From: Spirochaetota bacterium
GTDB lineage: Bacteria; Spirochaetota; Spirochaetia; Treponematales; UBA12059
Length of the DNA stretch: 64,000 nucleotides
Reading direction: 5' to 3'
NCBI GenBank assembly: GCA_026398615.1
Contig: JAPLSN010000019.1
Span: forward strand, 62,001-126,000
Part shown: piece by piece, positions 1-64,000 of the stretch
Layout of the letters: every line of letters starts with the position of its first letter
Numbering within the stretch: the stretch's first letter is position 1
Made by a program: the position numbers and the translations under genes
Notes under the pieces: model-generated
What the model saw: only the letters and a program-made list of their open reading frames with translations
Databases searched by the model: none
Told to the model about the DNA's origin: nothing

Positions 1-66
1 CGGATGTTGTCAATCATTTTTGTTCGTTTATCGAACGTTTTAATTCTCTGTCTCCAGTTTTTTATA

Positions 67-95
67 TTGACGGTCGAACAATGCAGATCGATACT
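67..95 (+). promoter_or_regulatory. Candidate sigma70 promoter of the ROK regulator gene
   Basis: TTGACG (67-72) and GATACT (90-95) are separated by 17 bases and point at the ROK gene about 80 bases downstream. TGTTCG at 21-26, CGAACG at 32-37 and CGAACA at 75-80, the last inside the spacer, form half-sites of an inverted repeat and may be operator sites for the ROK protein itself. This comes from reading the consensus only; no transcription data are available. Confidence 0.45.
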
Positions 96-173
96 CTTCC
101 ATATGATCCATCACCTTCCCACTGATGGCAACAATCGTGTATGTTTGCCTCCGACTTCGAGAAAGGCGCAACC

Positions 174-1427
174 ATGAACGAAACAGGCGGGGAAGCCCCT
201 GCCAACGTATCCACGACAGCAGGAAGAATCTTCAAGATCATCCGGGACCATGGACCGCTCAACGGAACGGACATAGTCCGCCGCACGGGGCTCGCGAAAT
301 CCACGGTTTCCGCCTACCTTGAACGACTCCTTGCCGTCGGACTGCTCCGCGATGAGATTCCCTCTGCCGGAAAGCGCCGCAGATTGAAAGTCGCGGAATC
401 CGCCGGCTACGTGGTGGGAGTCGCGATGGGTCAGTCCCACCTCAACGTCGCCCTGTGCGACCTGGAAGCCGAAATCATCGATTCTGTGGGGGAGTCGGTT
501 GACCTGGTGAAGGATCCGCCGGAAAAAATACTGGGCCTCGTCATCGCCTTCGCCAGGGAACTCGAAAAGAGGGCAGGACTCGGACCGTCGGCCCTCTTCG
601 GCGTGGGGATAGGCCTCCCGAGCCCCGTGGATTACAGCGAGGGATTCCCGGTGAGCCCCCCCGTGATGCCCGGCTGGGACCGGTTTCCCGTGGCTTCGTT
701 CCTTGCCCGGGAATTCACCTGCCCCGTGTTCGTCGACAACGACGTCAACGTGATGGCCCTCGCCGAGCGCGACAAGGGAGCCGCGGCGGGAGTCGCGGAC
801 CGTAAGGGCAGTTTCATCCTCGTGAAAACGGGTACGGGCATCGGTGCCGGGCTCGTCATAGACGGGGAGATCTACCGCGGGGCCAAGGGCGCAGCCGGGG
901 ATATCGGCCACATCGGCATAGACGGCGATTCGACCCCCTGTCGCTGCGGCAACACTGGCTGCCTCGAGGCGGTGGCCGGCGGCCGTGCCCTTGCCGCCCT
1001 TGCCGAGGCTGCCGCCCGATCGGGTCGGAGCGCCTTCCTGGCCGGAGAACTCGCAAGCGGCGCTGCGATGAGCCCCGCCATCATAGCCCGCGGAGCGGCT
1101 TCCGGCGACGAGGAATGCCTTCGCCTCCTCATCTCCTCGGGCGCCTGCGTCGGCGAAGTACTCGCCAAGCTCGTCAACTTCTTCAACCCCACCCTCATCG
1201 TCGTATCGGGAGGCCTGACCAGGCTCGGCGATCGCTTCATAGCCTCCATCAGGGAATCCATCTACCGCCGATCGACGCCGCTCGCCACCGCCGACCTCAT
1301 CGTGAAGGAGTCCGCCCTCCTCGAGAAGGGTGGAACGATGGGAGCTGCCATCCTCGTCCTGGATGAAGTTTTTTCCCACAGGAACGTCAGCAAGCTCATG
1401 AGGCGCTTCGACGATCAGTCCGGCTAG
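174..1427 (+). CDS. ROK family transcriptional regulator
   Basis: About 417 residues, the usual size of NagC/XylR-type ROK repressors. A winged helix-turn-helix lies near residues 15-65. A sugar-kinase-like ROK domain follows, with VDNDVNVMALAE, the glycine-rich KTGTGIGAG and the zinc-binding CRCGNTGCLE motif. The start at 174 is preferred over an in-frame ATG at 141 because GAAAGG lies about 7 bases upstream. Members of the family bind a sugar or sugar phosphate and repress uptake or catabolic genes. No sugar genes are visible on this side, so the ligand and targets are unknown; they may lie left of the window. Confidence 0.88.
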   Translation: MNETGGEAPANVSTTAGRIFKIIRDHGPLNGTDIVRRTGLAKSTVSAYLERLLAVGLLRDEIPSAGKRRRLKVAESAGYVVGVAMGQSHLNVALCDLEAEIIDSVGESVDLVKDPPEKILGLVIAFARELEKRAGLGPSALFGVGIGLPSPVDYSEGFPVSPPVMPGWDRFPVASFLAREFTCPVFVDNDVNVMALAERDKGAAAGVADRKGSFILVKTGTGIGAGLVIDGEIYRGAKGAAGDIGHIGIDGDSTPCRCGNTGCLEAVAGGRALAALAEAAARSGRSAFLAGELASGAAMSPAIIARGAASGDEECLRLLISSGACVGEVLAKLVNFFNPTLIVVSGGLTRLGDRFIASIRESIYRRSTPLATADLIVKESALLEKGGTMGAAILVLDEVFSHRNVSKLMRRFDDQSG

Positions 1428-1469
1428 AACGGAAATCGGGGCGCATCTCCCGTGAAACCGGGTGCGGTC

Positions 1470-3245
1470 CTATTCCTGCGGCGGCGGCCCGGCCACGGGC
1501 AATTCGATCGTGAAGAGCGTGCCTCCGCCGGGCGCGTCCGCGACGTTCAGGTTGCCCTTGTGCCTGGCGACGATGATGTCGTAGGAAATGCTGAGACCGA
1601 GTCCGGTTCCCTTTCCCGGTTCCTTGGTCGTGAAGAAGGGGTCGAATATCCTGTTCCTGATGGCTTCGGGGATGCCGGGGCCGTCGTCCCCGATCTCGAG
1701 GATCACGCGGTCGGCTTTTGCCGCCGTCCTGATGGTGATCATGCCTTTCCCCGGGCGCTTCTGCCCCTCTATGGCCTGGGCCGCGTTGACGAGGATGTTC
1801 AGGATGACTTGGTTGATCTCTCCGCCCTTGGCGCGCAGGGGCGGGAGCTCGCCCAGTTCCTTGCGCACCTCGGCGACGTACTTGATCTCGTTCCATGCGA
1901 CTGACAGGGTGCTTTCGATGCCGCCGTTGAGATCGTAGTGCTCGAATTCACCGGAACGGTCCTCGCGGGAAAAACTCTTCAGGTTCGCGACGATACCCAT
2001 GATCCTCACAAAACCTTCGTCGGATTCGGCGAAAACCCCGTCGATCTCCGAAAAAAGCCGATCGATCCCGCCCCGATCGATCGCGGCGGGCATCGTCCCG
2101 GAACCCGCGGTGCCCTCGTGCCACCGTTTTTTCATGGACCGGAAATATTTTTCAAGCATGGTGTGGTTGCTTTTCAGGAAGCCCAGCGGATTGTTGATTT
2201 CGTGGGCGATGCCTGCCGCGAGCTGCCCGATCGAGGCGAGCCTTTCCTTCTGGACCAGGACGACCTGGGTCCGCTGGAGCTTGAGATTGGCTTCGGCCAG
2301 TTCGAGGTTCGATTTCCAGAATTCGCGCTCGCTCCGTATCCGTTCGCTGATGTCCTTGATGATGCCCTGTATCTCGGCGATTCGACCTTCGGCGTCCCTG
2401 ACAGCGTTCGCGTTCTCCAGGCAGAAAACCGGCTTGTCGTCGGGCCTCGCCATGATGAATTCATAATCGTCGACAAAACCCTCCTTCCGGATCTTCCGGA
2501 GGAAGAGCGCCCTGTCGCTCGGGTTGAGGACGAGCCTGGAAAAGGGCTGCCCGACGACGGCCGCCTTTCCCGGCTTCCCGGACAGGACGAGTCCGGCCGC
2601 GTTCAGGCTGGTCACGATATCGTTCGCGTCGGAGGTATAGACCATGTCGCGCGATTCCTCGAAAAATGCTCGGAGGCGTTTCTCGTTCGTGGCGAGTACG
2701 GCTTCGGCCTGGTGGCGTTTTCCCATCGCACGCTCCCGTCCCCTGCGCGCTTCGAGGATGGGAGAAAGCGTCCATGCCAGGGAGAGGAGCGCCGGTTCGT
2801 CCTCGTCTCCCCAGGGTTCTGAGTTTTTTCCGAGGAGGACGAAACCCCCACCGCACCCGGAAGGCGGGAAACACGACGCGAGCCAGAAGGCCGGGGCATG
2901 GATCGGTACGGCGAAGGACCGCGGACCGAAGCGGCTTGAAGCCGAAGTCATCGGGAGGAAGTTGGTCAATTCCTGCCATTGCAGCTTCGAGAGGGTGATC
3001 GGCTGATCCACACCCGCCGCGCAGCACAGGTACTCGTTCCGGCCATTGCAGCGATAGAGGTATCCCGAATCGGCGTCGAAAAAAAGCCGGAGACATTCGA
3101 TCGCTTCGATCCCTGCGTTTTCCGAATCGTCCCTCGCGAAGATCGAACAGAGTTCGACGGCGACCCGCAGCATCCGCGTGGACCTTTCCGCTTCGCGTTC
3201 CGTCCTCTCGCGCATCGGGTCGAAAGATGGCGAAGGATCAATCAT
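1470..3245 (-). CDS. Soluble PAS sensor histidine kinase
   Basis: About 591 residues with no clear membrane segment. A GAF-like N-terminal half (about 20-165) is followed by a PAS/PAC domain (about 190-310), a coiled linker, a HisKA domain with its phospho-acceptor His in GIAHEINNPLGF, and a HATPase domain with an N-box (NILVNAAQAI), DDGPGIP and GTGLGLS. The start at 3245 is chosen because AAGGA lies 8 bases upstream; an alternative ATG lies at 3254. It overlaps the end of the STAS gene by 8 bases, so the two are translationally coupled. It is the last gene of a six-gene signalling operon, and no receiver-only partner follows it. Confidence 0.87.
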   Translation of the reverse strand: MIDPSPSFDPMRERTEREAERSTRMLRVAVELCSIFARDDSENAGIEAIECLRLFFDADSGYLYRCNGRNEYLCCAAGVDQPITLSKLQWQELTNFLPMTSASSRFGPRSFAVPIHAPAFWLASCFPPSGCGGGFVLLGKNSEPWGDEDEPALLSLAWTLSPILEARRGRERAMGKRHQAEAVLATNEKRLRAFFEESRDMVYTSDANDIVTSLNAAGLVLSGKPGKAAVVGQPFSRLVLNPSDRALFLRKIRKEGFVDDYEFIMARPDDKPVFCLENANAVRDAEGRIAEIQGIIKDISERIRSEREFWKSNLELAEANLKLQRTQVVLVQKERLASIGQLAAGIAHEINNPLGFLKSNHTMLEKYFRSMKKRWHEGTAGSGTMPAAIDRGGIDRLFSEIDGVFAESDEGFVRIMGIVANLKSFSREDRSGEFEHYDLNGGIESTLSVAWNEIKYVAEVRKELGELPPLRAKGGEINQVILNILVNAAQAIEGQKRPGKGMITIRTAAKADRVILEIGDDGPGIPEAIRNRIFDPFFTTKEPGKGTGLGLSISYDIIVARHKGNLNVADAPGGGTLFTIELPVAGPPPQE

Positions 3246-3609
3246 CGCTTTCATCCTTGCTGAAAAAATGCAGGAGTCCGAGTATGTCGAACACGGATCG
3301 CACCTTCTTCGTCATGTTCCTCACCAGGAACGGTACGTTCCTTCGCTGCGCGCGCACGAGGGATGTGACGAGAGCCCCGATCCCGGTCGAGGAAACGTAG
3401 TACACAGCGGCGAGATCGACCACGAGGGAACGGCCCGCTTCGAGCTGGTCGATCACCGAGGCGAGAAGACCCTCGACCTCGCCGGCCAGCTTGATGTCGA
3501 ATGAACCGGAGAGCCCCAGGACCACCCTGCCCCGTTCCTCGGCGACCGACGCCGGCGTCTCCGGGTGCAGCGCGGAAAAGCGATCGACGATCTGGGTGAT
3601 GCGGATCAC
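3238..3609 (-). CDS. STAS-domain anti-sigma factor antagonist
   Basis: About 123 residues with one STAS domain. The region around YYVSSTGIGAL contains the Ser/Thr site that is phosphorylated in SpoIIAA/RsbV-type antagonists. The gene starts with GTG immediately after the TAA of the phosphatase gene and overlaps the downstream kinase gene. In the known partner-switching pathway, a PP2C phosphatase dephosphorylates the STAS protein, which then binds an anti-sigma kinase. No RsbW-like anti-sigma kinase or sigma factor is encoded nearby, so the output partner is not visible here. Confidence 0.85.
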   Translation of the reverse strand: MIRITQIVDRFSALHPETPASVAEERGRVVLGLSGSFDIKLAGEVEGLLASVIDQLEAGRSLVVDLAAVYYVSSTGIGALVTSLVRAQRRNVPFLVRNMTKKVRSVFDILGLLHFFSKDESDD

Positions 3610-4770
3610 TTACAGGATCCTGGCGGTGACGATGGTCACGTCGTCGGTGAAGCCGGGCGAACCGGATTCACCGAGCGCGGCTTCGAAAAGCCTCCGATGG
3701 TGCTCCGCGCCGTACTCGATCCGCTCGAGGATGGGGCCGAGCTTCAGCGGCGCGCAGCCCTCCGAACAGCCGATTTCGACGAGACCGTCCGTGAAGATCA
3801 CGAGGACGTCGCCGCCGGAAACGTCCACGGTCTGCTCGGTGTAGTGAATCGAGTTGGCGAAGCCTATGGCCGATCCCGAAACGGGCAACTCGACCGCTTT
3901 CCCCATGCGGATATTGAAGGGATGGTCATGCCCGGCGTTCGCGTAGCGGAAGGTCGCGGTCGTGAGATCGAGAACCCCCGCGAAAAAGGTGATGATGAGG
4001 TTCGACGCGCTCCTGAACTCGAAATTCATCCGTTCGTTGAGCCAGCCCAGGAATGCGCCGGGGGAAAAATTCTTGCCGGCGGCGGCCCGGACGTACTCCG
4101 AATAGATGACCGCCTTGAGGATGCCGGTGACGAACGCCGCCTTGGCGCCGTGACCCGCGACGTCGCCGACGAGGAGGAGGTAGCGGTCCTGCCCCAGGAG
4201 TATGATGTCGTAGTAATCGCCGCCGCAGTAGATGCCCGGTACTGGACGGTAGCTCACCCTGAATTCCACGCCCGCGGAGCTGGGAAGATTGGGCTTGAGA
4301 ATCGCTTTCTGGAACTCGCCCGCCCATCGGAGCTCTTCCTCGATCGTCTTGAGGTAAAATGCGTTTCGCCTGCGTGTCTCTCCGAACTCGTAGGCCTTCT
4401 GGAGTTCCGCCACGAGATACTCGGAATCCCACGGTTTGAGGATGAAGCTGAAGATGCCTGCCTGCACGGCCTTGATGACTTCCTGGGTTTCCGAATACCC
4501 GGTCAGGAGGATCGATATGATGTCCGGATAGCGTTTCTTGACCTCGAGGAGGAAATCGGACCCCTTCATCTCGGGCATCTTGAGGTCCGAGACGACGATG
4601 ACGGTGTCCTCGCCCCGCTCTTCGAGGAACTCCAGGCCCTTCCTCGCGGAGATCGCCGCGACGATCTCGAGGGAGCGCTCCGCCGCCCAATCCCCGAGCT
4701 CCCTCCCGAGGGCGTTCGTGATGCCCCTCTCGTCGTCGACGAGGAGGATGGATCGCTTCTTCGCATCCAT
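3610..4770 (-). CDS. Response regulator with PP2C (SpoIIE/RsbU-type) phosphatase output
   Basis: About 386 residues. An N-terminal receiver domain (1-125) carries the acidic pocket after SILLVDDE and the phospho-acceptor Asp in VVSDLKMPEMKG. A short coil leads to a PP2C-type phosphatase domain (about 165-386) with metal-binding acidic residues in CGGDYYDI and VGDVAGHG. The family dephosphorylates STAS anti-sigma antagonists, and the gene immediately downstream encodes such a protein. Input should come from a histidine kinase of the same operon. The product is cytoplasmic. Confidence 0.88.
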   Translation of the reverse strand: MDAKKRSILLVDDERGITNALGRELGDWAAERSLEIVAAISARKGLEFLEERGEDTVIVVSDLKMPEMKGSDFLLEVKKRYPDIISILLTGYSETQEVIKAVQAGIFSFILKPWDSEYLVAELQKAYEFGETRRRNAFYLKTIEEELRWAGEFQKAILKPNLPSSAGVEFRVSYRPVPGIYCGGDYYDIILLGQDRYLLLVGDVAGHGAKAAFVTGILKAVIYSEYVRAAAGKNFSPGAFLGWLNERMNFEFRSASNLIITFFAGVLDLTTATFRYANAGHDHPFNIRMGKAVELPVSGSAIGFANSIHYTEQTVDVSGGDVLVIFTDGLVEIGCSEGCAPLKLGPILERIEYGAEHHRRLFEAALGESGSPGFTDDVTIVTARIL

Positions 4771-4774
4771 GTGA

Positions 4775-6985
4775 TTACTCCTCCCTGGTCAATCTGTCCG
4801 TCGGGGCGGATTCCGCATCGCGGGATCCCGCCGGGAAGCGGAGGATCGCCGTCGTCCCCTGCTCCCCGGAAAAAACGACTTCACCCCGAAGCTGTTTCGA
4901 GAAGCCTTCGATGAGGATCATGCCGAGGGAACCGCAACTCGGGGGATCGAAATCCCGGGGCATGCCGATCCCGTCGTCGCGCACCCCGATCTCGAGCATC
5001 CCGGTATCGACCGCCCTCTGCGTGATGAGGATATTCCCCGTTTTCGAACCGTCGGGAAAGGCATGGACGAACGCGTTGGACACGAGCTCGGCGAAAACGA
5101 GCCCGGCGGGGATGGCTTTTTCGAGGTCCAGGAACGTTTCCACGGTTTCATATGCGACGGTGATGCGCGACGCGGTTTCCGGGTGCTCCACGCGGATCCC
5201 GTCGACGATCCGCCGCAGCGATATGGAGAATTCGATGTTCGCCAGGTCATCGGATTCGTAGAATTGCGCGTGGATGAGGGCCATGGACTGGATGCGTCGT
5301 CCGATGCCGCCCCATGTGTCTTTCACGGACTGGTCGTCGGAATCGGGGGACGAAAGGCGGAGGAGGCTGATGATGACCTGCATGTTGTTGTTGACGCGAT
5401 GATGGACCTCGCGAAGGAGCGCGTCCTTTCCCCGGTTCAAGGCTTCGAGCCGCTGCCTGCCGAGTTCGCGCTCCGTCACGTCGTTCTTGATCGCCACGTA
5501 GTTGAGTATGCGTCCGTCCTTGTCGGAGACCGGGGTGATCGTCATGTCCTCGGCATAGGTCTGACCCGATTTCCGGCGGTTGATGATCTTGCCGTTCCAT
5601 ACCATGCCTGCCGTAATCGTTTCCCACATGGCGCGGTAGAATTTCTCGTCCTGCATTCCCGACTTGACGAGCTCGCGGGGATTCCTCCCCAGAACTTCCG
5701 CGCGGGCATAGCCGGTGAGGCGTTCGAAAGCCGGGTTGAGCCACAGGATGCAGCCCTCGCGGTCGGTGATGATCACCGCGTTGGCCGCGGCATCGAGGGC
5801 CGCGCTCTTGAGCACCAGTTCCTCCTCGGCCTTCCTGTTCCTGCTCACGTCGGTCAGCGTTCCGACGACCTCGGCGCTCCCGTCTTCGTTGCGCATGATG
5901 CGGAGTTCGTCCCGGAGCCAGATGCTCCGCCTGTCCTTCGTCGCGAAACGATACTCCCTCGTCAGGACGTCCTCGCGGACGAGTTCGGGCAGGATGCGGA
6001 TGACCTCCTTCCTGTCTTCCGGATGGACATGGCTGAACCACCAGTCCGGTTCGAGAGCCTCCGCGGGGGAATAGCCGAGAATCCGTTCCACGTTCTCGCT
6101 GACCCATCGCCAGATGGCTCGGCCGCCTGCGATCCCGAAGGAATAGGTGATGGTCGGGCTCGTGGCAAGGTAGTGGGCAAGCCTGGTCGTGAGCGCGTCG
6201 CGTTCCCCTTCGGCGGCGATCCGTTCCGATATGTCGTGGATGATGGAAAAAAGGTACGTTTTCCCGCCAAGCGATATCGGACCGGAATGCGTCTCGACGT
6301 CGGTCACCGTTCCGTTCGCCAGCCTGTGCCTGAACTGGAAATGGTTCTTCTTCAAGCGCAGGGCATCCCGCATCCGTTCCCCGAGCAATTCCGGGCTCAG
6401 CGTATTTATCTCGGAAACCGGTTTGCCGATGAGCTCTTCCCTCGGCCAGCCGTAGAATGCGACCGCCGCGTTGTTCGCGTCCAGTATCACGGAATACTCG
6501 GGATCGATGATCAGCATCACCGCGGTGCTGTTGACGAAGATCGAACGGTAGCGCTCCTCGCTCTCGCGGAAGCGGCGATCGCTTTCGGCTGCCCCGCGCC
6601 GGAACTCCCTGAGGGCGAGGGCTTCCTTCACGGCGAAGGGAAGTCTTGTCATGCGTTCCTTGATCACGTAGTCGTTCGCGCCCGCCTTGATGCAGGCGAC
6701 GGCGGTATCTTCGTTCAGGGACCCGGTGAGGACGATGAAGGGCAGGAAAGGATCGCGCTCGCGCGCGAGCTTCAGGGCCGATATCCCGTCGAAGGAAGGC
6801 ATCACGTAATCGGAAATCACGATGTCGGGATCCGCACCCGTGAGGGCTTCGAGGAAGGCGGCCCTGGTAGCGACCCGAACCGAGACGAAATCGATTCCGG
6901 CTTTCCCGAGGGCGCGCCGTGCGAGCTCCGTATCGGTGGGCACATCCTCGACGAACACGATCCTGAGCGTACTAGCCGTTCCCAT
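4775..6985 (-). CDS. Hybrid sensor: receiver, three PAS domains and HisKA_2-type kinase
   Basis: About 736 residues. An N-terminal receiver (5-125; Asp in DIVISDYVMPSFDG) is followed by PAS domains near 145-265, 275-385 and 390-515. A HisKA_2-type dimerisation domain follows, with the phospho-acceptor His in REVHHRVNNNMQVI near 533, and a HATPase domain (DDGIGMPRDF). The order is inverted relative to common hybrid kinases: the receiver is the input end. The ATG overlaps the upstream kinase gene by 14 bases. This layout fits an intermediate in a phosphorelay, receiving phosphate from the membrane kinase and passing it to the receiver-PP2C protein; that order is inferred. Confidence 0.86.
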   Translation of the reverse strand: MGTASTLRIVFVEDVPTDTELARRALGKAGIDFVSVRVATRAAFLEALTGADPDIVISDYVMPSFDGISALKLARERDPFLPFIVLTGSLNEDTAVACIKAGANDYVIKERMTRLPFAVKEALALREFRRGAAESDRRFRESEERYRSIFVNSTAVMLIIDPEYSVILDANNAAVAFYGWPREELIGKPVSEINTLSPELLGERMRDALRLKKNHFQFRHRLANGTVTDVETHSGPISLGGKTYLFSIIHDISERIAAEGERDALTTRLAHYLATSPTITYSFGIAGGRAIWRWVSENVERILGYSPAEALEPDWWFSHVHPEDRKEVIRILPELVREDVLTREYRFATKDRRSIWLRDELRIMRNEDGSAEVVGTLTDVSRNRKAEEELVLKSAALDAAANAVIITDREGCILWLNPAFERLTGYARAEVLGRNPRELVKSGMQDEKFYRAMWETITAGMVWNGKIINRRKSGQTYAEDMTITPVSDKDGRILNYVAIKNDVTERELGRQRLEALNRGKDALLREVHHRVNNNMQVIISLLRLSSPDSDDQSVKDTWGGIGRRIQSMALIHAQFYESDDLANIEFSISLRRIVDGIRVEHPETASRITVAYETVETFLDLEKAIPAGLVFAELVSNAFVHAFPDGSKTGNILITQRAVDTGMLEIGVRDDGIGMPRDFDPPSCGSLGMILIEGFSKQLRGEVVFSGEQGTTAILRFPAGSRDAESAPTDRLTREE

Positions 6986-8531
6986 CGGAATCCTCCCCGG
7001 CCATGTGCAGCGCGGGCAGCGAGAACCAGAAACTGGCTCCCTCGCCCACTTTCCCCTCTGCCCCGACTTTTCCCCCGTGTCGTTCCATGATGCGCTTTAC
7101 GATGGCCAGGCCCACCCCCGTCCCTTCGAATTCCTCGACGGCGTGAAGGCGCTGGAATATCCCGAAAAGCTTGTCGGCGTAGGCCATGTTGAATCCCGCG
7201 CCCGAATCGGCGACCCTGTACATGGTTTCAGTCTCGGTCTTCTCGGCGTCGATGCGGATGACCCGTCGTTCGCTTCGGCTCGTGTATTTCACCGCGTTGG
7301 AGACCAGATTCATCCAGACCTGCCTGATCAGCGTGGGATCGCAGAACGCTGGCGGAATATCCGCAAGCGTAAATATTATTTTCTCCTTTTCCCCGGGCAA
7401 GGCCGTCTCGCCGTAAGCCGCCTCGGCCATGGATCGCATGTCGACGCGGGAAAGCGTGATCTCGATCCGGCCGATCCGGGACAGCGAGAGAATATCCGAA
7501 ATCAGGGTATCCAGCCTGGCCGCGCTGTCCAGTATGACGCCGAGCAATCGTTTGCCTTCATCGTCGAGTCTTTCGTCATAATCCTCGAGCACCATGCGTG
7601 AAAACCCCTCGATCGACCGGAGCGGCGCCTTGAGGTCATGGGAGATGGAATAGGCGAAAGCCTCCAATTCCCTGTTGGCAGAGGCGAGCTCGGCGGTCCT
7701 GGCCTTGACCCGTTCCTCGAGGCTTGCGATGAGCCCGAGAACCTGTTCTTCCGCGGCTTTCCGCTGTTCCGCCTCCCGTTCCAGGTTCCTTACCGTCAGC
7801 ATCAGCTTCGAAGCCATGGAATTGATTTCTCCGGCCAGCTCGCCCATCTCGTCAACGCGATCGGCTTCGAGGCGGTACCCGAGGTTCCCGCCGCCGATTT
7901 CGCGCGTCCCCCGCAATACCCGCTCGAAGCCCCTGGAGATGGACCCCCGGGCCATCGATCCATTGACGACGACGAAGACGACCGTCAGGATCGAGCCGGC
8001 CATGAGGATGTACTCGAAACGCCGCCTCAGAAGGTCGCTGCGCGATATTTGATTGCGTTCCAGGTTCGTGGCGTCGTCGTTGAGCCGATACGACCTGATG
8101 AGCAGTTGGCTCAGGAGTCTCCTTTCGTATTCGTCGAGGAGGTATCGTGCCCGGCCGGCCGTCGCCGCCCTCGCGTCGATCGCGAACAGCTTGCGGTAGA
8201 TCGAAGTCACGGCGCTCTCGTTGCCTCTCATGGCCTTCAGGATTCCGGCATCGTCTCCCTGGGTAAATGCGGCTTTCGCCCCCTCCAACCGCGACGCGAG
8301 GACGGGCAATGCCTCCAGCAAGCGTTGCCTGTCATACTCGCCGCGATGAACCAGATACTCGTCCCTCAGGACGATCCGCCTGAAGAGAGCTTCCTTGGCC
8401 GCGTTGACCAATTCCGCCTTTTGGTTTGACGCGACAATCGCGTTGGAGGTGAACAGGAGAAAGGCGACCGTCGCCAGGGCAATCCCCGAAACGACGAACG
8501 CGTTCGACGCGAGCAGAATCCTGATTTTCAT
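6972..8531 (-). CDS. Membrane sensor histidine kinase with HAMP domain
   Basis: About 519 residues. TM1 spans about 5-27. An extracytoplasmic helical region (about 28-150) follows, then TM2 (about 160-180), HAMP, a coiled coil, HisKA (SISHDLKAPLRSIEGF) and HATPase with NLVSNAVKYTS and GTGVGLAIV. The kinase core resembles phytochrome-type kinases. The start at 8531 overlaps the stop of the binding-protein gene as ATGA; the longer in-frame extension upstream is rejected. Coupling to the binding protein suggests that this kinase reads the loaded lipoprotein across the membrane. Confidence 0.87.
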   Translation of the reverse strand: MKIRILLASNAFVVSGIALATVAFLLFTSNAIVASNQKAELVNAAKEALFRRIVLRDEYLVHRGEYDRQRLLEALPVLASRLEGAKAAFTQGDDAGILKAMRGNESAVTSIYRKLFAIDARAATAGRARYLLDEYERRLLSQLLIRSYRLNDDATNLERNQISRSDLLRRRFEYILMAGSILTVVFVVVNGSMARGSISRGFERVLRGTREIGGGNLGYRLEADRVDEMGELAGEINSMASKLMLTVRNLEREAEQRKAAEEQVLGLIASLEERVKARTAELASANRELEAFAYSISHDLKAPLRSIEGFSRMVLEDYDERLDDEGKRLLGVILDSAARLDTLISDILSLSRIGRIEITLSRVDMRSMAEAAYGETALPGEKEKIIFTLADIPPAFCDPTLIRQVWMNLVSNAVKYTSRSERRVIRIDAEKTETETMYRVADSGAGFNMAYADKLFGIFQRLHAVEEFEGTGVGLAIVKRIMERHGGKVGAEGKVGEGASFWFSLPALHMAGEDSDGNG

Positions 8532-9517
8532 CGGTACAGCCTCACCCTGTCGGGCCGAACGGAACCCAGGGCGTCGGCATCGATCCAATCGAGGAACTCG
8601 GGGATCGCCCCGTAGGCGCCGGGCTTCAGGGTCAGGGCCCAGCGGGACTCCTCCGCGAGGATCAGGATCAGGGCCTGATCGAGGATGACCCTGAACTCAT
8701 AGTTGTCCCAGACGGCACCGAGACCCACCTCGTCGACCTTCGAGTACCCGGCGATATCGGCTCGGGCTTCCCCCGGGGACTCGTCCATGAAATGTTCCGA
8801 GCGGATCAGGGCCCGCATGAACGCTTCCAGCGTTTCGGGCCTGTCGCGCGCGAAGTCCCCGGCGGCCGCGACGCAGAAAGCCTCGGTGAATATTTCATCG
8901 TCATACAGGAACAGTCCCGCTTCCCCCAGGGCCGCGGAGATCCCGAGGACATCCAGCCTTCTCGCCGCCGCCGCGGCAATCTCTCCCGTCATGAGACTCC
9001 CCGCCATCCGCTCGGGCGGCAGGTCGACGAGGGTGACGCTTCGCGGGTCGATGCCATGGGCGATCAGGAAGGAATCCAGGAAGTATTCCCCGGTGGTTCC
9101 TCTCGTCACCCCGATGCTCTTCCCCGCGAGATCTTCCGCCTTCGCGATCCCCTTCGCCCTGTCCGCGATGATGGCGTGGCTCCTGCTCGAGCTCGAGATG
9201 ACTGCGGGCACGATTATCTTTTCGCCGCCCAGGATCGCGAACACCACGGGGGTCTCCCCGACGGTCGCGAGATCGGCCCTTCCATCGATCACTTCGTCGA
9301 GCGCGATTTTCCCGTACGAGAATGGCGTGGCCCGGACCGTGAGCCCCTCGGCCTCGAAGAATCCCCGCGCCAGGGCGACAAGGACCAGACCCGCTTCCGG
9401 AATCGCGGCATACGCGATAGAGATGCTTCCGTCGGGGGTCTCCGGCTTTTCCGGGGCCTTCGCGCACCCCGCCAGAAGAATTGCCGCCGCGGCGACCAGG
9501 CGATATTTTCGAACCAT
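8528..9517 (-). CDS. ABC-type substrate-binding lipoprotein (NMT1/SsuA-like)
   Basis: About 329 residues. A lipoprotein signal peptide ends at the lipobox LLAGC, and the rest reads as a type-2 periplasmic binding fold of the NMT1/SsuA/ThiY group (SISIAYAAIPEAGLVLVA near the start, then ARGFFEAEGL). The start at 9517 is supported by AAGGGG 8 bases upstream. No permease or ATPase gene is adjacent; the next gene is a membrane histidine kinase overlapping by 4 bases. The protein may therefore serve as a sensor subunit rather than a transporter component. The ligand cannot be read from sequence. Confidence 0.82.
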   Translation of the reverse strand: MVRKYRLVAAAAILLAGCAKAPEKPETPDGSISIAYAAIPEAGLVLVALARGFFEAEGLTVRATPFSYGKIALDEVIDGRADLATVGETPVVFAILGGEKIIVPAVISSSSRSHAIIADRAKGIAKAEDLAGKSIGVTRGTTGEYFLDSFLIAHGIDPRSVTLVDLPPERMAGSLMTGEIAAAAARRLDVLGISAALGEAGLFLYDDEIFTEAFCVAAAGDFARDRPETLEAFMRALIRSEHFMDESPGEARADIAGYSKVDEVGLGAVWDNYEFRVILDQALILILAEESRWALTLKPGAYGAIPEFLDWIDADALGSVRPDRVRLYR

Positions 9518-9585
9518 GCACCGATCCCCTTCGCCCTTGCGGCTGGGTGGGTTTCTCGTCCAGGAGGAGCCGGTAAAACCCAAGT

Positions 9586-9657
9586 TGCTTGGTCGTTGGG
9601 GTTGTCCTCGACGAGAAGGATGTCCGCCGCCTTGTGTATTTCCACGCTCAGTTCCAT
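9586..9657 (-). pseudogene. Remnant of a response-regulator receiver domain
   Basis: Starting from an ATG at 9657, the frame encodes ADILLVEDNPNDQ, the typical beta-1 strand and acidic pocket of a receiver domain, and then loses all similarity after about 24 residues. The piece lies just upstream of, and in the same direction as, the binding-protein and kinase operon. It is probably the start of a response regulator whose remainder was deleted. It is too short for a formal family assignment, although the motif is characteristic. Confidence 0.5.
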
Positions 9658-9664
9658 GCGGGCT

Positions 9665-9916
9665 TCAAGGAAGGCATGTGAAGGCGTTTCCCGAACTGCG
9701 GTATGCACCTTCCATGCTCATGCCCCAAGTATATGGTCTGACGGGTTTGTTGCAATGGACGCAGGTCCGCCGCTCGGATGCGTCAGGATACGGCAGCTTG
9801 AACCCCGGCATCGGCGCGACTCCGGGCAGGTTCCCCGTCACCCGGGTTCGGCATGCCGCGCATCGTACCGGCATGCGATTTCGGTCCGGTTTGTCGTGCT
9901 TTTTCGCGTTTTCCAT
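9665..9916 (-). CDS. Possible small zinc-ribbon protein
   Basis: An 83-residue open frame with two CxxC pairs, MPVRCAAC and TCVHCNKP, about 30 residues apart, which suggests a zinc ribbon. It occupies space not used by any other gene and ends 7 bases before the receiver remnant. No good ribosome-binding site is seen before the ATG, and I do not recognise the family, so it may be a real small gene or chance coding. The remaining bases up to 9988 show only the leader of the next gene. Confidence 0.3.
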   Translation of the reverse strand: MENAKKHDKPDRNRMPVRCAACRTRVTGNLPGVAPMPGFKLPYPDASERRTCVHCNKPVRPYTWGMSMEGAYRSSGNAFTCLP

Positions 9917-9988
9917 TATAGACTTACGGGGCACATCCCATTTCGTCATGACGATGCGACAGACCCGACAGCCAATCCGGAGGTTTCC

Positions 9989-10270
9989 ATGTTGCACGAA
10001 CCAGCGGTCCAAGCCGAAAAAGACCCGGCCTTCTCCTACAAGAAGCGCCTTGGCGTCGCTCTCTTCGCCGTGTACGCCCTGATCTACGCCGCGTTCATCG
10101 CGATCAACGTGATCGAACCGAAGATCATGGAGACGATCCTGCCCGGTGGATTGAATCTCGCCGTGGTCTACGGATTCGGCCTGATCGTCTTCGCGTTCCT
10201 CCTGGCGCTCGCCTACAGCGCGATGTGCAGCAGGCGTGAAAAGGCGCTCGAGAAGGCGGGGGAGGCGTGA
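9989..10270 (+). CDS. DUF485 small membrane protein
   Basis: 93 residues with two membrane helices (about 23-43 and 57-78), matching the YjcH/DUF485 family that is usually encoded directly before acetate-type sodium:solute symporters. GGAGG lies 5 bases before the ATG. The TGA at 10268-10270 is one base away from the symporter ATG, so the two form an operon. The family is thought to assist or accompany the symporter; its exact role is unknown. Confidence 0.85.
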   Translation: MLHEPAVQAEKDPAFSYKKRLGVALFAVYALIYAAFIAINVIEPKIMETILPGGLNLAVVYGFGLIVFAFLLALAYSAMCSRREKALEKAGEA

Positions 10271-10271
10271 C

Positions 10272-12215
10272 ATGACCGAAATCCTGCCCGTCATCCTGTT
10301 CATCCTCATCGTCTCCTTCGTCCTGGCCATTTCCTTCTGGTTCGCCAGGAAAGCCAGGAGTTCGAGCGGCTACTACGCGGCCGGAGGCAAAATCCACTGG
10401 TCCGTCAACGGGATCGCCTTTGCCGGGGACTACCTTTCAGCGGCCTCGTTCCTCGGTATCTGCGGCATGATCGCGACGGCCGGGTACGACGGGTTCCTTT
10501 ACTCGATCGGCTATCTCGCGGGCTGGATCGTCGCGCTCTTCATCGTCGCGGAACCGCTGAAACGGCTCGGCAAGTATACATTCACCGACGCGCTCGACGC
10601 CAGGTTCAACGCGAAAGGCATCAAGCTCATGGCGGCGATCAGCACCCTCGTCGTGTCGCTGTTCTACCTGATCCCGCAGATGGTCGGCGCCGGCGTGCTC
10701 GTTACGCCGCTCCTGGGCCTCCCCCACTACGCCGGCGTCATCATGGTCGGCGTCATCGTCATCACGATCGTCGCGACCGCCGGCATGACTTCCACGACCT
10801 ACGTGCAGTTCATCAAGGGGACGCTCCTCATCGTGTTCTCGCTGATCCTCGTCGTGGCGCTCTGCTTCCGCGGACTCTCGACGACGCCCGACCAGGGCGG
10901 CAGAGTCGCGTTCCGCGAATACGCCACGATGGCCGCGACGGAATCCGGCGGGAAGATCGTCCCGGCCGACGCCTCGTACGGGGTCGTCGGCGACGTCACG
11001 GCAAGGAACGTACGGCTCGCCAGGCTCGAGAAGGGCGGCGTCGCGTCGTGGTGGAAGGTCGACGTGTCTACCTCGGGCATGGCGCTCCACGAAACCCAGT
11101 CGCTCGTGACGCAGCCCGACGGCAAGCGCATCGTGAACGGCGCGCCCGAATCGGCCGCCAACAAGCTGGCGCTTGTCGGCAACATGGACAGCATCGACGG
11201 CAAGTCCGGCCCCGGCGTCTCCACCGGGCCGATCGACCCCTTCCGGTTCATCGCCCTCGTAGGCTCGGCGAACAGCAGCGTGCGCCTCTGGAAGGAGCTC
11301 AAGTTCGCCGACGGCCATGACAGGGTGTCCGTCTACTACGGCATGCCGACGCCGGGCAACCGCATCATGCGGCCCGGCCTGAGCTTCAAGGTCGAGGGGA
11401 CGCCGCTCGAACGGATCGACTTCGTATCCCTCATGATCGCGCTGTTCCTCGGGACCGCCGCACTGCCGCACATCCTGATCCGCTACTACACGGTCCCGAG
11501 CGCCAAGGCCGCGCGCAAGTCTACGATCGTCGCCATCGTCGCCATCGGATCCTTCTACGTTCTCACGCTCTTCATGGGACTCGGCGCCATGACGAGCGGC
11601 GTCGTGAACCTCTCGGACAACAACATGTCCGCGCCGCTCCTGGCCCGTTCCTTCGGCACCTTCCTCTTCTCGATGATATCGGCGATCGCCTTCGCCACCG
11701 TCCTCGGCACGGTCAGCGGCCTCATCATCGCGGCCTCGGGCGCGGTCGCGCACGACCTGATGGACCGCTACGCCAACCTGATCCGGGACGACAGGCACAA
11801 GGTTTACGTGGGCAAGGTCGCGGCGTTCGCCGTCGGCGCCATCGCGATCGTCCTCGGGATCCTCTTCAAGGGCATGAACGTGTCCTTCCTCGTCGGGCTC
11901 GCCTTCGCCGTCGCGGCCTCGGCTAACCTGCCTTCGATCGTGATGATGCTGTTCTGGAAGCGCACGACGTCGAAGGGCATCAGCGCTTCCATCCTCGTCG
12001 GCATCCTCGCCTCGATCGGGCTCATCCTCTTCTCGCCCACGATGTTCGAACTGTACGGGCTGGACCCGGCGACCGCCCCGATTCCCCTCAAGAATCCCGG
12101 CATCGTCTCCATCCCCTTGAGCTTCCTCACCATCGTGGTCGTCTCGCTGCTCACGAAACCCGACCGCCTCCCCGACGCGGAGGAGCTTCCCGCCGCGAAG
12201 GCCAAGCCGGCCTGA
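10272..12215 (+). CDS. actP: Sodium:solute symporter, acetate-permease (ActP) type
   Basis: 647 residues, a sodium:solute symporter family member with many hydrophobic helices. The N-terminal YYAAGGKIHWSVNGIAFAGD region is typical of the family. It is longer than E. coli ActP (about 549 residues) because a hydrophilic insertion of roughly 170 residues (about 205-375) interrupts the helices, as in a known longer subgroup. Pairing with DUF485 points to acetate or another short monocarboxylate. The DUF294/CBS protein and NarL-type two-component genes downstream often accompany such transporters. Confidence 0.85.
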   Translation: MTEILPVILFILIVSFVLAISFWFARKARSSSGYYAAGGKIHWSVNGIAFAGDYLSAASFLGICGMIATAGYDGFLYSIGYLAGWIVALFIVAEPLKRLGKYTFTDALDARFNAKGIKLMAAISTLVVSLFYLIPQMVGAGVLVTPLLGLPHYAGVIMVGVIVITIVATAGMTSTTYVQFIKGTLLIVFSLILVVALCFRGLSTTPDQGGRVAFREYATMAATESGGKIVPADASYGVVGDVTARNVRLARLEKGGVASWWKVDVSTSGMALHETQSLVTQPDGKRIVNGAPESAANKLALVGNMDSIDGKSGPGVSTGPIDPFRFIALVGSANSSVRLWKELKFADGHDRVSVYYGMPTPGNRIMRPGLSFKVEGTPLERIDFVSLMIALFLGTAALPHILIRYYTVPSAKAARKSTIVAIVAIGSFYVLTLFMGLGAMTSGVVNLSDNNMSAPLLARSFGTFLFSMISAIAFATVLGTVSGLIIAASGAVAHDLMDRYANLIRDDRHKVYVGKVAAFAVGAIAIVLGILFKGMNVSFLVGLAFAVAASANLPSIVMMLFWKRTTSKGISASILVGILASIGLILFSPTMFELYGLDPATAPIPLKNPGIVSIPLSFLTIVVVSLLTKPDRLPDAEELPAAKAKPA

Positions 12216-12226
12216 CATGCCGCATT

Positions 12227-12269
12227 CCGGCATTGCCGCGCCCGGTTCCGACGGGCGCGGCAATGCCGG
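12227..12269 (+). terminator. Perfect 17-bp hairpin between symporter gene and PHP fusion gene
   Basis: The arms at 12227-12243 and 12253-12269 are perfect reverse complements with a 9-base loop. No T-tract follows, so this may be an attenuating or RNA-stabilising hairpin rather than a full terminator. An ATG at 12217 lies just upstream of it, but the start at 12286, after the hairpin, is preferred for the next gene. Confidence 0.5.
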
Positions 12270-12285
12270 GCGGAGCGTCGAACGC

Positions 12286-15200
12286 ATGACCGAACGACCC
12301 GTCCCGACAGCCCTCCACACGCACTCCTCCCTGAGCGACGGGACGCTCGCCCCCGCGGAACTGGCCGCGAGGCTGGCCGACCGCGGCGCGGGTTGGGCTT
12401 CACTCACCGACCATGACACGACCGCGGGATCCGTCCGCTTCCGGGAAGCCCTCGCCCGTCGCGGCGTCGGCTGCATCGACGGCGTCGAACTCACCGTCGC
12501 GACGGAATCCGGCGAAGCGCACCTCCTCGCCTACGGCGCCGACCCGGCCCATCCCGCGCTCGTGGGACTGCTGCCGTCCTCACGGTTGCCTGACCGCCGG
12601 GGCGACGGCCGCACGGGTCCGCGCGCGAACGGGGCGCCGGCGATCTCCGCGGCCATCGCTGCCGTGCACGCCGCCGGCGGAGCCGCCTTCCTCGCGCATC
12701 CCCTGCATCTTGAGCCTGACCCGGTCGCGCTCGGAAGGCTGCTCGATGCGCTGGTGCCGCTCGGCCTCGACGGCATCGAGGCCATGTACGCCGGCTACGA
12801 CGAAGCCAGGGTCGCGCTGCTCCTCGACCTGGCCGACCGCAGGGAGCTCGCCGCGAGCGCCGGAGGCGACTTCCACGAGCCCGGCGTCCGGGGGCAGCCC
12901 GACGTCGTCGCGATGCCGGAACCCCGGTGGAAAGCTTTCCGCGACGTCCTGGTCCGCCGCTCGACGGAAACCCGCCGCCAACCGGCAGCGGAAGGTCCCG
13001 ATGTCGTCGACCCCGCGCCGCCTCGCGACGGCCGCGACCCTGGCGGCATGGATCGTTCCGACCGCAGGATCGGGACGCGCATTCCGGCCAGGGCGGCGCT
13101 CGGAATCGTGCTGCCCGCCATCGTCACCATGATCCTGTTCGTCGCCTCGTCCTTCGCCATCACCATCCCGCGTGTCGAGGCCATGATGCTCGGCCGCAAG
13201 AAGGAGATGATCAGGGAGCTGACGGATTCCGCGATCAGCATCCTGGCGGAATACGAGAAGGCTGCGCGGGGAGGCTCGATGGACGAAGGTCGCGCCAGGA
13301 AGGAGGCTGCCGACCGCATCCGCGATCTCCGCTATGGCAAGGACAACAAGGATTACTTCTGGGTGACGGACATGACCCCCCGCATGATCGTCCACCCCTA
13401 CAGACGGGAACTCGAGGGCACGGACGTGTCCGGCTTCCGCGACGGGAACGGTCTGCGCGTGTTCGTCGAGTTCGTCCACGCCGTCGCCGACGCTGCCGAG
13501 GGCTACGTCGAGTACTCCTGGCAGTGGAAGGACGACGCGAACCGCGTCGCGCCCAAGCTGTCGTTCGTCAGGCGCTACGCGCCATGGGATTGGGTGATCG
13601 GCACGGGTGTCTACCTCGAGGACGTCCGCGCCGAAATCGATTCGCTCACCGCGGACCTCGTCGTCCTCGATCTCTGCGTCACCGCCATCCTGGCACTGGC
13701 CATTTCCCTGATGGTCCGGCGCGGTTTCCGCGTCGAACGGGGCAGGCTCCTGGCTGAAGCCGCGCTGAAGGAATCGCGGGAGCGGTACCGTGCGCTCGCG
13801 GAAGGGGCCACCGACGGGACAGCGATCGTCGTGGAAGGTTCCTGCGCCTTCGCGAACGGCGCATTCCTTTCGATGGCCGGCTACGAGGAGCGCGAGATCC
13901 AGCTGTTCCGCGCCGACGAACTTTTCGAGCCGCATCCCGGCGAGGAAGCGTTCGACGACCGCTCATTCTCGTCCTCGCCCGACGGCGGCCTGTCCGACGG
14001 CGCTTCCATCGAGTGCAGGCTCGCCAGGCGCTCCGGCGAACGCCTCGACGTCCGGGTTTCGGGCATCCCGTTCGCGCTCGGCGGCCGGGAGGGAGCGGTT
14101 CTCTCGGTCAAGGAAGCGAATCCCCGCGGTATCGGTGCATCCTCCCCCGTAACCGACGGCAACATCCCGGACGCGACGGAAGTCATCCGCGAGAAGCGGC
14201 GGCTCGAACGCATCCTCGAGCGGACCGAAGCGGCGGCGCTCTGGATGACCAACCCGGTATCCACCATTGCGTCAGCCCCGCCGACCTGCCGCAGCGCCGA
14301 CCCGATCCGCGAAGCCGCCGCCAGGATGCGGGGCGCGAATTCGGCCGCCGTCATCGTCGAGGACGAATCGGGCAACGCGATCGGCATCGTGACGGCCGGC
14401 GACGTAAGCGCGCGCGCGACCGCTTCCGGCGTCGACCCGGGCGCTGCCGTCGGGACGATCATGAGCGCGCCCATTGTGTCGGTCCTGCCATCCGCCACCG
14501 TCTCGGACGCCATGGCCGCGATGCGCGAATCCCGCGTCGGCACGGTCGCGCTCCGCGACGGGACTGGTGCGATCCGCGGACTCGCCGGCGCCTCCGACAT
14601 CGCGAAGCTCGCAGGCGGGACCTTCGCCACGATCCGGGATGCCGCGCTGAAGGCGGAATCGCCGGGGGAGCTTGAAGATCTCGTCGACGAGGCGTTCGCC
14701 AACGTCGGGGCGAGCTTCTCCGCGGGAACCCGCGCGCGCGTCGTCCTCGGCAGCCTGTCGGGCGTCCAGGACGCCGTTGCCGCCAGCGTCGCGAGGCTCG
14801 CCGCGGAGCGGCTCGGACCGGCGCCCGCGGACTGGGTGTTCATGGCCCTCGGCAGCATGGGTCGCGGCGAGCGTCTCCCCGGGTCGGACCAGGACAATGC
14901 CCTGGCATGGAAACACGAGGACGGCGACCCCGGGCGCGAGCGCGCCTATTTCGCATCTTTAGGCCAGGCGATCTGCGACGGCCTCGAGCTCGCCGGATTC
15001 CCGCGCTGCCCCGGCGGGGTCATGGCATCCTCTGACGAATGGAACAGGCCGATCAGCGAATGGGAAAAACGCATCGCGCAGGACATCAGCGAACCGGAAC
15101 CGGACAGGATGCTGAACCTCCACATTCTCTTCGATTTCAGGGCCGTCGCCGGTTCACCCGCGATCGCCGAATCGCTTCGCGACACCGCGTACTCCATCGT

Positions 15201-15621
15201 CGGCGGTGAACCGGGATTCTTCATCCACCTTGCCCGCGACGCCCGGCTCAGGAAGACCCCGGGGTCGACCGCGCGCGCACGACAGGGCGTCGACCTCAAG
15301 GAAGCCAGCGCGGCGATAACGGCTTTCGCCCGCGTGTACGCGCTCAAGCACGGAGTACGCGCCACCAGCACTTTCGACCGGCTCGATGCCCTTGCCGAGT
15401 CCGGCGCCATCCGACCGGATACCCGCGACAATGTCGCCGACGCCCACGATTCGCTCATGGCCATGCGACTCGAACACGCGTACGACCGGCTCCGCCGCGG
15501 CGACCGCGTTCCACCTCGACCGCTCTCCGCCCGCGAGGAGGCACTCCTTGGCTTTGCCCGCGCCCAGGCGGCGCTCCTCCAGCAGCGGATCGGGTTTGAT
15601 TTCCTCGGGTCGGCGCTGTGA
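12286..15621 (+). CDS. PHP phosphoesterase fused to Cache-PAS-CBS-DUF294 sensor protein
   Basis: About 1111 residues in one uninterrupted frame. The N-terminal PHP domain (about 8-230) keeps its metal ligands: HTHSSLSDG, TDHDTT, GVELT, AFLAHPLH and GGDFHEPG. Then come TM1 (about 263-285), an sCache_2-like extracellular domain (DYFWVTD, HPY near 351-400), TM2 (about 455-478), PAS (about 490-600), a CBS pair (about 660-785) and a DUF294 nucleotidyltransferase-like region (GSMGRGER near 856, D868 and D870) with its C-terminal domain. DUF294/CBS proteins commonly sit beside acetate symporters and kinases. The PHP fusion is unusual. A second start at 13048 (before MDRSD) lacks a good ribosome-binding site, so one long protein is favoured. 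Confidence 0.8.
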   Translation: MTERPVPTALHTHSSLSDGTLAPAELAARLADRGAGWASLTDHDTTAGSVRFREALARRGVGCIDGVELTVATESGEAHLLAYGADPAHPALVGLLPSSRLPDRRGDGRTGPRANGAPAISAAIAAVHAAGGAAFLAHPLHLEPDPVALGRLLDALVPLGLDGIEAMYAGYDEARVALLLDLADRRELAASAGGDFHEPGVRGQPDVVAMPEPRWKAFRDVLVRRSTETRRQPAAEGPDVVDPAPPRDGRDPGGMDRSDRRIGTRIPARAALGIVLPAIVTMILFVASSFAITIPRVEAMMLGRKKEMIRELTDSAISILAEYEKAARGGSMDEGRARKEAADRIRDLRYGKDNKDYFWVTDMTPRMIVHPYRRELEGTDVSGFRDGNGLRVFVEFVHAVADAAEGYVEYSWQWKDDANRVAPKLSFVRRYAPWDWVIGTGVYLEDVRAEIDSLTADLVVLDLCVTAILALAISLMVRRGFRVERGRLLAEAALKESRERYRALAEGATDGTAIVVEGSCAFANGAFLSMAGYEEREIQLFRADELFEPHPGEEAFDDRSFSSSPDGGLSDGASIECRLARRSGERLDVRVSGIPFALGGREGAVLSVKEANPRGIGASSPVTDGNIPDATEVIREKRRLERILERTEAAALWMTNPVSTIASAPPTCRSADPIREAAARMRGANSAAVIVEDESGNAIGIVTAGDVSARATASGVDPGAAVGTIMSAPIVSVLPSATVSDAMAAMRESRVGTVALRDGTGAIRGLAGASDIAKLAGGTFATIRDAALKAESPGELEDLVDEAFANVGASFSAGTRARVVLGSLSGVQDAVAASVARLAAERLGPAPADWVFMALGSMGRGERLPGSDQDNALAWKHEDGDPGRERAYFASLGQAICDGLELAGFPRCPGGVMASSDEWNRPISEWEKRIAQDISEPEPDRMLNLHILFDFRAVAGSPAIAESLRDTAYSIVGGEPGFFIHLARDARLRKTPGSTARARQGVDLKEASAAITAFARVYALKHGVRATSTFDRLDALAESGAIRPDTRDNVADAHDSLMAMRLEHAYDRLRRGDRVPPRPLSAREEALLGFARAQAALLQQRIGFDFLGSAL

Positions 15622-15642
15622 ACAGGCGGAATCCTCGATGTC

Positions 15643-15682
15643 GCCAGCGCTTGCCGCTGGCACGCCAGTGCTTGCCGCTGGC
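15643..15682 (+). repeat. Two tandem 19-base hairpin repeats
   Basis: GCCAGCGCTTGCCGCTGGC at 15643-15661 and a copy with one base changed at 15664-15682. Each folds into a 7-bp stem with a 5-base loop (the second with a wobble). They sit between the DUF294 fusion gene and the histidine kinase gene. They could be a mild attenuator, an RNA-processing element or a binding site. There is no T-tract. Confidence 0.55.
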
Positions 15683-15741
15683 GAGGGATGCAGCTACAAT
15701 CGCCCAAGGTTCAGGAACACGGGAAGGCGGCTCGGGAAAAC

Positions 15742-17547
15742 ATGGAGAGGCGGACCTGGGGCATCGGCGGGAAGTTCATCTTCTTCATTTCCTTTTCGGT
15801 CGTCGTGTTCATGGCGGCCACCTTCGCCATCAGCCAGGACGTGCTCCGGAAATACGCGCTTAAGACCGCCGACGAACTCGCGACGACCATCCTCGACCAG
15901 ACGGACAAGCGGATCGGGGAATTCTTCCGGGAGATGGAATATCTCGCCAAGGGGCTGGCCGCCACGCAGGTCGTACGGTCAGTCGATGCGGACGGGATGC
16001 GCGATCTCTTCGTCTCCACCGTCGCCGCGCGCACGCGCTACCTGCGGGCCATCTACCTCGGCACCGTGGACGGCAGGATGTTCGAATGGGGCGAAGGCAG
16101 GGGCTTCGTCGACCATGCGCCCTCATTCCCGGCCGGTTACGACCCCCGGGTACGCCCGTGGTACCTCGATGCCGTCGCGAAGGATGCCTTTTCGATATCG
16201 CCGCCCTACCGCTTCGCGAGCGTCGACGACCTCGGCATCACCTGCGTGATTCCCGTCCGCGCCGCTGATGGCGCCTTCGTCGGGGTTCTCGGGCTGGACA
16301 TCCTCCTCGACGACTTGAAGAGCATCCTCGAAGACCTCCGGATACCGCAGGAAGGCAAGGCGCTCATCCTGAGCCCGGATGGCGACATCGTGGCAAGCCA
16401 GTTCCCGCAAGACCGCGCCGCCGGCTTCGTCATGAAACGCTTCGCCGTCCCCGGCGGCGAAGGCATCTTCGACGACGCGTCGGGCAGCTTCTCGGGTGAG
16501 GTCGACGGCCGGAATTTCCACTTCGTCCACCGGAAGGCGGAGAACTTCGACTGGATCATCGCGGTCGCAATGCCGCTCGGCTCGATCATGGCATCCATGC
16601 GTTCGCTGCTGAGCTTCATCACCGCGAGCGAGATATTCCTCATGACCATGCTCATCGTCGCCATCGCGGCCATCACGGGCCGGCTCATCATCTCCCCGCT
16701 CACGCACATCGTGTCCGTCATCAACAAGATCGAGGGCGGCCGGAAGGACGCGCGCGTGACAGTCCGGTCGAAGGACGAATTCGGCCTGCTCGGGCGGGAG
16801 TTCAACAAGCTCGTGGACGCCGTCGCCGAGTACTCCCGCGACCTCGAGGACAAGGTCGCCCGACGCACCGGGGAGATCTGGCGGCTCCAGCGCGAGAACA
16901 CCCAGCTCCGCATCCTCGAGGAGCGCCAGAGGATCTACCGTGACATGCACGATTCCATCGGAGCCAAGCTGACGAACATCTTCTTCAGCAACGGCGTGGC
17001 CCGCGACCTGTCCAAGGACGGTCCCGAGAAGCTCCGGGAACTGCTCGGGCGGATCGAGGCGAACTGCCTCCAGGCGATCCGCAAGCTCAAGGAAATCATC
17101 CTGGGGATGAGACGGGACGACCTGATCGCCTCCGACGCCGCGAAGATCCTGTCGGCGGGCATCCGCCAGCGGCTCCAGACGAAGGACATCGCCTTCGACT
17201 GCCGCATGCAGAACAGGGAAGTGTTCAACGCGCTCGACCCCGAGGCGCGCGGCGAGGTCGAAAAGGTGTTCGAGGAGCTCGTCAGCAACGTCTTGAAGCA
17301 TTCGGGCGCTTCGCGCGTGCGTCTCCGGCTCAGGGCCGGCACGGAAGGGTTGTCGATACGGTTTTCGGACGACGGCCGGGGCTTCGAACCCCGCAGCGCG
17401 CCGGGGACGGTCTCGGGCCTGGACAACATCAAGTACCGGATCGAACGCCTCGGCGGCACCCTCCGGTCGGAATCGGGAGCGGGACGTGGCACGGCATTCG
17501 CCATTTCCATTCCCGCGCCGCCGCAGGAGGCGATGCATGCGGGATGA
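15742..17547 (+). CDS. Cache-domain sensor histidine kinase, NarL/HisKA_3 type
   Basis: About 601 residues from the start chosen at 15742 (GGGAA close upstream); an in-frame ATG at 15688 is possible. TM1 (about 9-30) is followed by an extracytoplasmic double-Cache domain (about 40-285; RPWYLDAV motif), TM2 (about 305-330), HAMP, HisKA_3 with the phospho-acceptor in YRDMHDSIGAKL, and a HATPase domain (FEELVSNVLKHS). Cache domains bind small organic acids or amino acids. It pairs with the LuxR-type regulator that overlaps its 3' end and probably reports the substrate of the adjacent transporters. Confidence 0.87.
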   Translation: MERRTWGIGGKFIFFISFSVVVFMAATFAISQDVLRKYALKTADELATTILDQTDKRIGEFFREMEYLAKGLAATQVVRSVDADGMRDLFVSTVAARTRYLRAIYLGTVDGRMFEWGEGRGFVDHAPSFPAGYDPRVRPWYLDAVAKDAFSISPPYRFASVDDLGITCVIPVRAADGAFVGVLGLDILLDDLKSILEDLRIPQEGKALILSPDGDIVASQFPQDRAAGFVMKRFAVPGGEGIFDDASGSFSGEVDGRNFHFVHRKAENFDWIIAVAMPLGSIMASMRSLLSFITASEIFLMTMLIVAIAAITGRLIISPLTHIVSVINKIEGGRKDARVTVRSKDEFGLLGREFNKLVDAVAEYSRDLEDKVARRTGEIWRLQRENTQLRILEERQRIYRDMHDSIGAKLTNIFFSNGVARDLSKDGPEKLRELLGRIEANCLQAIRKLKEIILGMRRDDLIASDAAKILSAGIRQRLQTKDIAFDCRMQNREVFNALDPEARGEVEKVFEELVSNVLKHSGASRVRLRLRAGTEGLSIRFSDDGRGFEPRSAPGTVSGLDNIKYRIERLGGTLRSESGAGRGTAFAISIPAPPQEAMHAG

Positions 17548-18199
17548 GCGGCCGCCTTCCCCGGCGACGGTGGCGATCGTCGAGGACGAGCGCGAGGTGC
17601 GCGAGGGCTTGCGCTACCTCCTCGGGCTCGACGACCGCCTGTGCATCCGGGCCACGTTCGGCGACGCCGAGGAATTCCTGTCCTGGCTCGCGGCGAACCC
17701 GGAGCCGGATCTGGTCCTCATGGACATCAACCTCCCGGGCATGAGCGGCATCGAGGCCACGAGACTCGTCAGGGAACGGTTTCCGTCCGTCATCGTGCTG
17801 ATCCTCACCATCTTCGAGGACGAGGACAAGATCCTGGCTTCCATCAGGGCCGGCGCCAGGGGCTACATCCTCAAGAACACGAAGCCCGAAGCCCTGATCG
17901 AGCAGATCCTGAGCGCGCGGGACGAGGGTTCGCCCATCAGCCCCACCGTGGCGCGGCGCCTCCTCGACGAACTCCGGCGTTCGGGCGGGGATCGCACGGC
18001 GGTCGACTACAACCTGACCCCGCGGGAGCAGGAAGTCCTCAAGGACATCGTCGACGGGCTGACCTACCGCGAGCTGGCCGAACGGCACCACATCGCGGGT
18101 TCGACAGCGAAAAAGCACATCCTCCACATCTACCAGAAGCTCAACGTCTCCTCGAAGGCCGAAATCGTCCGCAAGGCGATCAAGGAAGGGTTGATCTGA
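17537..18199 (+). CDS. NarL/LuxR-family response regulator
   Basis: 220 residues. The receiver (1-125) has its phospho-acceptor Asp in LVLMDINLPGMSG. A LuxR-type helix-turn-helix (about 155-220; LTPREQEVLKDIVDGL) follows. The ATG at 17537 overlaps the kinase gene by 11 bases and has AGGAGG 6 bases upstream, so kinase and regulator are translated together. Likely targets are the neighbouring symporter genes, by analogy with acetate-regulating CrbS/CrbR-type systems; that target assignment is inferred from position. Confidence 0.9.
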   Translation: MRDERPPSPATVAIVEDEREVREGLRYLLGLDDRLCIRATFGDAEEFLSWLAANPEPDLVLMDINLPGMSGIEATRLVRERFPSVIVLILTIFEDEDKILASIRAGARGYILKNTKPEALIEQILSARDEGSPISPTVARRLLDELRRSGGDRTAVDYNLTPREQEVLKDIVDGLTYRELAERHHIAGSTAKKHILHIYQKLNVSSKAEIVRKAIKEGLI

Positions 18200-18336
18200 C
18201 GGGCTTTGGACCTGTTTTGGCGAAAAATACATCCTTTGGTGCATATCGCCCCCGGGAATTCGGATTTACACTGATGCATCGTCCGGGTCTCCCATCCGGA
18301 GAGTGACGGACGAATCCCAGGGTCAAGGAGTCATAC

Positions 18337-19650
18337 ATGAGCGCAGCGAGCGTTGAAAAGAAGGGCTGGTTCGACTGGTATTTCAAGTCCAACCTGCTCA
18401 TGAGGATCCTCATCGCACTGGTCGCCGGTGCCGTCGTCGGCATCATCCTCGGGTTCAACCCCGGGGCGGTCAAGCCGTTCGTCGACTATTCCAAGTTCTT
18501 CGGCGACCTCTTCATCCGCCTGCTCAAGATGATCGTCGTGCCGGTCATCCTGTTCTCCCTCATCGCGGGCGCCGCGAGCATCGCCCCGTCGCGGCTCGGC
18601 CGCGTCGGCGTGAAGATCATGGTGTACTACCTCTTCACGAGCGCCCTGGCCGTCGTCATCGGCCTCGCCTTCGCCAATATCCTCCAGCCGGGCCTCGGCA
18701 TGAGCATCGTGGGCGACGCAGCGATCAAGGGCAAGGCCGCGGAAGCCCCGACCCTCATCCAGACCCTCCTCAACATCGTACCGACCAACCCGATCGACTC
18801 GCTGGCCAGGACCGACGTTCTCCCGATCATCTTCTTCGCGCTCGTCTTCGGCCTCGCCATCTCCTACGTCAAGGATTCCAAGGTCCCGGCCATCGCCAAG
18901 GGCGCCGAAACCCTGTTCGACCTCTGCAACGCGGCTGCCGAAACCATGTACAAGGTCGTGTCCGGCGTCATGCAGTACGCGCCGATCGGCGTCTTCGTCC
19001 TGATCGCCACCGTCTTCGCTCAGCAGGGCGCCAAGGCGATCGGCCCCCTCCTCATGGTCACCGTCACCGTCTACCTCGGGCTCCTCGTCCACCTGGTCGG
19101 CGTCTACGGCGGTTTCCTTGCGATCTTCCGGCTCGGCTTCTTCAAGTTCCTCAAGGGCGCCAACGAAGCCATGATCACCGCCTTCGTCACGCGCTCCTCG
19201 AACGGCACGCTTCCCGTCACCATGCGCGTCTCCGAGGAAAAGCTCGGCATCCCGCGCGGCATCTGCTCCTTCACCCTGCCGCTGGGCGCCACGATCAACA
19301 TGGACGGCACCGCGATCTACCTGGGCGTCTGCGCCATGTTCATCGGCTATGCCACGGGCAACCCGCTCACCTTCAACCAGCAGGCCACGGTCGTGGTCAC
19401 GGCCACCCTCGCGTCCATCGGCACCGCCGGCGTGCCCGGCGCCGGCGCCATCATGCTCCTCATGGTCCTCGAGTCCATCGGCCTCAAGGTGACGGAAGGT
19501 TCCGCCATCGCGGCCGCCTACGCCATGATCCTGGGCATCGACGCCCTGCTCGACATGGGCCGCACCAGCCTCAACGTCACCGGCGACATCGTCGGTTCGG
19601 CCATCGTCGCCAAGTCCGAAAAGGAACTCGACCTGGCCATGTGGAAGTGA
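18337..19650 (+). CDS. Dicarboxylate/amino acid:cation symporter (DAACS family)
   Basis: 437 residues, the usual length for GltP/DctA transporters. The family features are visible: a serine-rich re-entrant loop (VTRSSNGTLPVTMRV) and TLPLGATINMDGTA, plus about eight membrane helices. AAGGAG lies 6 bases before the ATG. These proteins import glutamate, aspartate or C4-dicarboxylates with sodium or protons. The Asp/Glu racemase gene next door favours an acidic amino acid, although DctA-like succinate uptake is possible. It is followed by two hairpins, the second a good terminator. Confidence 0.9.
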   Translation: MSAASVEKKGWFDWYFKSNLLMRILIALVAGAVVGIILGFNPGAVKPFVDYSKFFGDLFIRLLKMIVVPVILFSLIAGAASIAPSRLGRVGVKIMVYYLFTSALAVVIGLAFANILQPGLGMSIVGDAAIKGKAAEAPTLIQTLLNIVPTNPIDSLARTDVLPIIFFALVFGLAISYVKDSKVPAIAKGAETLFDLCNAAAETMYKVVSGVMQYAPIGVFVLIATVFAQQGAKAIGPLLMVTVTVYLGLLVHLVGVYGGFLAIFRLGFFKFLKGANEAMITAFVTRSSNGTLPVTMRVSEEKLGIPRGICSFTLPLGATINMDGTAIYLGVCAMFIGYATGNPLTFNQQATVVVTATLASIGTAGVPGAGAIMLLMVLESIGLKVTEGSAIAAAYAMILGIDALLDMGRTSLNVTGDIVGSAIVAKSEKELDLAMWK

Positions 19651-19665
19651 TCCTCTTTTCCTGAA

Positions 19666-19700
19666 AGGCAAGCGGCAGGCTCGACGCGTGCCGCTTGCCT
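19666..19700 (+). repeat. 12-bp inverted repeat after the symporter gene
   Basis: AGGCAAGCGGCA (19666-19677) pairs perfectly with 19689-19700 across an 11-base loop. It lies 16 bases after the symporter stop codon. No T-run follows directly; the stronger terminator is the next hairpin. Confidence 0.55.
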
Positions 19701-19724
19701 GCCCAGTCGATGCATCGTCTTCCT

Positions 19725-19759
19725 GGACCGGAGCGCGGAAAAGCGGTCCGGTCCTTTTT
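19725..19759 (+). terminator. Rho-independent terminator
   Basis: GGACCGGA (19725-19732) pairs with TCCGGTCC (19747-19754), followed at once by five Ts (19755-19759). It closes the symporter transcript just before the ribosome-binding site of the racemase gene, so the racemase may depend on read-through or its own promoter. Confidence 0.7.
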
Positions 19760-19780
19760 CCATCCGGAGGAGGTTCCAGG

Positions 19781-20566
19781 GTGCGTGAAAGGGTAATCGT
19801 CATCGGGGGCGGGGTCGGCCCGATGGCTGGGGTGGCGCTCCACGCCAGGATCATCGAGAACACCCTGACCGACGGCAGCGACCAGTCGCACCTCGACGTG
19901 CATCACTATTCGCGCTCGTCCGACATCCCGGACCGGACGGACTGGCTGCTCGGGAAGACGGCCGACGATCCGGTGGAAGGGATGGTCCGGACCTTCATGG
20001 CCGCGGACGACGCGCTCCAAAGAAGCGGAAGGGAAGCGGTCGGCGGCGTGCCCTGCAACACCTTCCACGCCCCCGCCATCTTCGACCGATTCCTGCGCCG
20101 CCTCGAAGAGGAGGGCATCGGCATACGGGTGCTCAACATGCTCGACGAGAGCATCGCCCTCCTGGGAATGCTGGCACCCTGCGCCCGTGCCATCGGCATC
20201 CTCTCCACGACCGGCACCCGGATGAGCGGGGTGTACGACCGCCTCCTCGAGCGGAACGGCATGCGCTCCGTCCTGGTATCGGATGCCGACCAGGCGAGGC
20301 TCCACGAAGCCATCTATGACCGGGTCTGGGGATTGAAGGCGGCCAATCCTCCGTCGGAGCGGGCGGTCGCCGTGACGAGGGAACTGGCGGAAAGCCTCGC
20401 CGCGCAGGGCGCGGAAGCGACACTCCTGGCCTGCACGGAATTGCCGCTCGCGATCCCCGACGGCAACGTGGCGGGCGTGCCCTGCGTCGATCCCGTCCTG
20501 GCTCTCGCCCGCGCGCTCATCCGGGAAGCCGCGCCGGGAAAGCTGAAAGCTCTCGGGGCGCCCTGA
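19781..20566 (+). CDS. Aspartate/glutamate racemase family protein
   Basis: 261 residues starting with GTG at 19781, with GGAGGAGG about 8 bases upstream. Both catalytic cysteines of the family are present: GGVPCNTFHAP and LLACTELPL. The N-terminal GGGVGPMAG is the usual nucleotide-fold-like opening. PLP-independent racemases of this group interconvert L- and D-aspartate or glutamate, or related substrates. Placement after an acidic amino acid transporter gene suggests use of imported Asp/Glu or supply of a D-amino acid for the wall. The exact substrate is not certain. Confidence 0.87.
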   Translation: MRERVIVIGGGVGPMAGVALHARIIENTLTDGSDQSHLDVHHYSRSSDIPDRTDWLLGKTADDPVEGMVRTFMAADDALQRSGREAVGGVPCNTFHAPAIFDRFLRRLEEEGIGIRVLNMLDESIALLGMLAPCARAIGILSTTGTRMSGVYDRLLERNGMRSVLVSDADQARLHEAIYDRVWGLKAANPPSERAVAVTRELAESLAAQGAEATLLACTELPLAIPDGNVAGVPCVDPVLALARALIREAAPGKLKALGAP

Positions 20567-20650
20567 GCGGAGGTGAAGGCAGCCGACCGTTCGCTGCGGG
20601 TGAATTCGCGTCAAGACGGACAATTCGACCTTACCCGGTGCACGACGGTC

Positions 20651-22768
20651 TTACTCGATCCACACGGGTTCCGTCGTTTTCGCCCGGTCCGAAGACCTGT
20701 TCACAGTGCCTGCATCCTGAGCGAGGTACGCGTAGTCCCTGGTCAGCGCCGCATTCCCGGCGGCGGCCCGCGAATACAAGTCGGTCGCTTCGGCGAAACG
20801 GCCAAGCCCGTACATGACCCTGGACATCCCGAGCAGCACGGCGGGGTTTTCGGGGGAAACGGCCAGCGCCCTGCCCAACAAGTCGAGGGCCTCCGTGCCG
20901 CGCCCCTGCAGGATGCGCAGGTTGGCCATGTTGACGAGCGCGGACAGCAGCTCTTTGCGCGCGAGGACGCCGGCAAACTGGCCCTCTGCCTTTTCCAGCA
21001 GACCTGCCTTGGCATAGAGGACGCCCAGCCGGTTGCGCAGCTGCGCGTCGTTCGCGTCCTTCGCAAGGAGAGAGAGAAGCCGCTGCTCTTCCGGGGCTAT
21101 GACCACCCCGATCGTGCGTGAGAGGGAGCTGGAATAGACCGGTTCGAGGCACGCAAGAAAATCTTCGGGGACATCCAGTTCCTCGCTCCTTATCCCGACA
21201 GGCGTGTAGAGCTTCCATGCCTCCCGCACGGGAAGAAGCTTGGCCTGCCCGGTTTCCCGGAATTGCCGCCACTGCTCCGCGCCCTTGCGCCAGGCTTCGG
21301 TGAAACCTTGCTCCAGCAGCGTGATCTCCACGGGAACCCATGTTTCCCTGTCCTGCCAGATGAGGTCCTCGTTACCATAATAGTTCCTTCGTGCCTCATC
21401 CTCCCCCATGTCCAGGCTGAAGGCGGCATAGATGTGGCCGGGAACCGTGATGAAGGCGCTTTTCACCCCGAGAGCTTCCATGAGCGAACAGTAGAGAATG
21501 GAGAGGTCGTCGCAGTCGCCTGCACGGTACCTCAGGGTCTGGACGGGAAACTGGAGGAAATCCACGGTCCCGCCATTCGCGGAGCTCGAGTCGAAGGGTG
21601 ACGAGGGGTCGATCGCGTAGATGACCCCGAGGGTGGCCACGGCTTCGGCGATCGCGATGCCCTGCTTCATGGAGCGGCCGATCCCGGAGCCCTTCGGGTC
21701 GCTCGTGAAGGCATCGATGTTCCTGGCGAGTTCGAGAACCTCCGGATCCATCGCGGTGACGAAACATGCGGCCTTGCGGTCGTCGTCCCAGGTCATGGCG
21801 TTCCTGTTGTACATCGTCATGGGCGCGGATTGTTCCGAATGCTTTTTGATGCCGTAATACCTGTAATCGAGGCTGATTGTCGCAGTCACCACCGTGCCTT
21901 CGGTGATGTCGAGCACCCTGTCGGCGAATATGGCGTAGAGCGGCATTTCCACCGTTTCCCCTTCGGCGACTTTGTCGATGACGGCGCAGACCCTGGGCTG
22001 GTCCATGTACTGCGGCGCGAAGAGGCTGACAGTGAAATCCCTGATCGGACCCAGTTCCTCATTTGTCATGGCAAATTTGCCGAGGGCATTCTCGTTGTAG
22101 CGGGAATAGAGCACCGGAAACACCGGGTCGAGCCGGATGTCGCCTGGGTCGATACGGGGAACCTTGCCGCCCGAGGGAATACGGATGCTTCCCGTCAGTC
22201 CGATGCCCACGCCGTCGAAGATCGATCCGTTCCGGTAGAACAGGTGCCTGTAGGAAATGCCGATGCCGAGCCGCCAGTTGTCTGCGCTCCGGTAGCCGAG
22301 CTCTCCAGCGGCGCCGGCGAAGAAAAAACCGTCCGCCATGGTGCCTGAGTCGGCGGGGAAGAGTCCGTACCAGTAACCGCCGCTTGCCCCCGCGCCGGCG
22401 TAGAGGTATTTCCCGAAGCTGAACTCCGCTCCCCCGCCTGCCCCGGCCGAGAGAAGGGTGAACCTGGCGGACGTTCCGTTGACCGGCAACGTGTCGATAC
22501 CGAACAGGCCCTGGAAGTACGCGGGCCGGATGGCGGGAAGGCTGTAGCGCCCCGCAAGCTCGCTCCCCCAACCGGTTTTGAATAAGGGGGTGGACGCGTC
22601 CTCCCAGGGTCCGAGGGGAATGCTCATCCTGGGTGAGAGGGTGAGGGAGAGGGGCTCCTCGGCGACCAAGGGTGCCGAGAATGCGAAAAGCAGGAGAATG
22701 GAGATCAGTCCACCATGGAGATTCTTTCCCCTCCCCGGGACGGTTCCCGTTTTCGTATTCATTTTCAT
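20651..22768 (-). CDS. Exported protein with beta-rich N-terminus, transglutaminase-like core and TPR tail
   Basis: About 705 residues. A signal peptide (ISILLLFAFSAPLVA) is followed by about 200 residues rich in Gly and aromatic residues (GAGASGGYWYG) that resemble an outer-membrane barrel segment. A transglutaminase-like domain (about 350-480) has a catalytic Cys in RAGDCDDLS and His in PGHIYAAF. TPR-like repeats lie near 580-690. The ATG at 22768 overlaps the stop of the lipoprotein gene as ATGA, so the two are coupled. It may act on or bind envelope proteins or peptidoglycan; the substrate is unknown. Confidence 0.78.
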   Translation of the reverse strand: MKMNTKTGTVPGRGKNLHGGLISILLLFAFSAPLVAEEPLSLTLSPRMSIPLGPWEDASTPLFKTGWGSELAGRYSLPAIRPAYFQGLFGIDTLPVNGTSARFTLLSAGAGGGAEFSFGKYLYAGAGASGGYWYGLFPADSGTMADGFFFAGAAGELGYRSADNWRLGIGISYRHLFYRNGSIFDGVGIGLTGSIRIPSGGKVPRIDPGDIRLDPVFPVLYSRYNENALGKFAMTNEELGPIRDFTVSLFAPQYMDQPRVCAVIDKVAEGETVEMPLYAIFADRVLDITEGTVVTATISLDYRYYGIKKHSEQSAPMTMYNRNAMTWDDDRKAACFVTAMDPEVLELARNIDAFTSDPKGSGIGRSMKQGIAIAEAVATLGVIYAIDPSSPFDSSSANGGTVDFLQFPVQTLRYRAGDCDDLSILYCSLMEALGVKSAFITVPGHIYAAFSLDMGEDEARRNYYGNEDLIWQDRETWVPVEITLLEQGFTEAWRKGAEQWRQFRETGQAKLLPVREAWKLYTPVGIRSEELDVPEDFLACLEPVYSSSLSRTIGVVIAPEEQRLLSLLAKDANDAQLRNRLGVLYAKAGLLEKAEGQFAGVLARKELLSALVNMANLRILQGRGTEALDLLGRALAVSPENPAVLLGMSRVMYGLGRFAEATDLYSRAAAGNAALTRDYAYLAQDAGTVNRSSDRAKTTEPVWIE

Positions 22769-24363
22769 GGGGTGTCGTTGTTCCACAGGTGGCAATGCAT
22801 CGTGCCGGTTACATCAGCATCGCAATCGGGATCATGCGCCAACACCATGTTGCCTGGTTCATTCAGGGTCTCCGGGGCCGGCGGATGAATCCCGACAAGG
22901 TTGGAACTTAGCTTCAGCTCGGAAAAGTCAAAATTATTATCGCCATCACAGTCCAACATCTGGTATCCGAGCAGGATCCGGAACGGTCTTGTTCGGAAAT
23001 AAAACACGTGCGTGTGATGCGCCTGGGGTGCATAGTCGGAGACATAGTTCTTGAAGGCGCCACCCGGGTACTCGACGGTGACATCCCTTCGCATGTAGGT
23101 ATTGTCGCAGGGTATATTGATCGGAATACCATCCAATTTCGGGTAGTCCTGGTCGTCCATCCAGAAACAAGGTCTCTCGCCGTCGTAATTCTCCTTTTCC
23201 GTGTACCAATACATCATGGCTCCATGCCAGAACATTTCCCCCACAGAATCGGAATCACCGTCCAGATCGACATAGGTCCATTGGTGTTGAACCTTCAGGT
23301 AATACGAAATCTTGATACTGTCCGTGATGCTGTTTTCCGCGGAGAAGTTGCCCGCCACATCCATCAGCGTCACCCGGTACGGTATGCCGGTGGGGTTGTA
23401 CCTGTTGGCCACGGGATTGGTCGTGACGAAAGTTTCGCTTCCGGAGATCCAGTTTCCGGTGGCGATAACCGTGGTATCCTTGTACAATGAGTATTGTGCG
23501 ACATCTGGTGAACCGCGCGTGATGGTACAACGCACCGCGGCGGTATTCATCGGAGACTCGATGTAATCCTGCCATCCGGCGCTTTTTATGCCGGGATCGG
23601 CTTCCGGCGGTTCCGCCTGAAAGCTGTTATAGGGATCTCTGCTATAGTAAAACTCCGCGGCCAGGGTCCCCTCAGGCGGCGTCGTATCCACGGTGATCGC
23701 GCACCCCGTGCTAGGCCCGGAAAGCTCTTCGGATTGATTCACCGCGCGGGCACTGACCGTATACTGCCCCTCGACAAGGGAGACGTCGATCATGTACTGC
23801 CCATCGGTTGCGGTTGTCGCTGACCCGAGCAGCGTCGTACCCCCTTCGTACAGCTCCACGCGCTTCACTGAACCGCTCGGCCATGCTCCCTTGAAGGTCA
23901 GGTCGGTTTGATTGCTGATCCCATCGATACTCGAGATACCCGTATCGTCCGGCCCATCCAGGAAGGGTATTCCCGGCACGCCGGGCTGTACGGGGTCGGT
24001 GAACACCGCGCGGATCTCCGCATCGCCGCCGACGAGCGTGAAGGAGTTGTCGGCTTCGTCGAGAGGCTTCGTAGAGCTGAGATAGCCTTCGCCTGACTCG
24101 ATTTCCCAGTGAAAGAAGATCATGCCTGCATCCGGCGTGGCCTTGATTTGCCTGGGTATTTCTTCTACCACGGTCAGGGAGCCCTGCTTGTCCAAGGTGC
24201 CGTATGGGCCCGATTCCACGATCAGCGTCCGCCTCGGGTTCGTGCCCTCCTTGACCGCCGTTTCCAGCCCGGCGAGCAGGTCGACGCCCGGGCTGCACGC
24301 CGACAGCAGGACCACCACGATCATCCCGAAAAGGATGCCGAACCGGTCGAGCCTGGATTTCAT
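22765..24363 (-). CDS. Surface lipoprotein with Ig-like domains
   Basis: About 532 residues. The start at 24363 is set by GGAGG 8 bases upstream. The lipobox is LLSACS. The protein is rich in beta-strand and has an Ig-like segment (GTTLLGSATTATDGQYMIDV) similar to bacterial Ig domains of surface proteins, with a Trp/Tyr-rich C-terminal half and Asp-rich stretches (DLDGDSDS, DCDGDNN) that look like calcium-binding loops. The second half of the gene is less GC-rich than its surroundings. It is coupled to the transglutaminase-like protein and is probably a surface or periplasmic partner of it. Confidence 0.72.
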   Translation of the reverse strand: MKSRLDRFGILFGMIVVVLLSACSPGVDLLAGLETAVKEGTNPRRTLIVESGPYGTLDKQGSLTVVEEIPRQIKATPDAGMIFFHWEIESGEGYLSSTKPLDEADNSFTLVGGDAEIRAVFTDPVQPGVPGIPFLDGPDDTGISSIDGISNQTDLTFKGAWPSGSVKRVELYEGGTTLLGSATTATDGQYMIDVSLVEGQYTVSARAVNQSEELSGPSTGCAITVDTTPPEGTLAAEFYYSRDPYNSFQAEPPEADPGIKSAGWQDYIESPMNTAAVRCTITRGSPDVAQYSLYKDTTVIATGNWISGSETFVTTNPVANRYNPTGIPYRVTLMDVAGNFSAENSITDSIKISYYLKVQHQWTYVDLDGDSDSVGEMFWHGAMMYWYTEKENYDGERPCFWMDDQDYPKLDGIPINIPCDNTYMRRDVTVEYPGGAFKNYVSDYAPQAHHTHVFYFRTRPFRILLGYQMLDCDGDNNFDFSELKLSSNLVGIHPPAPETLNEPGNMVLAHDPDCDADVTGTMHCHLWNNDTP

Positions 24364-24495
24364 CGCGTCTTCCTCCACGTGCAAGCCGGTGAACGGCCCC
24401 CACGAATGCCATTCAATCCAAGGAATAGCGCGAAAAAGCGCTGCATGCATCTGCCAAAGCGTAGATTCGATGAGTTTGCCGGCGGGTTTTCTTGG

Positions 24496-25464
24496 TCAGG
24501 GAAGGGCGACGGAACGGGGTGAAGCATGGCCATCCCGACCCGCCTCTCCCTGTTCGCGCTGGAGAGCCTGGAACAGTTCGAGCCTGGTCGCCGCTCCCGT
24601 CTTCCGGTAGATGTGAACCAGGTGGGTCCTCACGGTGCCTGGCGAGATGAAGAGCTTTTCCCCGATGGCCTTGTAGCTCAGGCACTGGAGCAGGAGCGGG
24701 ATGACTTCGGTTTCGCGCTTCGTGAGTTCGTGCTTCCGGGCAAAACGCTCGGTGGGCGCGACCGGCGCTATCAGGAACCCCGGTTCCAGGATTTCCATCG
24801 CCGAGGCTATGAGCACGACGAGGCTCATGATCAGGTAAAGGAGGGGAAAAACGTGGAATCCCCTTGGAACCACCCTGCCGACGAGGGGAATGAATCCGCG
24901 CAAGAGGTCGACCGTCAGCACGACCGGAAAAAGGGACAGGCTCAGGCCGCAGCTGAAACGGAGGGCCCGGTCGAAGTAACGCAGCCTTTCGCTCCCCGCC
25001 TGGTTCCTTCCGCGGATGATGACATTCAGGGACCCATACAGGAGGGCGAGGGCCATGACGATGAAGAGCGCCAGCACTACCGGCCCGCCGTAGGGTTTGT
25101 ATCGGAAGACCGCGAACCAAGCCGCGAAAAGGCCGGCGCTCACGTTGAACGCGAGTTCGGTCCGTTCCATCAGCGCCGTCTTGGTGGCGGGGTGCAGCAA
25201 GCGGGGCCAGGAAACGATGAGCCCGCAGCAGTCAAACGGGATGGCGCCGATGAGTATTTTCAGGCCAAGCGGAGAGCGGCCGATCCTGGCGTAATAAAGA
25301 TGGAAGCCGAGCGACATCACCAGGATCGACAGGAAGGCGCACGAAAGGAGGTAGGAGGCGAGCCTGCGGTTCCGCGTCTTCAGGTAGAGGACGAGGACAA
25401 TCGTGTTCGCCGCGATGCCGAGTATCAGTGAACCGACGGTGCAGAACAGGAACGCGTCGATCAT
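24496..25464 (-). CDS. Seven-helix membrane LuxR-type transcriptional regulator
   Basis: About 322 residues. Seven hydrophobic helices fill residues 1-240, followed by a cytoplasmic LuxR-type helix-turn-helix (LTKRETEVIPLL, ISPGTVRTHLVHIY). GGAG lies 5 bases before the ATG at 25464; a longer frame starts at 25491. There is no receiver domain, so the membrane part is probably the sensor. The gene lies 132 bases upstream of the Ig-like lipoprotein gene and in the same direction, so that gene pair is a natural candidate target. Confidence 0.82.
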   Translation of the reverse strand: MIDAFLFCTVGSLILGIAANTIVLVLYLKTRNRRLASYLLSCAFLSILVMSLGFHLYYARIGRSPLGLKILIGAIPFDCCGLIVSWPRLLHPATKTALMERTELAFNVSAGLFAAWFAVFRYKPYGGPVVLALFIVMALALLYGSLNVIIRGRNQAGSERLRYFDRALRFSCGLSLSLFPVVLTVDLLRGFIPLVGRVVPRGFHVFPLLYLIMSLVVLIASAMEILEPGFLIAPVAPTERFARKHELTKRETEVIPLLLQCLSYKAIGEKLFISPGTVRTHLVHIYRKTGAATRLELFQALQREQGEAGRDGHASPRSVALP

Positions 25465-25607
25465 GCAGACTCCATGGATTTGCTGCGTCAAGGCTATTCC
25501 CGGCGCAAGTGGCTGTCAAGGACGGAGAGGCGGCGGGAGAGCCGCATCGCTTCCGGGCTTTCCTGGGTCCTGTTGCCGCCAACGGCTTTTTCCCCGAGAC
25601 CGGTCGC

Positions 25608-26837
25608 TCACTCCCCCCCGCCGAGGATGCCGGAGAGGAGCTTGAACGCGGGATCGAGCGCGGGTATCGAATCCAGGATCAGCGGGAGCAGGGGCCCTGC
25701 GGCGGCCAGGAAAAGTCGCCCGAGGGAGATGAAGTCGAAGGGCACGACGTGCATCTGGCGGATGGTGTCCATCGCCTCCCGGATATCCGGCGCCGCCCCG
25801 ATGGCATCGCCGAGTTCCCCCGAAACCATCCCGATTCCCTCACCGGACCGACGATCCGCGGTGAGGGTTTCCGCCAGCCTTTCGTCCACCTCGCGCGCGA
25901 CGCGCGAGGCGTAGATGCCCCAGACCCTCGTCCCCTCCCGTTTCGCGCGGTAGAGCCGGCGCGTGAACGCCAGGAGTGGGGCGATGAAGATGGACGGCGC
26001 CAGCACGATGAAACCCGCCAGGATCACGAGATTGGCGTAGTCCGTGAGCCTGGTTCCCTCGATCGTCGTGTTGTACGCGGTCGTCGCCGCCACGTTGCAT
26101 CCGAGCGCGAAGATCAGGATGCCGAAGGCCGACTGCGCCGTGCTGAGGAAGCCGAGGCCGCCCGCCCGGTCGGGATGACCGGGCCTGATCCTGAGTTCGA
26201 ATCGGGATACACGGTACAGGAAGGCGACCCAGACGAAGGCCTTCCATATCCAGCGGATGAGCAGGTACCACGAGAGCGGGTTCGCGATCGCTCCCGCGTA
26301 GATCCCGGCGAGGGAAAGCCTGACCCCGGCACCGCTCCCGGCGGCGAGCCAGGGCGTGAAGGACGGATCAGCGCGGGCCGCGGCCAGGTCCGGCAGGATC
26401 CACGACCAGCCGATGGGAAGGGAAAGGAGGATGGCCGCGAGATCGACCCACCGGGACCTGGCGGCACGGGCGTAGCGGGACGCGAGGTCGCGATACTCCC
26501 CTTCCTTGCCCTCCGGGATGATCCCCGCCTCGTCGAATTGCGCGATCGCGCCGCGGATGTACGGATCGACGAAGGCGTCCGCCAGCACGAGGAGCGGCAC
26601 CGTGACGAGGTACTGGACGATGGCAGCGTAGTCGTGGCGGAAACCGAGGATCGATCCGTCGAACACACCGTCGGCCATGGCGAGCAGGAGCTGGGGCAGG
26701 TAGCAGATGCACGCGAGGAGAATCGCCCGCGGGACGGGTCGGCCCAGCCATCCGGAAACGAAGCCCCGGCGGGCGAAGATCCGGTTCATGAGATCGCCTG
26801 AGCCCGGCGAGAGGCCTTCTACGAATGAATAGTCCAT
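25608..26837 (-). CDS. Multi-pass membrane protein of unknown function
   Basis: 409 residues with about six hydrophobic helices (near 38-58, 78-95, 130-150, 170-215, 235-290 and 365-390) separated by hydrophilic loops. GGGGAG lies 5 bases upstream of the ATG. I do not recognise the family. There are no catalytic motifs, and the two CDS on either side do not overlap it, so it is likely transcribed alone. Confidence 0.7.
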   Translation of the reverse strand: MDYSFVEGLSPGSGDLMNRIFARRGFVSGWLGRPVPRAILLACICYLPQLLLAMADGVFDGSILGFRHDYAAIVQYLVTVPLLVLADAFVDPYIRGAIAQFDEAGIIPEGKEGEYRDLASRYARAARSRWVDLAAILLSLPIGWSWILPDLAAARADPSFTPWLAAGSGAGVRLSLAGIYAGAIANPLSWYLLIRWIWKAFVWVAFLYRVSRFELRIRPGHPDRAGGLGFLSTAQSAFGILIFALGCNVAATTAYNTTIEGTRLTDYANLVILAGFIVLAPSIFIAPLLAFTRRLYRAKREGTRVWGIYASRVAREVDERLAETLTADRRSGEGIGMVSGELGDAIGAAPDIREAMDTIRQMHVVPFDFISLGRLFLAAAGPLLPLILDSIPALDPAFKLLSGILGGGE

Positions 26838-27017
26838 GGTGGCTCCCCGTGTATCCCGTCATGATGCCGCGGATGCTCAGATTCGCGACCGGGTGCGCAC
26901 AGGATGACCCATGACCGGCAAACTGTCAAATCCGGAACGCCCCGGACGCCGTCTTTGCGCTCTTGCAGATTGTTGGAGAACTCGAGGCTGCGCGAGCATG
27001 CCCGCGACAACGCCCTG

Positions 27018-28310
27018 TCAGTCTCCCCGGTTGTAGTTCGGCGCCTCGCGCGTGATGGTGATGCCGTGGGGATGGCTCTCGGCCAGGCCAGCGTTCGTGA
27101 TCCGGACGAGACTTGTCTTCGTCCGCAGGTCGTCGAGGCAGCCGGCGCCGGCGTAGCCCATCCCCGAGCGCAGGCCGCCCAGGAGCTGGTACACGAAATC
27201 CTCGAGTCTCCCCTTGTAGGGCACCATGCCTTCCACGCCTTCGGGCACGAGCTTGTCCGGCCCCGACTGGCCCGTGCCGTAGCGGTCCCGGCCGTAACCC
27301 TGGAGGGCGCCCATGCTTCCCATGCCGCGGTACGACTTGTACTGGCGTCCGTTGTAGAGGATGAGCTCGCCGGGCGATTCCTCGAGTCCCGCGAGCAGGC
27401 TGCCGAGCATCACGGTCTCGGCTCCCGCCGCGATGGCTTTCACGATGTCGCCGGAATACTTGACGCCGCCGTCGGCGATGACGGGGACGCCGCGCTTCTT
27501 CGCTTCGTCCGCGCAGGCGCGGATGGCGGAGAGCTGGGGCATGCCGCAGCCGGAGACTATCCTCGTCGTGCAGATGGACCCGGCCCCCACGCCGACCTTG
27601 ATCGCGTCGGCGCCGGCATCGGCGAGCGCGGCCGTACCCTCCGCGGTGACGACGTTGCCGGCGATGACCGCCAGGTCCGGCGCCATCGCCTTGATCCTCC
27701 GTATGGCCCGGATGACGCCTTGCGAGTGCCCGTGGGCGGTATCCACGGCCACGATATTCACGCCCTTCGAGACGAGGAGGGCGATCCGCGTTTCCAGGTC
27801 CTGGCCGACGCCGACCGCAGCCCCGACGAGGAGGCGGCCGGAAGCGTCCAGCGCGGCATGCGGGTAATCGGCTTTCTTCTGGATGTCCTTCACCGTGATG
27901 AGGCCTTCGTGCTTCCGCGTCGACGCTTCCACGACGGGAATGCCCGAGATCCTGCAGGAGCCCATTATCCTTTTCGCCTCGCCGAGCGTGGCGGATTCGT
28001 GGAGGCAGACCGGGTCGAGGATCATGCCCGATTCGGAGCGCTTGACCCTGTCCACCTCGCGAGCCTGTTCCTCGGGAGACAGGTTGCGGTGGATGATCCC
28101 GATCCCGCCCATGCGCGCCAGCGCGATCGCGAGCGAGGAACCCGTGACCGTGTCCATGGCCGCCGAGACGAGCGGAATCCCGAGCCCGATTCCGCGGGCG
28201 AGCCGCGCGCGCAGGTCCACGCCGGAGGGCAGGACCTCACTCCAGCCGGGTACGACGAGTACGTCGTCGAAGGTCAGGGCGATATCGCCTGCAAACAGTT
28301 TTTCATTCAT
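27018..28310 (-). CDS. guaB: IMP dehydrogenase with a single-CBS (shortened) Bateman region
   Basis: 430 residues; typical bacterial enzymes have about 485. Catalyses IMP to XMP with NAD, the first step to GMP. The catalytic Cys lies in [15 protein letters not shown] (about residue 247), with the phosphate-binding [17 protein letters not shown] and [12 protein letters not shown] flap. Between residues 95 and 152 only one CBS-type motif is present where two are usual, so about 55-60 residues are missing; the frame is intact. AAGGAGG precedes the ATG. It is the last intact gene of a purine cluster whose middle genes are broken. Confidence 0.93.
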
Positions 28311-28352
28311 GCCGGTATCCTCCTTTTCCCGCGGGTTTTCCCTCTCGCCGGG

Positions 28353-28994
28353 TCAATGCCTGAAATGCCTGACGCCGGTTACGACCATGGCCATCCCCGT
28401 CGCGTCGACCGCCGCGACGCTCTCGGGGTCGCGGATCGATCCGCCCGGGTGAACCGCCGCGCCCACGCCGGCGGCGGCGGCTTCCTCCATGAAATCCGGG
28501 AAGGGGAAGAACGCGTCCGACGCCAGAACCGAACCGGCAGCGCGCCCGCCTGACCGCCTGACCGCGATGCGGACCGAGTCCACGCGGTTGGGTTGCCCGC
28601 CTCCGATCCCGACCGTGGCGTGTCCCTTCGCGAGCACGATGGCGTTGGATCTCACGTGCGCGCACGCCTTCCACGCGAAGCGCAAGCTTTCCATCTCGGC
28701 ATCCTTCGGCGCACGGCGAGACACGACCTTCCATTCGGTCCCGGCCGGGTCCCCGCCGTCGGGAACCAGCGACAGGAAGCCACCCGCCACGCTGCGGAAC
28801 TCCCTGCCGGAGCGGGGAGCCGCGTTTCCCATCGCGACGAGACGCGCGTTTTTGCGCTTCGAAAGCGCCGCACGCGCTCCCTTGTCCGTGGCTCGAGCGA
28901 GGATGCCGCCGTGGATCGCCGGGTGGAGGGTCTTTACCCGGCCGCCGAGGATTTCCGGTGAAAGGGCATATTCCAAAACTTCGATCGCCGGGAC
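28353..28994 (-). pseudogene. purH: purH remnant (AICAR transformylase/IMP cyclohydrolase)
   Basis: The frame starts inside PurH (SPEILGGRVKTLHPAIHGG), lacking about 50 N-terminal residues. After GGILARATDKG it jumps in frame to the C-terminal part (KRKNARLVAMG, then RSNAIVLAKGHATVG and the terminal VTGVRHFRH). About 280-300 central residues are absent, including much of the transformylase. No start codon with a ribosome-binding site is visible. The stop codon is authentic. It is a deletion remnant and cannot encode a working enzyme. Confidence 0.82.
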
Positions 28995-29002
28995 GCCACA
29001 GG

Positions 29003-29179
29003 GCGGCCTGTACCGCTCGCGACCAGGCGGGTCATGGTTGCAAGCACGAGCTTCCGTTCGGCCTCGTGCATCCTGCGTTCGAAATCCCCGAGGCAGCCCC
29101 CGGGGAAGGATGGGTACTCTCGCGAGAGCGAGCACCGACCCGTCGTCCACGCCGGCGTCGGGGTACGCTCCGGGCAGGT
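29003..29179 (-). pseudogene. purN: purN 3' remnant (GAR transformylase)
   Basis: Two frames together give the C-terminal end of a PurN-like protein: GVDDGSVLALARVPILP in one frame, then DFERRMHEAERKL and LVASGTG in another, with the frame change near a CCCCGGGGG run at about 29098-29106. These resemble the segments after the tetrahydrofolate-binding part of PurN (compare DVDAG..., VPV..., AEH...LVASG in characterised enzymes). Only about 55 codons remain. The assignment is from memory of the family and is less certain than for the neighbouring purL and purH pieces. Confidence 0.55.
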
Positions 29180-29184
29180 CGAGA

Positions 29185-29951
29185 GATGAAGGTCGTGAGT
29201 ACGCTGTCGACGCGGTCGGCATGGGGATGGGGCCTTGGCGCGTCCACGTCGATGGGCGCGCGGAAAGTCCTGTGGACGCAGTGCTCGCTCCAGGTCTGGG
29301 CGATCATCTCGAACTCGACGTCGGTGCAGGGTCTTCCCCGCGCGCGGAAGAAATCCCTGACGGCGCGCAATTCTTCGTGCTCCAGCGCGGCGCGCCACCC
29401 TGAGGACAGCGCTTCCAGTTCCGCGTCGGTCATGGTGTCGACGGGGATGGACAGGATTTCGGCGGACGTCGATTCGGCGAACGCGGGTCCGATCTCACCG
29501 ATCGCCCAACGCTGTATGACCGCATTGGCGAGCAGTCTCGACGCGACCAGGCGAAGGTCGTCGTCCGACAGCCAGTCCCCCCGATGTCGAGGCTCCGTCC
29601 CGTCGCCGCGGCTTCGATGCCGGTTACCCCGAGTTCGCGGGCCGCCCGCAGGATCCCTTCGGCGACCGGGTCGGTCACGCCGGGCCGGAATGCCACCTCG
29701 ATCCTGCGGGAGCGGCCGGCCGGGGTTTCGCCTTCGAGCTCGACCGTCTCCACGACGGGATCGCAAAAAAGGAAACGCCCGAGGAGATCCATCTCCCCGG
29801 GCGTTATCGCACCCCTCACGAAGTACAGTTCCGCGCAACGCACGGCCCGGACTTTCGACAATCCGAGCGCCCGCGCGTCCGCCAGAATTCCGGTGGCTCG
29901 CGGGCCTCCCGGCCTTTGGGGCCGTATTGCGAACCGGTGAACGGCTGTCAT
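29185..29951 (-). pseudogene. purL: purL remnant (FGAM synthase), frameshifted and truncated
   Basis: It starts at about 29951 with two PurS-like segments (AVHRFAIRPQ, then RIEVAFRPGVTDPVAEGIL). At a run of six Gs on the coding strand (about 29577-29582) the frame breaks. The next frame continues with DDDLRLVASRLLANAVIQRW and the PurL hallmark IAQTWSEHCVHRTF, then stops resembling PurL at about 29185. The ATP-binding and amidotransferase parts are gone. It lies directly after purB in the same direction, as an operon gene would. Confidence 0.82.
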
Positions 29952-29991
29952 GTTTCCCATGTGGACTACTACCACCCCGTTCACCCGCTCG

Positions 29992-31437
29992 TCAAGCCCC
30001 CTTGCCGTTTTTCAAGGGCAGCTCCGGACCGTGCGGTGCAATTTCCTGCCCGGCAATCGCTTGCCGGATCTCCACGGCCATCGCCCGGGCCCGGGCGGGA
30101 GCGGTTCCGGCGTAGGCGCCGTCGCCCATGAGCCGCAGCACCGTCCCCGCGCCTAGATACCCGATGAAGAACGGATCGTCGACAATGCGCTTCGACAACG
30201 GGTTCGGGCGGCCGGCCCGAACCTCCGTCCATGCTGCCAGGGCATGTTCCCTGAGCCTCTCGTGGCAATCCTGCCGGTCGGCGCCCGCTTTGGCGGCCGC
30301 CATCATGATCCGTTCCGTCGCCGCGAAGGGGCTGTACGCATCCAGCGTGCGCCGTATCGCCTCCCCGTCCACGACCATCCCCTCCGCCAGCTTCCGCGCC
30401 GTCTCGAGAATCTCGTCGCAGGCGAGGAAGGCCTCCGGGAGCATGCTGCGGCGGTTGGCGGAATCGTCCAACGTGCGTTCGAGGAGGGACTGCGCGGCGT
30501 TCTGCCAGGCCACCTGGGGCAGGACGGAGAGCGCGCGGGCGAGCGAATCGATCTTCTCCGCGTTGATCGGGTTACGCTTGAAAGGCATGGCGGAGGACCC
30601 CACCTGCTTCGAGCCGAAGGGCTCCGAAAGTTCCCCGATGGGCGGCGACTGCAGCACCCGCAGGTCGAACGCGAACTTGTGGAGGCTCGCGCCGATCCCG
30701 GCGAGGACGCTCACCACTTCGTAGTCCTGGCGGCGCGGATAGGTCTGCGTCGCGATCGGGAAGAACCGGATACCGAGGGCTTCGGACATCGCTCGTTCGA
30801 ACGCTTCGACCCTTGCCTCCCCGAGGAGTTCGACGTACGAAGCCGCCGTTCCCACGGCGCCCTTGAAGCCCTTGCCCCGAAGTTCGGCGCGGGTCCTGAG
30901 GATCGCCCGGTAATCCCCGAGGACATCCTGGGCCCAGGACGCGAAACGGTACCCGAGCGTCGTCGGTTCGGCGGGTTGCAGGTGGGTGAAAGCCATGACC
31001 GGCGTATCGGCCCAGGCGTCGATCCTTTCGGCGAAAAGCCCGAGGAGCGCCGCCAGTTTTTCCGCGACGATATCAAGAGCGGATCCCATGCGCACGGCGT
31101 CCGCGTTGTCCTCGATGTCCATGGACGTGGCGCCCAGGTGGATGATTCCTCCCGCCGTCGGGCAGCGCTCTGCGAACGCCCGCACTTCCGCCATCAGGTC
31201 GTGCCGCAGCTCGGCTTCGATCTCCAGGGAGCGCTCAATATCGATGTCATCCGCACGCGACTCCAGCTCCGCGACCTGGGCCGGCGTGACGAGGCCGAAC
31301 CCGGACTGGACCCGCGCCAGGGCGCACCAGATCCGCCGCCAGAGAAGCCGCCGGGAGCGTTCGCTCCACAGTTCCCGCATCGCCAGGCTGCCGTAGCGCC
31401 ACGAGTACGGGGAGAGGTAGGACGAAAAGTCGTGCAT
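29992..31437 (-). CDS. purB: Adenylosuccinate lyase
   Basis: 481 residues, full length and intact. It cleaves adenylosuccinate to AMP and fumarate, and also SAICAR to AICAR in de novo synthesis. The fumarase/lyase superfamily signature SSAMPFKRNPI is present, along with GATSMD and THLQPAEPTT. The ribosome-binding site is weak. With purL, purN and purH broken downstream, its remaining use is probably AMP formation from IMP together with a PurA encoded elsewhere. Confidence 0.95.
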   Translation of the reverse strand: MHDFSSYLSPYSWRYGSLAMRELWSERSRRLLWRRIWCALARVQSGFGLVTPAQVAELESRADDIDIERSLEIEAELRHDLMAEVRAFAERCPTAGGIIHLGATSMDIEDNADAVRMGSALDIVAEKLAALLGLFAERIDAWADTPVMAFTHLQPAEPTTLGYRFASWAQDVLGDYRAILRTRAELRGKGFKGAVGTAASYVELLGEARVEAFERAMSEALGIRFFPIATQTYPRRQDYEVVSVLAGIGASLHKFAFDLRVLQSPPIGELSEPFGSKQVGSSAMPFKRNPINAEKIDSLARALSVLPQVAWQNAAQSLLERTLDDSANRRSMLPEAFLACDEILETARKLAEGMVVDGEAIRRTLDAYSPFAATERIMMAAAKAGADRQDCHERLREHALAAWTEVRAGRPNPLSKRIVDDPFFIGYLGAGTVLRLMGDGAYAGTAPARARAMAVEIRQAIAGQEIAPHGPELPLKNGKGA

Positions 31438-31520
31438 GGATCCATGCTAGCAGAAGGTGGGGGCTGAAGGCCAGTCCCCGATTCCCGGGATATCCCTTCC
31501 TCACTTTACATGTAGGTCGT

Positions 31521-31849
31521 CTATTCCAATTTGGCGGATGCGATCATTTTTTCGTAATCCGCTTTCAGGTCGTTGACCTCGGTATCAAGGGCGCCGCAGG
31601 TCAGCGTGTAGGCACGACCATCCTTGAAGACATACAGGATGATATGCCTCATTTTCATGCCGGAGGCTTCGCCGGAAAAATCGAACCTTCGGGCATCGCA
31701 AGCGCTTATCGCAAGACCGGAACCGGCGCAGCCTCGGGTGCCTGGACACTCCCGGTCGGCGCAGGTGTCGCAGTTTGCGGTTTGGAACAGGCCATGGATA
31801 GCGTTGCCAACAGCGCCATGATCACTGCGATGCACGGAACTCTTTTCAT
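31521..31849 (-). pseudogene. Broken lipoprotein gene
   Basis: From the ATG at 31849 the frame encodes a lipoprotein signal (MALLATLSMAC) and a Pro/Ala-rich stretch, then meets a TAA after about 47 codons. In another frame the end of a secreted protein follows (MRHIILYVFKDGRAYTLTCG, then DYEKMIASAKLE), of the type that ends many small treponemal lipoproteins. A deletion plus frameshift seems to have removed the middle. The bases from 31438 to 31520 hold nothing recognisable. Confidence 0.6.
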
Positions 31850-32279
31850 CGTGATCATCCCCTATGTCACAAGATTCCGGCGGGAGCCATCATCCGGATC
31901 GGCCACAGGGTATTCCGGCGACAAGGTCGTTCTTGCCCCGGTACCGCTCTTCAGCCGCGCGTCCCTGACACCTGCCCGTTCTATGCACGGTAACACCGTA
32001 TTTCGATCGATCTTTATCGAAAACCCCTGGAGCGTCAAACCTTGTTGGTCTCAGCGTACTGGATTGGGTGGAACCGCATCACAGCGCAAGGGATTGGACA
32101 ATTGCCCTTTTCTTGGGCTATAGTGAGTGGGAAATAGCGTTGCCGCAAGCGAAACGGATAGGCGCGCATTCCGGATGGGCGGCGGGACGGAGGCGGTGGC
32201 GGCAAACCCACCTGAATCGCCGAAAACCCTCATCCGTCCGGATGTCAGTTATTGATGGTTTGACCAAAGGAGTTGCCGT
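31850..32279 (+). other. Intergenic stretch without a recognised gene
   Basis: No frame here has a convincing start and protein pattern. TTGGAC at 32094-32099 and TATAGT at 32119-32124 could form a weak promoter (19-base spacer) for the small gene at 32280. No tRNA or riboswitch fold is recognised by eye. Confidence 0.4.
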
Positions 32280-32483
32280 ATGGCTAGCGCTATCAGGAAA
32301 AAAGGTCCTGCGTTCCCCAGGAAGGAGCTGGATACATGGCTCACGACCCACACGACCTGGACGCATGATCAGTGGATGGCACTGCTCGCTGATCTGCGCG
32401 GTTCGGGTTATACCGAGTTGTGTGGCGGCAAGGAGGGCCAGGACCGGATCGGGTTGTACCTGGAGACCAATAAAAAGAAGTAA
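32280..32483 (+). CDS. Small Trp-rich protein of unknown function
   Basis: 67 residues, lysine-rich at the C-terminus, with several Trp/Thr residues (LDTWLTTHTTWTHDQWM) and no membrane segment or signal. AAGGAG lies 7 bases before the ATG, which supports translation. I do not recognise the family. It lies alone before polA, in the same direction, with about 190 bases between them. Confidence 0.6.
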   Translation: MASAIRKKGPAFPRKELDTWLTTHTTWTHDQWMALLADLRGSGYTELCGGKEGQDRIGLYLETNKKK

Positions 32484-32671
32484 TGCCAAGGAGCAATTCC
32501 CACAGGGATTTCCAGGAGCACCGCGCGAATCATCACGGGAACGGGAATTCCCGAAAAGATGAAGTCGGCCGCATTCACCTGGGCAGGGACGCGAAGAGCC
32601 GGAAAATGCCTCGGCCCATCGACACCGGACCCACGCTTGCCCAGAGCGCCCGCGGCGGGTATCCTTGAAGC

Positions 32672-35467
32672 ATGAAAACGCCGCTCTATCTCCTGGATTC
32701 CTACGCGGTCATCTACCGCAGCTACTTCGCCTTCATTTCTAAACCGCTCACCAATCCCAAGGGCGAAAACCGCTCTGCCGTGTTCGGGTTCTTCCGTTCC
32801 CTGTTCGCCCTGTTCGACCAATACAATCCCGGCGCCTTCGCGGCCGTTTTCGACTCGCGGGGACCGACTTTCCGCCACCTGATGTTCGAAGCCTACAAGG
32901 CCAACCGGCAGAAAACCCCGGAGGATCTCCACGCCCAGATCCCGGTCGTCGAGGAAGCCTTGCGCCTGCTCGGCCTTCCCATCCTGCGCGTGGACGGCTT
33001 CGAAGCCGACGACATCATCGCCACGCTGGCCGAGCGCTGCCGGCTGGAAGACCGCCCCTGCTACGTGATCTCCGGCGACAAGGACCTGCTCCAGCTGGTC
33101 GGCGGGTCGGTCCGCGCCATGAAGCCTGAAAAGGACACGAGCTGGCGCATCCTCGGCCCGGGGGAAGTCGCCGCCGAATGGGGCGTGGAACCGGAGCGTA
33201 TCCTCGACTACCTGTCGCTCACCGGAGACGCGTCGGACAATGTGCCGGGAGTGCCGGGAGTCGGCGACAAGACCGCGCAAAAGCTGCTCGCGGAATTCAG
33301 GGGGATCGACGACATCTACGCCAGGCTCGGCGAGGTCAAGCCGGACGGCGTGCGAAAAAAACTCGAGGCGGGCCGCGACAGCGCCTATCTCTCGAGGGAG
33401 CTCATCACGCTCAGGCTCGACGTGCCCCTCGACATCGAGGGTCCCGAGGGACTCGCCGTCAGGGGAATGGACCGCGCCGCGGCCAATCCCGTCTTCAGGC
33501 GCGAGAACATGAAATCCCTCGTTTCCAAGAATCCCGGCGACCTGTTCGCCGGAACGGCCGGCCCCGTCCCGACTGACGCCACGACGCCAGCCTCGTCATC
33601 GGATGCAGGCAGGGCTGGGGGACAGACCCCCGGTCCCGCACTTCCCCGCCCGACGGCAAAACCGACGCCCCCCGAACTCCTGGTCCCGGGATCGTACGAC
33701 GCCATCCTCGACCTCGAAGCCCTCGATGCCGCGATCGCCGAATGCGAACGCACATCCGTCTTCGCCTTCGACCTCGAAACGGATTCCCTGGACGAGCTCG
33801 CCGTGAAGCCAGTCGGATTTTCCCTCGCGTGGAAGCCGGGCATCGCCGTCTACGTCCCACTCGTTTCACCCGACGCGGCGTGCGTTCCCGAGGAGGAAGC
33901 CAGGGCGCGGCTCGCGAAAATCGCGGGGAATCCCCTCCTCACGATGGTCGGCCACAACCTGAAATTCGACCGGCACGTGCTCGAAAACTGGCTCTGCCCG
34001 GCCAGCGCCCGACCCTGGGATACGATGGTGGCCGCCTGGCTCCTCGACCCGGAGCAGTCCAGTTTTTCACTCGGGTCCCTGGCCGAAGCCAGGCTCGGCT
34101 CGGGCGGCCTGTCCTACGGGAAAGTCGTGCCGAAGGGTTCTGTTTTTTCCTCGGTATCGATCGCGGCGGCGACGGCATACGCGGCCGAGGACGCCGATTT
34201 CACCCTGAGGCTCCGCATCCTCTTCGCCGCCGAACTGGAGGAGGCCGGGCTGGCCGAGCTCTTCCGCGACGTGGAGATGCCCATACTCCCGATACTCGGC
34301 GAGATGGAACGCGCTGGCATCGGCCTCGACGCGGGCACACTGCGTTCCTACGGCGTGGAGCTCGACGGCGAGCTCGAGCGGATCAAGGCGGATATCTATG
34401 TGGACGTCGGGCACGAGTTCAACATCGCGTCCACGAAGCAGCTGCAGGAAGTCCTGTTCGTCGAGCGGAGGCTGGCGTCGGGCAAGAAGACCAAGACAGG
34501 CTTCAGCACGGACGTGTCGGTGCTCGAGGAACTCGCCCGCGAGGACCCCGTGCCCGCGAAGATCCTCAGGCACCGCAGCCTGGCCAAGCTCAAGAGCACG
34601 TACGTGGACGCCCTCCTGGCGCTCGACTCCCCGGACGGCCGGGTACACACGCATTTCATGCAGACCGGCACGGCCACGGGGCGGCTTTCGAGCAGGGACC
34701 CGAACCTCCAGAACATACCCGTCCGCGAGGAAGAGGGACGGCGCATCCGGGAATCCTTCGTCTCCGCCCCCGGGCAGGTCTTCATCTCCGCCGATTACGC
34801 GCAGATCGAACTCGTCGTCTTCGCCCACCTCTCGCGCGATCCCGAACTCTGCAAGGCCTTCGAGGAGGGATCGGACGTCCACCGGCGGACGGCCGCCCTC
34901 ATCTTCGGCATCACCGAAGCGGACGTGACGCCCGAGAGGCGGCGCATGGCCAAGACCATCAACTTCGGCGTCATCTACGGCATGAGCGCCTTCCGCCTCT
35001 CGAACGAGCTCGGCATCGGCCGGGGGGAAGCGCAGAAATTCATCGACGCCTATTTCGGGCGTTATGTCGGCGTGAAAACCTTCATGGCGGACACGATCCG
35101 CCAGGCCGAGCGGACGGGCTACGTGACGACGATCCTGGGCAGGCGGCGGCCGGTCCCCCGGATCACGAGCGGCAACAAGACCGAAAAGCAGGCCGCGGAG
35201 CGCGTCGCCGTGAACACGCCGATCCAGGGTTCCGCCGCCGACATCGTCAAGCTCGCGATGATCCGCGTCCGCCGGACGCTCGCCGAGCGCCATCCCGAGG
35301 CGCGGCTCCTCCTCCAGGTCCACGACGAACTCATCGTGGAAACCCCGAAAGCGGGCGCCGAAGCGGTCGCCGAGACGGTCCGCCTGGAGATGGAATCGAC
35401 GATGAGGCTTTCCGTACCCCTGCGCGCCAGCGTCGAGATCGCCGAACGCTGGGGCGACATGCACTGA
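32672..35467 (+). CDS. polA: DNA polymerase I
   Basis: 931 residues. The 5'-nuclease domain (1-260; GFEADDIIATLAE, SGDKDLLQL) is followed by a 3'-5' exonuclease (about 345-530) whose acidic residues look intact (FDLETDSL, GHNLKFD, YAAEDADF), so proofreading is probably active. The polymerase domain (about 560-931) carries the motifs TGRLSSRDPNLQNIP, SADYAQIEL (near 706), RRMAKTINFGVIYG and LLQVHDE. It removes RNA primers and repairs DNA. The insertion near 290-330 is Pro/Gly-rich and probably a linker. coaE follows 22 bases later. Confidence 0.96.
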   Translation: MKTPLYLLDSYAVIYRSYFAFISKPLTNPKGENRSAVFGFFRSLFALFDQYNPGAFAAVFDSRGPTFRHLMFEAYKANRQKTPEDLHAQIPVVEEALRLLGLPILRVDGFEADDIIATLAERCRLEDRPCYVISGDKDLLQLVGGSVRAMKPEKDTSWRILGPGEVAAEWGVEPERILDYLSLTGDASDNVPGVPGVGDKTAQKLLAEFRGIDDIYARLGEVKPDGVRKKLEAGRDSAYLSRELITLRLDVPLDIEGPEGLAVRGMDRAAANPVFRRENMKSLVSKNPGDLFAGTAGPVPTDATTPASSSDAGRAGGQTPGPALPRPTAKPTPPELLVPGSYDAILDLEALDAAIAECERTSVFAFDLETDSLDELAVKPVGFSLAWKPGIAVYVPLVSPDAACVPEEEARARLAKIAGNPLLTMVGHNLKFDRHVLENWLCPASARPWDTMVAAWLLDPEQSSFSLGSLAEARLGSGGLSYGKVVPKGSVFSSVSIAAATAYAAEDADFTLRLRILFAAELEEAGLAELFRDVEMPILPILGEMERAGIGLDAGTLRSYGVELDGELERIKADIYVDVGHEFNIASTKQLQEVLFVERRLASGKKTKTGFSTDVSVLEELAREDPVPAKILRHRSLAKLKSTYVDALLALDSPDGRVHTHFMQTGTATGRLSSRDPNLQNIPVREEEGRRIRESFVSAPGQVFISADYAQIELVVFAHLSRDPELCKAFEEGSDVHRRTAALIFGITEADVTPERRRMAKTINFGVIYGMSAFRLSNELGIGRGEAQKFIDAYFGRYVGVKTFMADTIRQAERTGYVTTILGRRRPVPRITSGNKTEKQAAERVAVNTPIQGSAADIVKLAMIRVRRTLAERHPEARLLLQVHDELIVETPKAGAEAVAETVRLEMESTMRLSVPLRASVEIAERWGDMH

Positions 35468-35489
35468 GGCGCGGGGTCGGGGGAATGCC

Positions 35490-36089
35490 GTGATCCTGGG
35501 ATTGACCGGAGGGTACTGCGCGGGAAAAAACGAAGTGGCCCGTCTTCTCGAAACGCGCGGTTTCACGCAGATCGACGTGGACAGGCTCGGGCACCGGGCG
35601 CTGGAGGTTCAGGCGGCCAAGGTTGCGGCCCTCCTCGGCCCCGACGTGCTCGATCCGGACGGAAAGCCCGTCCGGAAGGCCATCGGCGCCCTCGTTTTCG
35701 CGGACTCAGGCCTCCTGGCCGCCTACGAAGCCATCGTCCACCCGGTCATGTCCGCCCTCCTCGATGCGGAGATCGACCACGCCCTCTCGTCGGGCTGGAA
35801 GGTTTGCGTCAATGCCGCCATCCTCTATGGACTGCCGCAGGCTGCGCGCTGCGACGCGATCCTGGAACTGCGATCACCCCTCGTCGCCAGGATACTCCGG
35901 GGCCGGAAGCGCGACAGCCTGTCTTTCATGGCCATCCTGCTCCGCATACGCGGCCAACGGACGCTTTTCATCCCGTCGCGGCGCCCCGCCGGGATCCGCG
36001 TCCTCGTCATCCGGAACCCGGGCACCCGGGATGGGCTCGCACAGGTCCTCGACCGGGCGCTCGGGCTCCTCGGCCAAGCTGTCGCCTGA
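35490..36089 (+). CDS. coaE: Dephospho-CoA kinase
   Basis: 199 residues starting with GTG at 35490 (a GGGGG run lies about 7 bases upstream; an ATG at 35485 is followed at once by a stop). It phosphorylates dephospho-CoA to CoA, the last step of CoA synthesis. The P-loop reads GGYCAGKN, with Asn where Ser/Thr is usual; the DVDRLGH motif and HP lid residues are present. From memory, treponemal CoaE proteins share the YCAGKN form, which supports a spirochaete origin. The polA-coaE order also occurs in other bacteria. Confidence 0.88.
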   Translation: MILGLTGGYCAGKNEVARLLETRGFTQIDVDRLGHRALEVQAAKVAALLGPDVLDPDGKPVRKAIGALVFADSGLLAAYEAIVHPVMSALLDAEIDHALSSGWKVCVNAAILYGLPQAARCDAILELRSPLVARILRGRKRDSLSFMAILLRIRGQRTLFIPSRRPAGIRVLVIRNPGTRDGLAQVLDRALGLLGQAVA

Positions 36090-36134
36090 ACCCGCGCCAG
36101 GCGGATCGGATGCGGCTTTTTCGACGGCCGCGTT

Positions 36135-36150
36135 AAACCGCGCCCGGTTT
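36135..36150 (+). terminator. Short hairpin after coaE
   Basis: AAACCG and CGGTTT form a 6-bp stem with a 4-base loop 45 bases after the coaE stop. There is no T-run, so it is only a weak terminator candidate. Confidence 0.3.
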
Positions 36151-36278
36151 CCGGCCGATACTTGAGTGAACGAGAGGCGATTACCGGAATCGATGGCTTG
36201 ATGCCGCCAGGCTCTGTCCCCAGTCAGGCAGGCCGGCGGCCGCCGGAAGTTCGGGACGCCGCGCTGGAGGGGCGAGCT

Positions 36279-36738
36279 ATGCCGTTGGAGACGAAAAAAG
36301 TCCTGTGGACCGTGTTCTCGGTCGGAGTCGTACTCATAGTATTTTTCGGATTGGCGCTCCTCCTGTTCTACCCGAGGAAGGGCTTGGCCCAAGCGCCGGC
36401 ATCGGTCGGGAACGCCCAAGCCGGCCGCGAGCGCCCCGGCCACGACGAAGCCCGCGGTCGCCGCCAGGCCCAGGAAGGTTATGGTCGACGAATACTGGAT
36501 CCAGGCCTCCAGCTTCGCGAGCCGCGAAAGGGCCGAAGGCCTGAAGGCCTCCCTGGCCGAAAAGGGGCTTGCGTCGGTCATCACGGTCAAGGACGTGGAC
36601 GGGAAGAGCTATTTCCGCGTCAGGATCGGGCCGTATTCCAAAAAGGGCGAAGCCGACGGCTGGCTTTCCAGGATCAAGGCCTTCGACGGCTGCGACGAAG
36701 CCTTCGTTTCGAAGACGACCGTCGAACGGACGATCTAG
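36279..36738 (+). pseudogene. SPOR-domain membrane protein gene with a frameshift
   Basis: GGAGGGG lies 6 bases before the ATG at 36279. The first frame gives a short cytoplasmic start and one membrane helix (VFSVGVVLIVFFGLALLLF). A Pro/Ala linker (PAASAPATTKPAVAA) and a complete SPOR domain (VDEYWIQASSF, SYFRVRIGPYSKKGEADGW) then follow in the frame shifted by +1. The break lies at about 36390-36420. SPOR domains bind denuded septal peptidoglycan. The N-terminal anchor and SPOR parts look conserved, so either the frameshift is recent, it is a sequencing error, or a frame change happens during translation. The SPOR part alone could start at ATG 36481. Confidence 0.65.
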
Positions 36739-36863
36739 CTTCCCGCAGGTTCGCACCCGTCAATCCGTCGCGACACGATCCGGGATCGTCCTTGGGATTG
36801 GCCTGACGATTTCCCCCGAACAGCCCCGCAGTTCCACGCCCCCGGTTTTCGAGGAACGGCCAG

Positions 36864-36902
36864 GGCCAATTATCGAAAACTCCCGGTTTTCAATAATTGG
36901 CC
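36864..36902. repeat. Long inverted repeat overlapping the end of the Cys-rich gene
   Basis: The arms at 36864-36880 and 36886-36902 pair over 17 positions with one mismatch and a 5-base loop. The repeat covers the last codons and stop of the minus-strand gene. It could act as a bidirectional terminator between the frameshifted SPOR gene and that gene. Confidence 0.55.
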
Positions 36903-37871
36903 GGGAATCCTGATCGCGAAGCGGCAGCGCTCGTCCCCCGCGATCACGGATTCCAGTACGAGCGCCTCAGTCTCCACGCCAAACACCACGTCATATTTGA
37001 ATTTCTCGTAGCCTGCAGAACAGGCGCACCAGGCGGCCGGCACACCCGCGCCGGACCCATCGATGGTCGACGCTGCGAGCGGGCAGTGGCAGGCCAGGCG
37101 GCGGCGTTCCGTCCGGTCCTCCGACACGAGCCAGCGGTCGGGATCGTAGGGAATCTTCGTCTCGTGGATGATATCGCCGTCGCGAACGCCCCCGAGGACT
37201 TCGGGATGGTCCCGCACGAACCCGACGACGCGGGGAGTGATGCGCTGTTCGAACCAGAGCGTGCCGTCGGCGGCATGCCGGGCGAGGGTCTCGACCTGGC
37301 GGGCGTGATACCCTTCGAGCCATTCCTCGATGGACTTCGCCGCAAGGAAGAACTCGCGTTCGTCGGCAAAAGCTGCCACGGGAATGCCGTGAACGTTCCA
37401 CGCAAGGACGCGGCGCGCGCGTTCGCTTCCGAGCTCGGCTTCCAGCGCGCGGACGAAGGCCGCTGCCGCCGCGGGATACGCTTCCGGCCTGGAACCCGGC
37501 GGCGGGACGCATATGCCGGCCATGACGCGGTCGCGAACCGCGGAGCCTTCCAGGGCGGCGAGCCGCCGGGCATGGGCCGGGATCACGCCGACGGGATTGA
37601 GATAGGCCAGGAGCCGGATGGCGATCCCGTCGTTCCCGATGACCGTGAAATACCTCGCGTACGCCATGACGAGATCCTCGCCGGCTTCTCCCCTCGACGC
37701 GAGTCCCTCCAGATGCCGCTCCACCGCCGCCAGCGGCGCGGTAGCCAGGGTGCCGTCGGATCCCGCCGCTGCCGCTTCGAGCTCCGCAATCCTCGAAATT
37801 GCCGTGTCTGTCGATGGTTCGTCCAGTCCCCTCGCCCGGCAACGATCCCTGAATGCCTTTTCTCCGTGCAT
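36870..37871 (-). CDS. Cytoplasmic protein of unknown function with Cys-rich C-terminus
   Basis: 333 residues. The start at 37871 has GGGAGGG 5 bases upstream. There is no signal or membrane segment. The last 90 residues contain CHCPLAAS, WCACSAGY and GDERCRFAIRIP, a pattern that resembles the C-terminal parts of V4R-like or 2-amino-thiazoline-carboxylate hydrolase-like proteins, where a GDxxCxF ending and Cys residues form a small-ligand or metal site. The N-terminal 200 residues are not recognised. It stands alone, divergent from the DUF4139 gene. Confidence 0.65.
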   Translation of the reverse strand: MHGEKAFRDRCRARGLDEPSTDTAISRIAELEAAAAGSDGTLATAPLAAVERHLEGLASRGEAGEDLVMAYARYFTVIGNDGIAIRLLAYLNPVGVIPAHARRLAALEGSAVRDRVMAGICVPPPGSRPEAYPAAAAAFVRALEAELGSERARRVLAWNVHGIPVAAFADEREFFLAAKSIEEWLEGYHARQVETLARHAADGTLWFEQRITPRVVGFVRDHPEVLGGVRDGDIIHETKIPYDPDRWLVSEDRTERRRLACHCPLAASTIDGSGAGVPAAWCACSAGYEKFKYDVVFGVETEALVLESVIAGDERCRFAIRIPGQLLKTGSFR

Positions 37872-37969
37872 GGAACCCTCCCGCGCATCCGTGCGTGGAT
37901 TCATGCTATGCCAGCCTCCGCCGTCCGTCAATCTCTCCGTCTCCCCGATGCCCCATCCCTCCCGCGAAC

Positions 37970-37998
37970 TTGACCGCCGCCGCGGCCGGACCTACACT
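37970..37998 (+). promoter_or_regulatory. Candidate sigma70 promoter of the DUF4139 gene
   Basis: TTGACC (37970-37975) and TACACT (37993-37998) are separated by 17 bases, about 70 bases before the ATG at 38069. This is a good consensus match in an otherwise GC-rich divergent region. Confidence 0.55.
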
Positions 37999-38068
37999 TT
38001 CAGTGAAGTGCGGCGGCGCCAACCCCGAAAGATCGGGGAAATATCGCGGCCGGTTCGAGAGGTATCGC

Positions 38069-39745
38069 ATGAAACGGTTCATCGTCCTTATGGCTTTCCT
38101 TGCGGGGATGGCGTCCGCGTACGGCCAGCCTCGTCCCGCCCCGACGCCCGTGGTTCCGTCGCCCCAGGTGCTCGCGTCGAAAATCGTCGAGGTCACGGTC
38201 TTTACCGACCGGGCCCTGGTGACGCGCAGGGCGGAACTGGAGCTTGCGGCCGGGGAGCGGACCCTTGTCTTCAGCGACCTGCCCGCGTACATCGATCCTG
38301 CGAGCGTCCAGGTGAGCGGCAAGGGTTCGTTCATGCTCCGCGACGTCCGGGTCGCCGCCCGGCAGCTCGTGCGGGACGTCTCCGAGCAGGCCAACCGGCT
38401 CCAGGACCGCAAGTGGGCGCTCGAGGAAACCCTCGTCGAGAAAAACGACCGGATACGAGAAGCCGAAGCCGAACGAGCCTTCGTGTCGGACATCGCGAAG
38501 AAGATCACCGCGGCGAGCGACCAGGAAGCGGCCCCCATCCTCGAGCCCGACAAGTGGATGAAGATGGTCGACTTCTACCGCGCCCGCTTGGCCGCGATAG
38601 ATGCAGACATACGAACCTCGCGCAAGGACATCGTGAACATCCAGGCCGAACTTTCGAAGGTCGGCCGCGAGCTCCAGGACCTGGGGTCGCAGGGCGCGAA
38701 GAGCGTCAACGAGGTGGAAGCCTCGTTCGATGTCACAACCGCCGGACGCGTCGAGGTGAATCTCTCGTATATCGTCTTCGGATCGTCCTGGCGCCCCGAT
38801 TATTCCCTGCGCGCTTCCTCGTCCACGGCCAGGGTTTCCCTGCATTACCAGGCTCTCGTCCGCCAGAACACGGGCGAGGACTGGAGCGACGTGTCGCTGC
38901 GCCTGTCCACGGCCAAGCCCCAGGTCGGGGGTTCGATGCCCGTCCTTTCGCCATGGATCCTCGATCTCTACCGGGCAGAACCCCGGTACGCAGAACGCCG
39001 CAAGGCCGACGAGGAAATGCTGGCCAAGCCTTCCGCCGCGCCGATGGGCGGAGCTGTCAAGGAGAAGGATGCGCGCGAGGACATGGCGTATGCCCAGGCG
39101 ACCCCCGATGCGGGCGCCACGGCGGTCAGTTTCGCCCTGGCCGGGAAAGCCGCGGTGGCGAGCGACAACAAGGACCGCAAGCTGACGATCGTCGTGCTGG
39201 ACCTGCCGGCGAAATACTCGTATGCCGCGGTTCCCAAGCTCGCGCCCTACGCCTTCTTCAAGGCCACGATCACCAACGCGTCGGACTATCCCTTCCTGGC
39301 CGGCACAAGCCACGTCTTCGTGGACGGCGGCTACGTGGCCGACGCTTCCATCGACAGGGTGCCACCGGGCGGGGAATTCGACGCCGACCTCGGGATCGAC
39401 GAGGGCATCGCCGTGGAGCGCGTCCTCAAGAAGAAATTCGACGAGACCGCGGGAATCATCTCGAAGAAAAGCAAGACGACCTACCAGTACGAGATAACGG
39501 TCAAGAACGGCAAGGCGACCCCGGTGACGATCAAGGTTTCCGACCAGCTCCCGATGCCGGCGAACGAAGCCATCGTCGTGAAGACGCTCGCGCCGCAGTA
39601 CTCCAAGGATACGGAAACCCTCAAAAAGGGCGATTTCGAAACCTTCACCTGGACCCTCGTCCTGGCGCCGAAGGAGGAAACCAGGCTTCCGCTTTCCTTC
39701 AGCGTCGAATATCCCAAGGGCACGCCCATCACCGGCCTCGAGTAG
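38069..39745 (+). CDS. Exported DUF4139 (mucoidy-inhibitor MuiA-like) protein
   Basis: 558 residues with a signal peptide (FIVLMAFLAGMASAYG). An N-terminal beta domain (VTVFTDRALVTRRAELEL) typical of DUF4140/MuiA precedes a coiled coil (about 110-210), then a C-terminal DUF4139 beta region (about 225-558; SYIVFGSSWRPDYSLRAS). GAGAGG lies 6 bases before the ATG. The family is periplasmic or surface-exposed and its function is not firmly known; it was named for a Salmonella mucoidy phenotype. It is transcribed alone from the promoter described upstream. Confidence 0.8.
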   Translation: MKRFIVLMAFLAGMASAYGQPRPAPTPVVPSPQVLASKIVEVTVFTDRALVTRRAELELAAGERTLVFSDLPAYIDPASVQVSGKGSFMLRDVRVAARQLVRDVSEQANRLQDRKWALEETLVEKNDRIREAEAERAFVSDIAKKITAASDQEAAPILEPDKWMKMVDFYRARLAAIDADIRTSRKDIVNIQAELSKVGRELQDLGSQGAKSVNEVEASFDVTTAGRVEVNLSYIVFGSSWRPDYSLRASSSTARVSLHYQALVRQNTGEDWSDVSLRLSTAKPQVGGSMPVLSPWILDLYRAEPRYAERRKADEEMLAKPSAAPMGGAVKEKDAREDMAYAQATPDAGATAVSFALAGKAAVASDNKDRKLTIVVLDLPAKYSYAAVPKLAPYAFFKATITNASDYPFLAGTSHVFVDGGYVADASIDRVPPGGEFDADLGIDEGIAVERVLKKKFDETAGIISKKSKTTYQYEITVKNGKATPVTIKVSDQLPMPANEAIVVKTLAPQYSKDTETLKKGDFETFTWTLVLAPKEETRLPLSFSVEYPKGTPITGLE

Positions 39746-39782
39746 AATTCCGTCCGCCGGGGCCGGTTCGCGCCGGTTCCGG

Positions 39783-42368
39783 TCAACTTTTTTTCGAGTA
39801 CGGCGTATTCGCGAGCGGAAGCTTCGTGCGGAGTTGCCCGTCTCGCGCGTAGAAAGCTCCGGCGATGGCGGAAGCGGTGGGGATCGTCGAGATTTCGCCG
39901 ATGCCCTTGGCGCCGAAGGCCAGAGCGTCCGCCTCCTTCCTGACCATGAGAGTCTCGATGGGTGGAACTTCAGGCGCCCGGAACAGGCCGAGGGTGCCCA
40001 TCCTCGCCGTCGGCCTCCCGTTTTCCACGGGAAAGTCCTCGGTGAGGGCGAAACCCAGACCCATGACCACCCCGCCCTCGATCTGCGCCTCGAGCCCGAG
40101 CGGGTTCACGACGCGGCCCGAATCGTGGACGGCCTTGACGTACTCGACGCGGCCCTCGCCGTCCAGGCGAGCGAGGTGGACCGCGTAGCTGTAGGCCACG
40201 TGGGCCACCGGATGCGCCTTCGTCGAATCGAAAGGATCGGTTTCAGCGAGGAATTCCCCGGCATATTCCGTCCCCGCGACGGCGGCGTAGGGATAGCCGC
40301 CCGCAACGGGCATGCCGCAGGCAGCGAGGGCCGCCGCGGCGTCGAGGCAGGCTCGCCGGCAGGCTTCCCCCGTGATGAGGGTCTGCCGGGACGCGGTCGT
40401 CGTGCCCGAGTCCGGCGTGCGGAAGGTGTCGGGACGGGCGACGGATACACGGTCGGGGCCGATCCCGAGGGTGTCGCAGGCGATCTGGGTGAGTATCGTG
40501 GCCAGGCCCTGCCCGATGCATGCGGCCCCGGTCAGGACTTCGACGCCCTCCGCCCCCACCTTGAGGATGCAGCGGCCGATGTCGCGATGCCCGACGCCGA
40601 TGCCGGTGTTCTTGAACCCGCAAGCCAGCCCGCTCCTTTCAGGAGCCTTGTCGTACTCGTCCTTCACGGCGAGGAGACATTCCACGAGCGCGGTATCCGG
40701 TCCGGCGATCTGCCCGTTCGGAAGCGCGTCGCCGGGGCGGACGGCGTTCCGCCAGCGCAGCTCCCAGGGACTGATCCCGACCTTCGCGGCGAGCAGGTTC
40801 ATGCAGCTCTCCAGCGCGAAGTTGACCTGGGGAACGCCGAAACCGCGGAAGGCGCCGGCCGGCGGATTGTTCGTGTACACGCCGAAGCCTTCGACCATGA
40901 TGTCGGAGAAGGCATAGGGGCCGCCGACGTGCGTCACCGCGCGGTGGAGCACCGGCCCTCCGAGCGACGCGTACGCCCCCGTATCCGCGACGATGCGTCC
41001 TCTCATGCCGAGCAGCCTGCCCCGCTCGTCGCAGCCGACGGTGAGCTCGATGGTCATGGGGTGGCGCTTGGGGTGGACGAGGAGGCTCTCGGCGCGCGAA
41101 AGCGTGGACTTGACGGGACGGCCGCACTTCCAGGCAAGCAGGGCGGCATGATGCTGGACGGTCTGGTCCTCCTTGCCGCCGAAGCCTCCGCCCACGTACT
41201 CGGCCTTGATCCGGATGCGTTCCTCGGGAATGCCGAGGGTCGCCGCGACGTACTTGCGTCCGTCGTAGACGTTCTGTTCGCTCGTATGGACGACGACGAT
41301 GCCTTCCGCGTCGGGCGGCCACGCGAGCGCGCTCTCCGGTTCCATGAACGCGTGCTCGGTGAATGGCGTCTTGAAAGTGCCCTTGGCCACGTGGGTCGCG
41401 CGAGCCAGTGCACCCGCGGCGTCGCCGCGGTCCAGCACGAGTTTCGTGAAGACGTTGCCGCCCGGGTGGAGCTGCGGCGCACCGGGCGCCATCGCGGCTT
41501 CCGGATCGACGAGCGGGGGCAACTCCTCGTACCCGACCCTGACCAGGGACAGGGCCTCCCTGGCCGTTTCGACGCTGTCCGCGGCAACCAGGGCCACCGC
41601 GTCGCCCACATACCTCGTTTCCTCGCCGACGGCGACGAGGGTCGGCCAGTCGGCCGTGAGTTTCCCGATGATGCGCTTCCCGGGAATGTCTTCCCAGGTG
41701 AGGACGGCCGCGACGCCGGGCAGGGCCCGGGCCACGGAGACATCGAGGGACAGCAGCCTGGCGCGGGGAAAGGCGGACCGCAGGGCGGCGCCGTGGAGCA
41801 TACCCCCGACGGCCAGGTCGTCTACGAACTTCGCCTCGCCGCGAACCTTCGCGGCCGCGTCGACGCGGAGGAGGCGGGCGCCGATCGAAGCGTCCATGAC
41901 CGCCGGTCCGGGTATCCCTTCGCGCAGGTACCTGCCCGCGAGAAGTATGCCGCGGACGATCTTGACGTAGCCGGTGCAGCGGCAGATGTTCCGCCTGATC
42001 CCCGCGCGGATCGTTTTCTCGTCCGGATCGGGATCGGCGTCGAGTACGGCCTTCGCGGAGATGACCATGCCGGGAATGCAGAAACCGCATTGGACTGCCC
42101 CTGTTTCGGCGAACGCGGCGGCGAAGGCGTCGAGTTCGCGCGCGGGGAGGCCCTCGATGGTGACGACCGATTTGCCTTCCATCCGTTCGAGCGGAACGAC
42201 GCAGGACGTGATTGCCTTGCCGTCCACGAGCACCATGCAGGCGCCGCACGCCCCCTCCGAGCAGCCGTTCTTGGCGGCGGTGAGGCATTCGACACCCCTC
42301 AAATACTCGAGCAGGCTCGTGCCGCCCTCGGCGGAAACGCCCTTTCCGTTCAGCGTGAAGTGGATCAT
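39783..42368 (-). CDS. [2Fe-2S]-molybdopterin hydroxylase (xanthine dehydrogenase family), FeS and Mo subunits fused
   Basis: 861 residues. The N-terminal plant-type [2Fe-2S] domain (Cys in NGCSEGACGAC) and helical second cluster domain (QCGFCIPGM, RNICRCTGY) fill about 1-155. The molybdenum-cofactor part follows (about 165-861) with VGGGFGGKEDQ, GAFRGFGVPQV and the catalytic-type Glu in GIGEISTIP. There is no FAD domain, as in Desulfovibrio Mop aldehyde oxidoreductase, and no separate FAD gene is next to it. It may hydroxylate a purine or other heterocycle or oxidise an aldehyde; the sequence does not decide. AGGAG lies 6 bases upstream. Confidence 0.88.
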   Translation of the reverse strand: MIHFTLNGKGVSAEGGTSLLEYLRGVECLTAAKNGCSEGACGACMVLVDGKAITSCVVPLERMEGKSVVTIEGLPARELDAFAAAFAETGAVQCGFCIPGMVISAKAVLDADPDPDEKTIRAGIRRNICRCTGYVKIVRGILLAGRYLREGIPGPAVMDASIGARLLRVDAAAKVRGEAKFVDDLAVGGMLHGAALRSAFPRARLLSLDVSVARALPGVAAVLTWEDIPGKRIIGKLTADWPTLVAVGEETRYVGDAVALVAADSVETAREALSLVRVGYEELPPLVDPEAAMAPGAPQLHPGGNVFTKLVLDRGDAAGALARATHVAKGTFKTPFTEHAFMEPESALAWPPDAEGIVVVHTSEQNVYDGRKYVAATLGIPEERIRIKAEYVGGGFGGKEDQTVQHHAALLAWKCGRPVKSTLSRAESLLVHPKRHPMTIELTVGCDERGRLLGMRGRIVADTGAYASLGGPVLHRAVTHVGGPYAFSDIMVEGFGVYTNNPPAGAFRGFGVPQVNFALESCMNLLAAKVGISPWELRWRNAVRPGDALPNGQIAGPDTALVECLLAVKDEYDKAPERSGLACGFKNTGIGVGHRDIGRCILKVGAEGVEVLTGAACIGQGLATILTQIACDTLGIGPDRVSVARPDTFRTPDSGTTTASRQTLITGEACRRACLDAAAALAACGMPVAGGYPYAAVAGTEYAGEFLAETDPFDSTKAHPVAHVAYSYAVHLARLDGEGRVEYVKAVHDSGRVVNPLGLEAQIEGGVVMGLGFALTEDFPVENGRPTARMGTLGLFRAPEVPPIETLMVRKEADALAFGAKGIGEISTIPTASAIAGAFYARDGQLRTKLPLANTPYSKKS

Positions 42369-42394
42369 GTCGTCTCCTGGATGTCGGGCGGGAT

Positions 42395-42850
42395 TCAGCG
42401 CTTGAAGCAGACGTCCACTTCGAACGGTCCATTCGGCGTCGTAAAGGGAATCCCGATGACGGGCGCGATCCTCGGCCACGATATCTGGTGATTGGCTCCC
42501 TGGATGACGACAGGGGGCGAGATTTCGACATCGATCCCGGACAATGCGGTCGTCGCGTTGCCCGAAATGATGTTGGTCAGTTCGGCGATGAGCCCGCAGA
42601 TCATCTCGTCCCCGCCGGAAGTTTCCACGCCGGAAGCCTTGAGAAGGCTGCCAGCCAGGTCCCGCCCGATGCGGATGGCGATGATGCCCTGTGCCGATCC
42701 GGCCAAGCCGATGATCCCCGAGATATCCCAGCGATGGTTCCCCGAATACTCGACGATGAAGGGTTTGCCGGATTGGACATCCAGCGAAAACATGTTCCTG
42801 AACACCGAGACGGCGGCCGAAAGGAAGGGATTGATAATGGCGGTATCCAT
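42395..42850 (-). CDS. cheX: Chemotaxis phosphatase CheX
   Basis: 151 residues from the ATG at 42850, chosen because AAGGA lies 8 bases upstream (an in-frame ATG at 42859 is too close to it). The CheX/CheC hallmark E-x-x-N...N is present in ELTNIISGNA. CheX removes phosphate from CheY and is the typical spirochaete enzyme for this. It lies directly upstream of the hydroxylase gene, in the same direction, 26 bases apart; no other chemotaxis genes are in the window. Confidence 0.88.
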   Translation of the reverse strand: MDTAIINPFLSAAVSVFRNMFSLDVQSGKPFIVEYSGNHRWDISGIIGLAGSAQGIIAIRIGRDLAGSLLKASGVETSGGDEMICGLIAELTNIISGNATTALSGIDVEISPPVVIQGANHQISWPRIAPVIGIPFTTPNGPFEVDVCFKR

Positions 42851-42867
42851 GGTGGGCATCCTTTTGC

Positions 42868-42896
42868 TTGCGGATTCGATCCTTGACTACTAGAAT
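42868..42896 (+). promoter_or_regulatory. Candidate promoter of the VWA-MoxR gene chain
   Basis: TTGCGG (42868-42873) and TAGAAT (42891-42896) are spaced by 17 bases, about 30 bases before the preferred start of the VWA gene. The match is moderate. Confidence 0.4.
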
Positions 42897-42927
42897 ACGA
42901 TAGCTTATGGCTCCGCTCAAGGTCGAT

Positions 42928-45114
42928 ATGGTCAAACGGATCGTTTTTTCGCTTCCCGTGGCGTTCCTGGCGGCCGGACTGCTTGGTCTGCCCCTCCCGG
43001 TTCCCGCTTTCCTCTTTCCCGAAAGGTCGTATGTCGTGGCCGACGGGCCGTCGTTCGCCTCGGGGGACGCGGCCAGGCTGCTGGAGAAGCATCCCAAGGC
43101 CCTGGGCATGGGGTTCGGCGGCATCGCTCCCTTCCCGTCGCTCGTCGCCTCGCCGCCCGGCACGGCCTTCCTGCCCGGGCTCCTTCCCGTCCTCGAGCAC
43201 GCGAAACGGAACGCGCGGCCGTGGGAACGGATCAGCATCGTGACGACCCTGCTCCCGACCGAACAGGAGCTTTCGCGCATGGCGGACTTCGAACGGACGA
43301 CTGGTATGTCCATCTCGTGCGTGACGGAAACGTCGTCCGCTCCGAAGCCGGTCCTCGCGCTGTCCTACCGCATCTCGAGCGGCCAGAAAACCACCAGGAT
43401 TTCCGTCGCTTTCGGGCCGGACGCGGACGCGTGGGACGAAGTCGCCGTCGGGCAGGAGGGCGGAACCGCAGTCGGCTCGAAAGTCGACGAGCTTCCCGCC
43501 GACCGCAGCCTGTCGTTTCCCTTCGACCTGTCGGGTCTTCCCTCGGTTTCGATCGAGGCCAGGGGCGGAAAAGCCCCGTACCGCATCGGGATCCCGGTTC
43601 CCGTGGGGCGGCTCGACGACCCGCGCGTGCTCGTGATCAGCGAACGGAAGGGCATCTCCGGTTTCATCGATTCGGCCTGGCCGACGCGGCGCATAACGGC
43701 TTCCGGACTGGGAACCGCGAACCCGTCCGCCTACGAGCTCGTGGTGGTGGATGGCGGCCCCCTTGCGAGCCTCGGCGAGGCGGGAGATGCAGCATTGCGC
43801 GACATCGTCGTGCGCGGTTCGGGGAGCGTCCTCTTCGTCGCCGATTCGCCGGATTTCGGCCGTCCCGGCGACGCGCCGGCCGTGGAGTCGATCCTGCCCG
43901 TCGAGCTCCTCCCCCGCACCGTCAGGAAGCTGCCCGACATGGCCATACTGGTCCTGGTGGACCGCTCGGGAAGCATGTGGGGCGAAAAATTCTCCCTGGC
44001 CAAGGTCACGGGCGTCGAATTCTTCCGCAACATGAAACCGACCGACCTCACCGCGCTCGCGCTCTTTTCCGACGAGCTCGAATGGGCGCGAAAGTTCCAG
44101 CGGAATTCCGAGGGATCGCCGGGGAAACTCCTGGAGCCGGCGGCGGCCGGCGGCGGCACGGACCTCCATGCCGCACTGTCGAAATGCCTCGACGAGATCG
44201 GGACGGTGAACGTCGAGGAGCGGCACGTCATCGTCGTGAGCGACGGGATCACGAAACCGGCCGACTTCCCGGGCCTCGCCGCCCGGGCCTCCCGCGAAGG
44301 CGTCACCATCTCCGCCGTCGCGGTCGGAGAGGACATGGACGCGACGACGCTCACCGCGCTCGTCGAAGGCACCGGCGGCCACTACTACAGCGTCAAGAAG
44401 CCCGACGAGATTCCCTCCGTGGTGTTCGAGGACAGGATGCGCGCCGCACGGACCTCCTTCGCCGCGGAGCGAACGGCCATCTTCGGCGTGGACGGCGCTC
44501 AGGTCGCCTGGGTCGACGCGATGAGCCGCTTTGCCCCCCGCGATTCGACCAGCGTGCTCTTTGCCGACGAACTCGGCGACCCGTTCTTCATCTCGAGGGA
44601 ATTCGGCGAACGCGCCTGCCTGCTCCTCGCGAGCGACCAGTACGGAACCTACACGAAGGAATTTTTCCGGTCCGAGTCCGCCGTATCGGTCCTCAAGAAG
44701 AGGCTGGACACGCTCTTCGCGGACCGTCCCGTCGACGTCGGGGTCACGCTCCACGCCCGCGGCGCCACGATCACCTTGCGCGGCGAGTCCCTCGTCGCGC
44801 CGTCGGTCACCGTGGCTTCGCCGGGCGGCGAATCGAGGGAAGCGGAAGTCCGTTCACCGGTCAACGGCGCCTTCGCGGCGGACATCGACTCGTCGGGTTC
44901 GTTCGAGATCGTGGTATCGGACCGGGGCGGCGTCGCCGCCCGCTTCCCGCTCGACGTCGCCGCGGGCCTGGCCGGCAGGATGGCCCCCTCGAAGGAGTCC
45001 CTGCGCGAACGCCTGCCGCGGGCCTTCATTCCCGTGAGGGACCGCCGCGCGTGGATCGCGCTTTTCTTCATCGCGTCCCTCGCCGTCACCGCCTGGTCGA
45101 GGTTCGTTTCATGA
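42928..45114 (+). CDS. Membrane-anchored VWA-domain protein
   Basis: About 728 residues. An N-terminal signal or membrane helix (VFSLPVAFLAAGLLGLPLPV) is followed by a glutamine-amidotransferase-like beta region (about 225-320), a von Willebrand A domain with a full metal site (VDRSGSMWG near 345, then GGGTDLH), and a C-terminal helix (AWIALFFIASLAVTAW). AAGG lies before the ATG at 42928; an upstream ATG at 42907 lacks a binding site. The stop overlaps the next ATG. It heads a six-gene overlapping chain with MoxR and DUF58, as in Bat-type clusters. Confidence 0.82.
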   Translation: MVKRIVFSLPVAFLAAGLLGLPLPVPAFLFPERSYVVADGPSFASGDAARLLEKHPKALGMGFGGIAPFPSLVASPPGTAFLPGLLPVLEHAKRNARPWERISIVTTLLPTEQELSRMADFERTTGMSISCVTETSSAPKPVLALSYRISSGQKTTRISVAFGPDADAWDEVAVGQEGGTAVGSKVDELPADRSLSFPFDLSGLPSVSIEARGGKAPYRIGIPVPVGRLDDPRVLVISERKGISGFIDSAWPTRRITASGLGTANPSAYELVVVDGGPLASLGEAGDAALRDIVVRGSGSVLFVADSPDFGRPGDAPAVESILPVELLPRTVRKLPDMAILVLVDRSGSMWGEKFSLAKVTGVEFFRNMKPTDLTALALFSDELEWARKFQRNSEGSPGKLLEPAAAGGGTDLHAALSKCLDEIGTVNVEERHVIVVSDGITKPADFPGLAARASREGVTISAVAVGEDMDATTLTALVEGTGGHYYSVKKPDEIPSVVFEDRMRAARTSFAAERTAIFGVDGAQVAWVDAMSRFAPRDSTSVLFADELGDPFFISREFGERACLLLASDQYGTYTKEFFRSESAVSVLKKRLDTLFADRPVDVGVTLHARGATITLRGESLVAPSVTVASPGGESREAEVRSPVNGAFAADIDSSGSFEIVVSDRGGVAARFPLDVAAGLAGRMAPSKESLRERLPRAFIPVRDRRAWIALFFIASLAVTAWSRFVS

Positions 45115-46259
45115 TCAGGAGAGTCGGACCGGGCGGGATTCCCCGCTTCATGACCGCGGCGGCCCGGGCGGCGCGGGCCGACCACCGCTACGGTACCTTC
45201 CTCTCGCTCGTGCGATTCGCCTGCGCCCTGGCCGCGGCATGGTCAGCGGCGGTGGCCGCCGCGTCCCTCGGCCTCATCGACGAGAAGACCTTCTACGGGA
45301 TCCTGCTGGCGGTTTCCTCCTCCTGGCCGTTCTTCGTGCTCGTCCCCCGAGCCCCAGGAGCCGCCCGTGCGGCGGTTCGCTCCATCGATGACCACGCGCT
45401 CGTCGAGACGGCCGTATTCGGCGGGGTAGGGCCCGCGAAGGCGCTCGTGGAGAGGGCCGCCGATGCCCTGGTGGCGGCAAGGCCGCCCGAGCGCCGGACC
45501 ATGCGCGCCTGCCTGCGCGAGCGCGGCATACCCCGTGGCACAAAGGCGTTCCTTTTCGCGGCGCTCGCTGCCATCGCGCTCGCGCAGACCGTATCGTTCC
45601 TGTCCCTCCAAAAGTTGTCATTCGGCTTCGCCTCCCCCGATATCGAGGAGGGCCTTCGGGGAGCAAACCGGTCCGACAGCCGTTTCGGATCGGTGCGGCG
45701 GGCCGAAACCGACACGCTCGCCCCGGAAGACGACGGGACGGCGCCGGAAGGATCGGGGCCGGGCCGGGGTGGGCGCGCCGACAAGCGGTTTCCCGAAGAC
45801 GAATCCGTCGAAGGGGCGCAAGGAGCGACGGGCGTCCCGCGAAGCGACCCTTCCTCCGGCAGGGACAACGGCGACGACGCGGCGATCTCCGATGGGGACG
45901 CACAACGCGCTTCCGGTGAGTCGTCATCGGGCGGCGATGGGCTCGCGGGCGAGGACCGGGTCGGCAGGAAAGGATCGGGCGAGGGTGCGGAATCGAAGAA
46001 AGCCGGGTGGGAGGGTTCCGGGCAGAGCCTCCTTTCCGATCCCATGATGGACTATCGCAGCTACCTGGACCGGATCGCCGTCGAACGCGGGGTCAGCAGG
46101 CAGGCCGCGGGCGAAGGCACGGCGTCGAAGGAACTGGAAGGTTTCGTGGAACGGCTCTTCTCATCCTACAGGATCGAGGTCGCCGTGGACCCGATCGACG
46201 ATCCCACGCTCGAAGCGCTCCGTTCCGCGTGGCGCCGCGCGAAGGATGGATTCAGGTGA
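45111..46259 (+). CDS. Membrane protein with long disordered linker, part of VWA/MoxR cluster
   Basis: 382 residues. Two hydrophobic segments lie near 25-65 and a third near 145-165. A very Gly/Ser/Asp/Glu-rich stretch (about 180-310) looks disordered, and a short conserved-looking helical tail follows (YRSYLDRIAVERGVS). The ATG overlaps the VWA stop by 4 bases. I do not recognise the family. Position suggests a structural or adaptor subunit of the same envelope complex. Confidence 0.72.
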   Translation: MIRRVGPGGIPRFMTAAARAARADHRYGTFLSLVRFACALAAAWSAAVAAASLGLIDEKTFYGILLAVSSSWPFFVLVPRAPGAARAAVRSIDDHALVETAVFGGVGPAKALVERAADALVAARPPERRTMRACLRERGIPRGTKAFLFAALAAIALAQTVSFLSLQKLSFGFASPDIEEGLRGANRSDSRFGSVRRAETDTLAPEDDGTAPEGSGPGRGGRADKRFPEDESVEGAQGATGVPRSDPSSGRDNGDDAAISDGDAQRASGESSSGGDGLAGEDRVGRKGSGEGAESKKAGWEGSGQSLLSDPMMDYRSYLDRIAVERGVSRQAAGEGTASKELEGFVERLFSSYRIEVAVDPIDDPTLEALRSAWRRAKDGFR

Positions 46260-46843
46260 GGCGCCTTCTCCCCGCGCTTCCCGCCGGCCCGGTCTTTGCC
46301 GTCGCGGCCATCCTCTCGGGCCTGGCCGCTTTCGCCGCGGCCGCGGCCCTGGAGCGATCTGCCGGAGCCTGGCTGGACCTGCGGGGAAATCTCCTCCTTG
46401 TCGCGGGCATGGAGGAAGGGCTCAGGTTTTCGATCTGCGCGGCCTTTGCGGCCGTCGCGCTCCGGGCCGGTCGGCCCGAACGCGCCCTGTGGGGCGTCGT
46501 TTCCGCCGCCGCCTTCGGCCTCGCGGAAAACCTTTCCTACTACCTCGCGTTCCCGGACGCTGCGGCCTTCCTCAGGCTCTTGTACAGCCAGCCGGTGCAT
46601 GTCAATGCCGCGCTGGCGTTCACCGTGGCGCTGTCGACGCGGAAACCGGTGGCGATGGCAGCGGCAGTCGCCGTCGCGTTCGGCTACCATCTGGCATTCA
46701 ACGCGGCCGCGTCCCTTTTCCAGGCCGGCACGATCGCGCCTGCCGGCGGGATCGTCAATGCGGCAATTCTCATGATCCTTTTCGCCCTCGCGAGGGAAAC
46801 CGTCACATTCCAAGGAGCGTTCCGTGGACAGCGAAGAACTTGA
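46256..46843 (+). CDS. PrsW-like intramembrane metalloprotease
   Basis: 195 residues starting with GTG at 46256, overlapping the previous stop as GTGA. Five or six membrane helices carry the pattern of PrsW proteases: an EE pair (GMEEGLRF), an EN motif (FGLAENLSYY) and later histidines (VHVN, GYHLAFN). These enzymes cleave membrane proteins such as anti-sigma factors. Within this chain it could cut a VWA or linker partner; that role is inferred. An alternative family is CPBP, which also uses EE and H motifs. Confidence 0.7.
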   Translation: MRRLLPALPAGPVFAVAAILSGLAAFAAAAALERSAGAWLDLRGNLLLVAGMEEGLRFSICAAFAAVALRAGRPERALWGVVSAAAFGLAENLSYYLAFPDAAAFLRLLYSQPVHVNAALAFTVALSTRKPVAMAAAVAVAFGYHLAFNAAASLFQAGTIAPAGGIVNAAILMILFALARETVTFQGAFRGQRRT

Positions 46844-47834
46844 CCGCATCATCCGGACCATTTCCAGCTTCCGCGACCGGTACCGGCTCTACGTCGGATC
46901 CCGCGTCGTAGGATATCCCGAGCTCCTGGACCGGCTCTTCATCGCCTTTCTCGCCGGGGGCAGCGTGCTGCTAGAGGGCGCGCCGGGACTCGGGAAGACG
47001 ACGCTCGCCCGCGCGTACTCCACGTTCTTCGGCCTGGACTACAGCCGGGTCCAGTTCACGCCCGACCTCATGCCGCTCGACATCGTCGGCTCCAACATCC
47101 TCGAGGACGAGGGGGGCGGACGCCGCTCCTTCAGGTTCTATCGGGGCCCCATCTTCTCCAACATAATCCTCGGGGACGAGATCAACCGGGCGTCGCCCAA
47201 GACGCAGTCCGCCTTCCTGGAGGCCATGGAGGAAAAGCGCGTCACCTTCCTCGGCACCACCTACGAACTTCCCAAGCCCTTCTTCGTGATAGCCACCCAG
47301 AACCCCATCGAGCTCGAGGGAACCTACCCGCTTCCGGAGGCGCAGATCGACCGATTCATCATGAAGCTGGACTTCGCCATGCCCGATTTCCTCGCGCTCC
47401 GGGAGATCATGAACCTCTCCCCCGGGGACATGAAGGGCGCGCCGGCCGACCGGGAGGAGACCCTGCGCGTGCTCGCCGACTGGGAAAACGCTTCGGGCTC
47501 CATGGCTTCGCTTTCCGAGGTGACCGACTACGCGGCCCGGCTCGTGCTCTCGACGCACCCCGACAAGTCCGAATCGAGGCTCGTCCGCACGTACGTGGCA
47601 TACGGCGCCAGTCCCCGCTGCGCGGTCGCCCTCCTCAGGGCCGCGAAGGCGGCGGCCGCCGCGGACGGGCGCCCGGCGGTCTCGTACGACGATCTCGACG
47701 ACCTCTTCCTGCCGGTCACCGCGCATCGAATCGTCATGCGCTTCGAAGCCGAGGCGGACGGCATCAAGGCCTCCGACATCGTGGCGGACGCCCGCGCGGT
47801 CGCCCGCCACGCGCTGACCCGGAACACGCTGTGA
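46824..47834 (+). CDS. MoxR-family AAA+ ATPase
   Basis: 336 residues starting with GTG at 46824, with AAGGAG 6 bases upstream; it overlaps the protease gene by 20 bases. Walker A is EGAPGLGKTT, Walker B is ILGDEINRAS, sensor 1 is ATQNP, and the arginine-finger region ends PEAQIDRF. MoxR ATPases act as chaperones that load metal ions or remodel VWA-domain partners; VWA and DUF58 proteins are encoded on both sides. Confidence 0.93.
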   Translation: MDSEELDRIIRTISSFRDRYRLYVGSRVVGYPELLDRLFIAFLAGGSVLLEGAPGLGKTTLARAYSTFFGLDYSRVQFTPDLMPLDIVGSNILEDEGGGRRSFRFYRGPIFSNIILGDEINRASPKTQSAFLEAMEEKRVTFLGTTYELPKPFFVIATQNPIELEGTYPLPEAQIDRFIMKLDFAMPDFLALREIMNLSPGDMKGAPADREETLRVLADWENASGSMASLSEVTDYAARLVLSTHPDKSESRLVRTYVAYGASPRCAVALLRAAKAAAAADGRPAVSYDDLDDLFLPVTAHRIVMRFEAEADGIKASDIVADARAVARHALTRNTL

Positions 47835-48670
47835 TCAGTCCGGATCCCGAGTGCGACGCCATCGTACGCGCGTTCCGCCGCCGCGACAGCCGTTCGAGAA
47901 CCCTCCTCCCGGTGTCCAGCAGGGAGCCGTCGTTCAGGAAGGGCGGCTTCGGGTTCGACCTCAAGACGATCAGGGAATACCAGCCTTTCGACGATCCGCG
48001 CTCTATCGACTGGAAGCTCTATGGCCGCACGGACCGGGCCTACGTCAAGGAATACTTCGAAGACGAATCGGACGGAGCGGCCGTCCTGCTCGACCATTCC
48101 GCGAGCGTGCGCGCCTTCGACCGCGACGTCCTGGCGCGTTTCGCCTTTTCCCTGTGCTACGTGCTTTCGTCCCTCGGCTACCTGCTCACGGTCTTTGCCT
48201 ACTCGGACCGCCTGGGCGCCCGCGCCGAGATCGGCCGCAGGAGTTCGCTGAAAGACCTGGATTCGCTGCTTTCGAACGCCCAGCCCGCCGGAAGGACGGA
48301 TTCCGCGCAAGCCGCCCGGGAAGCCAGGTCGCGGGTACCGTTCCAGCGGCTTTTCGTCGTGTCGGATTTCCACGACGCCAGCTTCGTCCCCTCGGCGTCC
48401 GGCTTCAGGTCGGCCTACCTCGTCAGGCTCAAGGTCCCGGTCGAGAGCCTCGCCGGGGACGCCGCGGAACTCGAGATCGACGATCCCGAAACGGGTGACC
48501 GGATCCACGTGCCCTGGGATGACGAGGGGAAAAAGCTGTTCCGTCGATACGACGCGTGGATTTCCGGCAAGCTCGCTTCGGATCCCAGGACGGAACTCTT
48601 CGTCGAGCTCGAGCCAGGCACGGAACGCGGCCCGGTCTACCGCGCAGTGGCGGACAAGCTCCATGTTTGA
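47831..48670 (+). CDS. DUF58 domain protein
   Basis: 279 residues starting with GTG and overlapping the MoxR stop as GTGA. The DUF58 signature region is FDLKTIREYQPFDDPRSIDW. A degenerate VWA-like fold follows (VLLDHSASVRAF) in which the metal-site serines are partly kept. The family is always found with MoxR and is thought to be its partner. No transmembrane segment is obvious, unlike longer homologues. Confidence 0.9.
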   Translation: MISPDPECDAIVRAFRRRDSRSRTLLPVSSREPSFRKGGFGFDLKTIREYQPFDDPRSIDWKLYGRTDRAYVKEYFEDESDGAAVLLDHSASVRAFDRDVLARFAFSLCYVLSSLGYLLTVFAYSDRLGARAEIGRRSSLKDLDSLLSNAQPAGRTDSAQAAREARSRVPFQRLFVVSDFHDASFVPSASGFRSAYLVRLKVPVESLAGDAAELEIDDPETGDRIHVPWDDEGKKLFRRYDAWISGKLASDPRTELFVELEPGTERGPVYRAVADKLHV

Positions 48671-50150
48671 GTTCATCATCTTCCTCGCCGCGTTCGGCCT
48701 CCCCGTGGCGGTGCTCCTCTTCGTCACCGTGCGCTCGCGCCGCAAGCTCGTCCTCCCGACCGCCTTCTTCACGGGCGGGAAGCGGCCCTCTCCCGCCGCG
48801 CTCTTCCTGCGGACCATAAGGGCGCGCTCCGACCTGCTCTTCGACCTGGCCCTGGCGCTCATCGCGGCGCTCGCCTTTTCCGGCATCCTCGAGCGGCCTC
48901 GCGGCGTCGCCTTCGCCATCGACTGCTCCCGCTCGGTCATTTCGGGATACCCGGGCAACCGCCCCCTCGACGCCGGGCTGGAGGCGATCATCCGCGACGA
49001 GCGCCTGCGCGGCGCCCGCGTGTACGCGATCGGCGCCGACACGGCCCGGCTCGAACCGGGAATCGTCGACGTCACGCGGTTCTTCGGGAATGCGGGCGCG
49101 GGGGCGACGGTCCTGGAGCGGGTCGAGTCCGCCGCCGCCCGGCTGGAACGGTCCACGGCGTTCCTCGGCTTCGATCCGAACGCGTTGAACGATCCGGTTT
49201 TTTCGCGTTTCGCCAGGGTCGTCCTCGTCACCGACCGATTCCTCCGGGATCGGCAGGAGTTCGAGCGATCCGGACGCTTCGAGCTCCTGGAGGTCGGCGC
49301 GGCGAGCGAACCCTGGCTCTACCCCGCCTGGACGGGCTATGACCCTGAGTCCGCCACGTGGAAAGCCGCGATCGTGGCGGGCGGCTACGGAGGCAAAGCC
49401 GTCCTCACGGAACCGGTCGTCTACCGCGCAGGGCCGGGTCCCGTCAAGGAACTCCGGCCCGGCGACTGCATCAGGGAAAGGACGGCCTACGGCTTCAGAC
49501 TGTCGTTCCCCGTTCCCGGGATCTACGCCATCAAGTCAGGCACGACGGCCGTGCCCTTCGAAGTGCCCGGCGGACCGTATCGTCCCGCGGGCTCGGGTAA
49601 ATTCGGCGAGGCCATGGCCGGACTTTTCGCCTTCCTTCCGGCTCCCGGCGGCGGCGACACGGCCCTGCGCTTCGCTCCCGCCTCCTCCAGGCCGCGGGGA
49701 GGCGATTTGACCTTCGAACCCGCGGATGATCGCGCGGCCGGCTCCGTCCTGGGGCTCGCCGATCCGGGCGCGGCGTACGGGGCGACGCTCCAGGTCGGGG
49801 AACCGGACCGCGGCGCGATCGCGCTCACCGGCCGTTCGCTCGGCGACGAAGAGCTGCCGCTCCTGTTCTGGGGAGCTCTCAACGCGCGCAAACCGCCGCC
49901 CCGGGACGGGAGCGCTCAACGGACCGGGGAAGGCTGGGTCGTCCGGGGCAGCTCGGGGACTGCGGTCGTGAACCCGCCCATGGAAGAATACGCCGGGACG
50001 CAGCCTTCCGCCGCATGGGAAGAGCCGGCCGGACGGCGGGCCATCGCTTGGTACTGGATTCCCGCGCTGTTGGCCGCGTACGCGGGAAAAATCGCCTTCA
50101 TGGCTTCCAGGAAAGGCAAAAAAGCCGCTCCCGTCACCGCGGCGGAATGA
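48663..50150 (+). CDS. BatA-like membrane protein with degenerate VWA region
   Basis: 495 residues. The N-terminal helix pair resembles the BatA N-terminal domain (FIIFLAAFGLPVAVLLFV, then LPTAFF). A second helix at about 60-75 precedes a VWA-like region in which the metal motif is degraded (AIDCSRSVIS instead of DxSxS). A large beta-rich periplasmic region follows, with a last helix near the C-terminus (IPALLAAYAGKIAFM). The ATG lies inside the end of the DUF58 gene (8 bases overlap). It ends the chain; a convergent gene follows. Confidence 0.75.
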   Translation: MFEFIIFLAAFGLPVAVLLFVTVRSRRKLVLPTAFFTGGKRPSPAALFLRTIRARSDLLFDLALALIAALAFSGILERPRGVAFAIDCSRSVISGYPGNRPLDAGLEAIIRDERLRGARVYAIGADTARLEPGIVDVTRFFGNAGAGATVLERVESAAARLERSTAFLGFDPNALNDPVFSRFARVVLVTDRFLRDRQEFERSGRFELLEVGAASEPWLYPAWTGYDPESATWKAAIVAGGYGGKAVLTEPVVYRAGPGPVKELRPGDCIRERTAYGFRLSFPVPGIYAIKSGTTAVPFEVPGGPYRPAGSGKFGEAMAGLFAFLPAPGGGDTALRFAPASSRPRGGDLTFEPADDRAAGSVLGLADPGAAYGATLQVGEPDRGAIALTGRSLGDEELPLLFWGALNARKPPPRDGSAQRTGEGWVVRGSSGTAVVNPPMEEYAGTQPSAAWEEPAGRRAIAWYWIPALLAAYAGKIAFMASRKGKKAAPVTAAE

Positions 50151-50169
50151 CGGACGGCATCCTGCCGGA

Positions 50170-51594
50170 TCACATCGCTTTCTTCGTCTCCTCGCTCAGC
50201 CTCAGCTTGAGAGCGCGCAGGTTCTCGGTGATGGAAACGCGGTAGAGGTGCGGGTTGAGAAGCCGTAGGTAGGTGGAATCGAAGCGCGCCAGGGCGGACG
50301 CCGCGCGTTCCCGGATCGCATCGAGCACGGCCGGCGGCGCGAGGCGCAGGCCGCCTTCCATGACTTTCGACAGCATGGAAACGGCATTCCCGTCCGGCGT
50401 CATGGTGAAGCGCCTCGTGTCGAGCGAGGGATGGTAGAAGGTCTGCTCGACGCCCGATGCCAGGGCTTCATCGGAAAGGGTCATCACGTCCGCGATCGGT
50501 CCATCGTCGTCATGGAGCCGCCAGACGTCCTTGATGCCCGGGTCCGTCGACTTTGCGGGATTCTCGGAAACTTTCATGGTCGGATCCATGCGCCCGCCGC
50601 GTTCGACGGCCGCGAGCTTGTACACACCCGTGAAGGAAGATTCGCACCCGCCGGTCACCAGGCTCGTGCCGACGCCCCACACGTCGATCGGCGACGATTC
50701 GGCGACGAGGCGCTCGATGATCGTCTCGTCGAGCTCGTTCGATACTACGATGAACGAGTCCCGCAAGCCCGCGTCGTCGAGCGCCTTGCGCACCTGGGCC
50801 GACAGGTACTGGATGTCGCCCGAATCCAGGCGGACGCCGAAGCGCTTGCCCCGCTCGGCCAGGCGCTTCCCGGCGAGGATCGCGTTCCTGACGCCGCTCC
50901 CGAGGGTATCGTAGGTGTCGATGAGGAAGATCGTCTTGTCCGGGTAGAGTTCAGCGTACGCGTCGAAGGCTTCGCGCTCGGAGGGAAAGGCCATCACCCA
51001 CGAATGGGCCATCGTTCCCATGGCGGGGATGCCGAGGTTCCTGGCCGCCTGCACGTTCGAAGTCCCGTACGCGCCCCCGATGTACGCCGCCCGTGCGGCC
51101 GACAGGGCGCCGTCGCGGCCCTGGGCGCGGCGCAGGCCGAATTCCATGATCCTGCCTCCCTTCGCGGCGCGCGAAATGCGGGCGGCCTTCGTGGCGATGA
51201 GGCTCTGGAAATTGACCGTGTTGAGCACCAGCCCCTCGATCAACTGCCCCTCGACAAGGGAGGAGTGTACGCGGAGCAGCGGTTCGTGCGGAAATATGAC
51301 ATCACCTTCCGCGAAGGCGTAGATGTCTCCCTTGAAGCTGAAACCCTCGAGGTAGTGCAGGAATCTATCCGAAAAGGTCCCGAGCCCGTCGAGGTACTCG
51401 AGGTCGTCCCCGGAAAAACGGAAGCCCTGCAGGGCTTCGAGGAGCGGATCCAGGCCCGCGAACAGCGAGTAACCGCCGCCCCAGGGTTGCCGCCTGAAGA
51501 ACAAGTTGAAGACCGCGGGGCGGTCGAGTCCGTATTCGAGGTACCCCTGGGCCATGGTCAGCTCGTAGAAATCCGTGAAAAGTCCGCCGGACAT
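50170..51594 (-). CDS. pncB: Nicotinate phosphoribosyltransferase
   Basis: 474 residues of the PncB2-like group. It joins nicotinate and PRPP to nicotinate mononucleotide for NAD salvage. Motifs include TDFYELTMAQGY at the start, EFGLRRAQG (substrate/PRPP region), GTMAHSWVMAF and VRLDSGD. The ATG lies 3 bases after the pncA stop, so the two salvage genes form a coupled operon. It converges on the BatA-like gene. Confidence 0.94.
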   Translation of the reverse strand: MSGGLFTDFYELTMAQGYLEYGLDRPAVFNLFFRRQPWGGGYSLFAGLDPLLEALQGFRFSGDDLEYLDGLGTFSDRFLHYLEGFSFKGDIYAFAEGDVIFPHEPLLRVHSSLVEGQLIEGLVLNTVNFQSLIATKAARISRAAKGGRIMEFGLRRAQGRDGALSAARAAYIGGAYGTSNVQAARNLGIPAMGTMAHSWVMAFPSEREAFDAYAELYPDKTIFLIDTYDTLGSGVRNAILAGKRLAERGKRFGVRLDSGDIQYLSAQVRKALDDAGLRDSFIVVSNELDETIIERLVAESSPIDVWGVGTSLVTGGCESSFTGVYKLAAVERGGRMDPTMKVSENPAKSTDPGIKDVWRLHDDDGPIADVMTLSDEALASGVEQTFYHPSLDTRRFTMTPDGNAVSMLSKVMEGGLRLAPPAVLDAIRERAASALARFDSTYLRLLNPHLYRVSITENLRALKLRLSEETKKAM

Positions 51595-51597
51595 GGC

Positions 51598-52224
51598 TTA
51601 CGCGACCTCTTCCGACAGGGCGAAACGGATGCTGGCGGCCCGCATGGCCGCGACTGCCCGGTCCCGGTTGCCCGCGGGAACGTCGACGGCGCGAACCGCG
51701 TCCTCCAGGACGGCGACGCGGTAGCCGAGGCGCACGGCATCGGCCGCCGTGAAGAACACGCAGTAATCGGTCGCGATGCCGGCTATCCAGAGTTCGGCGA
51801 CGCCCATCGCGCGCAGCCAGCCGTCCAGCCCGGTGACGGTGCTGCCGTCGTTTTCGAAGAATGCGGAATAGGAATCGAGGCCGGGAGCCGTCCCCTTGCG
51901 GATCACCAGGCGGTACGGCGCCGTATCGAGGCCGGGGTGAAAATCAGATCCCCGGGTTCCGGCGACGCAATGATCGGGCCAGAGTGTCTGCCCTATGCCC
52001 CCGGCATCCATATGCGAATACGGCTCCGCGCCGGGGTGGGAGGAAGCGAAGGACACATGGCCCCGCGGATGCCAGTCCTGGGTCAGGACGGCCGAACGGA
52101 AAAAACCGGCCACCCGGTTGACGACCGGCACGACGAGGTCTCCTCCGGAAACGGCAAGGGCGCCGCCGGGGCAGAAGTCATTCTGAATGTCGACGGCCAG
52201 GAAGGCTGTTTCGACCGGCATCAT
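51598..52224 (-). CDS. pncA: Nicotinamidase
   Basis: 208 residues. It hydrolyses nicotinamide to nicotinate, the substrate of the next gene. The catalytic triad is visible: Asp in VDIQNDFCPGG, Lys in VIRKGT and Cys in IATDYCVFF. Metal-binding Asp/His residues are in TQDWHPRGH. GGAGG lies 7 bases before the ATG at 52224. Confidence 0.94.
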   Translation of the reverse strand: MMPVETAFLAVDIQNDFCPGGALAVSGGDLVVPVVNRVAGFFRSAVLTQDWHPRGHVSFASSHPGAEPYSHMDAGGIGQTLWPDHCVAGTRGSDFHPGLDTAPYRLVIRKGTAPGLDSYSAFFENDGSTVTGLDGWLRAMGVAELWIAGIATDYCVFFTAADAVRLGYRVAVLEDAVRAVDVPAGNRDRAVAAMRAASIRFALSEEVA

Positions 52225-52370
52225 GGTCCGACCTCCGAAACGCGCGATTCACCCCCGCTTCGCCCCGGGAGCGATGCCGGACGGCGCGGTCGGCGCCTTC
52301 GGGCAGGTACAGCATACAACGATCCCGGCTCTGGCGTCCATTCGCCCGGGAAGCAGGGTCGTTACCTTTT

Positions 52371-53756
52371 TCAGTCGCAGCGCAGCGAACAGGCCAGATG
52401 GAATTCCAGCTTTTCCCCGAATCCGGCCGCGCCGTCGAGATCGAAGTCAGAAAGGGAAATTCCCGCGGTGACGAGCATCCTTTCGCTTCCCCTCCTGACG
52501 GAGAACCGCGCCGAGAGCAGGGTTTCCTCTCCCGACGAAACCGAGTAGCGCGCGCTCGCCCCGAAACCGCAAGCGGTCGACGCCTGGGGAATGCCCGCGG
52601 AAGCCACTGCCGAGAGCTTCAACCCCGGACGCTCACCCGGGGTCCAGTCGCGTTCGGCCGCGATCCCGAACTCCGCCGCGCGCGGTTGGCTTCCGAACGA
52701 GGCGAGCGTGGAGCATGAAACGGACCATTGCCCTTCGTTCCACCCCCCCCCGGCGTCCAGGGAGAGCAAACCCGTTTCCAGAGAACCCCCGAGCAGGCAG
52801 GATCGTTCGGGCAGGTTCCCTGGCTCGTCCGACGCCGCCGCCGCGAGGGATATGCCCCAACCATCACGGTCGATGCCCGCTTCGATGGAATACCCATAGC
52901 ACGGGCACGGGACGGACTCGGTTCCATACCATGCCGGTCCGCACAAGCCCGCGGTCGCGTTCGCCCGGAAGGCCCCGGCATCGAGGGCGCCTTCCATCCT
53001 GAGTCCGCAGGCCGGTTCGCCGCGGAATGGCACCAGGCCCCCCGCGGCAAGCGCCGCCTCGAAGAAATGGCCTTCCCTCCGGAGAACCGCCGCTCCAGCC
53101 AGGGCAGGCCCTGGCGGCGGCAGGCGTTCCTCCAGCCAGCTGTCGAAACCCGATCCCTCCCAACCTGCCCGTTCGACGAGAACTTCGAATCTCCCGCCGG
53201 ACCAGGGCGCAGAATACCACGCGCCCACGCGCTCCGCCGCGACGCTGGACGGATCGGTCCCGCGTCTGCCGACGGCAAAGATCCCCGCGTCGGCGCCGAG
53301 AACCACGCCATAGCGCGGCGCTTCGCAGGATGGGTCCGGATCGAAGGGCCGTTTCGCGTCGGCGTCGAAATACCGCGAGGTCGATGCGGGGGAGGCGAGG
53401 AAGCGTTCGACGCCCACAGGTTCGACCGGACCCGCGGTTATCGTCGGGGAGGAAAAACCGGCACGTACATCGTCCGGGGCCGGGTACCCGCCCGCTGCCG
53501 CCTTCCCCGTCAACCTCCCGAAGACCGACCCGAGGGGAGACGCAAGGCGAAACCTTCCGTCCGCGTCGCCGTCGCCTTCCAGGATCGAATAAAAGGACCA
53601 GCTTGCCCTTCCAAACCCCCAGGAAACGTCGGGCAGGATGAATGGTTCCTCTTCGTCGATGCCGGTCGCGGTGACGGAAACGGGTTCGAAGGATAAAACC
53701 GGGAAGATCGGGAGGAACGAAAGCCCGAAGGCCAGGCAGCGGGCGGCAAGCTTCAT
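52371..53756 (-). CDS. Exported beta-rich protein, possible outer-membrane barrel
   Basis: About 461 residues. A signal peptide (LAFGLSFLPIFPVLSF) precedes a long sequence with alternating hydrophobic residues, many Gly and aromatic residues (GAWYSAPWSGGRFEVLVE), and a final Leu-Arg-Cys-Asp. This is the profile of an outer-membrane barrel, though the usual terminal Phe is missing. No ribosome-binding site is clear before the ATG at 53756; the longer frame to 53912 crosses the promoter region and is rejected. No family is recognised. Confidence 0.6.
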   Translation of the reverse strand: MKLAARCLAFGLSFLPIFPVLSFEPVSVTATGIDEEEPFILPDVSWGFGRASWSFYSILEGDGDADGRFRLASPLGSVFGRLTGKAAAGGYPAPDDVRAGFSSPTITAGPVEPVGVERFLASPASTSRYFDADAKRPFDPDPSCEAPRYGVVLGADAGIFAVGRRGTDPSSVAAERVGAWYSAPWSGGRFEVLVERAGWEGSGFDSWLEERLPPPGPALAGAAVLRREGHFFEAALAAGGLVPFRGEPACGLRMEGALDAGAFRANATAGLCGPAWYGTESVPCPCYGYSIEAGIDRDGWGISLAAAASDEPGNLPERSCLLGGSLETGLLSLDAGGGWNEGQWSVSCSTLASFGSQPRAAEFGIAAERDWTPGERPGLKLSAVASAGIPQASTACGFGASARYSVSSGEETLLSARFSVRRGSERMLVTAGISLSDFDLDGAAGFGEKLEFHLACSLRCD

Positions 53757-53860
53757 ACCGACAGGTACGCCGACCGGAGGGTCCTGCGCTTGCTTCCCGG
53801 ACGAACGGAGGCTGTGGAAAGCGAAACATCTGCAAGCCGCCGTTTCGTATTCTTTTCCGC

Positions 53861-53890
53861 TTGACGATGCTATTTCATATATAGTATTAT
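53861..53890 (+). promoter_or_regulatory. Candidate sigma70 promoter of the glutaredoxin gene
   Basis: TTGACG (53861-53866) and TATTAT (53885-53890) are spaced by 18 bases in a distinctly AT-rich patch just before the glutaredoxin ribosome-binding site. This is one of the clearest promoter-like sites in the window. Confidence 0.6.
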
Positions 53891-53923
53891 CAATATATAA
53901 AATTGCTCCCAAGGAGGTTCGCC

Positions 53924-54151
53924 ATGTCGATACGCTTGTATTCCACTCCCTCCTGTTCCTATTGCAGGCTCGTGAAGGATTGGTTCAGGGCCCGTAACGT
54001 GAAATTCGACGAGTACAACGTGACCGCGGATCAGCGGAAAGCCGAGGAGATGGTGTGCAAGAGCGGGCAGTCGGGCGTCCCGGTCATAGACGTGAACGGG
54101 CGCATCATCATCGGCTTCAACCAGCCGGAACTGGAACGCGCCCTGCGCTGA
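53924..54151 (+). CDS. Glutaredoxin-like protein
   Basis: 75 residues with the dithiol active site STPSCSYC and the cis-proline region GVPVIDVNGR, then a glutathione/thioredoxin-fold ending (GFNQPELERAL). It resembles the short NrdH/YruB-type glutaredoxins. AAGGAGG lies 6 bases before the ATG at 53924. It reduces disulfides in the cytoplasm; the partner is not shown by the neighbours. Confidence 0.9.
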   Translation: MSIRLYSTPSCSYCRLVKDWFRARNVKFDEYNVTADQRKAEEMVCKSGQSGVPVIDVNGRIIIGFNQPELERALR

Positions 54152-54153
54152 AA

Positions 54154-54897
54154 TCAGAACTGCAGGCGCTGGACCCGGATCGTGATGATGACCGGGTTCA
54201 CCTGGGTCGGCGCGACCTGCAGACCCAGCTCGGAATAAATGGCTTCGTAGCCCATGGCTTCCACGAAAATGCCATAGGACAGTCCGCGCGGAAGGTTGAC
54301 GGGAAACTGGAAGTTGCCGGCCACGTCGCTCAATGAACCGGTGAGGAGGAGCGAATCGTCCTTCCGCCATTGCTCGAACAGGACGCCCGGTTCCAGTATC
54401 CCGATCGTCGCGCCCGCGATGGGCTTGCCGGTCGCGGCGTCCACGACCTTGCCCCTGAGCGGCACCGCGATGCCGGGGTAGTTGCGCCGCTCCCTCAGTA
54501 CGGAGAATTCCTTCACGATGAGCGGCACTCCGTCCGCGGAAATCGCGAACAGGTAAGCTCCCGTGACAAAGCCCGATTCCGGGCGCTCGAGCACCGCGTC
54601 GTAGACGCCCTTCGCCCATCCTTCCCACGAATATTCCCGCTTGCGCACCGTTTCGCCGCCCCGGGTCCAGGTTTCCGTGACCTTCATCCCCGCGGTGAAT
54701 CCCGAGAAGTCCACCAACGCGTGGAGCGTCGACAGGCTGGCGACCGTGAACTGGGTTCCCGGGTTTTTCGGGGTCCCGTCGGCCAGCAGTTCCGAGGCGA
54801 AGGTAACCGAGGCTACCGAAGGCTTGCCCTGGGCGATCGCCGGACAGGCCAGGAGGCACAATGCCAGGAGCGCCACTAGCGCGTTGCTTCGTTTCAC
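54154..54897 (-). CDS. Exported protein with carboxypeptidase-regulatory-like domain
   Basis: 247 residues starting with GTG at 54897 (AGGAGG 5 bases upstream). It has a signal peptide (ALVALLALCLLACPAIAQ). A beta-rich middle is followed by a carboxypeptidase-regulatory-like fold near 155-215 (LRGKVVDAATGKPIAGATIG, NFQFPVNLPRG). Such domains occur in surface and secreted proteins and stabilise or bind sugars. No partner gene is evident; it converges with the glutaredoxin gene. Confidence 0.72.
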   Translation of the reverse strand: MKRSNALVALLALCLLACPAIAQGKPSVASVTFASELLADGTPKNPGTQFTVASLSTLHALVDFSGFTAGMKVTETWTRGGETVRKREYSWEGWAKGVYDAVLERPESGFVTGAYLFAISADGVPLIVKEFSVLRERRNYPGIAVPLRGKVVDAATGKPIAGATIGILEPGVLFEQWRKDDSLLLTGSLSDVAGNFQFPVNLPRGLSYGIFVEAMGYEAIYSELGLQVAPTQVNPVIITIRVQRLQF

Positions 54898-54918
54898 GTC
54901 CACCTCCTGCCGAGTGGG

Positions 54919-54948
54919 TTGTTCCCATCCGCCCGGTACAAGTATAAT
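54919..54948 (+). promoter_or_regulatory. Candidate promoter of the HExxH protein gene
   Basis: TTGTTC (54919-54924) and a perfect TATAAT (54943-54948) are spaced by 18 bases, about 80 bases before the ATG at 55030. Confidence 0.5.
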
Positions 54949-55029
54949 GCCGAAAATGCGTTCCATGTCGACGACTTCGCCGGAAAACGGCGCATCAATC
55001 GGCCGGGACGGCTGACGAACGGAGACCGG

Positions 55030-55812
55030 ATGAACCAGGACCAGGTGAAGGCCATGCTGCTCGGGCTCAAGGACGCGACGACGGAATTCAGCGTCGTTTT
55101 TTCGGGAAAGAAGAGTTCGCTCGTGAACGGCCTCTACAAGCCGGCCACCCGGGAGATCATCCTCCACAACCGCAACTTCGAGGACGACGGCCAACTCGTC
55201 TACACGGCCATTCACGAATACGCCCACCACGTGCACTCGGAACGGACGAAATTCGTCACCACCGCGAGGTCGCACACCAATGAGTTCTGGACCATCTTCC
55301 ACGAATTGATCGAAAAGGCCGAGGCCGACGGCATATACCGGAACCGCTTCGACGAGCCCGAGTTCGCCGAGCTGACGAGGCGGATCAAGTCGGCATGCCT
55401 GGCGGAGGACGGCAGGATCATGCTGGAGTTCGGGCGCCTCGTGGCGGATGCCGAGCGGCTCTGCCGCGAAAAGAAGGTGCGCTTCGAGGATTACATCGAC
55501 AGGGCCCTCGGCGTGCCACGCATGACGGCCTATACCGCCATGAAAGCCGCATCGTACGGGTTGGAGACTGGTTACGGCTGGGACGCCATGAAGCTCCTGG
55601 CGGGCGTCCGCGACCCTGGCAGGCGCTCCGTCGCGACGGAAGCCTTCCGTGCCGGGAAACCTCCCGAAACCATCAAATCCCTCATCAGGTCCGAGCGGCC
55701 GTCGGAAGATCCCATCGAACGACTCGCGAAGGAACGGGACCGCATCGAGCGGACCATAGAACACCTCCAGGCCCGTCTCAAGGAGATCGAACGGGAACTC
55801 GGCCGGGCTTGA
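55030..55812 (+). CDS. Putative zinc-dependent protein with HExxH motif and C-terminal coiled coil
   Basis: 260 residues, no signal peptide. The HExxH zinc motif occurs in TAIHEYAHHVHSE (about 60-72), preceded by a typical NLYKP-like beta region (NGLYKPATREIILHNRNF). The C-terminal 40 residues form a charged coiled coil (ERLAKERDRIERTIEHLQ). GGAGA lies 5 bases before the ATG. It may be a cytoplasmic metallopeptidase or a toxin-antitoxin-like protease; I do not recognise the exact family. Confidence 0.65.
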   Translation: MNQDQVKAMLLGLKDATTEFSVVFSGKKSSLVNGLYKPATREIILHNRNFEDDGQLVYTAIHEYAHHVHSERTKFVTTARSHTNEFWTIFHELIEKAEADGIYRNRFDEPEFAELTRRIKSACLAEDGRIMLEFGRLVADAERLCREKKVRFEDYIDRALGVPRMTAYTAMKAASYGLETGYGWDAMKLLAGVRDPGRRSVATEAFRAGKPPETIKSLIRSERPSEDPIERLAKERDRIERTIEHLQARLKEIERELGRA

Positions 55813-55870
55813 TGCCGGCCAGGTTTCCCGCCAACCGATGAAAACCGGTCGGAGGGTCGGATGAATCCCC

Positions 55871-56010
55871 TCAGCCAAATCCGTAGAACAGCGGCACGAT
55901 CACCGGTACCAATAGTGAGAGGATTGCGCCGGAGACGAAACTCACCGGGACGCTTTCGGGACCCGCGCACTGTTCGCTCAGGGGAAGCGTCACGTCCATG
56001 GACGTGGCGC
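55871..56010 (-). pseudogene. lysO: Detached 3' end of a lysO gene
   Basis: The last roughly 45 codons of LysO (MDVTLPLSEQCAGPESV to its own stop at 55871), with no gene body. Over 55904-56010 it matches the 3' part of the intact lysO gene at 58851-58957 with two mismatches, and it diverges after that. The tail here is GC-rich like the chromosome, whereas the intact gene's tail is AT-richer. This fits the end of the original gene having been displaced by an insertion. Confidence 0.8.
55904..56010. repeat. Left copy of 107-bp direct repeat (lysO 3' end)
   Basis: It matches 58851-58957 at 105 of 107 positions (differences at 55977 and 55991), in the same orientation. It flanks the left side of an AT-richer island of about 2.8 kb. 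Possible attachment-site-like duplication. Confidence 0.85.
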
Positions 56011-56063
56011 GACCCACGAGGACGGACTGGATCATTCGCTCCGGATTCGCCCGGTCCTGGTGA

Positions 56064-56362
56064 ACTCGCTGGCCAGAGGTTATCCCCTTCCTGAAATTCC
56101 CAATGGTCATCCGGAAGGTCGTCTATACGACTAATGCGATCGAATCGGTGAACTACTCGATCCGGAAAATCATGCGGAACCGACAGTCCTTCCCGACTGC
56201 CGATGCCGCGGTCAATCTCGTGTTCATGGCCTTGCAGAACATCTCGAAAAGATGGACGATGCCCTTGCGGGATTGGGGTGCGGCCCTCTATCAATTTGCG
56301 ATCATCCAAGGCTCTGGAGTGCCGTTATGACTTTGCCGTTTACACAAAAAAAGTTACATGCC
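56064..56362 (+). mobile_element. Remnant of an IS256-family insertion sequence (transposase C-terminus)
   Basis: The frame from 56064 to the stop at 56330 encodes only the end of an IS256-type transposase (VIPFLKFP, RKVVYTTNAIESVN, ALQNISKRWTMP), without the catalytic DDE part. After the stop, GTTTACACAAAAAAAGTTAC (near 56338-56357) resembles the terminal inverted repeat of this family. The left end is missing, so the element cannot move on its own. It sits at the left edge of the island next to the lysO fragment. Confidence 0.85.
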
Positions 56363-57024
56363 TAGACCCGGAGAAAAGTATGGACATACTGTTGCCTCCT
56401 CATCGGTATCTACAGTCCGAGAAACCGACCACGCTTCCCCCAGGTCAAGGTTCAATAATAGGCGCCCTATGATCCGAGGCAAGCGTGGAAAGATGATGCC
56501 CTGTTTTCAACCTGCTCCCCACCTTGGCAATTCGATCCCCTCTTGCGTGCCGTCACGGAAGGGGATTGTCCGGCGCCATTTTTTTCCACCACCGGCCGTG
56601 TGAGGGGGATCCGCAGCTGCTCAGCCCCGAGCCAGAGGGGTTCAGGTCCCCACAATCGGCATGTCACCTGATACGGGATACGGCCGGGGACGCAGGAGCA
56701 TCTTGGTAATGCAGTGGTTCTGGCCGAACGTGACATTCTCGGAAAGTCCAATACTCGCCCTGAGCTCTTTGAGGTGAACGCTATCATGACCGGAAGAAGT
56801 GTCATGAATCTCGGACTTCATGTACCCTCAATACTGTGCACTTTTTTCAGGAAAGCATTGGAACTACGATGACGTCCTGTGCCGCTCGGTGGGCGCCTTC
56901 AGCACTTCGACGGGCCTGCCCCCTTGCAAGCACACACGATCCGCTGGTTCTACATGCAACTCGCCGGGAGTTGTCCCGCCTGGCCCGCGCCGCCTCGGTG
57001 TTTCTCGCCTGTTTTCCGGTTGTA
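56363..57024. other. Gene-poor island segment
   Basis: About 660 bases of mixed composition with only short overlapping frames that have no ribosome-binding site or recognisable motif. A possible hairpin-rich patch lies around 56590-56660. I see no gene, tRNA or known RNA here. It is probably decayed mobile DNA. Confidence 0.45.
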
Positions 57025-57609
57025 TTACTGTCGAACTTCTCCCCCGCCTTCTCCTGCTTCTATTTTTTGCAGGAGCCTAGAATTGAATTCATCTGCAGCG
57101 GCCTTGGCTTGGTCGACCGTAGACCAGGTAGTCAGCATCTTGCCCATACCGGTCCAATAGGGAATTTGCGACAATAGCATAACTACTAAGCCTCCCACTG
57201 CGGCGGTAGCGTTCACCGGCTGAGAGGGGCGGGAAGGGTCATAGAAGACAGTGTATTCAGAATTGGCAGACACTAAAGCTGACAGCCACCAAATTTCCCC
57301 GCCCAGCATGCCAATGCCTCCAATGATCCCAAGCGCAAAACCGTTCGCCCTTTGTGCCGCGGCCTGCTTTGCTTCCTCGGGAAAACCGGCAATTTCGTAG
57401 AAACTTGATTCTGACAAAGTCCTGTAACCTTGGGTGGCGATCCAAAGACGATCGGAGTTGGTGAAAAAGAGTCTTGAGCTCGGTATTTGAACGGATAGGC
57501 TCTGCTCCTTGAATAGTTTCTGCTGCTCCGGTGTCATTTGGTCTGACTGCGCTATCAGCGGGCAAGCAACCACAAGAAATACAATAAGAGCTAGAAGAAG
57601 TTTTTTCAT
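57025..57609 (-). CDS. Exported two-helix protein, paralogue A
   Basis: 194 residues. A signal peptide (LLLALIVFLVVACPLIAQ) is followed by a conserved block shared with the next gene (FKEQSLSVQIPS, LSESSFYEIAGFPEEAKQA), two membrane helices (about 95-120 and 140-160) and a helical tail. GAGGAGG lies 5 bases before the ATG at 57609. The base composition is less GC-rich than most of the window. The family is unknown. Confidence 0.72.
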   Translation of the reverse strand: MKKLLLALIVFLVVACPLIAQSDQMTPEQQKLFKEQSLSVQIPSSRLFFTNSDRLWIATQGYRTLSESSFYEIAGFPEEAKQAAAQRANGFALGIIGGIGMLGGEIWWLSALVSANSEYTVFYDPSRPSQPVNATAAVGGLVVMLLSQIPYWTGMGKMLTTWSTVDQAKAAADEFNSRLLQKIEAGEGGGEVRQ

Positions 57610-57646
57610 GGACACCTCCTCTTGTCAGGATCCTTCTACCAGAGTT

Positions 57647-58234
57647 TCACTGTTGTTTGCTGTCATGTTGATCCATGGCCTCAAATGTGTTTACCCTCGT
57701 TTCGCCTCCGTTCTCTATTCTTTGCAGGAGCTTGGAGTTGAATTCCTCTGTAGCGGCCGCGGCCCGACCGACCGTGGACCAGCTATTCCCGAGCTTGTCA
57801 AGGCCATTCAACAAGAATTCCGCCGATGCCGTGAAACATATGAGGCCTCCCAGCATGGCGTCAGTCGAGATGGACTCTACGCGGCCAAAAGGGTCGGTGG
57901 TAATACCCGAGTTTAACCAAGCGACCCCGCAATAAAACACCGGGATGCTCCCAATGAGACACAAAAAACCTATCCGCTTATGTGCCGTAGCCTGCTTTGC
58001 CTCCTCGGGAAAACCGGCAATCTCGTAGAAGCTTGATTCTGACAAAGCCTTGGAACCTTGGGTGGCGATCCAATTACGATCGGAGTTGGGGAATAACAAT
58101 CTCCAGCTTGGTATTTGAACGGATAGGCTCTGCTCTTTGAACTGTTTCTGTTGCTCCGGCGTAAGGTCTGACTGGGCTATTAGCGGGCAGGCAAGCATAA
58201 AAAATACCAGCAGAGTTTGAACAAGCTTTTTCAC
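57647..58234 (-). CDS. Exported two-helix protein, paralogue B
   Basis: 195 residues starting with GTG at 58234 behind the same GAGGAGG site as paralogue A. The signal peptide, the blocks QSLSVQIPS and ESSFYEIAGFPEEAKQ and the overall layout are shared with paralogue A, while the membrane segments and tails differ, so the pair arose by duplication and then diverged. The two are 37 bases apart and probably cotranscribed, B first. Function unknown; no toxin or immunity motif is evident. Confidence 0.72.
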   Translation of the reverse strand: MKKLVQTLLVFFMLACPLIAQSDLTPEQQKQFKEQSLSVQIPSWRLLFPNSDRNWIATQGSKALSESSFYEIAGFPEEAKQATAHKRIGFLCLIGSIPVFYCGVAWLNSGITTDPFGRVESISTDAMLGGLICFTASAEFLLNGLDKLGNSWSTVGRAAAATEEFNSKLLQRIENGGETRVNTFEAMDQHDSKQQ

Positions 58235-58814
58235 AGAGACCTCCTCTTGCTAAGGTGCTTCCTCCAGAGTATCACTGTTGCTTACTGCTCTATTATTCCA
58301 GGATCTCATTGTCCGACGGTTGTGTTTGGCGACAAAACCGTATTGGAAAGAGACGTCCTTTTTCTATCCTGTCCACAAGAATCGATCATGTCTCATTGTT
58401 CGTTTGGCTTCTTTATACTGATAGTACTAATCATTTTATTGGAAAGGAAACATGAATCGTGAATAATCACCCCTCTAGGGAGCCCAAAATGGATGATTCA
58501 TATTTCCTTACTTTAGAAAGGATTAGTAACTGTCATCCGGGAGGAAAACTTCATTTTGCGCCAGGAAGCGAAAAAACCGCCCATTGCCGCATTGACTTTC
58601 CGTTTTGTTGTACCGACCTACCGATTTTATGCCCGGCAACGCCGGATATCAGATTTTCACCTTTGCACTTACGCTTGTCTAGCCACACTATCGATCATGT
58701 CAGGTCATAGACATCCCATACGAGCATACCTTGCACCTAGCGGTCCAATATGAGTTAAGGGAACTCAGATAAGCCAAAGCCAGGGGAAGGCCGTCGTCCT
58801 TGAAACATAATGAG
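58235..58814. other. AT-richer intergenic segment between paralogue B and lysO
   Basis: About 580 bases, the least GC-rich part of the window. Short open frames (for example one of 83 codons from 58459) lack ribosome-binding sites and recognisable motifs, so none is called. It probably contains the promoter of the paralogue pair and the right end of the island. Confidence 0.45.
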
Positions 58815-59762
58815 TCAGAATGCAAGACCATAGAAAAGTGGAACCAATATCGGTACCAATAGTGAGAGGATTGCGCCGGAGACGAAACTCACCGGGACGC
58901 TTTCGGGACCCGCGCACTGTTCGATCAGGGGAAGCGTAACGTCCATGGACGTGGCGCCTCCGACGCCGATGGCCAGATAGGGACGGGAGGTCGCGGCCAG
59001 GAAGGGGATGGAGACGAGGGCGATGGATTCGCGGAGCATGTTCGCCATGAATGCAGCCGAGCCGAGCACCGGGTCCCCGAGGTTCGTGATGAGCACCCCC
59101 GAAAGCGTGTACCATCCGAAGCCCCCCGCCAGCGCGAGCGCCTTACCCGCTCCCAGGCCGAAAAGCGGGACCAGCAGAAGCCCCCCCGCGAGCGAACCGA
59201 ACGCCGTGGCCAGCGGGACCATGATCATTTCCGGGCGCATGAACGCTTCGCGGAACGACACCCCGGATTGGGCGAACTGCATGCCGATGAAAAACAACAG
59301 GAAATCGAGCGTCCATTCCGTCACGGTGTTCAGGTTCACGCCTTCGAGCGGGGCGATGAAAATGCCGACAGCGAAGCCCGCGGCGACGACACCCAGCAGG
59401 AAGAGCGGCGTCCTGAAATCGGTCAACCCGAGTCTTACGCGGCGCCGGACGGCCTTCGCGGGAATCCCCCGGCCGCCTTGCCTGAATGCACCGATGAGCG
59501 AATAGCCCGCCAACACCGCCCCGAGGGTTCCCGCCACGGTCAGGACCGCCGCGGCCGCGCCCAGGAGGCCGATCTCGCCGAGCCGGGACGACAGGTCCGG
59601 CGAATTCCCGATGCGGAAGCCCATAACAAAGAGCAGCGCCCACAGGATGTACTTGATGAGCCGGTCCACGACCGCGGCGGGAGGCGACAGCTTGAGCCTG
59701 CAGAGCACGGCGCCCGCGGCGAGAAAGCCTGCGAGTACGAGTATCTGGATGAGGCTTGTCAT
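58815..59762 (-). CDS. lysO: LysO-family lysine exporter
   Basis: 315 residues from ATG 59762. About eight membrane helices; the two halves have the LysO features FRTPLFLLGVVAAG and GFGWYTLSGVLITNLGDP, with acidic residues in the membrane (SMDVTLPLIEQCAG). LysO (YbjE) exports lysine or toxic analogues in E. coli. The last part (58851-58957) is duplicated at 55904-56010; the final residues (LVPLFYGLAF) differ from the displaced end (IVPLFYGFG), so the 3' end may come from the island. The gene itself is intact. Confidence 0.87.
   Translation of the reverse strand: MTSLIQILVLAGFLAAGAVLCRLKLSPPAAVVDRLIKYILWALLFVMGFRIGNSPDLSSRLGEIGLLGAAAAVLTVAGTLGAVLAGYSLIGAFRQGGRGIPAKAVRRRVRLGLTDFRTPLFLLGVVAAGFAVGIFIAPLEGVNLNTVTEWTLDFLLFFIGMQFAQSGVSFREAFMRPEMIMVPLATAFGSLAGGLLLVPLFGLGAGKALALAGGFGWYTLSGVLITNLGDPVLGSAAFMANMLRESIALVSIPFLAATSRPYLAIGVGGATSMDVTLPLIEQCAGPESVPVSFVSGAILSLLVPILVPLFYGLAF
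58851..58957. repeat. Right copy of 107-bp direct repeat (lysO 3' end)
   Basis: The partner of 55904-56010, inside the coding end of the intact lysO gene, in the same orientation; differences at 58924 and 58938. It marks the right side of the island. Confidence 0.85.
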
Positions 59763-59817
59763 GGATGAACCGTACAACGGCGCGGGACCGCGGGGCAAGA
59801 GGCGGACGCGGCCTCCA

Positions 59818-60543
59818 TCACGGCCCGCGATACGGCGTGTACGCTATCGTCGGATCGCCGTCCGCGTCGACGCTGACCCTGAGCGCTCCGGAATGTCCCG
59901 CGAAAGAACTCATACCCACGGGCAGGACCGCGTTCGCGAGACCGTCCGAACCGAAAAGCCTGCTTGCGAAGGGGCTGGCCGGCGCCAGCGCGTCCTCCGG
60001 GCAGGGCAGGTCGATGCCGAAACGCGCGGGCGGCCGGAGCATGTCCGCGCGGAAGCGGTCTTCGACGATGGCCCGGACGAAACCCTGCGGCGGAAGTTCC
60101 CAGGGATCGTCCAGTCGGGCCGTGGCTTCCATCCGGAAACGACCGGTATCGAAAAGCCTCCAGTCCATGCCGGCCCGGTCGAGGGCGCAGGCCAGTTCCG
60201 CTTCATACCCGCCTGAAGGCGTGCAGATGATGGCGCCGTCGGGCGAAACGTCCCGCGGGTACAGGGCGCCGAAAGGTGCGAGGCCGATTCCATGGATGGA
60301 CGGCCTGAGAATGACGATTTCCCGCCGGGCGCGGTCCAGGAAAAGAGTAAAACGCGCATCCCGGGACGATCCAGCAACGACTCCGGACAGTTCCAGCGTC
60401 CATTCGAGCGGGAAGCCAGCCCAGGCTTCCGGAACCGGCGCCGCGGACACCGCGCAACGGTCGGGAAAGCCTGCTGCGAGGGCGCAGGAGATCGTGATGC
60501 CCAGGACGAGTGCGGTTGCCGTGGTCGCGAAAAAACCCTTCAT
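59818..60543 (-). CDS. Exported protein of unknown function
   Basis: 241 residues with a signal peptide (ATALVLGITISCALAAG). The remainder is a soluble mixed beta protein (WAGFPLEWTLELSGVV, then CTPSGGYEAELACALD) without membrane segments or known motifs. It starts 8 bases after the DUF4416 gene ends and runs in the same direction, so the two are probably cotranscribed. Family not recognised. Confidence 0.62.
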   Translation of the reverse strand: MKGFFATTATALVLGITISCALAAGFPDRCAVSAAPVPEAWAGFPLEWTLELSGVVAGSSRDARFTLFLDRARREIVILRPSIHGIGLAPFGALYPRDVSPDGAIICTPSGGYEAELACALDRAGMDWRLFDTGRFRMEATARLDDPWELPPQGFVRAIVEDRFRADMLRPPARFGIDLPCPEDALAPASPFASRLFGSDGLANAVLPVGMSSFAGHSGALRVSVDADGDPTIAYTPYRGP

Positions 60544-60551
60544 GCCGAATG

Positions 60552-61139
60552 CTACGTCCGCGATCTTTCCTCGCGCTTGAGGGCTTCACCCGATCTCCTC
60601 CGGATTTCGGAGAGTATCGCGCTGTATTCGGGCGTCGCGTAATCGGGGTAGGTCCAGGGCAGGGGTTGCCAGGCGCCCGAGCCGTAGAGGAGCGTCAACT
60701 CGGCGTAGATGCCGTCGGAGAGGGGTATGCGCTGGCCGCGGTTCTTGGTTGTGGCCAGGACAAAACGGGAAAGCGCCATGAGGCCCGGGTCGAGGTTGAT
60801 CAGTCGCCTGCCGCCCTTCGAGCGGCGTTCCTCGAGTTCGTTCGTCCAACGCTTGATCGCGGACAGCTCTCCGGGGTCCACGAGCGTTTCGAAGGATACG
60901 AAGAGCCGCATGAGGTCCAGGCCCATCTCGGGCGCATAATAATCGGTATAGTCGAAGGGCAGCGCCGCACTCCGGAAATCCTGCGGTCCGAAGCGCGACC
61001 CGCACTCGGAAAGGCAGTCTTCGAGTACCGATCTTCCGCCTTCGCCCTCCCCATCCGGCGGCGCGCAGGCCAGTGCTGCAGGCGCGGCGATGATCGCGAT
61101 GAGGAGCTTCTCCCTGGAGAAACGATGGACGGGCGCCAA
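60552..61139 (-). CDS. DUF4416 family protein
   Basis: 195 residues starting with TTG at 61139 (GGAGG 7 bases upstream). The family pattern is clear: FDYTDYYAPEMG, LFVSFETLVDPGEL, KRWTNELEE, NLDPGLMALSRFVLATTK and WTYPDY. It occurs in spirochaetes and other anaerobes; its function is unknown. It is followed by an exported unknown and is divergent from the large gene at 61181. Confidence 0.85.
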   Translation of the reverse strand: MAPVHRFSREKLLIAIIAAPAALACAPPDGEGEGGRSVLEDCLSECGSRFGPQDFRSAALPFDYTDYYAPEMGLDLMRLFVSFETLVDPGELSAIKRWTNELEERRSKGGRRLINLDPGLMALSRFVLATTKNRGQRIPLSDGIYAELTLLYGSGAWQPLPWTYPDYATPEYSAILSEIRRRSGEALKREERSRT

Positions 61140-61180
61140 TCCCTTGCCTCCGGTCGAATTTTATTGGATACTGATGGCAT

Positions 61181-62605
61181 ATGGAAGAAAAGTCCGCATT
61201 CGTCGTCCAGATGGAAGGTTTGCTACGCTCCAAGGAGGAAAACCTCGACCGCGTGGAGCTCAAAGCCCTCAAGGACGATTTCAAGCTGTTCCAGACGGCG
61301 TTCCAGGGCGTCTACAACGTATTGTACAAGAAAGGCATCATCCACGACGATCCCTACAAGTACGAAACCAAGCTCTCCGAAGTCGGGATTCCCCCGGAAA
61401 GTCCCTTTCCCGAATCGGAAAAAATCGACCAGATGAGCATCAGGCTCTCCCAATTCGACATGCACCTGGATTTCCTCAACAACTACTGCCAGTTTTCCGT
61501 GGAATCCCTGACGATGGGACGCATCAAGCGGCTCATCGCCCTGGTCAAGTACTTCGACTTCACCAGTTTCACCTCTACGAGCCAGCACGTGAACACGCGC
61601 TGCTTCACGGAACTCGTCGATTGCGTTCGCAAGGGTACCGACCAGCTTTCGACGGGGATCATCAACGAGTCGCTTTCCATGCTCGACAATGCCACGAGGA
61701 GCATCTTCCTCGTGCTCAAGTCCCTCACCCTTTTCCACAAGGAACGCTACAAGCTCGACGTGCGGAGCCTCATCCTCCCGGTCATCGAGATCAACCCCGA
61801 ACTGGCCATCACGCACAAAGCGGACGTCGTCAGGAAAATACGCTTCAAGTTCGCCGAACTTGCCAACGAGCATCCCTTCTACCCTGAGCTCGTGGAGGAG
61901 ATACTCCTGGAGGATTACTCGTCGGACGGCCTCAAGATCAAGGACGACATCGTCGCCCGCCTCACCATCAAGGAAGACACCAGGAAGAAGGACGCAGCCC
62001 GCGGGCGCGACTTCAGGACGATCATCATGGACGGCATCCGCGTCATGACGGGAACGGGTTTCCATTTGAGCGAGGCGGTCCGCAAGCTCCAGAACAACAG
62101 TGACGTGCTCCAGAACCGGGACCGCGGATTCATGGCGAACATGCGGAAAATGCTGGCCAGGATGTTCAACGCCAGGGAACCCGAGATCGAGTACGACCTC
62201 GATTACCTCGATCCCATCACGATCGAGCACAAGGAAGAACGCATCAGGTTCACCTCGTTCTGCGCTGAAGTCATGAAGCGGGCACAGCTTTTCAGCACGA
62301 TGACAGGCAGGAACTCGACCGCCTACGGCCGCATCTCCAGCGCTCCCGAGGAACAGGCATTCAAATTCCTCGAAAAGAGCATCGAGGAGGTGGACAAGTT
62401 CCACCGGAAGCTGTACGCGCTTGACGAGTTCTTCAAGAACTCCGAAATGCAGAACGACGAGCGGGCGCGCATCACGGGCATCCGCCTCGAACTGGAGACG
62501 ATCAAGAACACCCTCATCAGGGCCAAGCAGAAGAAACACGAATATGTCGCGGAAAAGGAAGAGATCGAACAGATGAAGCGGCTCGGCATCCGATCCGACG
62601 TCTGA
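61181..62605 (+). CDS. Large conserved cytoplasmic protein of unknown function
   Basis: 474 residues, mostly alpha-helical with charged coiled-coil stretches at both ends; no signal, membrane segment or nucleotide-binding motif. Segments such as FDMHLDFLNNYCQFS and LDVRSLILPVIEINPELAI look conserved, and I associate proteins of this general kind with treponemes, but I cannot name a domain. The ribosome-binding site is weak. The gap to the next gene is 77 bases, with the same direction. Confidence 0.75.
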   Translation: MEEKSAFVVQMEGLLRSKEENLDRVELKALKDDFKLFQTAFQGVYNVLYKKGIIHDDPYKYETKLSEVGIPPESPFPESEKIDQMSIRLSQFDMHLDFLNNYCQFSVESLTMGRIKRLIALVKYFDFTSFTSTSQHVNTRCFTELVDCVRKGTDQLSTGIINESLSMLDNATRSIFLVLKSLTLFHKERYKLDVRSLILPVIEINPELAITHKADVVRKIRFKFAELANEHPFYPELVEEILLEDYSSDGLKIKDDIVARLTIKEDTRKKDAARGRDFRTIIMDGIRVMTGTGFHLSEAVRKLQNNSDVLQNRDRGFMANMRKMLARMFNAREPEIEYDLDYLDPITIEHKEERIRFTSFCAEVMKRAQLFSTMTGRNSTAYGRISSAPEEQAFKFLEKSIEEVDKFHRKLYALDEFFKNSEMQNDERARITGIRLELETIKNTLIRAKQKKHEYVAEKEEIEQMKRLGIRSDV

Positions 62606-62682
62606 AAGCCCGGCCACGCCCGGTGCGAAACCTGTTCGCCGTCGGATTGTTTACTGGGATGGCGCCCCGCCAAGGAGCAAAC

Positions 62683-64000
62683 ATGATTTCGAAGCGGATG
62701 ACGGCGATGGCCGTCGCGATGTTGACGGCGACGATCGCGTTCGCCCAGACGGCGGCGGGCAGGGAGTTCACCGTCGCCTTTTCTTCGTCAGAGATAGAAT
62801 TCAACCCGCACCATTCCATCTATTCCCACGAAGCCCAGCTCTTCACGGGAATCTACGAGGGCTTGTTCACCTACAATCCCTCCAGTCTCGAACCCGTCAA
62901 ATCGGCCGTGCAGCGCTACACCAGGTCACAGGACGGGAAAACCTACACCTTCTACCTCCGCAAGGAAGCCGCGTGGTCGGACGGAACGCCCGTGACGGCC
63001 GCCCATTTCCGCGATGCGTGGCTTCGGATGATCGATCCCGCCACCAAGGCGGACTACGCGGCGTTCTTCGACGTCATCTCGGGAGCCAGGGACTTCCGCC
63101 TCGGCACGTCGGCCGACGCCTCGAAAGTCGGGGTTTCCGTGATCGCCGACGACGTGCTCCAGGTGCGGCTCGAAAGCCCAGCTCCTTACTTCACGCGGCT
63201 CCTCTGCCACCATTCCTTCGCGCCGGTTCATCCGTCCATGCTCGCAAAACGGGATTGGTCCAAGGATCCGGCGTCCATTCCCGCGAACGGCCCTTATTTC
63301 ATCAAGTCCTACGATGTCACGGGGATGCTCCTCGAAAAGAACCCGAAATACTGGGACGCGGCTTCCATCAAGGTCGACCGCGTCAGGATATTTTTCATCG
63401 AGGACGAGCTCGAGTCGACGGCCCGCTATAACGGAGGCGGAATCGACTGGCTGGCCGGTTCCATCGATATCGAAACCCTGCTCAACGCCAAGGCGATCCA
63501 GGTGAACCCGATGTTCGCCACGAACTACTGGTTCTTCGACTGTTCGAAGGCTCCCTGGTCCGATTCCCGCGTGCGCCGCGCCCTCCAGCTCCTCGTGCCC
63601 TGGAGCGTCGTCCGCGACAAGGAATTCTACCTGATGCCGGCCAGGGAACTCGTACTCCCACTCGAAGGCTACAAGGGAGCCAGGGGCATCGACAAGCAGG
63701 ATGCCGAGGCTGCGAAAGGCCTCCTCGCCGAAGCCGGCTTCCCTGAAGGCAAGGGCCTTCCCCCCGTGGTCATCCTCATCCCCGAAGGGGAGGATGCCCG
63801 CCGCATCGCGGACGCCATGAAATCGGGATGGGAACCGGCCGGCCTCGTCGTGGATATCCAGACGCTCCCGGCGAACAGGTTCTACCAGGCGACGCGGTCG
63901 AAACCATTTACCGTGTCCATCACCTCATGGATCGGCGATTTCGCGGATCCGCTCGCCTTCCTCCAGATGTGGACCTCCGACTCGAACCTCAACACCGCGG
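62683..64000 (+). CDS. Oligopeptide ABC transporter substrate-binding protein (OppA-like), cut by the window edge
   Basis: At least 439 residues, incomplete at the right end. A signal peptide (MAVAMLTATIAFA) precedes a family 5 extracellular binding protein with the motifs GIYEGLFTYN, WSDGTPVTAAHF and IPANGPYFIKSYD. AAGGAG lies 5 bases before the ATG at 62683. It binds peptides in the periplasm for an Opp-type importer; permease and ATPase genes would be expected to the right of the window. Confidence 0.92.
   Translation, partial: MISKRMTAMAVAMLTATIAFAQTAAGREFTVAFSSSEIEFNPHHSIYSHEAQLFTGIYEGLFTYNPSSLEPVKSAVQRYTRSQDGKTYTFYLRKEAAWSDGTPVTAAHFRDAWLRMIDPATKADYAAFFDVISGARDFRLGTSADASKVGVSVIADDVLQVRLESPAPYFTRLLCHHSFAPVHPSMLAKRDWSKDPASIPANGPYFIKSYDVTGMLLEKNPKYWDAASIKVDRVRIFFIEDELESTARYNGGGIDWLAGSIDIETLLNAKAIQVNPMFATNYWFFDCSKAPWSDSRVRRALQLLVPWSVVRDKEFYLMPARELVLPLEGYKGARGIDKQDAEAAKGLLAEAGFPEGKGLPPVVILIPEGEDARRIADAMKSGWEPAGLVVDIQTLPANRFYQATRSKPFTVSITSWIGDFADPLAFLQMWTSDSNLNTA

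What the first reader, a model, noticed from the sequence alone, without database searches (positions are those of the whole stretch)
12286..15621. Five-domain fusion of a PHP phosphoesterase with a Cache-PAS-CBS-DUF294 membrane sensor
Seen: one open frame joins an apparently complete PHP metal-binding site to two membrane helices, an extracellular Cache domain, PAS, two CBS motifs and a DUF294 nucleotidyltransferase-like region. Known: DUF294/CBS proteins accompany acetate-type symporters, and PHP enzymes hydrolyse phosphoesters or nucleotides. Inferred: one protein might sense an extracellular ligand (Cache) and adenylates (CBS) and gate two catalytic activities, perhaps making and removing a nucleotide modification or a small nucleotide. 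I do not recall this combination as described.
Basis: partly seen in the sequence, partly recalled or inferred. Interest (0 to 1): 0.75.

Follow-up and report, generated by a model that had tools for sequence, protein, structure and literature searches.

The report
Carboxylate-sensing nucleotidyltransferase fused to a phosphodiesterase
This spirochaete gene really does encode one membrane protein that joins a sensor for small organic acids to two opposing-looking enzymes, one of a kind that attaches nucleotides and one of a kind that cuts phosphoester bonds, and its relatives carry unrelated cutting enzymes in the same position, which suggests an undescribed chemical on/off switch for the neighbouring acetate/pyruvate-type transporter.

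Summary
Confirmed. One uninterrupted frame (ATG 12286, stop 15621) encodes PHP, TM, sCache_2, TM, PAS, a CBS pair, DUF294 and DUF294_C. The same architecture is complete in 16 other Spirochaetota genomes (33-51% identity), with every PHP metal ligand and the DUF294 catalytic motif invariant and the linker under purifying selection. The Cache domain has all seven residues of PscD's C2/C3-carboxylate pocket. A DUF485 gene and a monocarboxylate-type symporter lie beside it. Wider survey: DUF294 proteins usually come with one phosphodiesterase-like partner: RNase_T exonuclease in a nearby gene (26 of 33 loci) or fused (one genome); PHP fused (here); a CbiR/AP-endonuclease-like TIM barrel fused; a calcineurin-type phosphoesterase adjacent; or a DUF6915-like domain, fused or adjacent. 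No exonuclease lies near any of 22 tested loci with another partner (Fisher p about 1e-9, uncorrected for phylogeny). Best reading: DUF294 attaches a nucleotide, the partner removes or degrades it, and extracellular carboxylate sets the balance, probably controlling uptake. Product, target and direction are unproven. I found no description of the fusion or of the exchangeable partner slot; the P. putida DUF294-exonuclease operon is known. New variant of a known kind.

The parts
9989..10270 (+). DUF485 small membrane protein (93 aa), partner of the symporter
   Evidence: Pfam DUF485 1.5e-10; same gene beside homologous loci
10272..12215 (+). SSF sodium:solute symporter, MctC/ActP-like monocarboxylate type
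   Evidence: Pfam SSF 3e-70; NCBIfam MctC 1e-133, ActP 7e-121, both below the curated cut-offs
12227..12268 (+). strong hairpin between symporter stop and PHP-DUF294 start
   Evidence: RNA fold -53.4 kcal/mol, z -5.5
12286..15621 (+). the fusion gene, 1111 aa
12310..12900 (+). PHP domain (residues 9-205), complete metal site, reduced cap insertion
12901..13098 (+). linker PHP to TM1 (residues 206-271)
   Evidence: dN/dS 0.07-0.34 in close homologue pairs
13099..13170 (+). TM helix 1 (about residues 272-295)
   Evidence: hydrophobic stretch read from the translation; boundaries approximate
13195..13644 (+). extracytoplasmic sCache_2 domain (304-453) with full C2/C3-carboxylate pocket Y357 W359 H370 F393 Y410 W412 K424
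13654..13722 (+). TM helix 2 (about residues 457-479)
   Evidence: hydrophobic stretch read from the translation; boundaries approximate
13780..14109 (+). PAS domain (about 499-608)
   Evidence: TIGR00229
14248..14625 (+). pair of CBS motifs (about 655-780)
14710..15102 (+). DUF294 nucleotidyltransferase domain (809-939), GSxxRxE...SDQD motif
15256..15603 (+). DUF294_C substrate-binding domain (991-1106)

Best explanation
It is a membrane-anchored, probably bifunctional signalling enzyme. The extracytoplasmic Cache domain binds a short monocarboxylate (acetate, propionate, pyruvate or glycolate type). The signal passes through TM2 to the cytoplasmic PAS, CBS and DUF294 modules. DUF294 transfers a nucleoside monophosphate to a target, most likely a protein of the neighbouring DUF485/symporter uptake system. 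The cytoplasmic N-terminal PHP domain hydrolyses the nucleotidyl phosphodiester and so reverses the modification, as the HD domain does in GlnD. Carboxylate and perhaps adenylate binding set the balance. Shown: architecture, conservation of both active sites, the carboxylate pocket, the symporter link, and the association of DUF294 with one phosphodiesterase-like partner. Inferred: that both domains are active, that PHP acts on the DUF294 product, that the product is a protein modification, and that the target is the symporter system.
For: Both active sites invariant in 17 divergent fusions. All seven pocket residues of the carboxylate receptor PscD identical and invariant. Symporter adjacent in 16 of 17 scored fusion loci, in three orientations. 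DUF294 partners are repeatedly phosphodiesterase folds in one slot: RNase_T in trans or fused N-terminally (G296), CbiR-like TIM barrel, calcineurin-type gene overlapping a module-less Cache-DUF294 gene. Exonuclease 26/33 versus 0/22 where another partner exists. P. putida: the nuclease deletion and the actP-I deletion share the pyruvate phenotype, while the DUF294 deletion has none, as expected if DUF294 places an inhibitory mark (PMC9927547). GlnD precedent for an NTase with a hydrolase in one chain (general knowledge; clan link of DUF294_C in PMC3710099).
Against: No biochemistry of any DUF294 protein was found. RNase_T and PHP are known mainly from RNA and nucleotide substrates. Four DUF294 loci have no recognised partner (L117, L138, L166, L175). 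The DUF6915-like partner has no known activity. Partner exclusivity partly follows phylogeny. The P. putida authors propose mRNA decay instead.
Confidence: 0.42

Rival explanations
1. DUF294 makes a small nucleotide or short oligonucleotide signal, and the PHP (elsewhere RNase_T and others) degrades it; no protein is modified.
For: RNase AM-type PHP enzymes degrade short 5'-phosphorylated RNA (PMC9410882) and the RNase_T family holds 3'-5' exonucleases, so short linear nucleotides would suit both; the first Pfam/NCBIfam neighbours of the PHP are nucleotide enzymes.
Against: The PHP lacks the cap found in nucleotide-specific relatives; DUF294_C groups with protein-modifying GlnD/GlnE C-termini (PMC3710099); no dedicated receptor gene was noticed in the loci.
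Confidence: 0.22
2. The PHP and DUF294 activities are chemically unrelated; the PHP is a tethered phosphatase, for example clearing a nucleotide that the CBS or PAS modules sense, and the fusion only co-locates them.
For: The slot also holds a DUF6915-like domain without known phosphodiesterase activity; canonical DUF294 proteins carry a cNMP-binding domain that the fusions lack.
Against: Several unrelated phosphodiester-cleaving folds in the same slot, with near-exclusive distribution, are not expected if their chemistry were unconnected to DUF294.
Confidence: 0.15
3. The partner hydrolases act on RNA (regulated mRNA or tRNA processing) and DUF294 regulates them or modifies RNA ends.
For: RNase_T and RNase AM relatives are RNases; the P. 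putida authors speculate on mRNA decay (PMC9927547).
Against: RNase AM-type PHPs run 5' to 3' and RNase_T 3' to 5', so they do not share an RNA end; a calcineurin-type and a CbiR-like partner are not typical RNases.
Confidence: 0.13
4. Artefact: two neighbouring genes read as one through a lost stop or an assembly error, with translation of the sensor starting near 13048.
For: The linker is poorly conserved, and Cache-DUF294 genes without an N-terminal module exist in other genomes.
Against: Sixteen other genomes have the same continuous frame, linker dN/dS is 0.07-0.34, and a plausible ribosome site precedes 12286 but none is obvious before 13048.
Confidence: 0.01

Closest known systems
PP_0354/PP_0353 operon of Pseudomonas putida (CBS/DUF294 protein with RNase_T exonuclease; targets of MxtR/ErdR = CrbS/R) and its relatives
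   Same: DUF294 with a CBS pair, link to ActP/DUF485 and acetate/pyruvate use, a dedicated phosphodiesterase-like partner
   Different: Soluble cNMP-CBS-DUF294 protein; partner is RNase_T in a separate gene; no Cache, PAS or TM
GlnD (PII uridylyltransferase / uridylyl-removing enzyme)
   Same: Pol-beta type NTase plus a metal-dependent hydrolase in one sensory chain; related C-terminal domain clan
   Different: Hydrolase is HD, not PHP; ACT sensors; soluble; target PII (general knowledge)
RNase AM (YciV) and CV1693 3',5'-nucleotide bisphosphate phosphatase
   Same: Closest PHP sequences; same metal ligands
   Different: They are stand-alone and have an insertion domain about 57 residues longer; scores fall far below the NCBIfam cut-offs
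PscD / McpP / Adeh_3718 (4k08) sCache_2 carboxylate receptors
   Same: All seven pocket residues for C2/C3 carboxylates
   Different: Output is a nucleotidyltransferase/phosphoesterase, not a chemotaxis signalling domain

Membership tests
DUF294/DUF294_C nucleotidyltransferase family | Both Pfam domains above cut-off | tested here: met
   118.8 bits against 21; 73.8 against 22.5
DUF294/DUF294_C nucleotidyltransferase family | NTase motif GSxxRxE...SDxD | tested here: met
   Invariant in 17 fusions
DUF294/DUF294_C nucleotidyltransferase family | Canonical cNMP-binding N-terminus | tested here: not met
   No cNMP domain in the window protein; present in L117, L132, L166
DUF294/DUF294_C nucleotidyltransferase family | Nucleotidyl transfer activity | not testable with these tools
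   No biochemistry found for any member
GlnD bifunctional UTase/UR | HD hydrolase and ACT domains | tested here: not met
   Neither found by Pfam; PHP instead
3',5'-nucleoside bisphosphate phosphatase / RNase AM (NF041577, NF047791) | PHP metal ligands | tested here: met
   H11 H13 D18 H43 E68 H79 H138 D195 H197 invariant
3',5'-nucleoside bisphosphate phosphatase / RNase AM (NF041577, NF047791) | Curated score cut-off | tested here: not met
   102-108 bits against 400; 88-94 against 375
3',5'-nucleoside bisphosphate phosphatase / RNase AM (NF041577, NF047791) | Insertion (cap) domain between motifs III and IV | tested here: not met
   53-85 residues in fused PHPs against 126-133 in stand-alone ones; about 57 fewer than 2yb1/7ug9
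sCache_2 C2/C3 carboxylate sensors | Seven pocket residues of PscD | tested here: met
   Y357 W359 H370 F393 Y410 W412 K424 identical and invariant
sCache_2 C2/C3 carboxylate sensors | Measured ligand binding | not testable with these tools
   Needs thermal shift or calorimetry
DUF294-RNase_T operon system | RNase_T gene beside or fused to DUF294 | tested here: not met
   0 of 10 PHP-fused loci with adequate flanks, window included

The most novel reading that the evidence does not exclude
DUF294 proteins are the writers of a widespread, undescribed reversible nucleotidylation system that gates carboxylate uptake, and at least four unrelated phosphodiesterase folds (RNase_T, PHP, CbiR-like TIM barrel, calcineurin-type), plus a DUF6915-like domain of unknown activity, have been recruited as its erasers; the window protein is a one-chain version with its own extracellular sensor.
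Probability: 0.38. Interest if true: 0.87.

Novelty: new variant of a known kind. Interest (0 to 1): 0.7.

Why it matters
DUF294 nucleotidyltransferases accompany acetate-type transporters in several bacterial phyla, are linked to acetate/pyruvate use through the CrbS/R (MxtR/ErdR) regulon, and have no reaction that I could find described. Seeing unrelated phosphodiesterase folds fill one partner slot turns an orphan family into a testable hypothesis: a writer and an eraser of a nucleotide mark. The spirochaete fusion puts sensor, putative writer and putative eraser in one chain, so ligand, both activities and their coupling could be assayed with one protein; it also gives the DUF6915 family a first functional lead.

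Tried and rejected
Artefact or two-gene reading: rejected. Classifying the PHP as a nucleoside bisphosphate phosphatase or RNase AM: rejected, the score and cap tests fail. The named-organism search of genome contigs with the single protein found only Cache-domain relatives. Fusion outside Spirochaetota: no sign in the SAR324-phylum genomes (strong DUF294 hits lie in frames of 643 aa or less; five were mapped), and no plasmid match covers 80% of the protein; other phyla were not sampled. Literature on DUF294: 15 papers hold the string; the one opened on DUF294 itself (PMC3710099) gives classification only, and several others look like prefix matches to DUF2946; joint searches found none. DUF6915-like domain against solved structures: nothing convincing. 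Structure prediction was not run: the homologues come from loci outside those its rule lists, and a single-sequence model was judged too weak to add anything. A single origin of the fused PHP is compatible with the trees but weakly supported (48/91).

Full report
What is there. The frame 12217-15621 has no internal stop; the likely start is ATG 12286, with GGAG at 12272-12275. Pfam finds PHP, sCache_2, PAS, a CBS pair, DUF294 and DUF294_C in one 1111-aa chain. Two hydrophobic helices flank the Cache domain, so PHP and the PAS-to-DUF294 part lie on the same, presumably cytoplasmic, side (inference from the order of helices and the arginine-rich stretch before the first one).

Is it one gene? 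Yes. The same full-length architecture occurs in G002 (51%) and G022 (45%), other genera of the same family. A DUF294 search over 248 genomes of the class, followed by domain mapping, and a phylum search added 14 more complete copies. That makes 17 complete proteins, plus two cut by contig ends (G201, G040) and two with frame breaks downstream of the Cache domain (G489, G203). All PHP metal ligands and the NTase motif are invariant in the 17. In close pairs dN/dS is 0.10-0.19 in PHP, 0.07-0.34 in the linker and 0.07-0.11 in the rest. The phylum is Spirochaetota: a search around a record titled 'Spirochaetes bacterium' (L025/G538) returned matches with the same contig numbers, coordinates and scores as those of window-phylum genomes.

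The sensor. The best structural relatives of the Cache domain are 4k08 (9e-35) and 5g4y (7e-30), the second being PscD of Pseudomonas syringae. PscD binds acetate, glycolate, propionate and pyruvate through Y90, W92, H103, F126, Y143, W145 and K156, and the paper reports these identical in PscD, McpP and Adeh_3718 (PMC5062169). The alignment places Y357, W359, H370, F393, Y410, W412 and K424 at these positions; all are invariant in the 17 proteins. NCBIfam also puts the region nearest MctS and CtpM.

The neighbourhood. A DUF485 gene and an MctC/ActP-like SSF symporter precede the gene. A symporter gene is near 16 of 17 PHP-fused loci scored; the exception starts at a contig end. The order is tandem in the window's family, head-to-head in G249 and mostly tail-to-tail elsewhere. 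Conserved adjacency in several orientations argues for a functional link beyond shared transcription.

The PHP domain. It aligns with 2yb1 (CV1693), 7ug9 (RNase AM) and 3e0f, but the segment between motifs III and IV is about 57 residues shorter. Stand-alone PHPs of the phylum, including one in the window's own genome, have 126-133 residues from the motif III region to the motif IV histidine; the fused ones have 53-85 (the value of 22 printed for the window and L123 comes from a chance AHP earlier in the sequence). In RNase AM this segment is the insertion domain (PMC9410882). A more open site would suit a bulky substrate (inference).

The wider pattern. Not all Cache-DUF294 proteins carry PHP. 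The N-terminal slot can hold an AP_endonuc_2 TIM barrel whose nearest named family is the phosphodiesterase CbiR (G398), or a 150-aa domain remotely related to DUF6915 (twelve loci in the tree set), or nothing. Plasmid-borne DUF294 proteins of Pseudomonadota and Bacteroidota lie in clusters such as DUF485 or DUF4212, symporter, DUF294, 3'-5' exonuclease. A profile of those exonucleases found one within 4 kb of 26 of 33 DUF294 loci without another scored partner, against 0 of 22 loci with PHP (10), the DUF6915-like domain (9 fused, 2 adjacent) or the TIM barrel (1); Fisher p = 1.2e-9, and 1.0e-5 for PHP alone. The profile was built from members of the plasmid set, and the loci are related by descent, so the p-values overstate independence. 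Counting only the window's phylum, it is 8 of 12 against 0 of 22 (my count).

Three observations strengthen the slot idea. In G296 RNase_T is fused to the N-terminus of CBS-DUF294, the position PHP holds here. In G061 and G081 the DUF6915-like domain is a separate small gene directly following DUF294. The module-less Cache-DUF294 gene of G424 was expected to have a separate partner; the next gene is a calcineurin-type phosphoesterase whose frame overlaps it. The module-less pair in G295 lies beside a Gpr1/Fun34/YaaH gene, the family of acetate transporters; a short DnaQ-like frame that Pfam did not score lies two genes away. Four loci remain without a recognised partner (L117, L138, L166, L175). 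On the DUF294 tree the eight partner labels need at least 11 changes, PHP between one and three.

Mechanism. The simplest account of unrelated phosphodiester-cleaving folds sharing one slot beside a nucleotidyltransferase is that they remove or degrade its product. GlnD gives the precedent of an NTase and a metal-dependent hydrolase in one chain (general knowledge), and DUF294_C belongs to the GlnD/GlnE C-terminal clan (PMC3710099). In P. putida the nuclease deletion and the actP-I deletion both slow growth on pyruvate and not on acetate, while the DUF294 deletion does neither (PMC9927547). An inhibitory mark placed by DUF294 and removed by the nuclease predicts this, although the authors propose mRNA decay. 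I put 0.42 on the protein-mark version, 0.22 on a soluble nucleotide signal, 0.15 on unrelated co-located activities and 0.13 on an RNA substrate.

Novelty. No paper found in the searched library describes PHP with DUF294 or the exchangeable partner; the library is partial. The DUF294-exonuclease operon itself is known in Pseudomonas (PMC9927547; Pflu5625 in PMC5715377). I rate this a new variant of a known kind.

Noticed in passing
12227-12268: A near-perfect 18-bp hairpin without a T run lies between the symporter stop and the fusion gene; the two closest tandem relatives (L021, L022) have terminator-like hairpins with T runs at the same place, so the sensor gene may be attenuated or separately transcribed.
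   Followed up: partly
10272-12215: The symporter matches SSF in two stretches around an extra segment of roughly 150 residues (about 200-355) not seen in ActP; similar long symporters accompany other Cache-DUF294 genes.
   Followed up: no
L131:10006-10353, L133:7936-8280; N-termini of L046, L050, L051, L055, L099-L101, L104-L107: A 115-150 aa DUF6915-like domain rich in invariant His/Asp (H6 H22 D26 H51 H56 H84 D87 D88 D98 H109) is fused to or follows DUF294; possibly a new metal-dependent enzyme.
   Followed up: partly
L177:31-2283: RNase_T exonuclease fused to CBS-DUF294-DUF294_C in one 751-aa frame of another spirochaete (G296).
   Followed up: yes
15688-20566: Downstream lie a dCache-HAMP histidine kinase, a LuxR-type response regulator, a GltP/DctA-like symporter and an Asp/Glu or cysteate racemase-like gene: a second carboxylate-sensing cluster next to the finding.
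   Followed up: no
L141:5024-11237: Two Cache-DUF294 genes without an N-terminal module face each other with a Gpr1/Fun34/YaaH (acetate-transporter family) gene between them.
   Followed up: partly
L138:5996-9491: In a SAR324-phylum genome (G569) the DUF294 gene directly follows an acetyl-CoA synthetase-type gene.
   Followed up: no
L096:3312-6355 and L183:2-3835: In G489 and G203 the fusion is split by a frame break downstream of the Cache domain; assembly error or decay was not distinguished.
   Followed up: no
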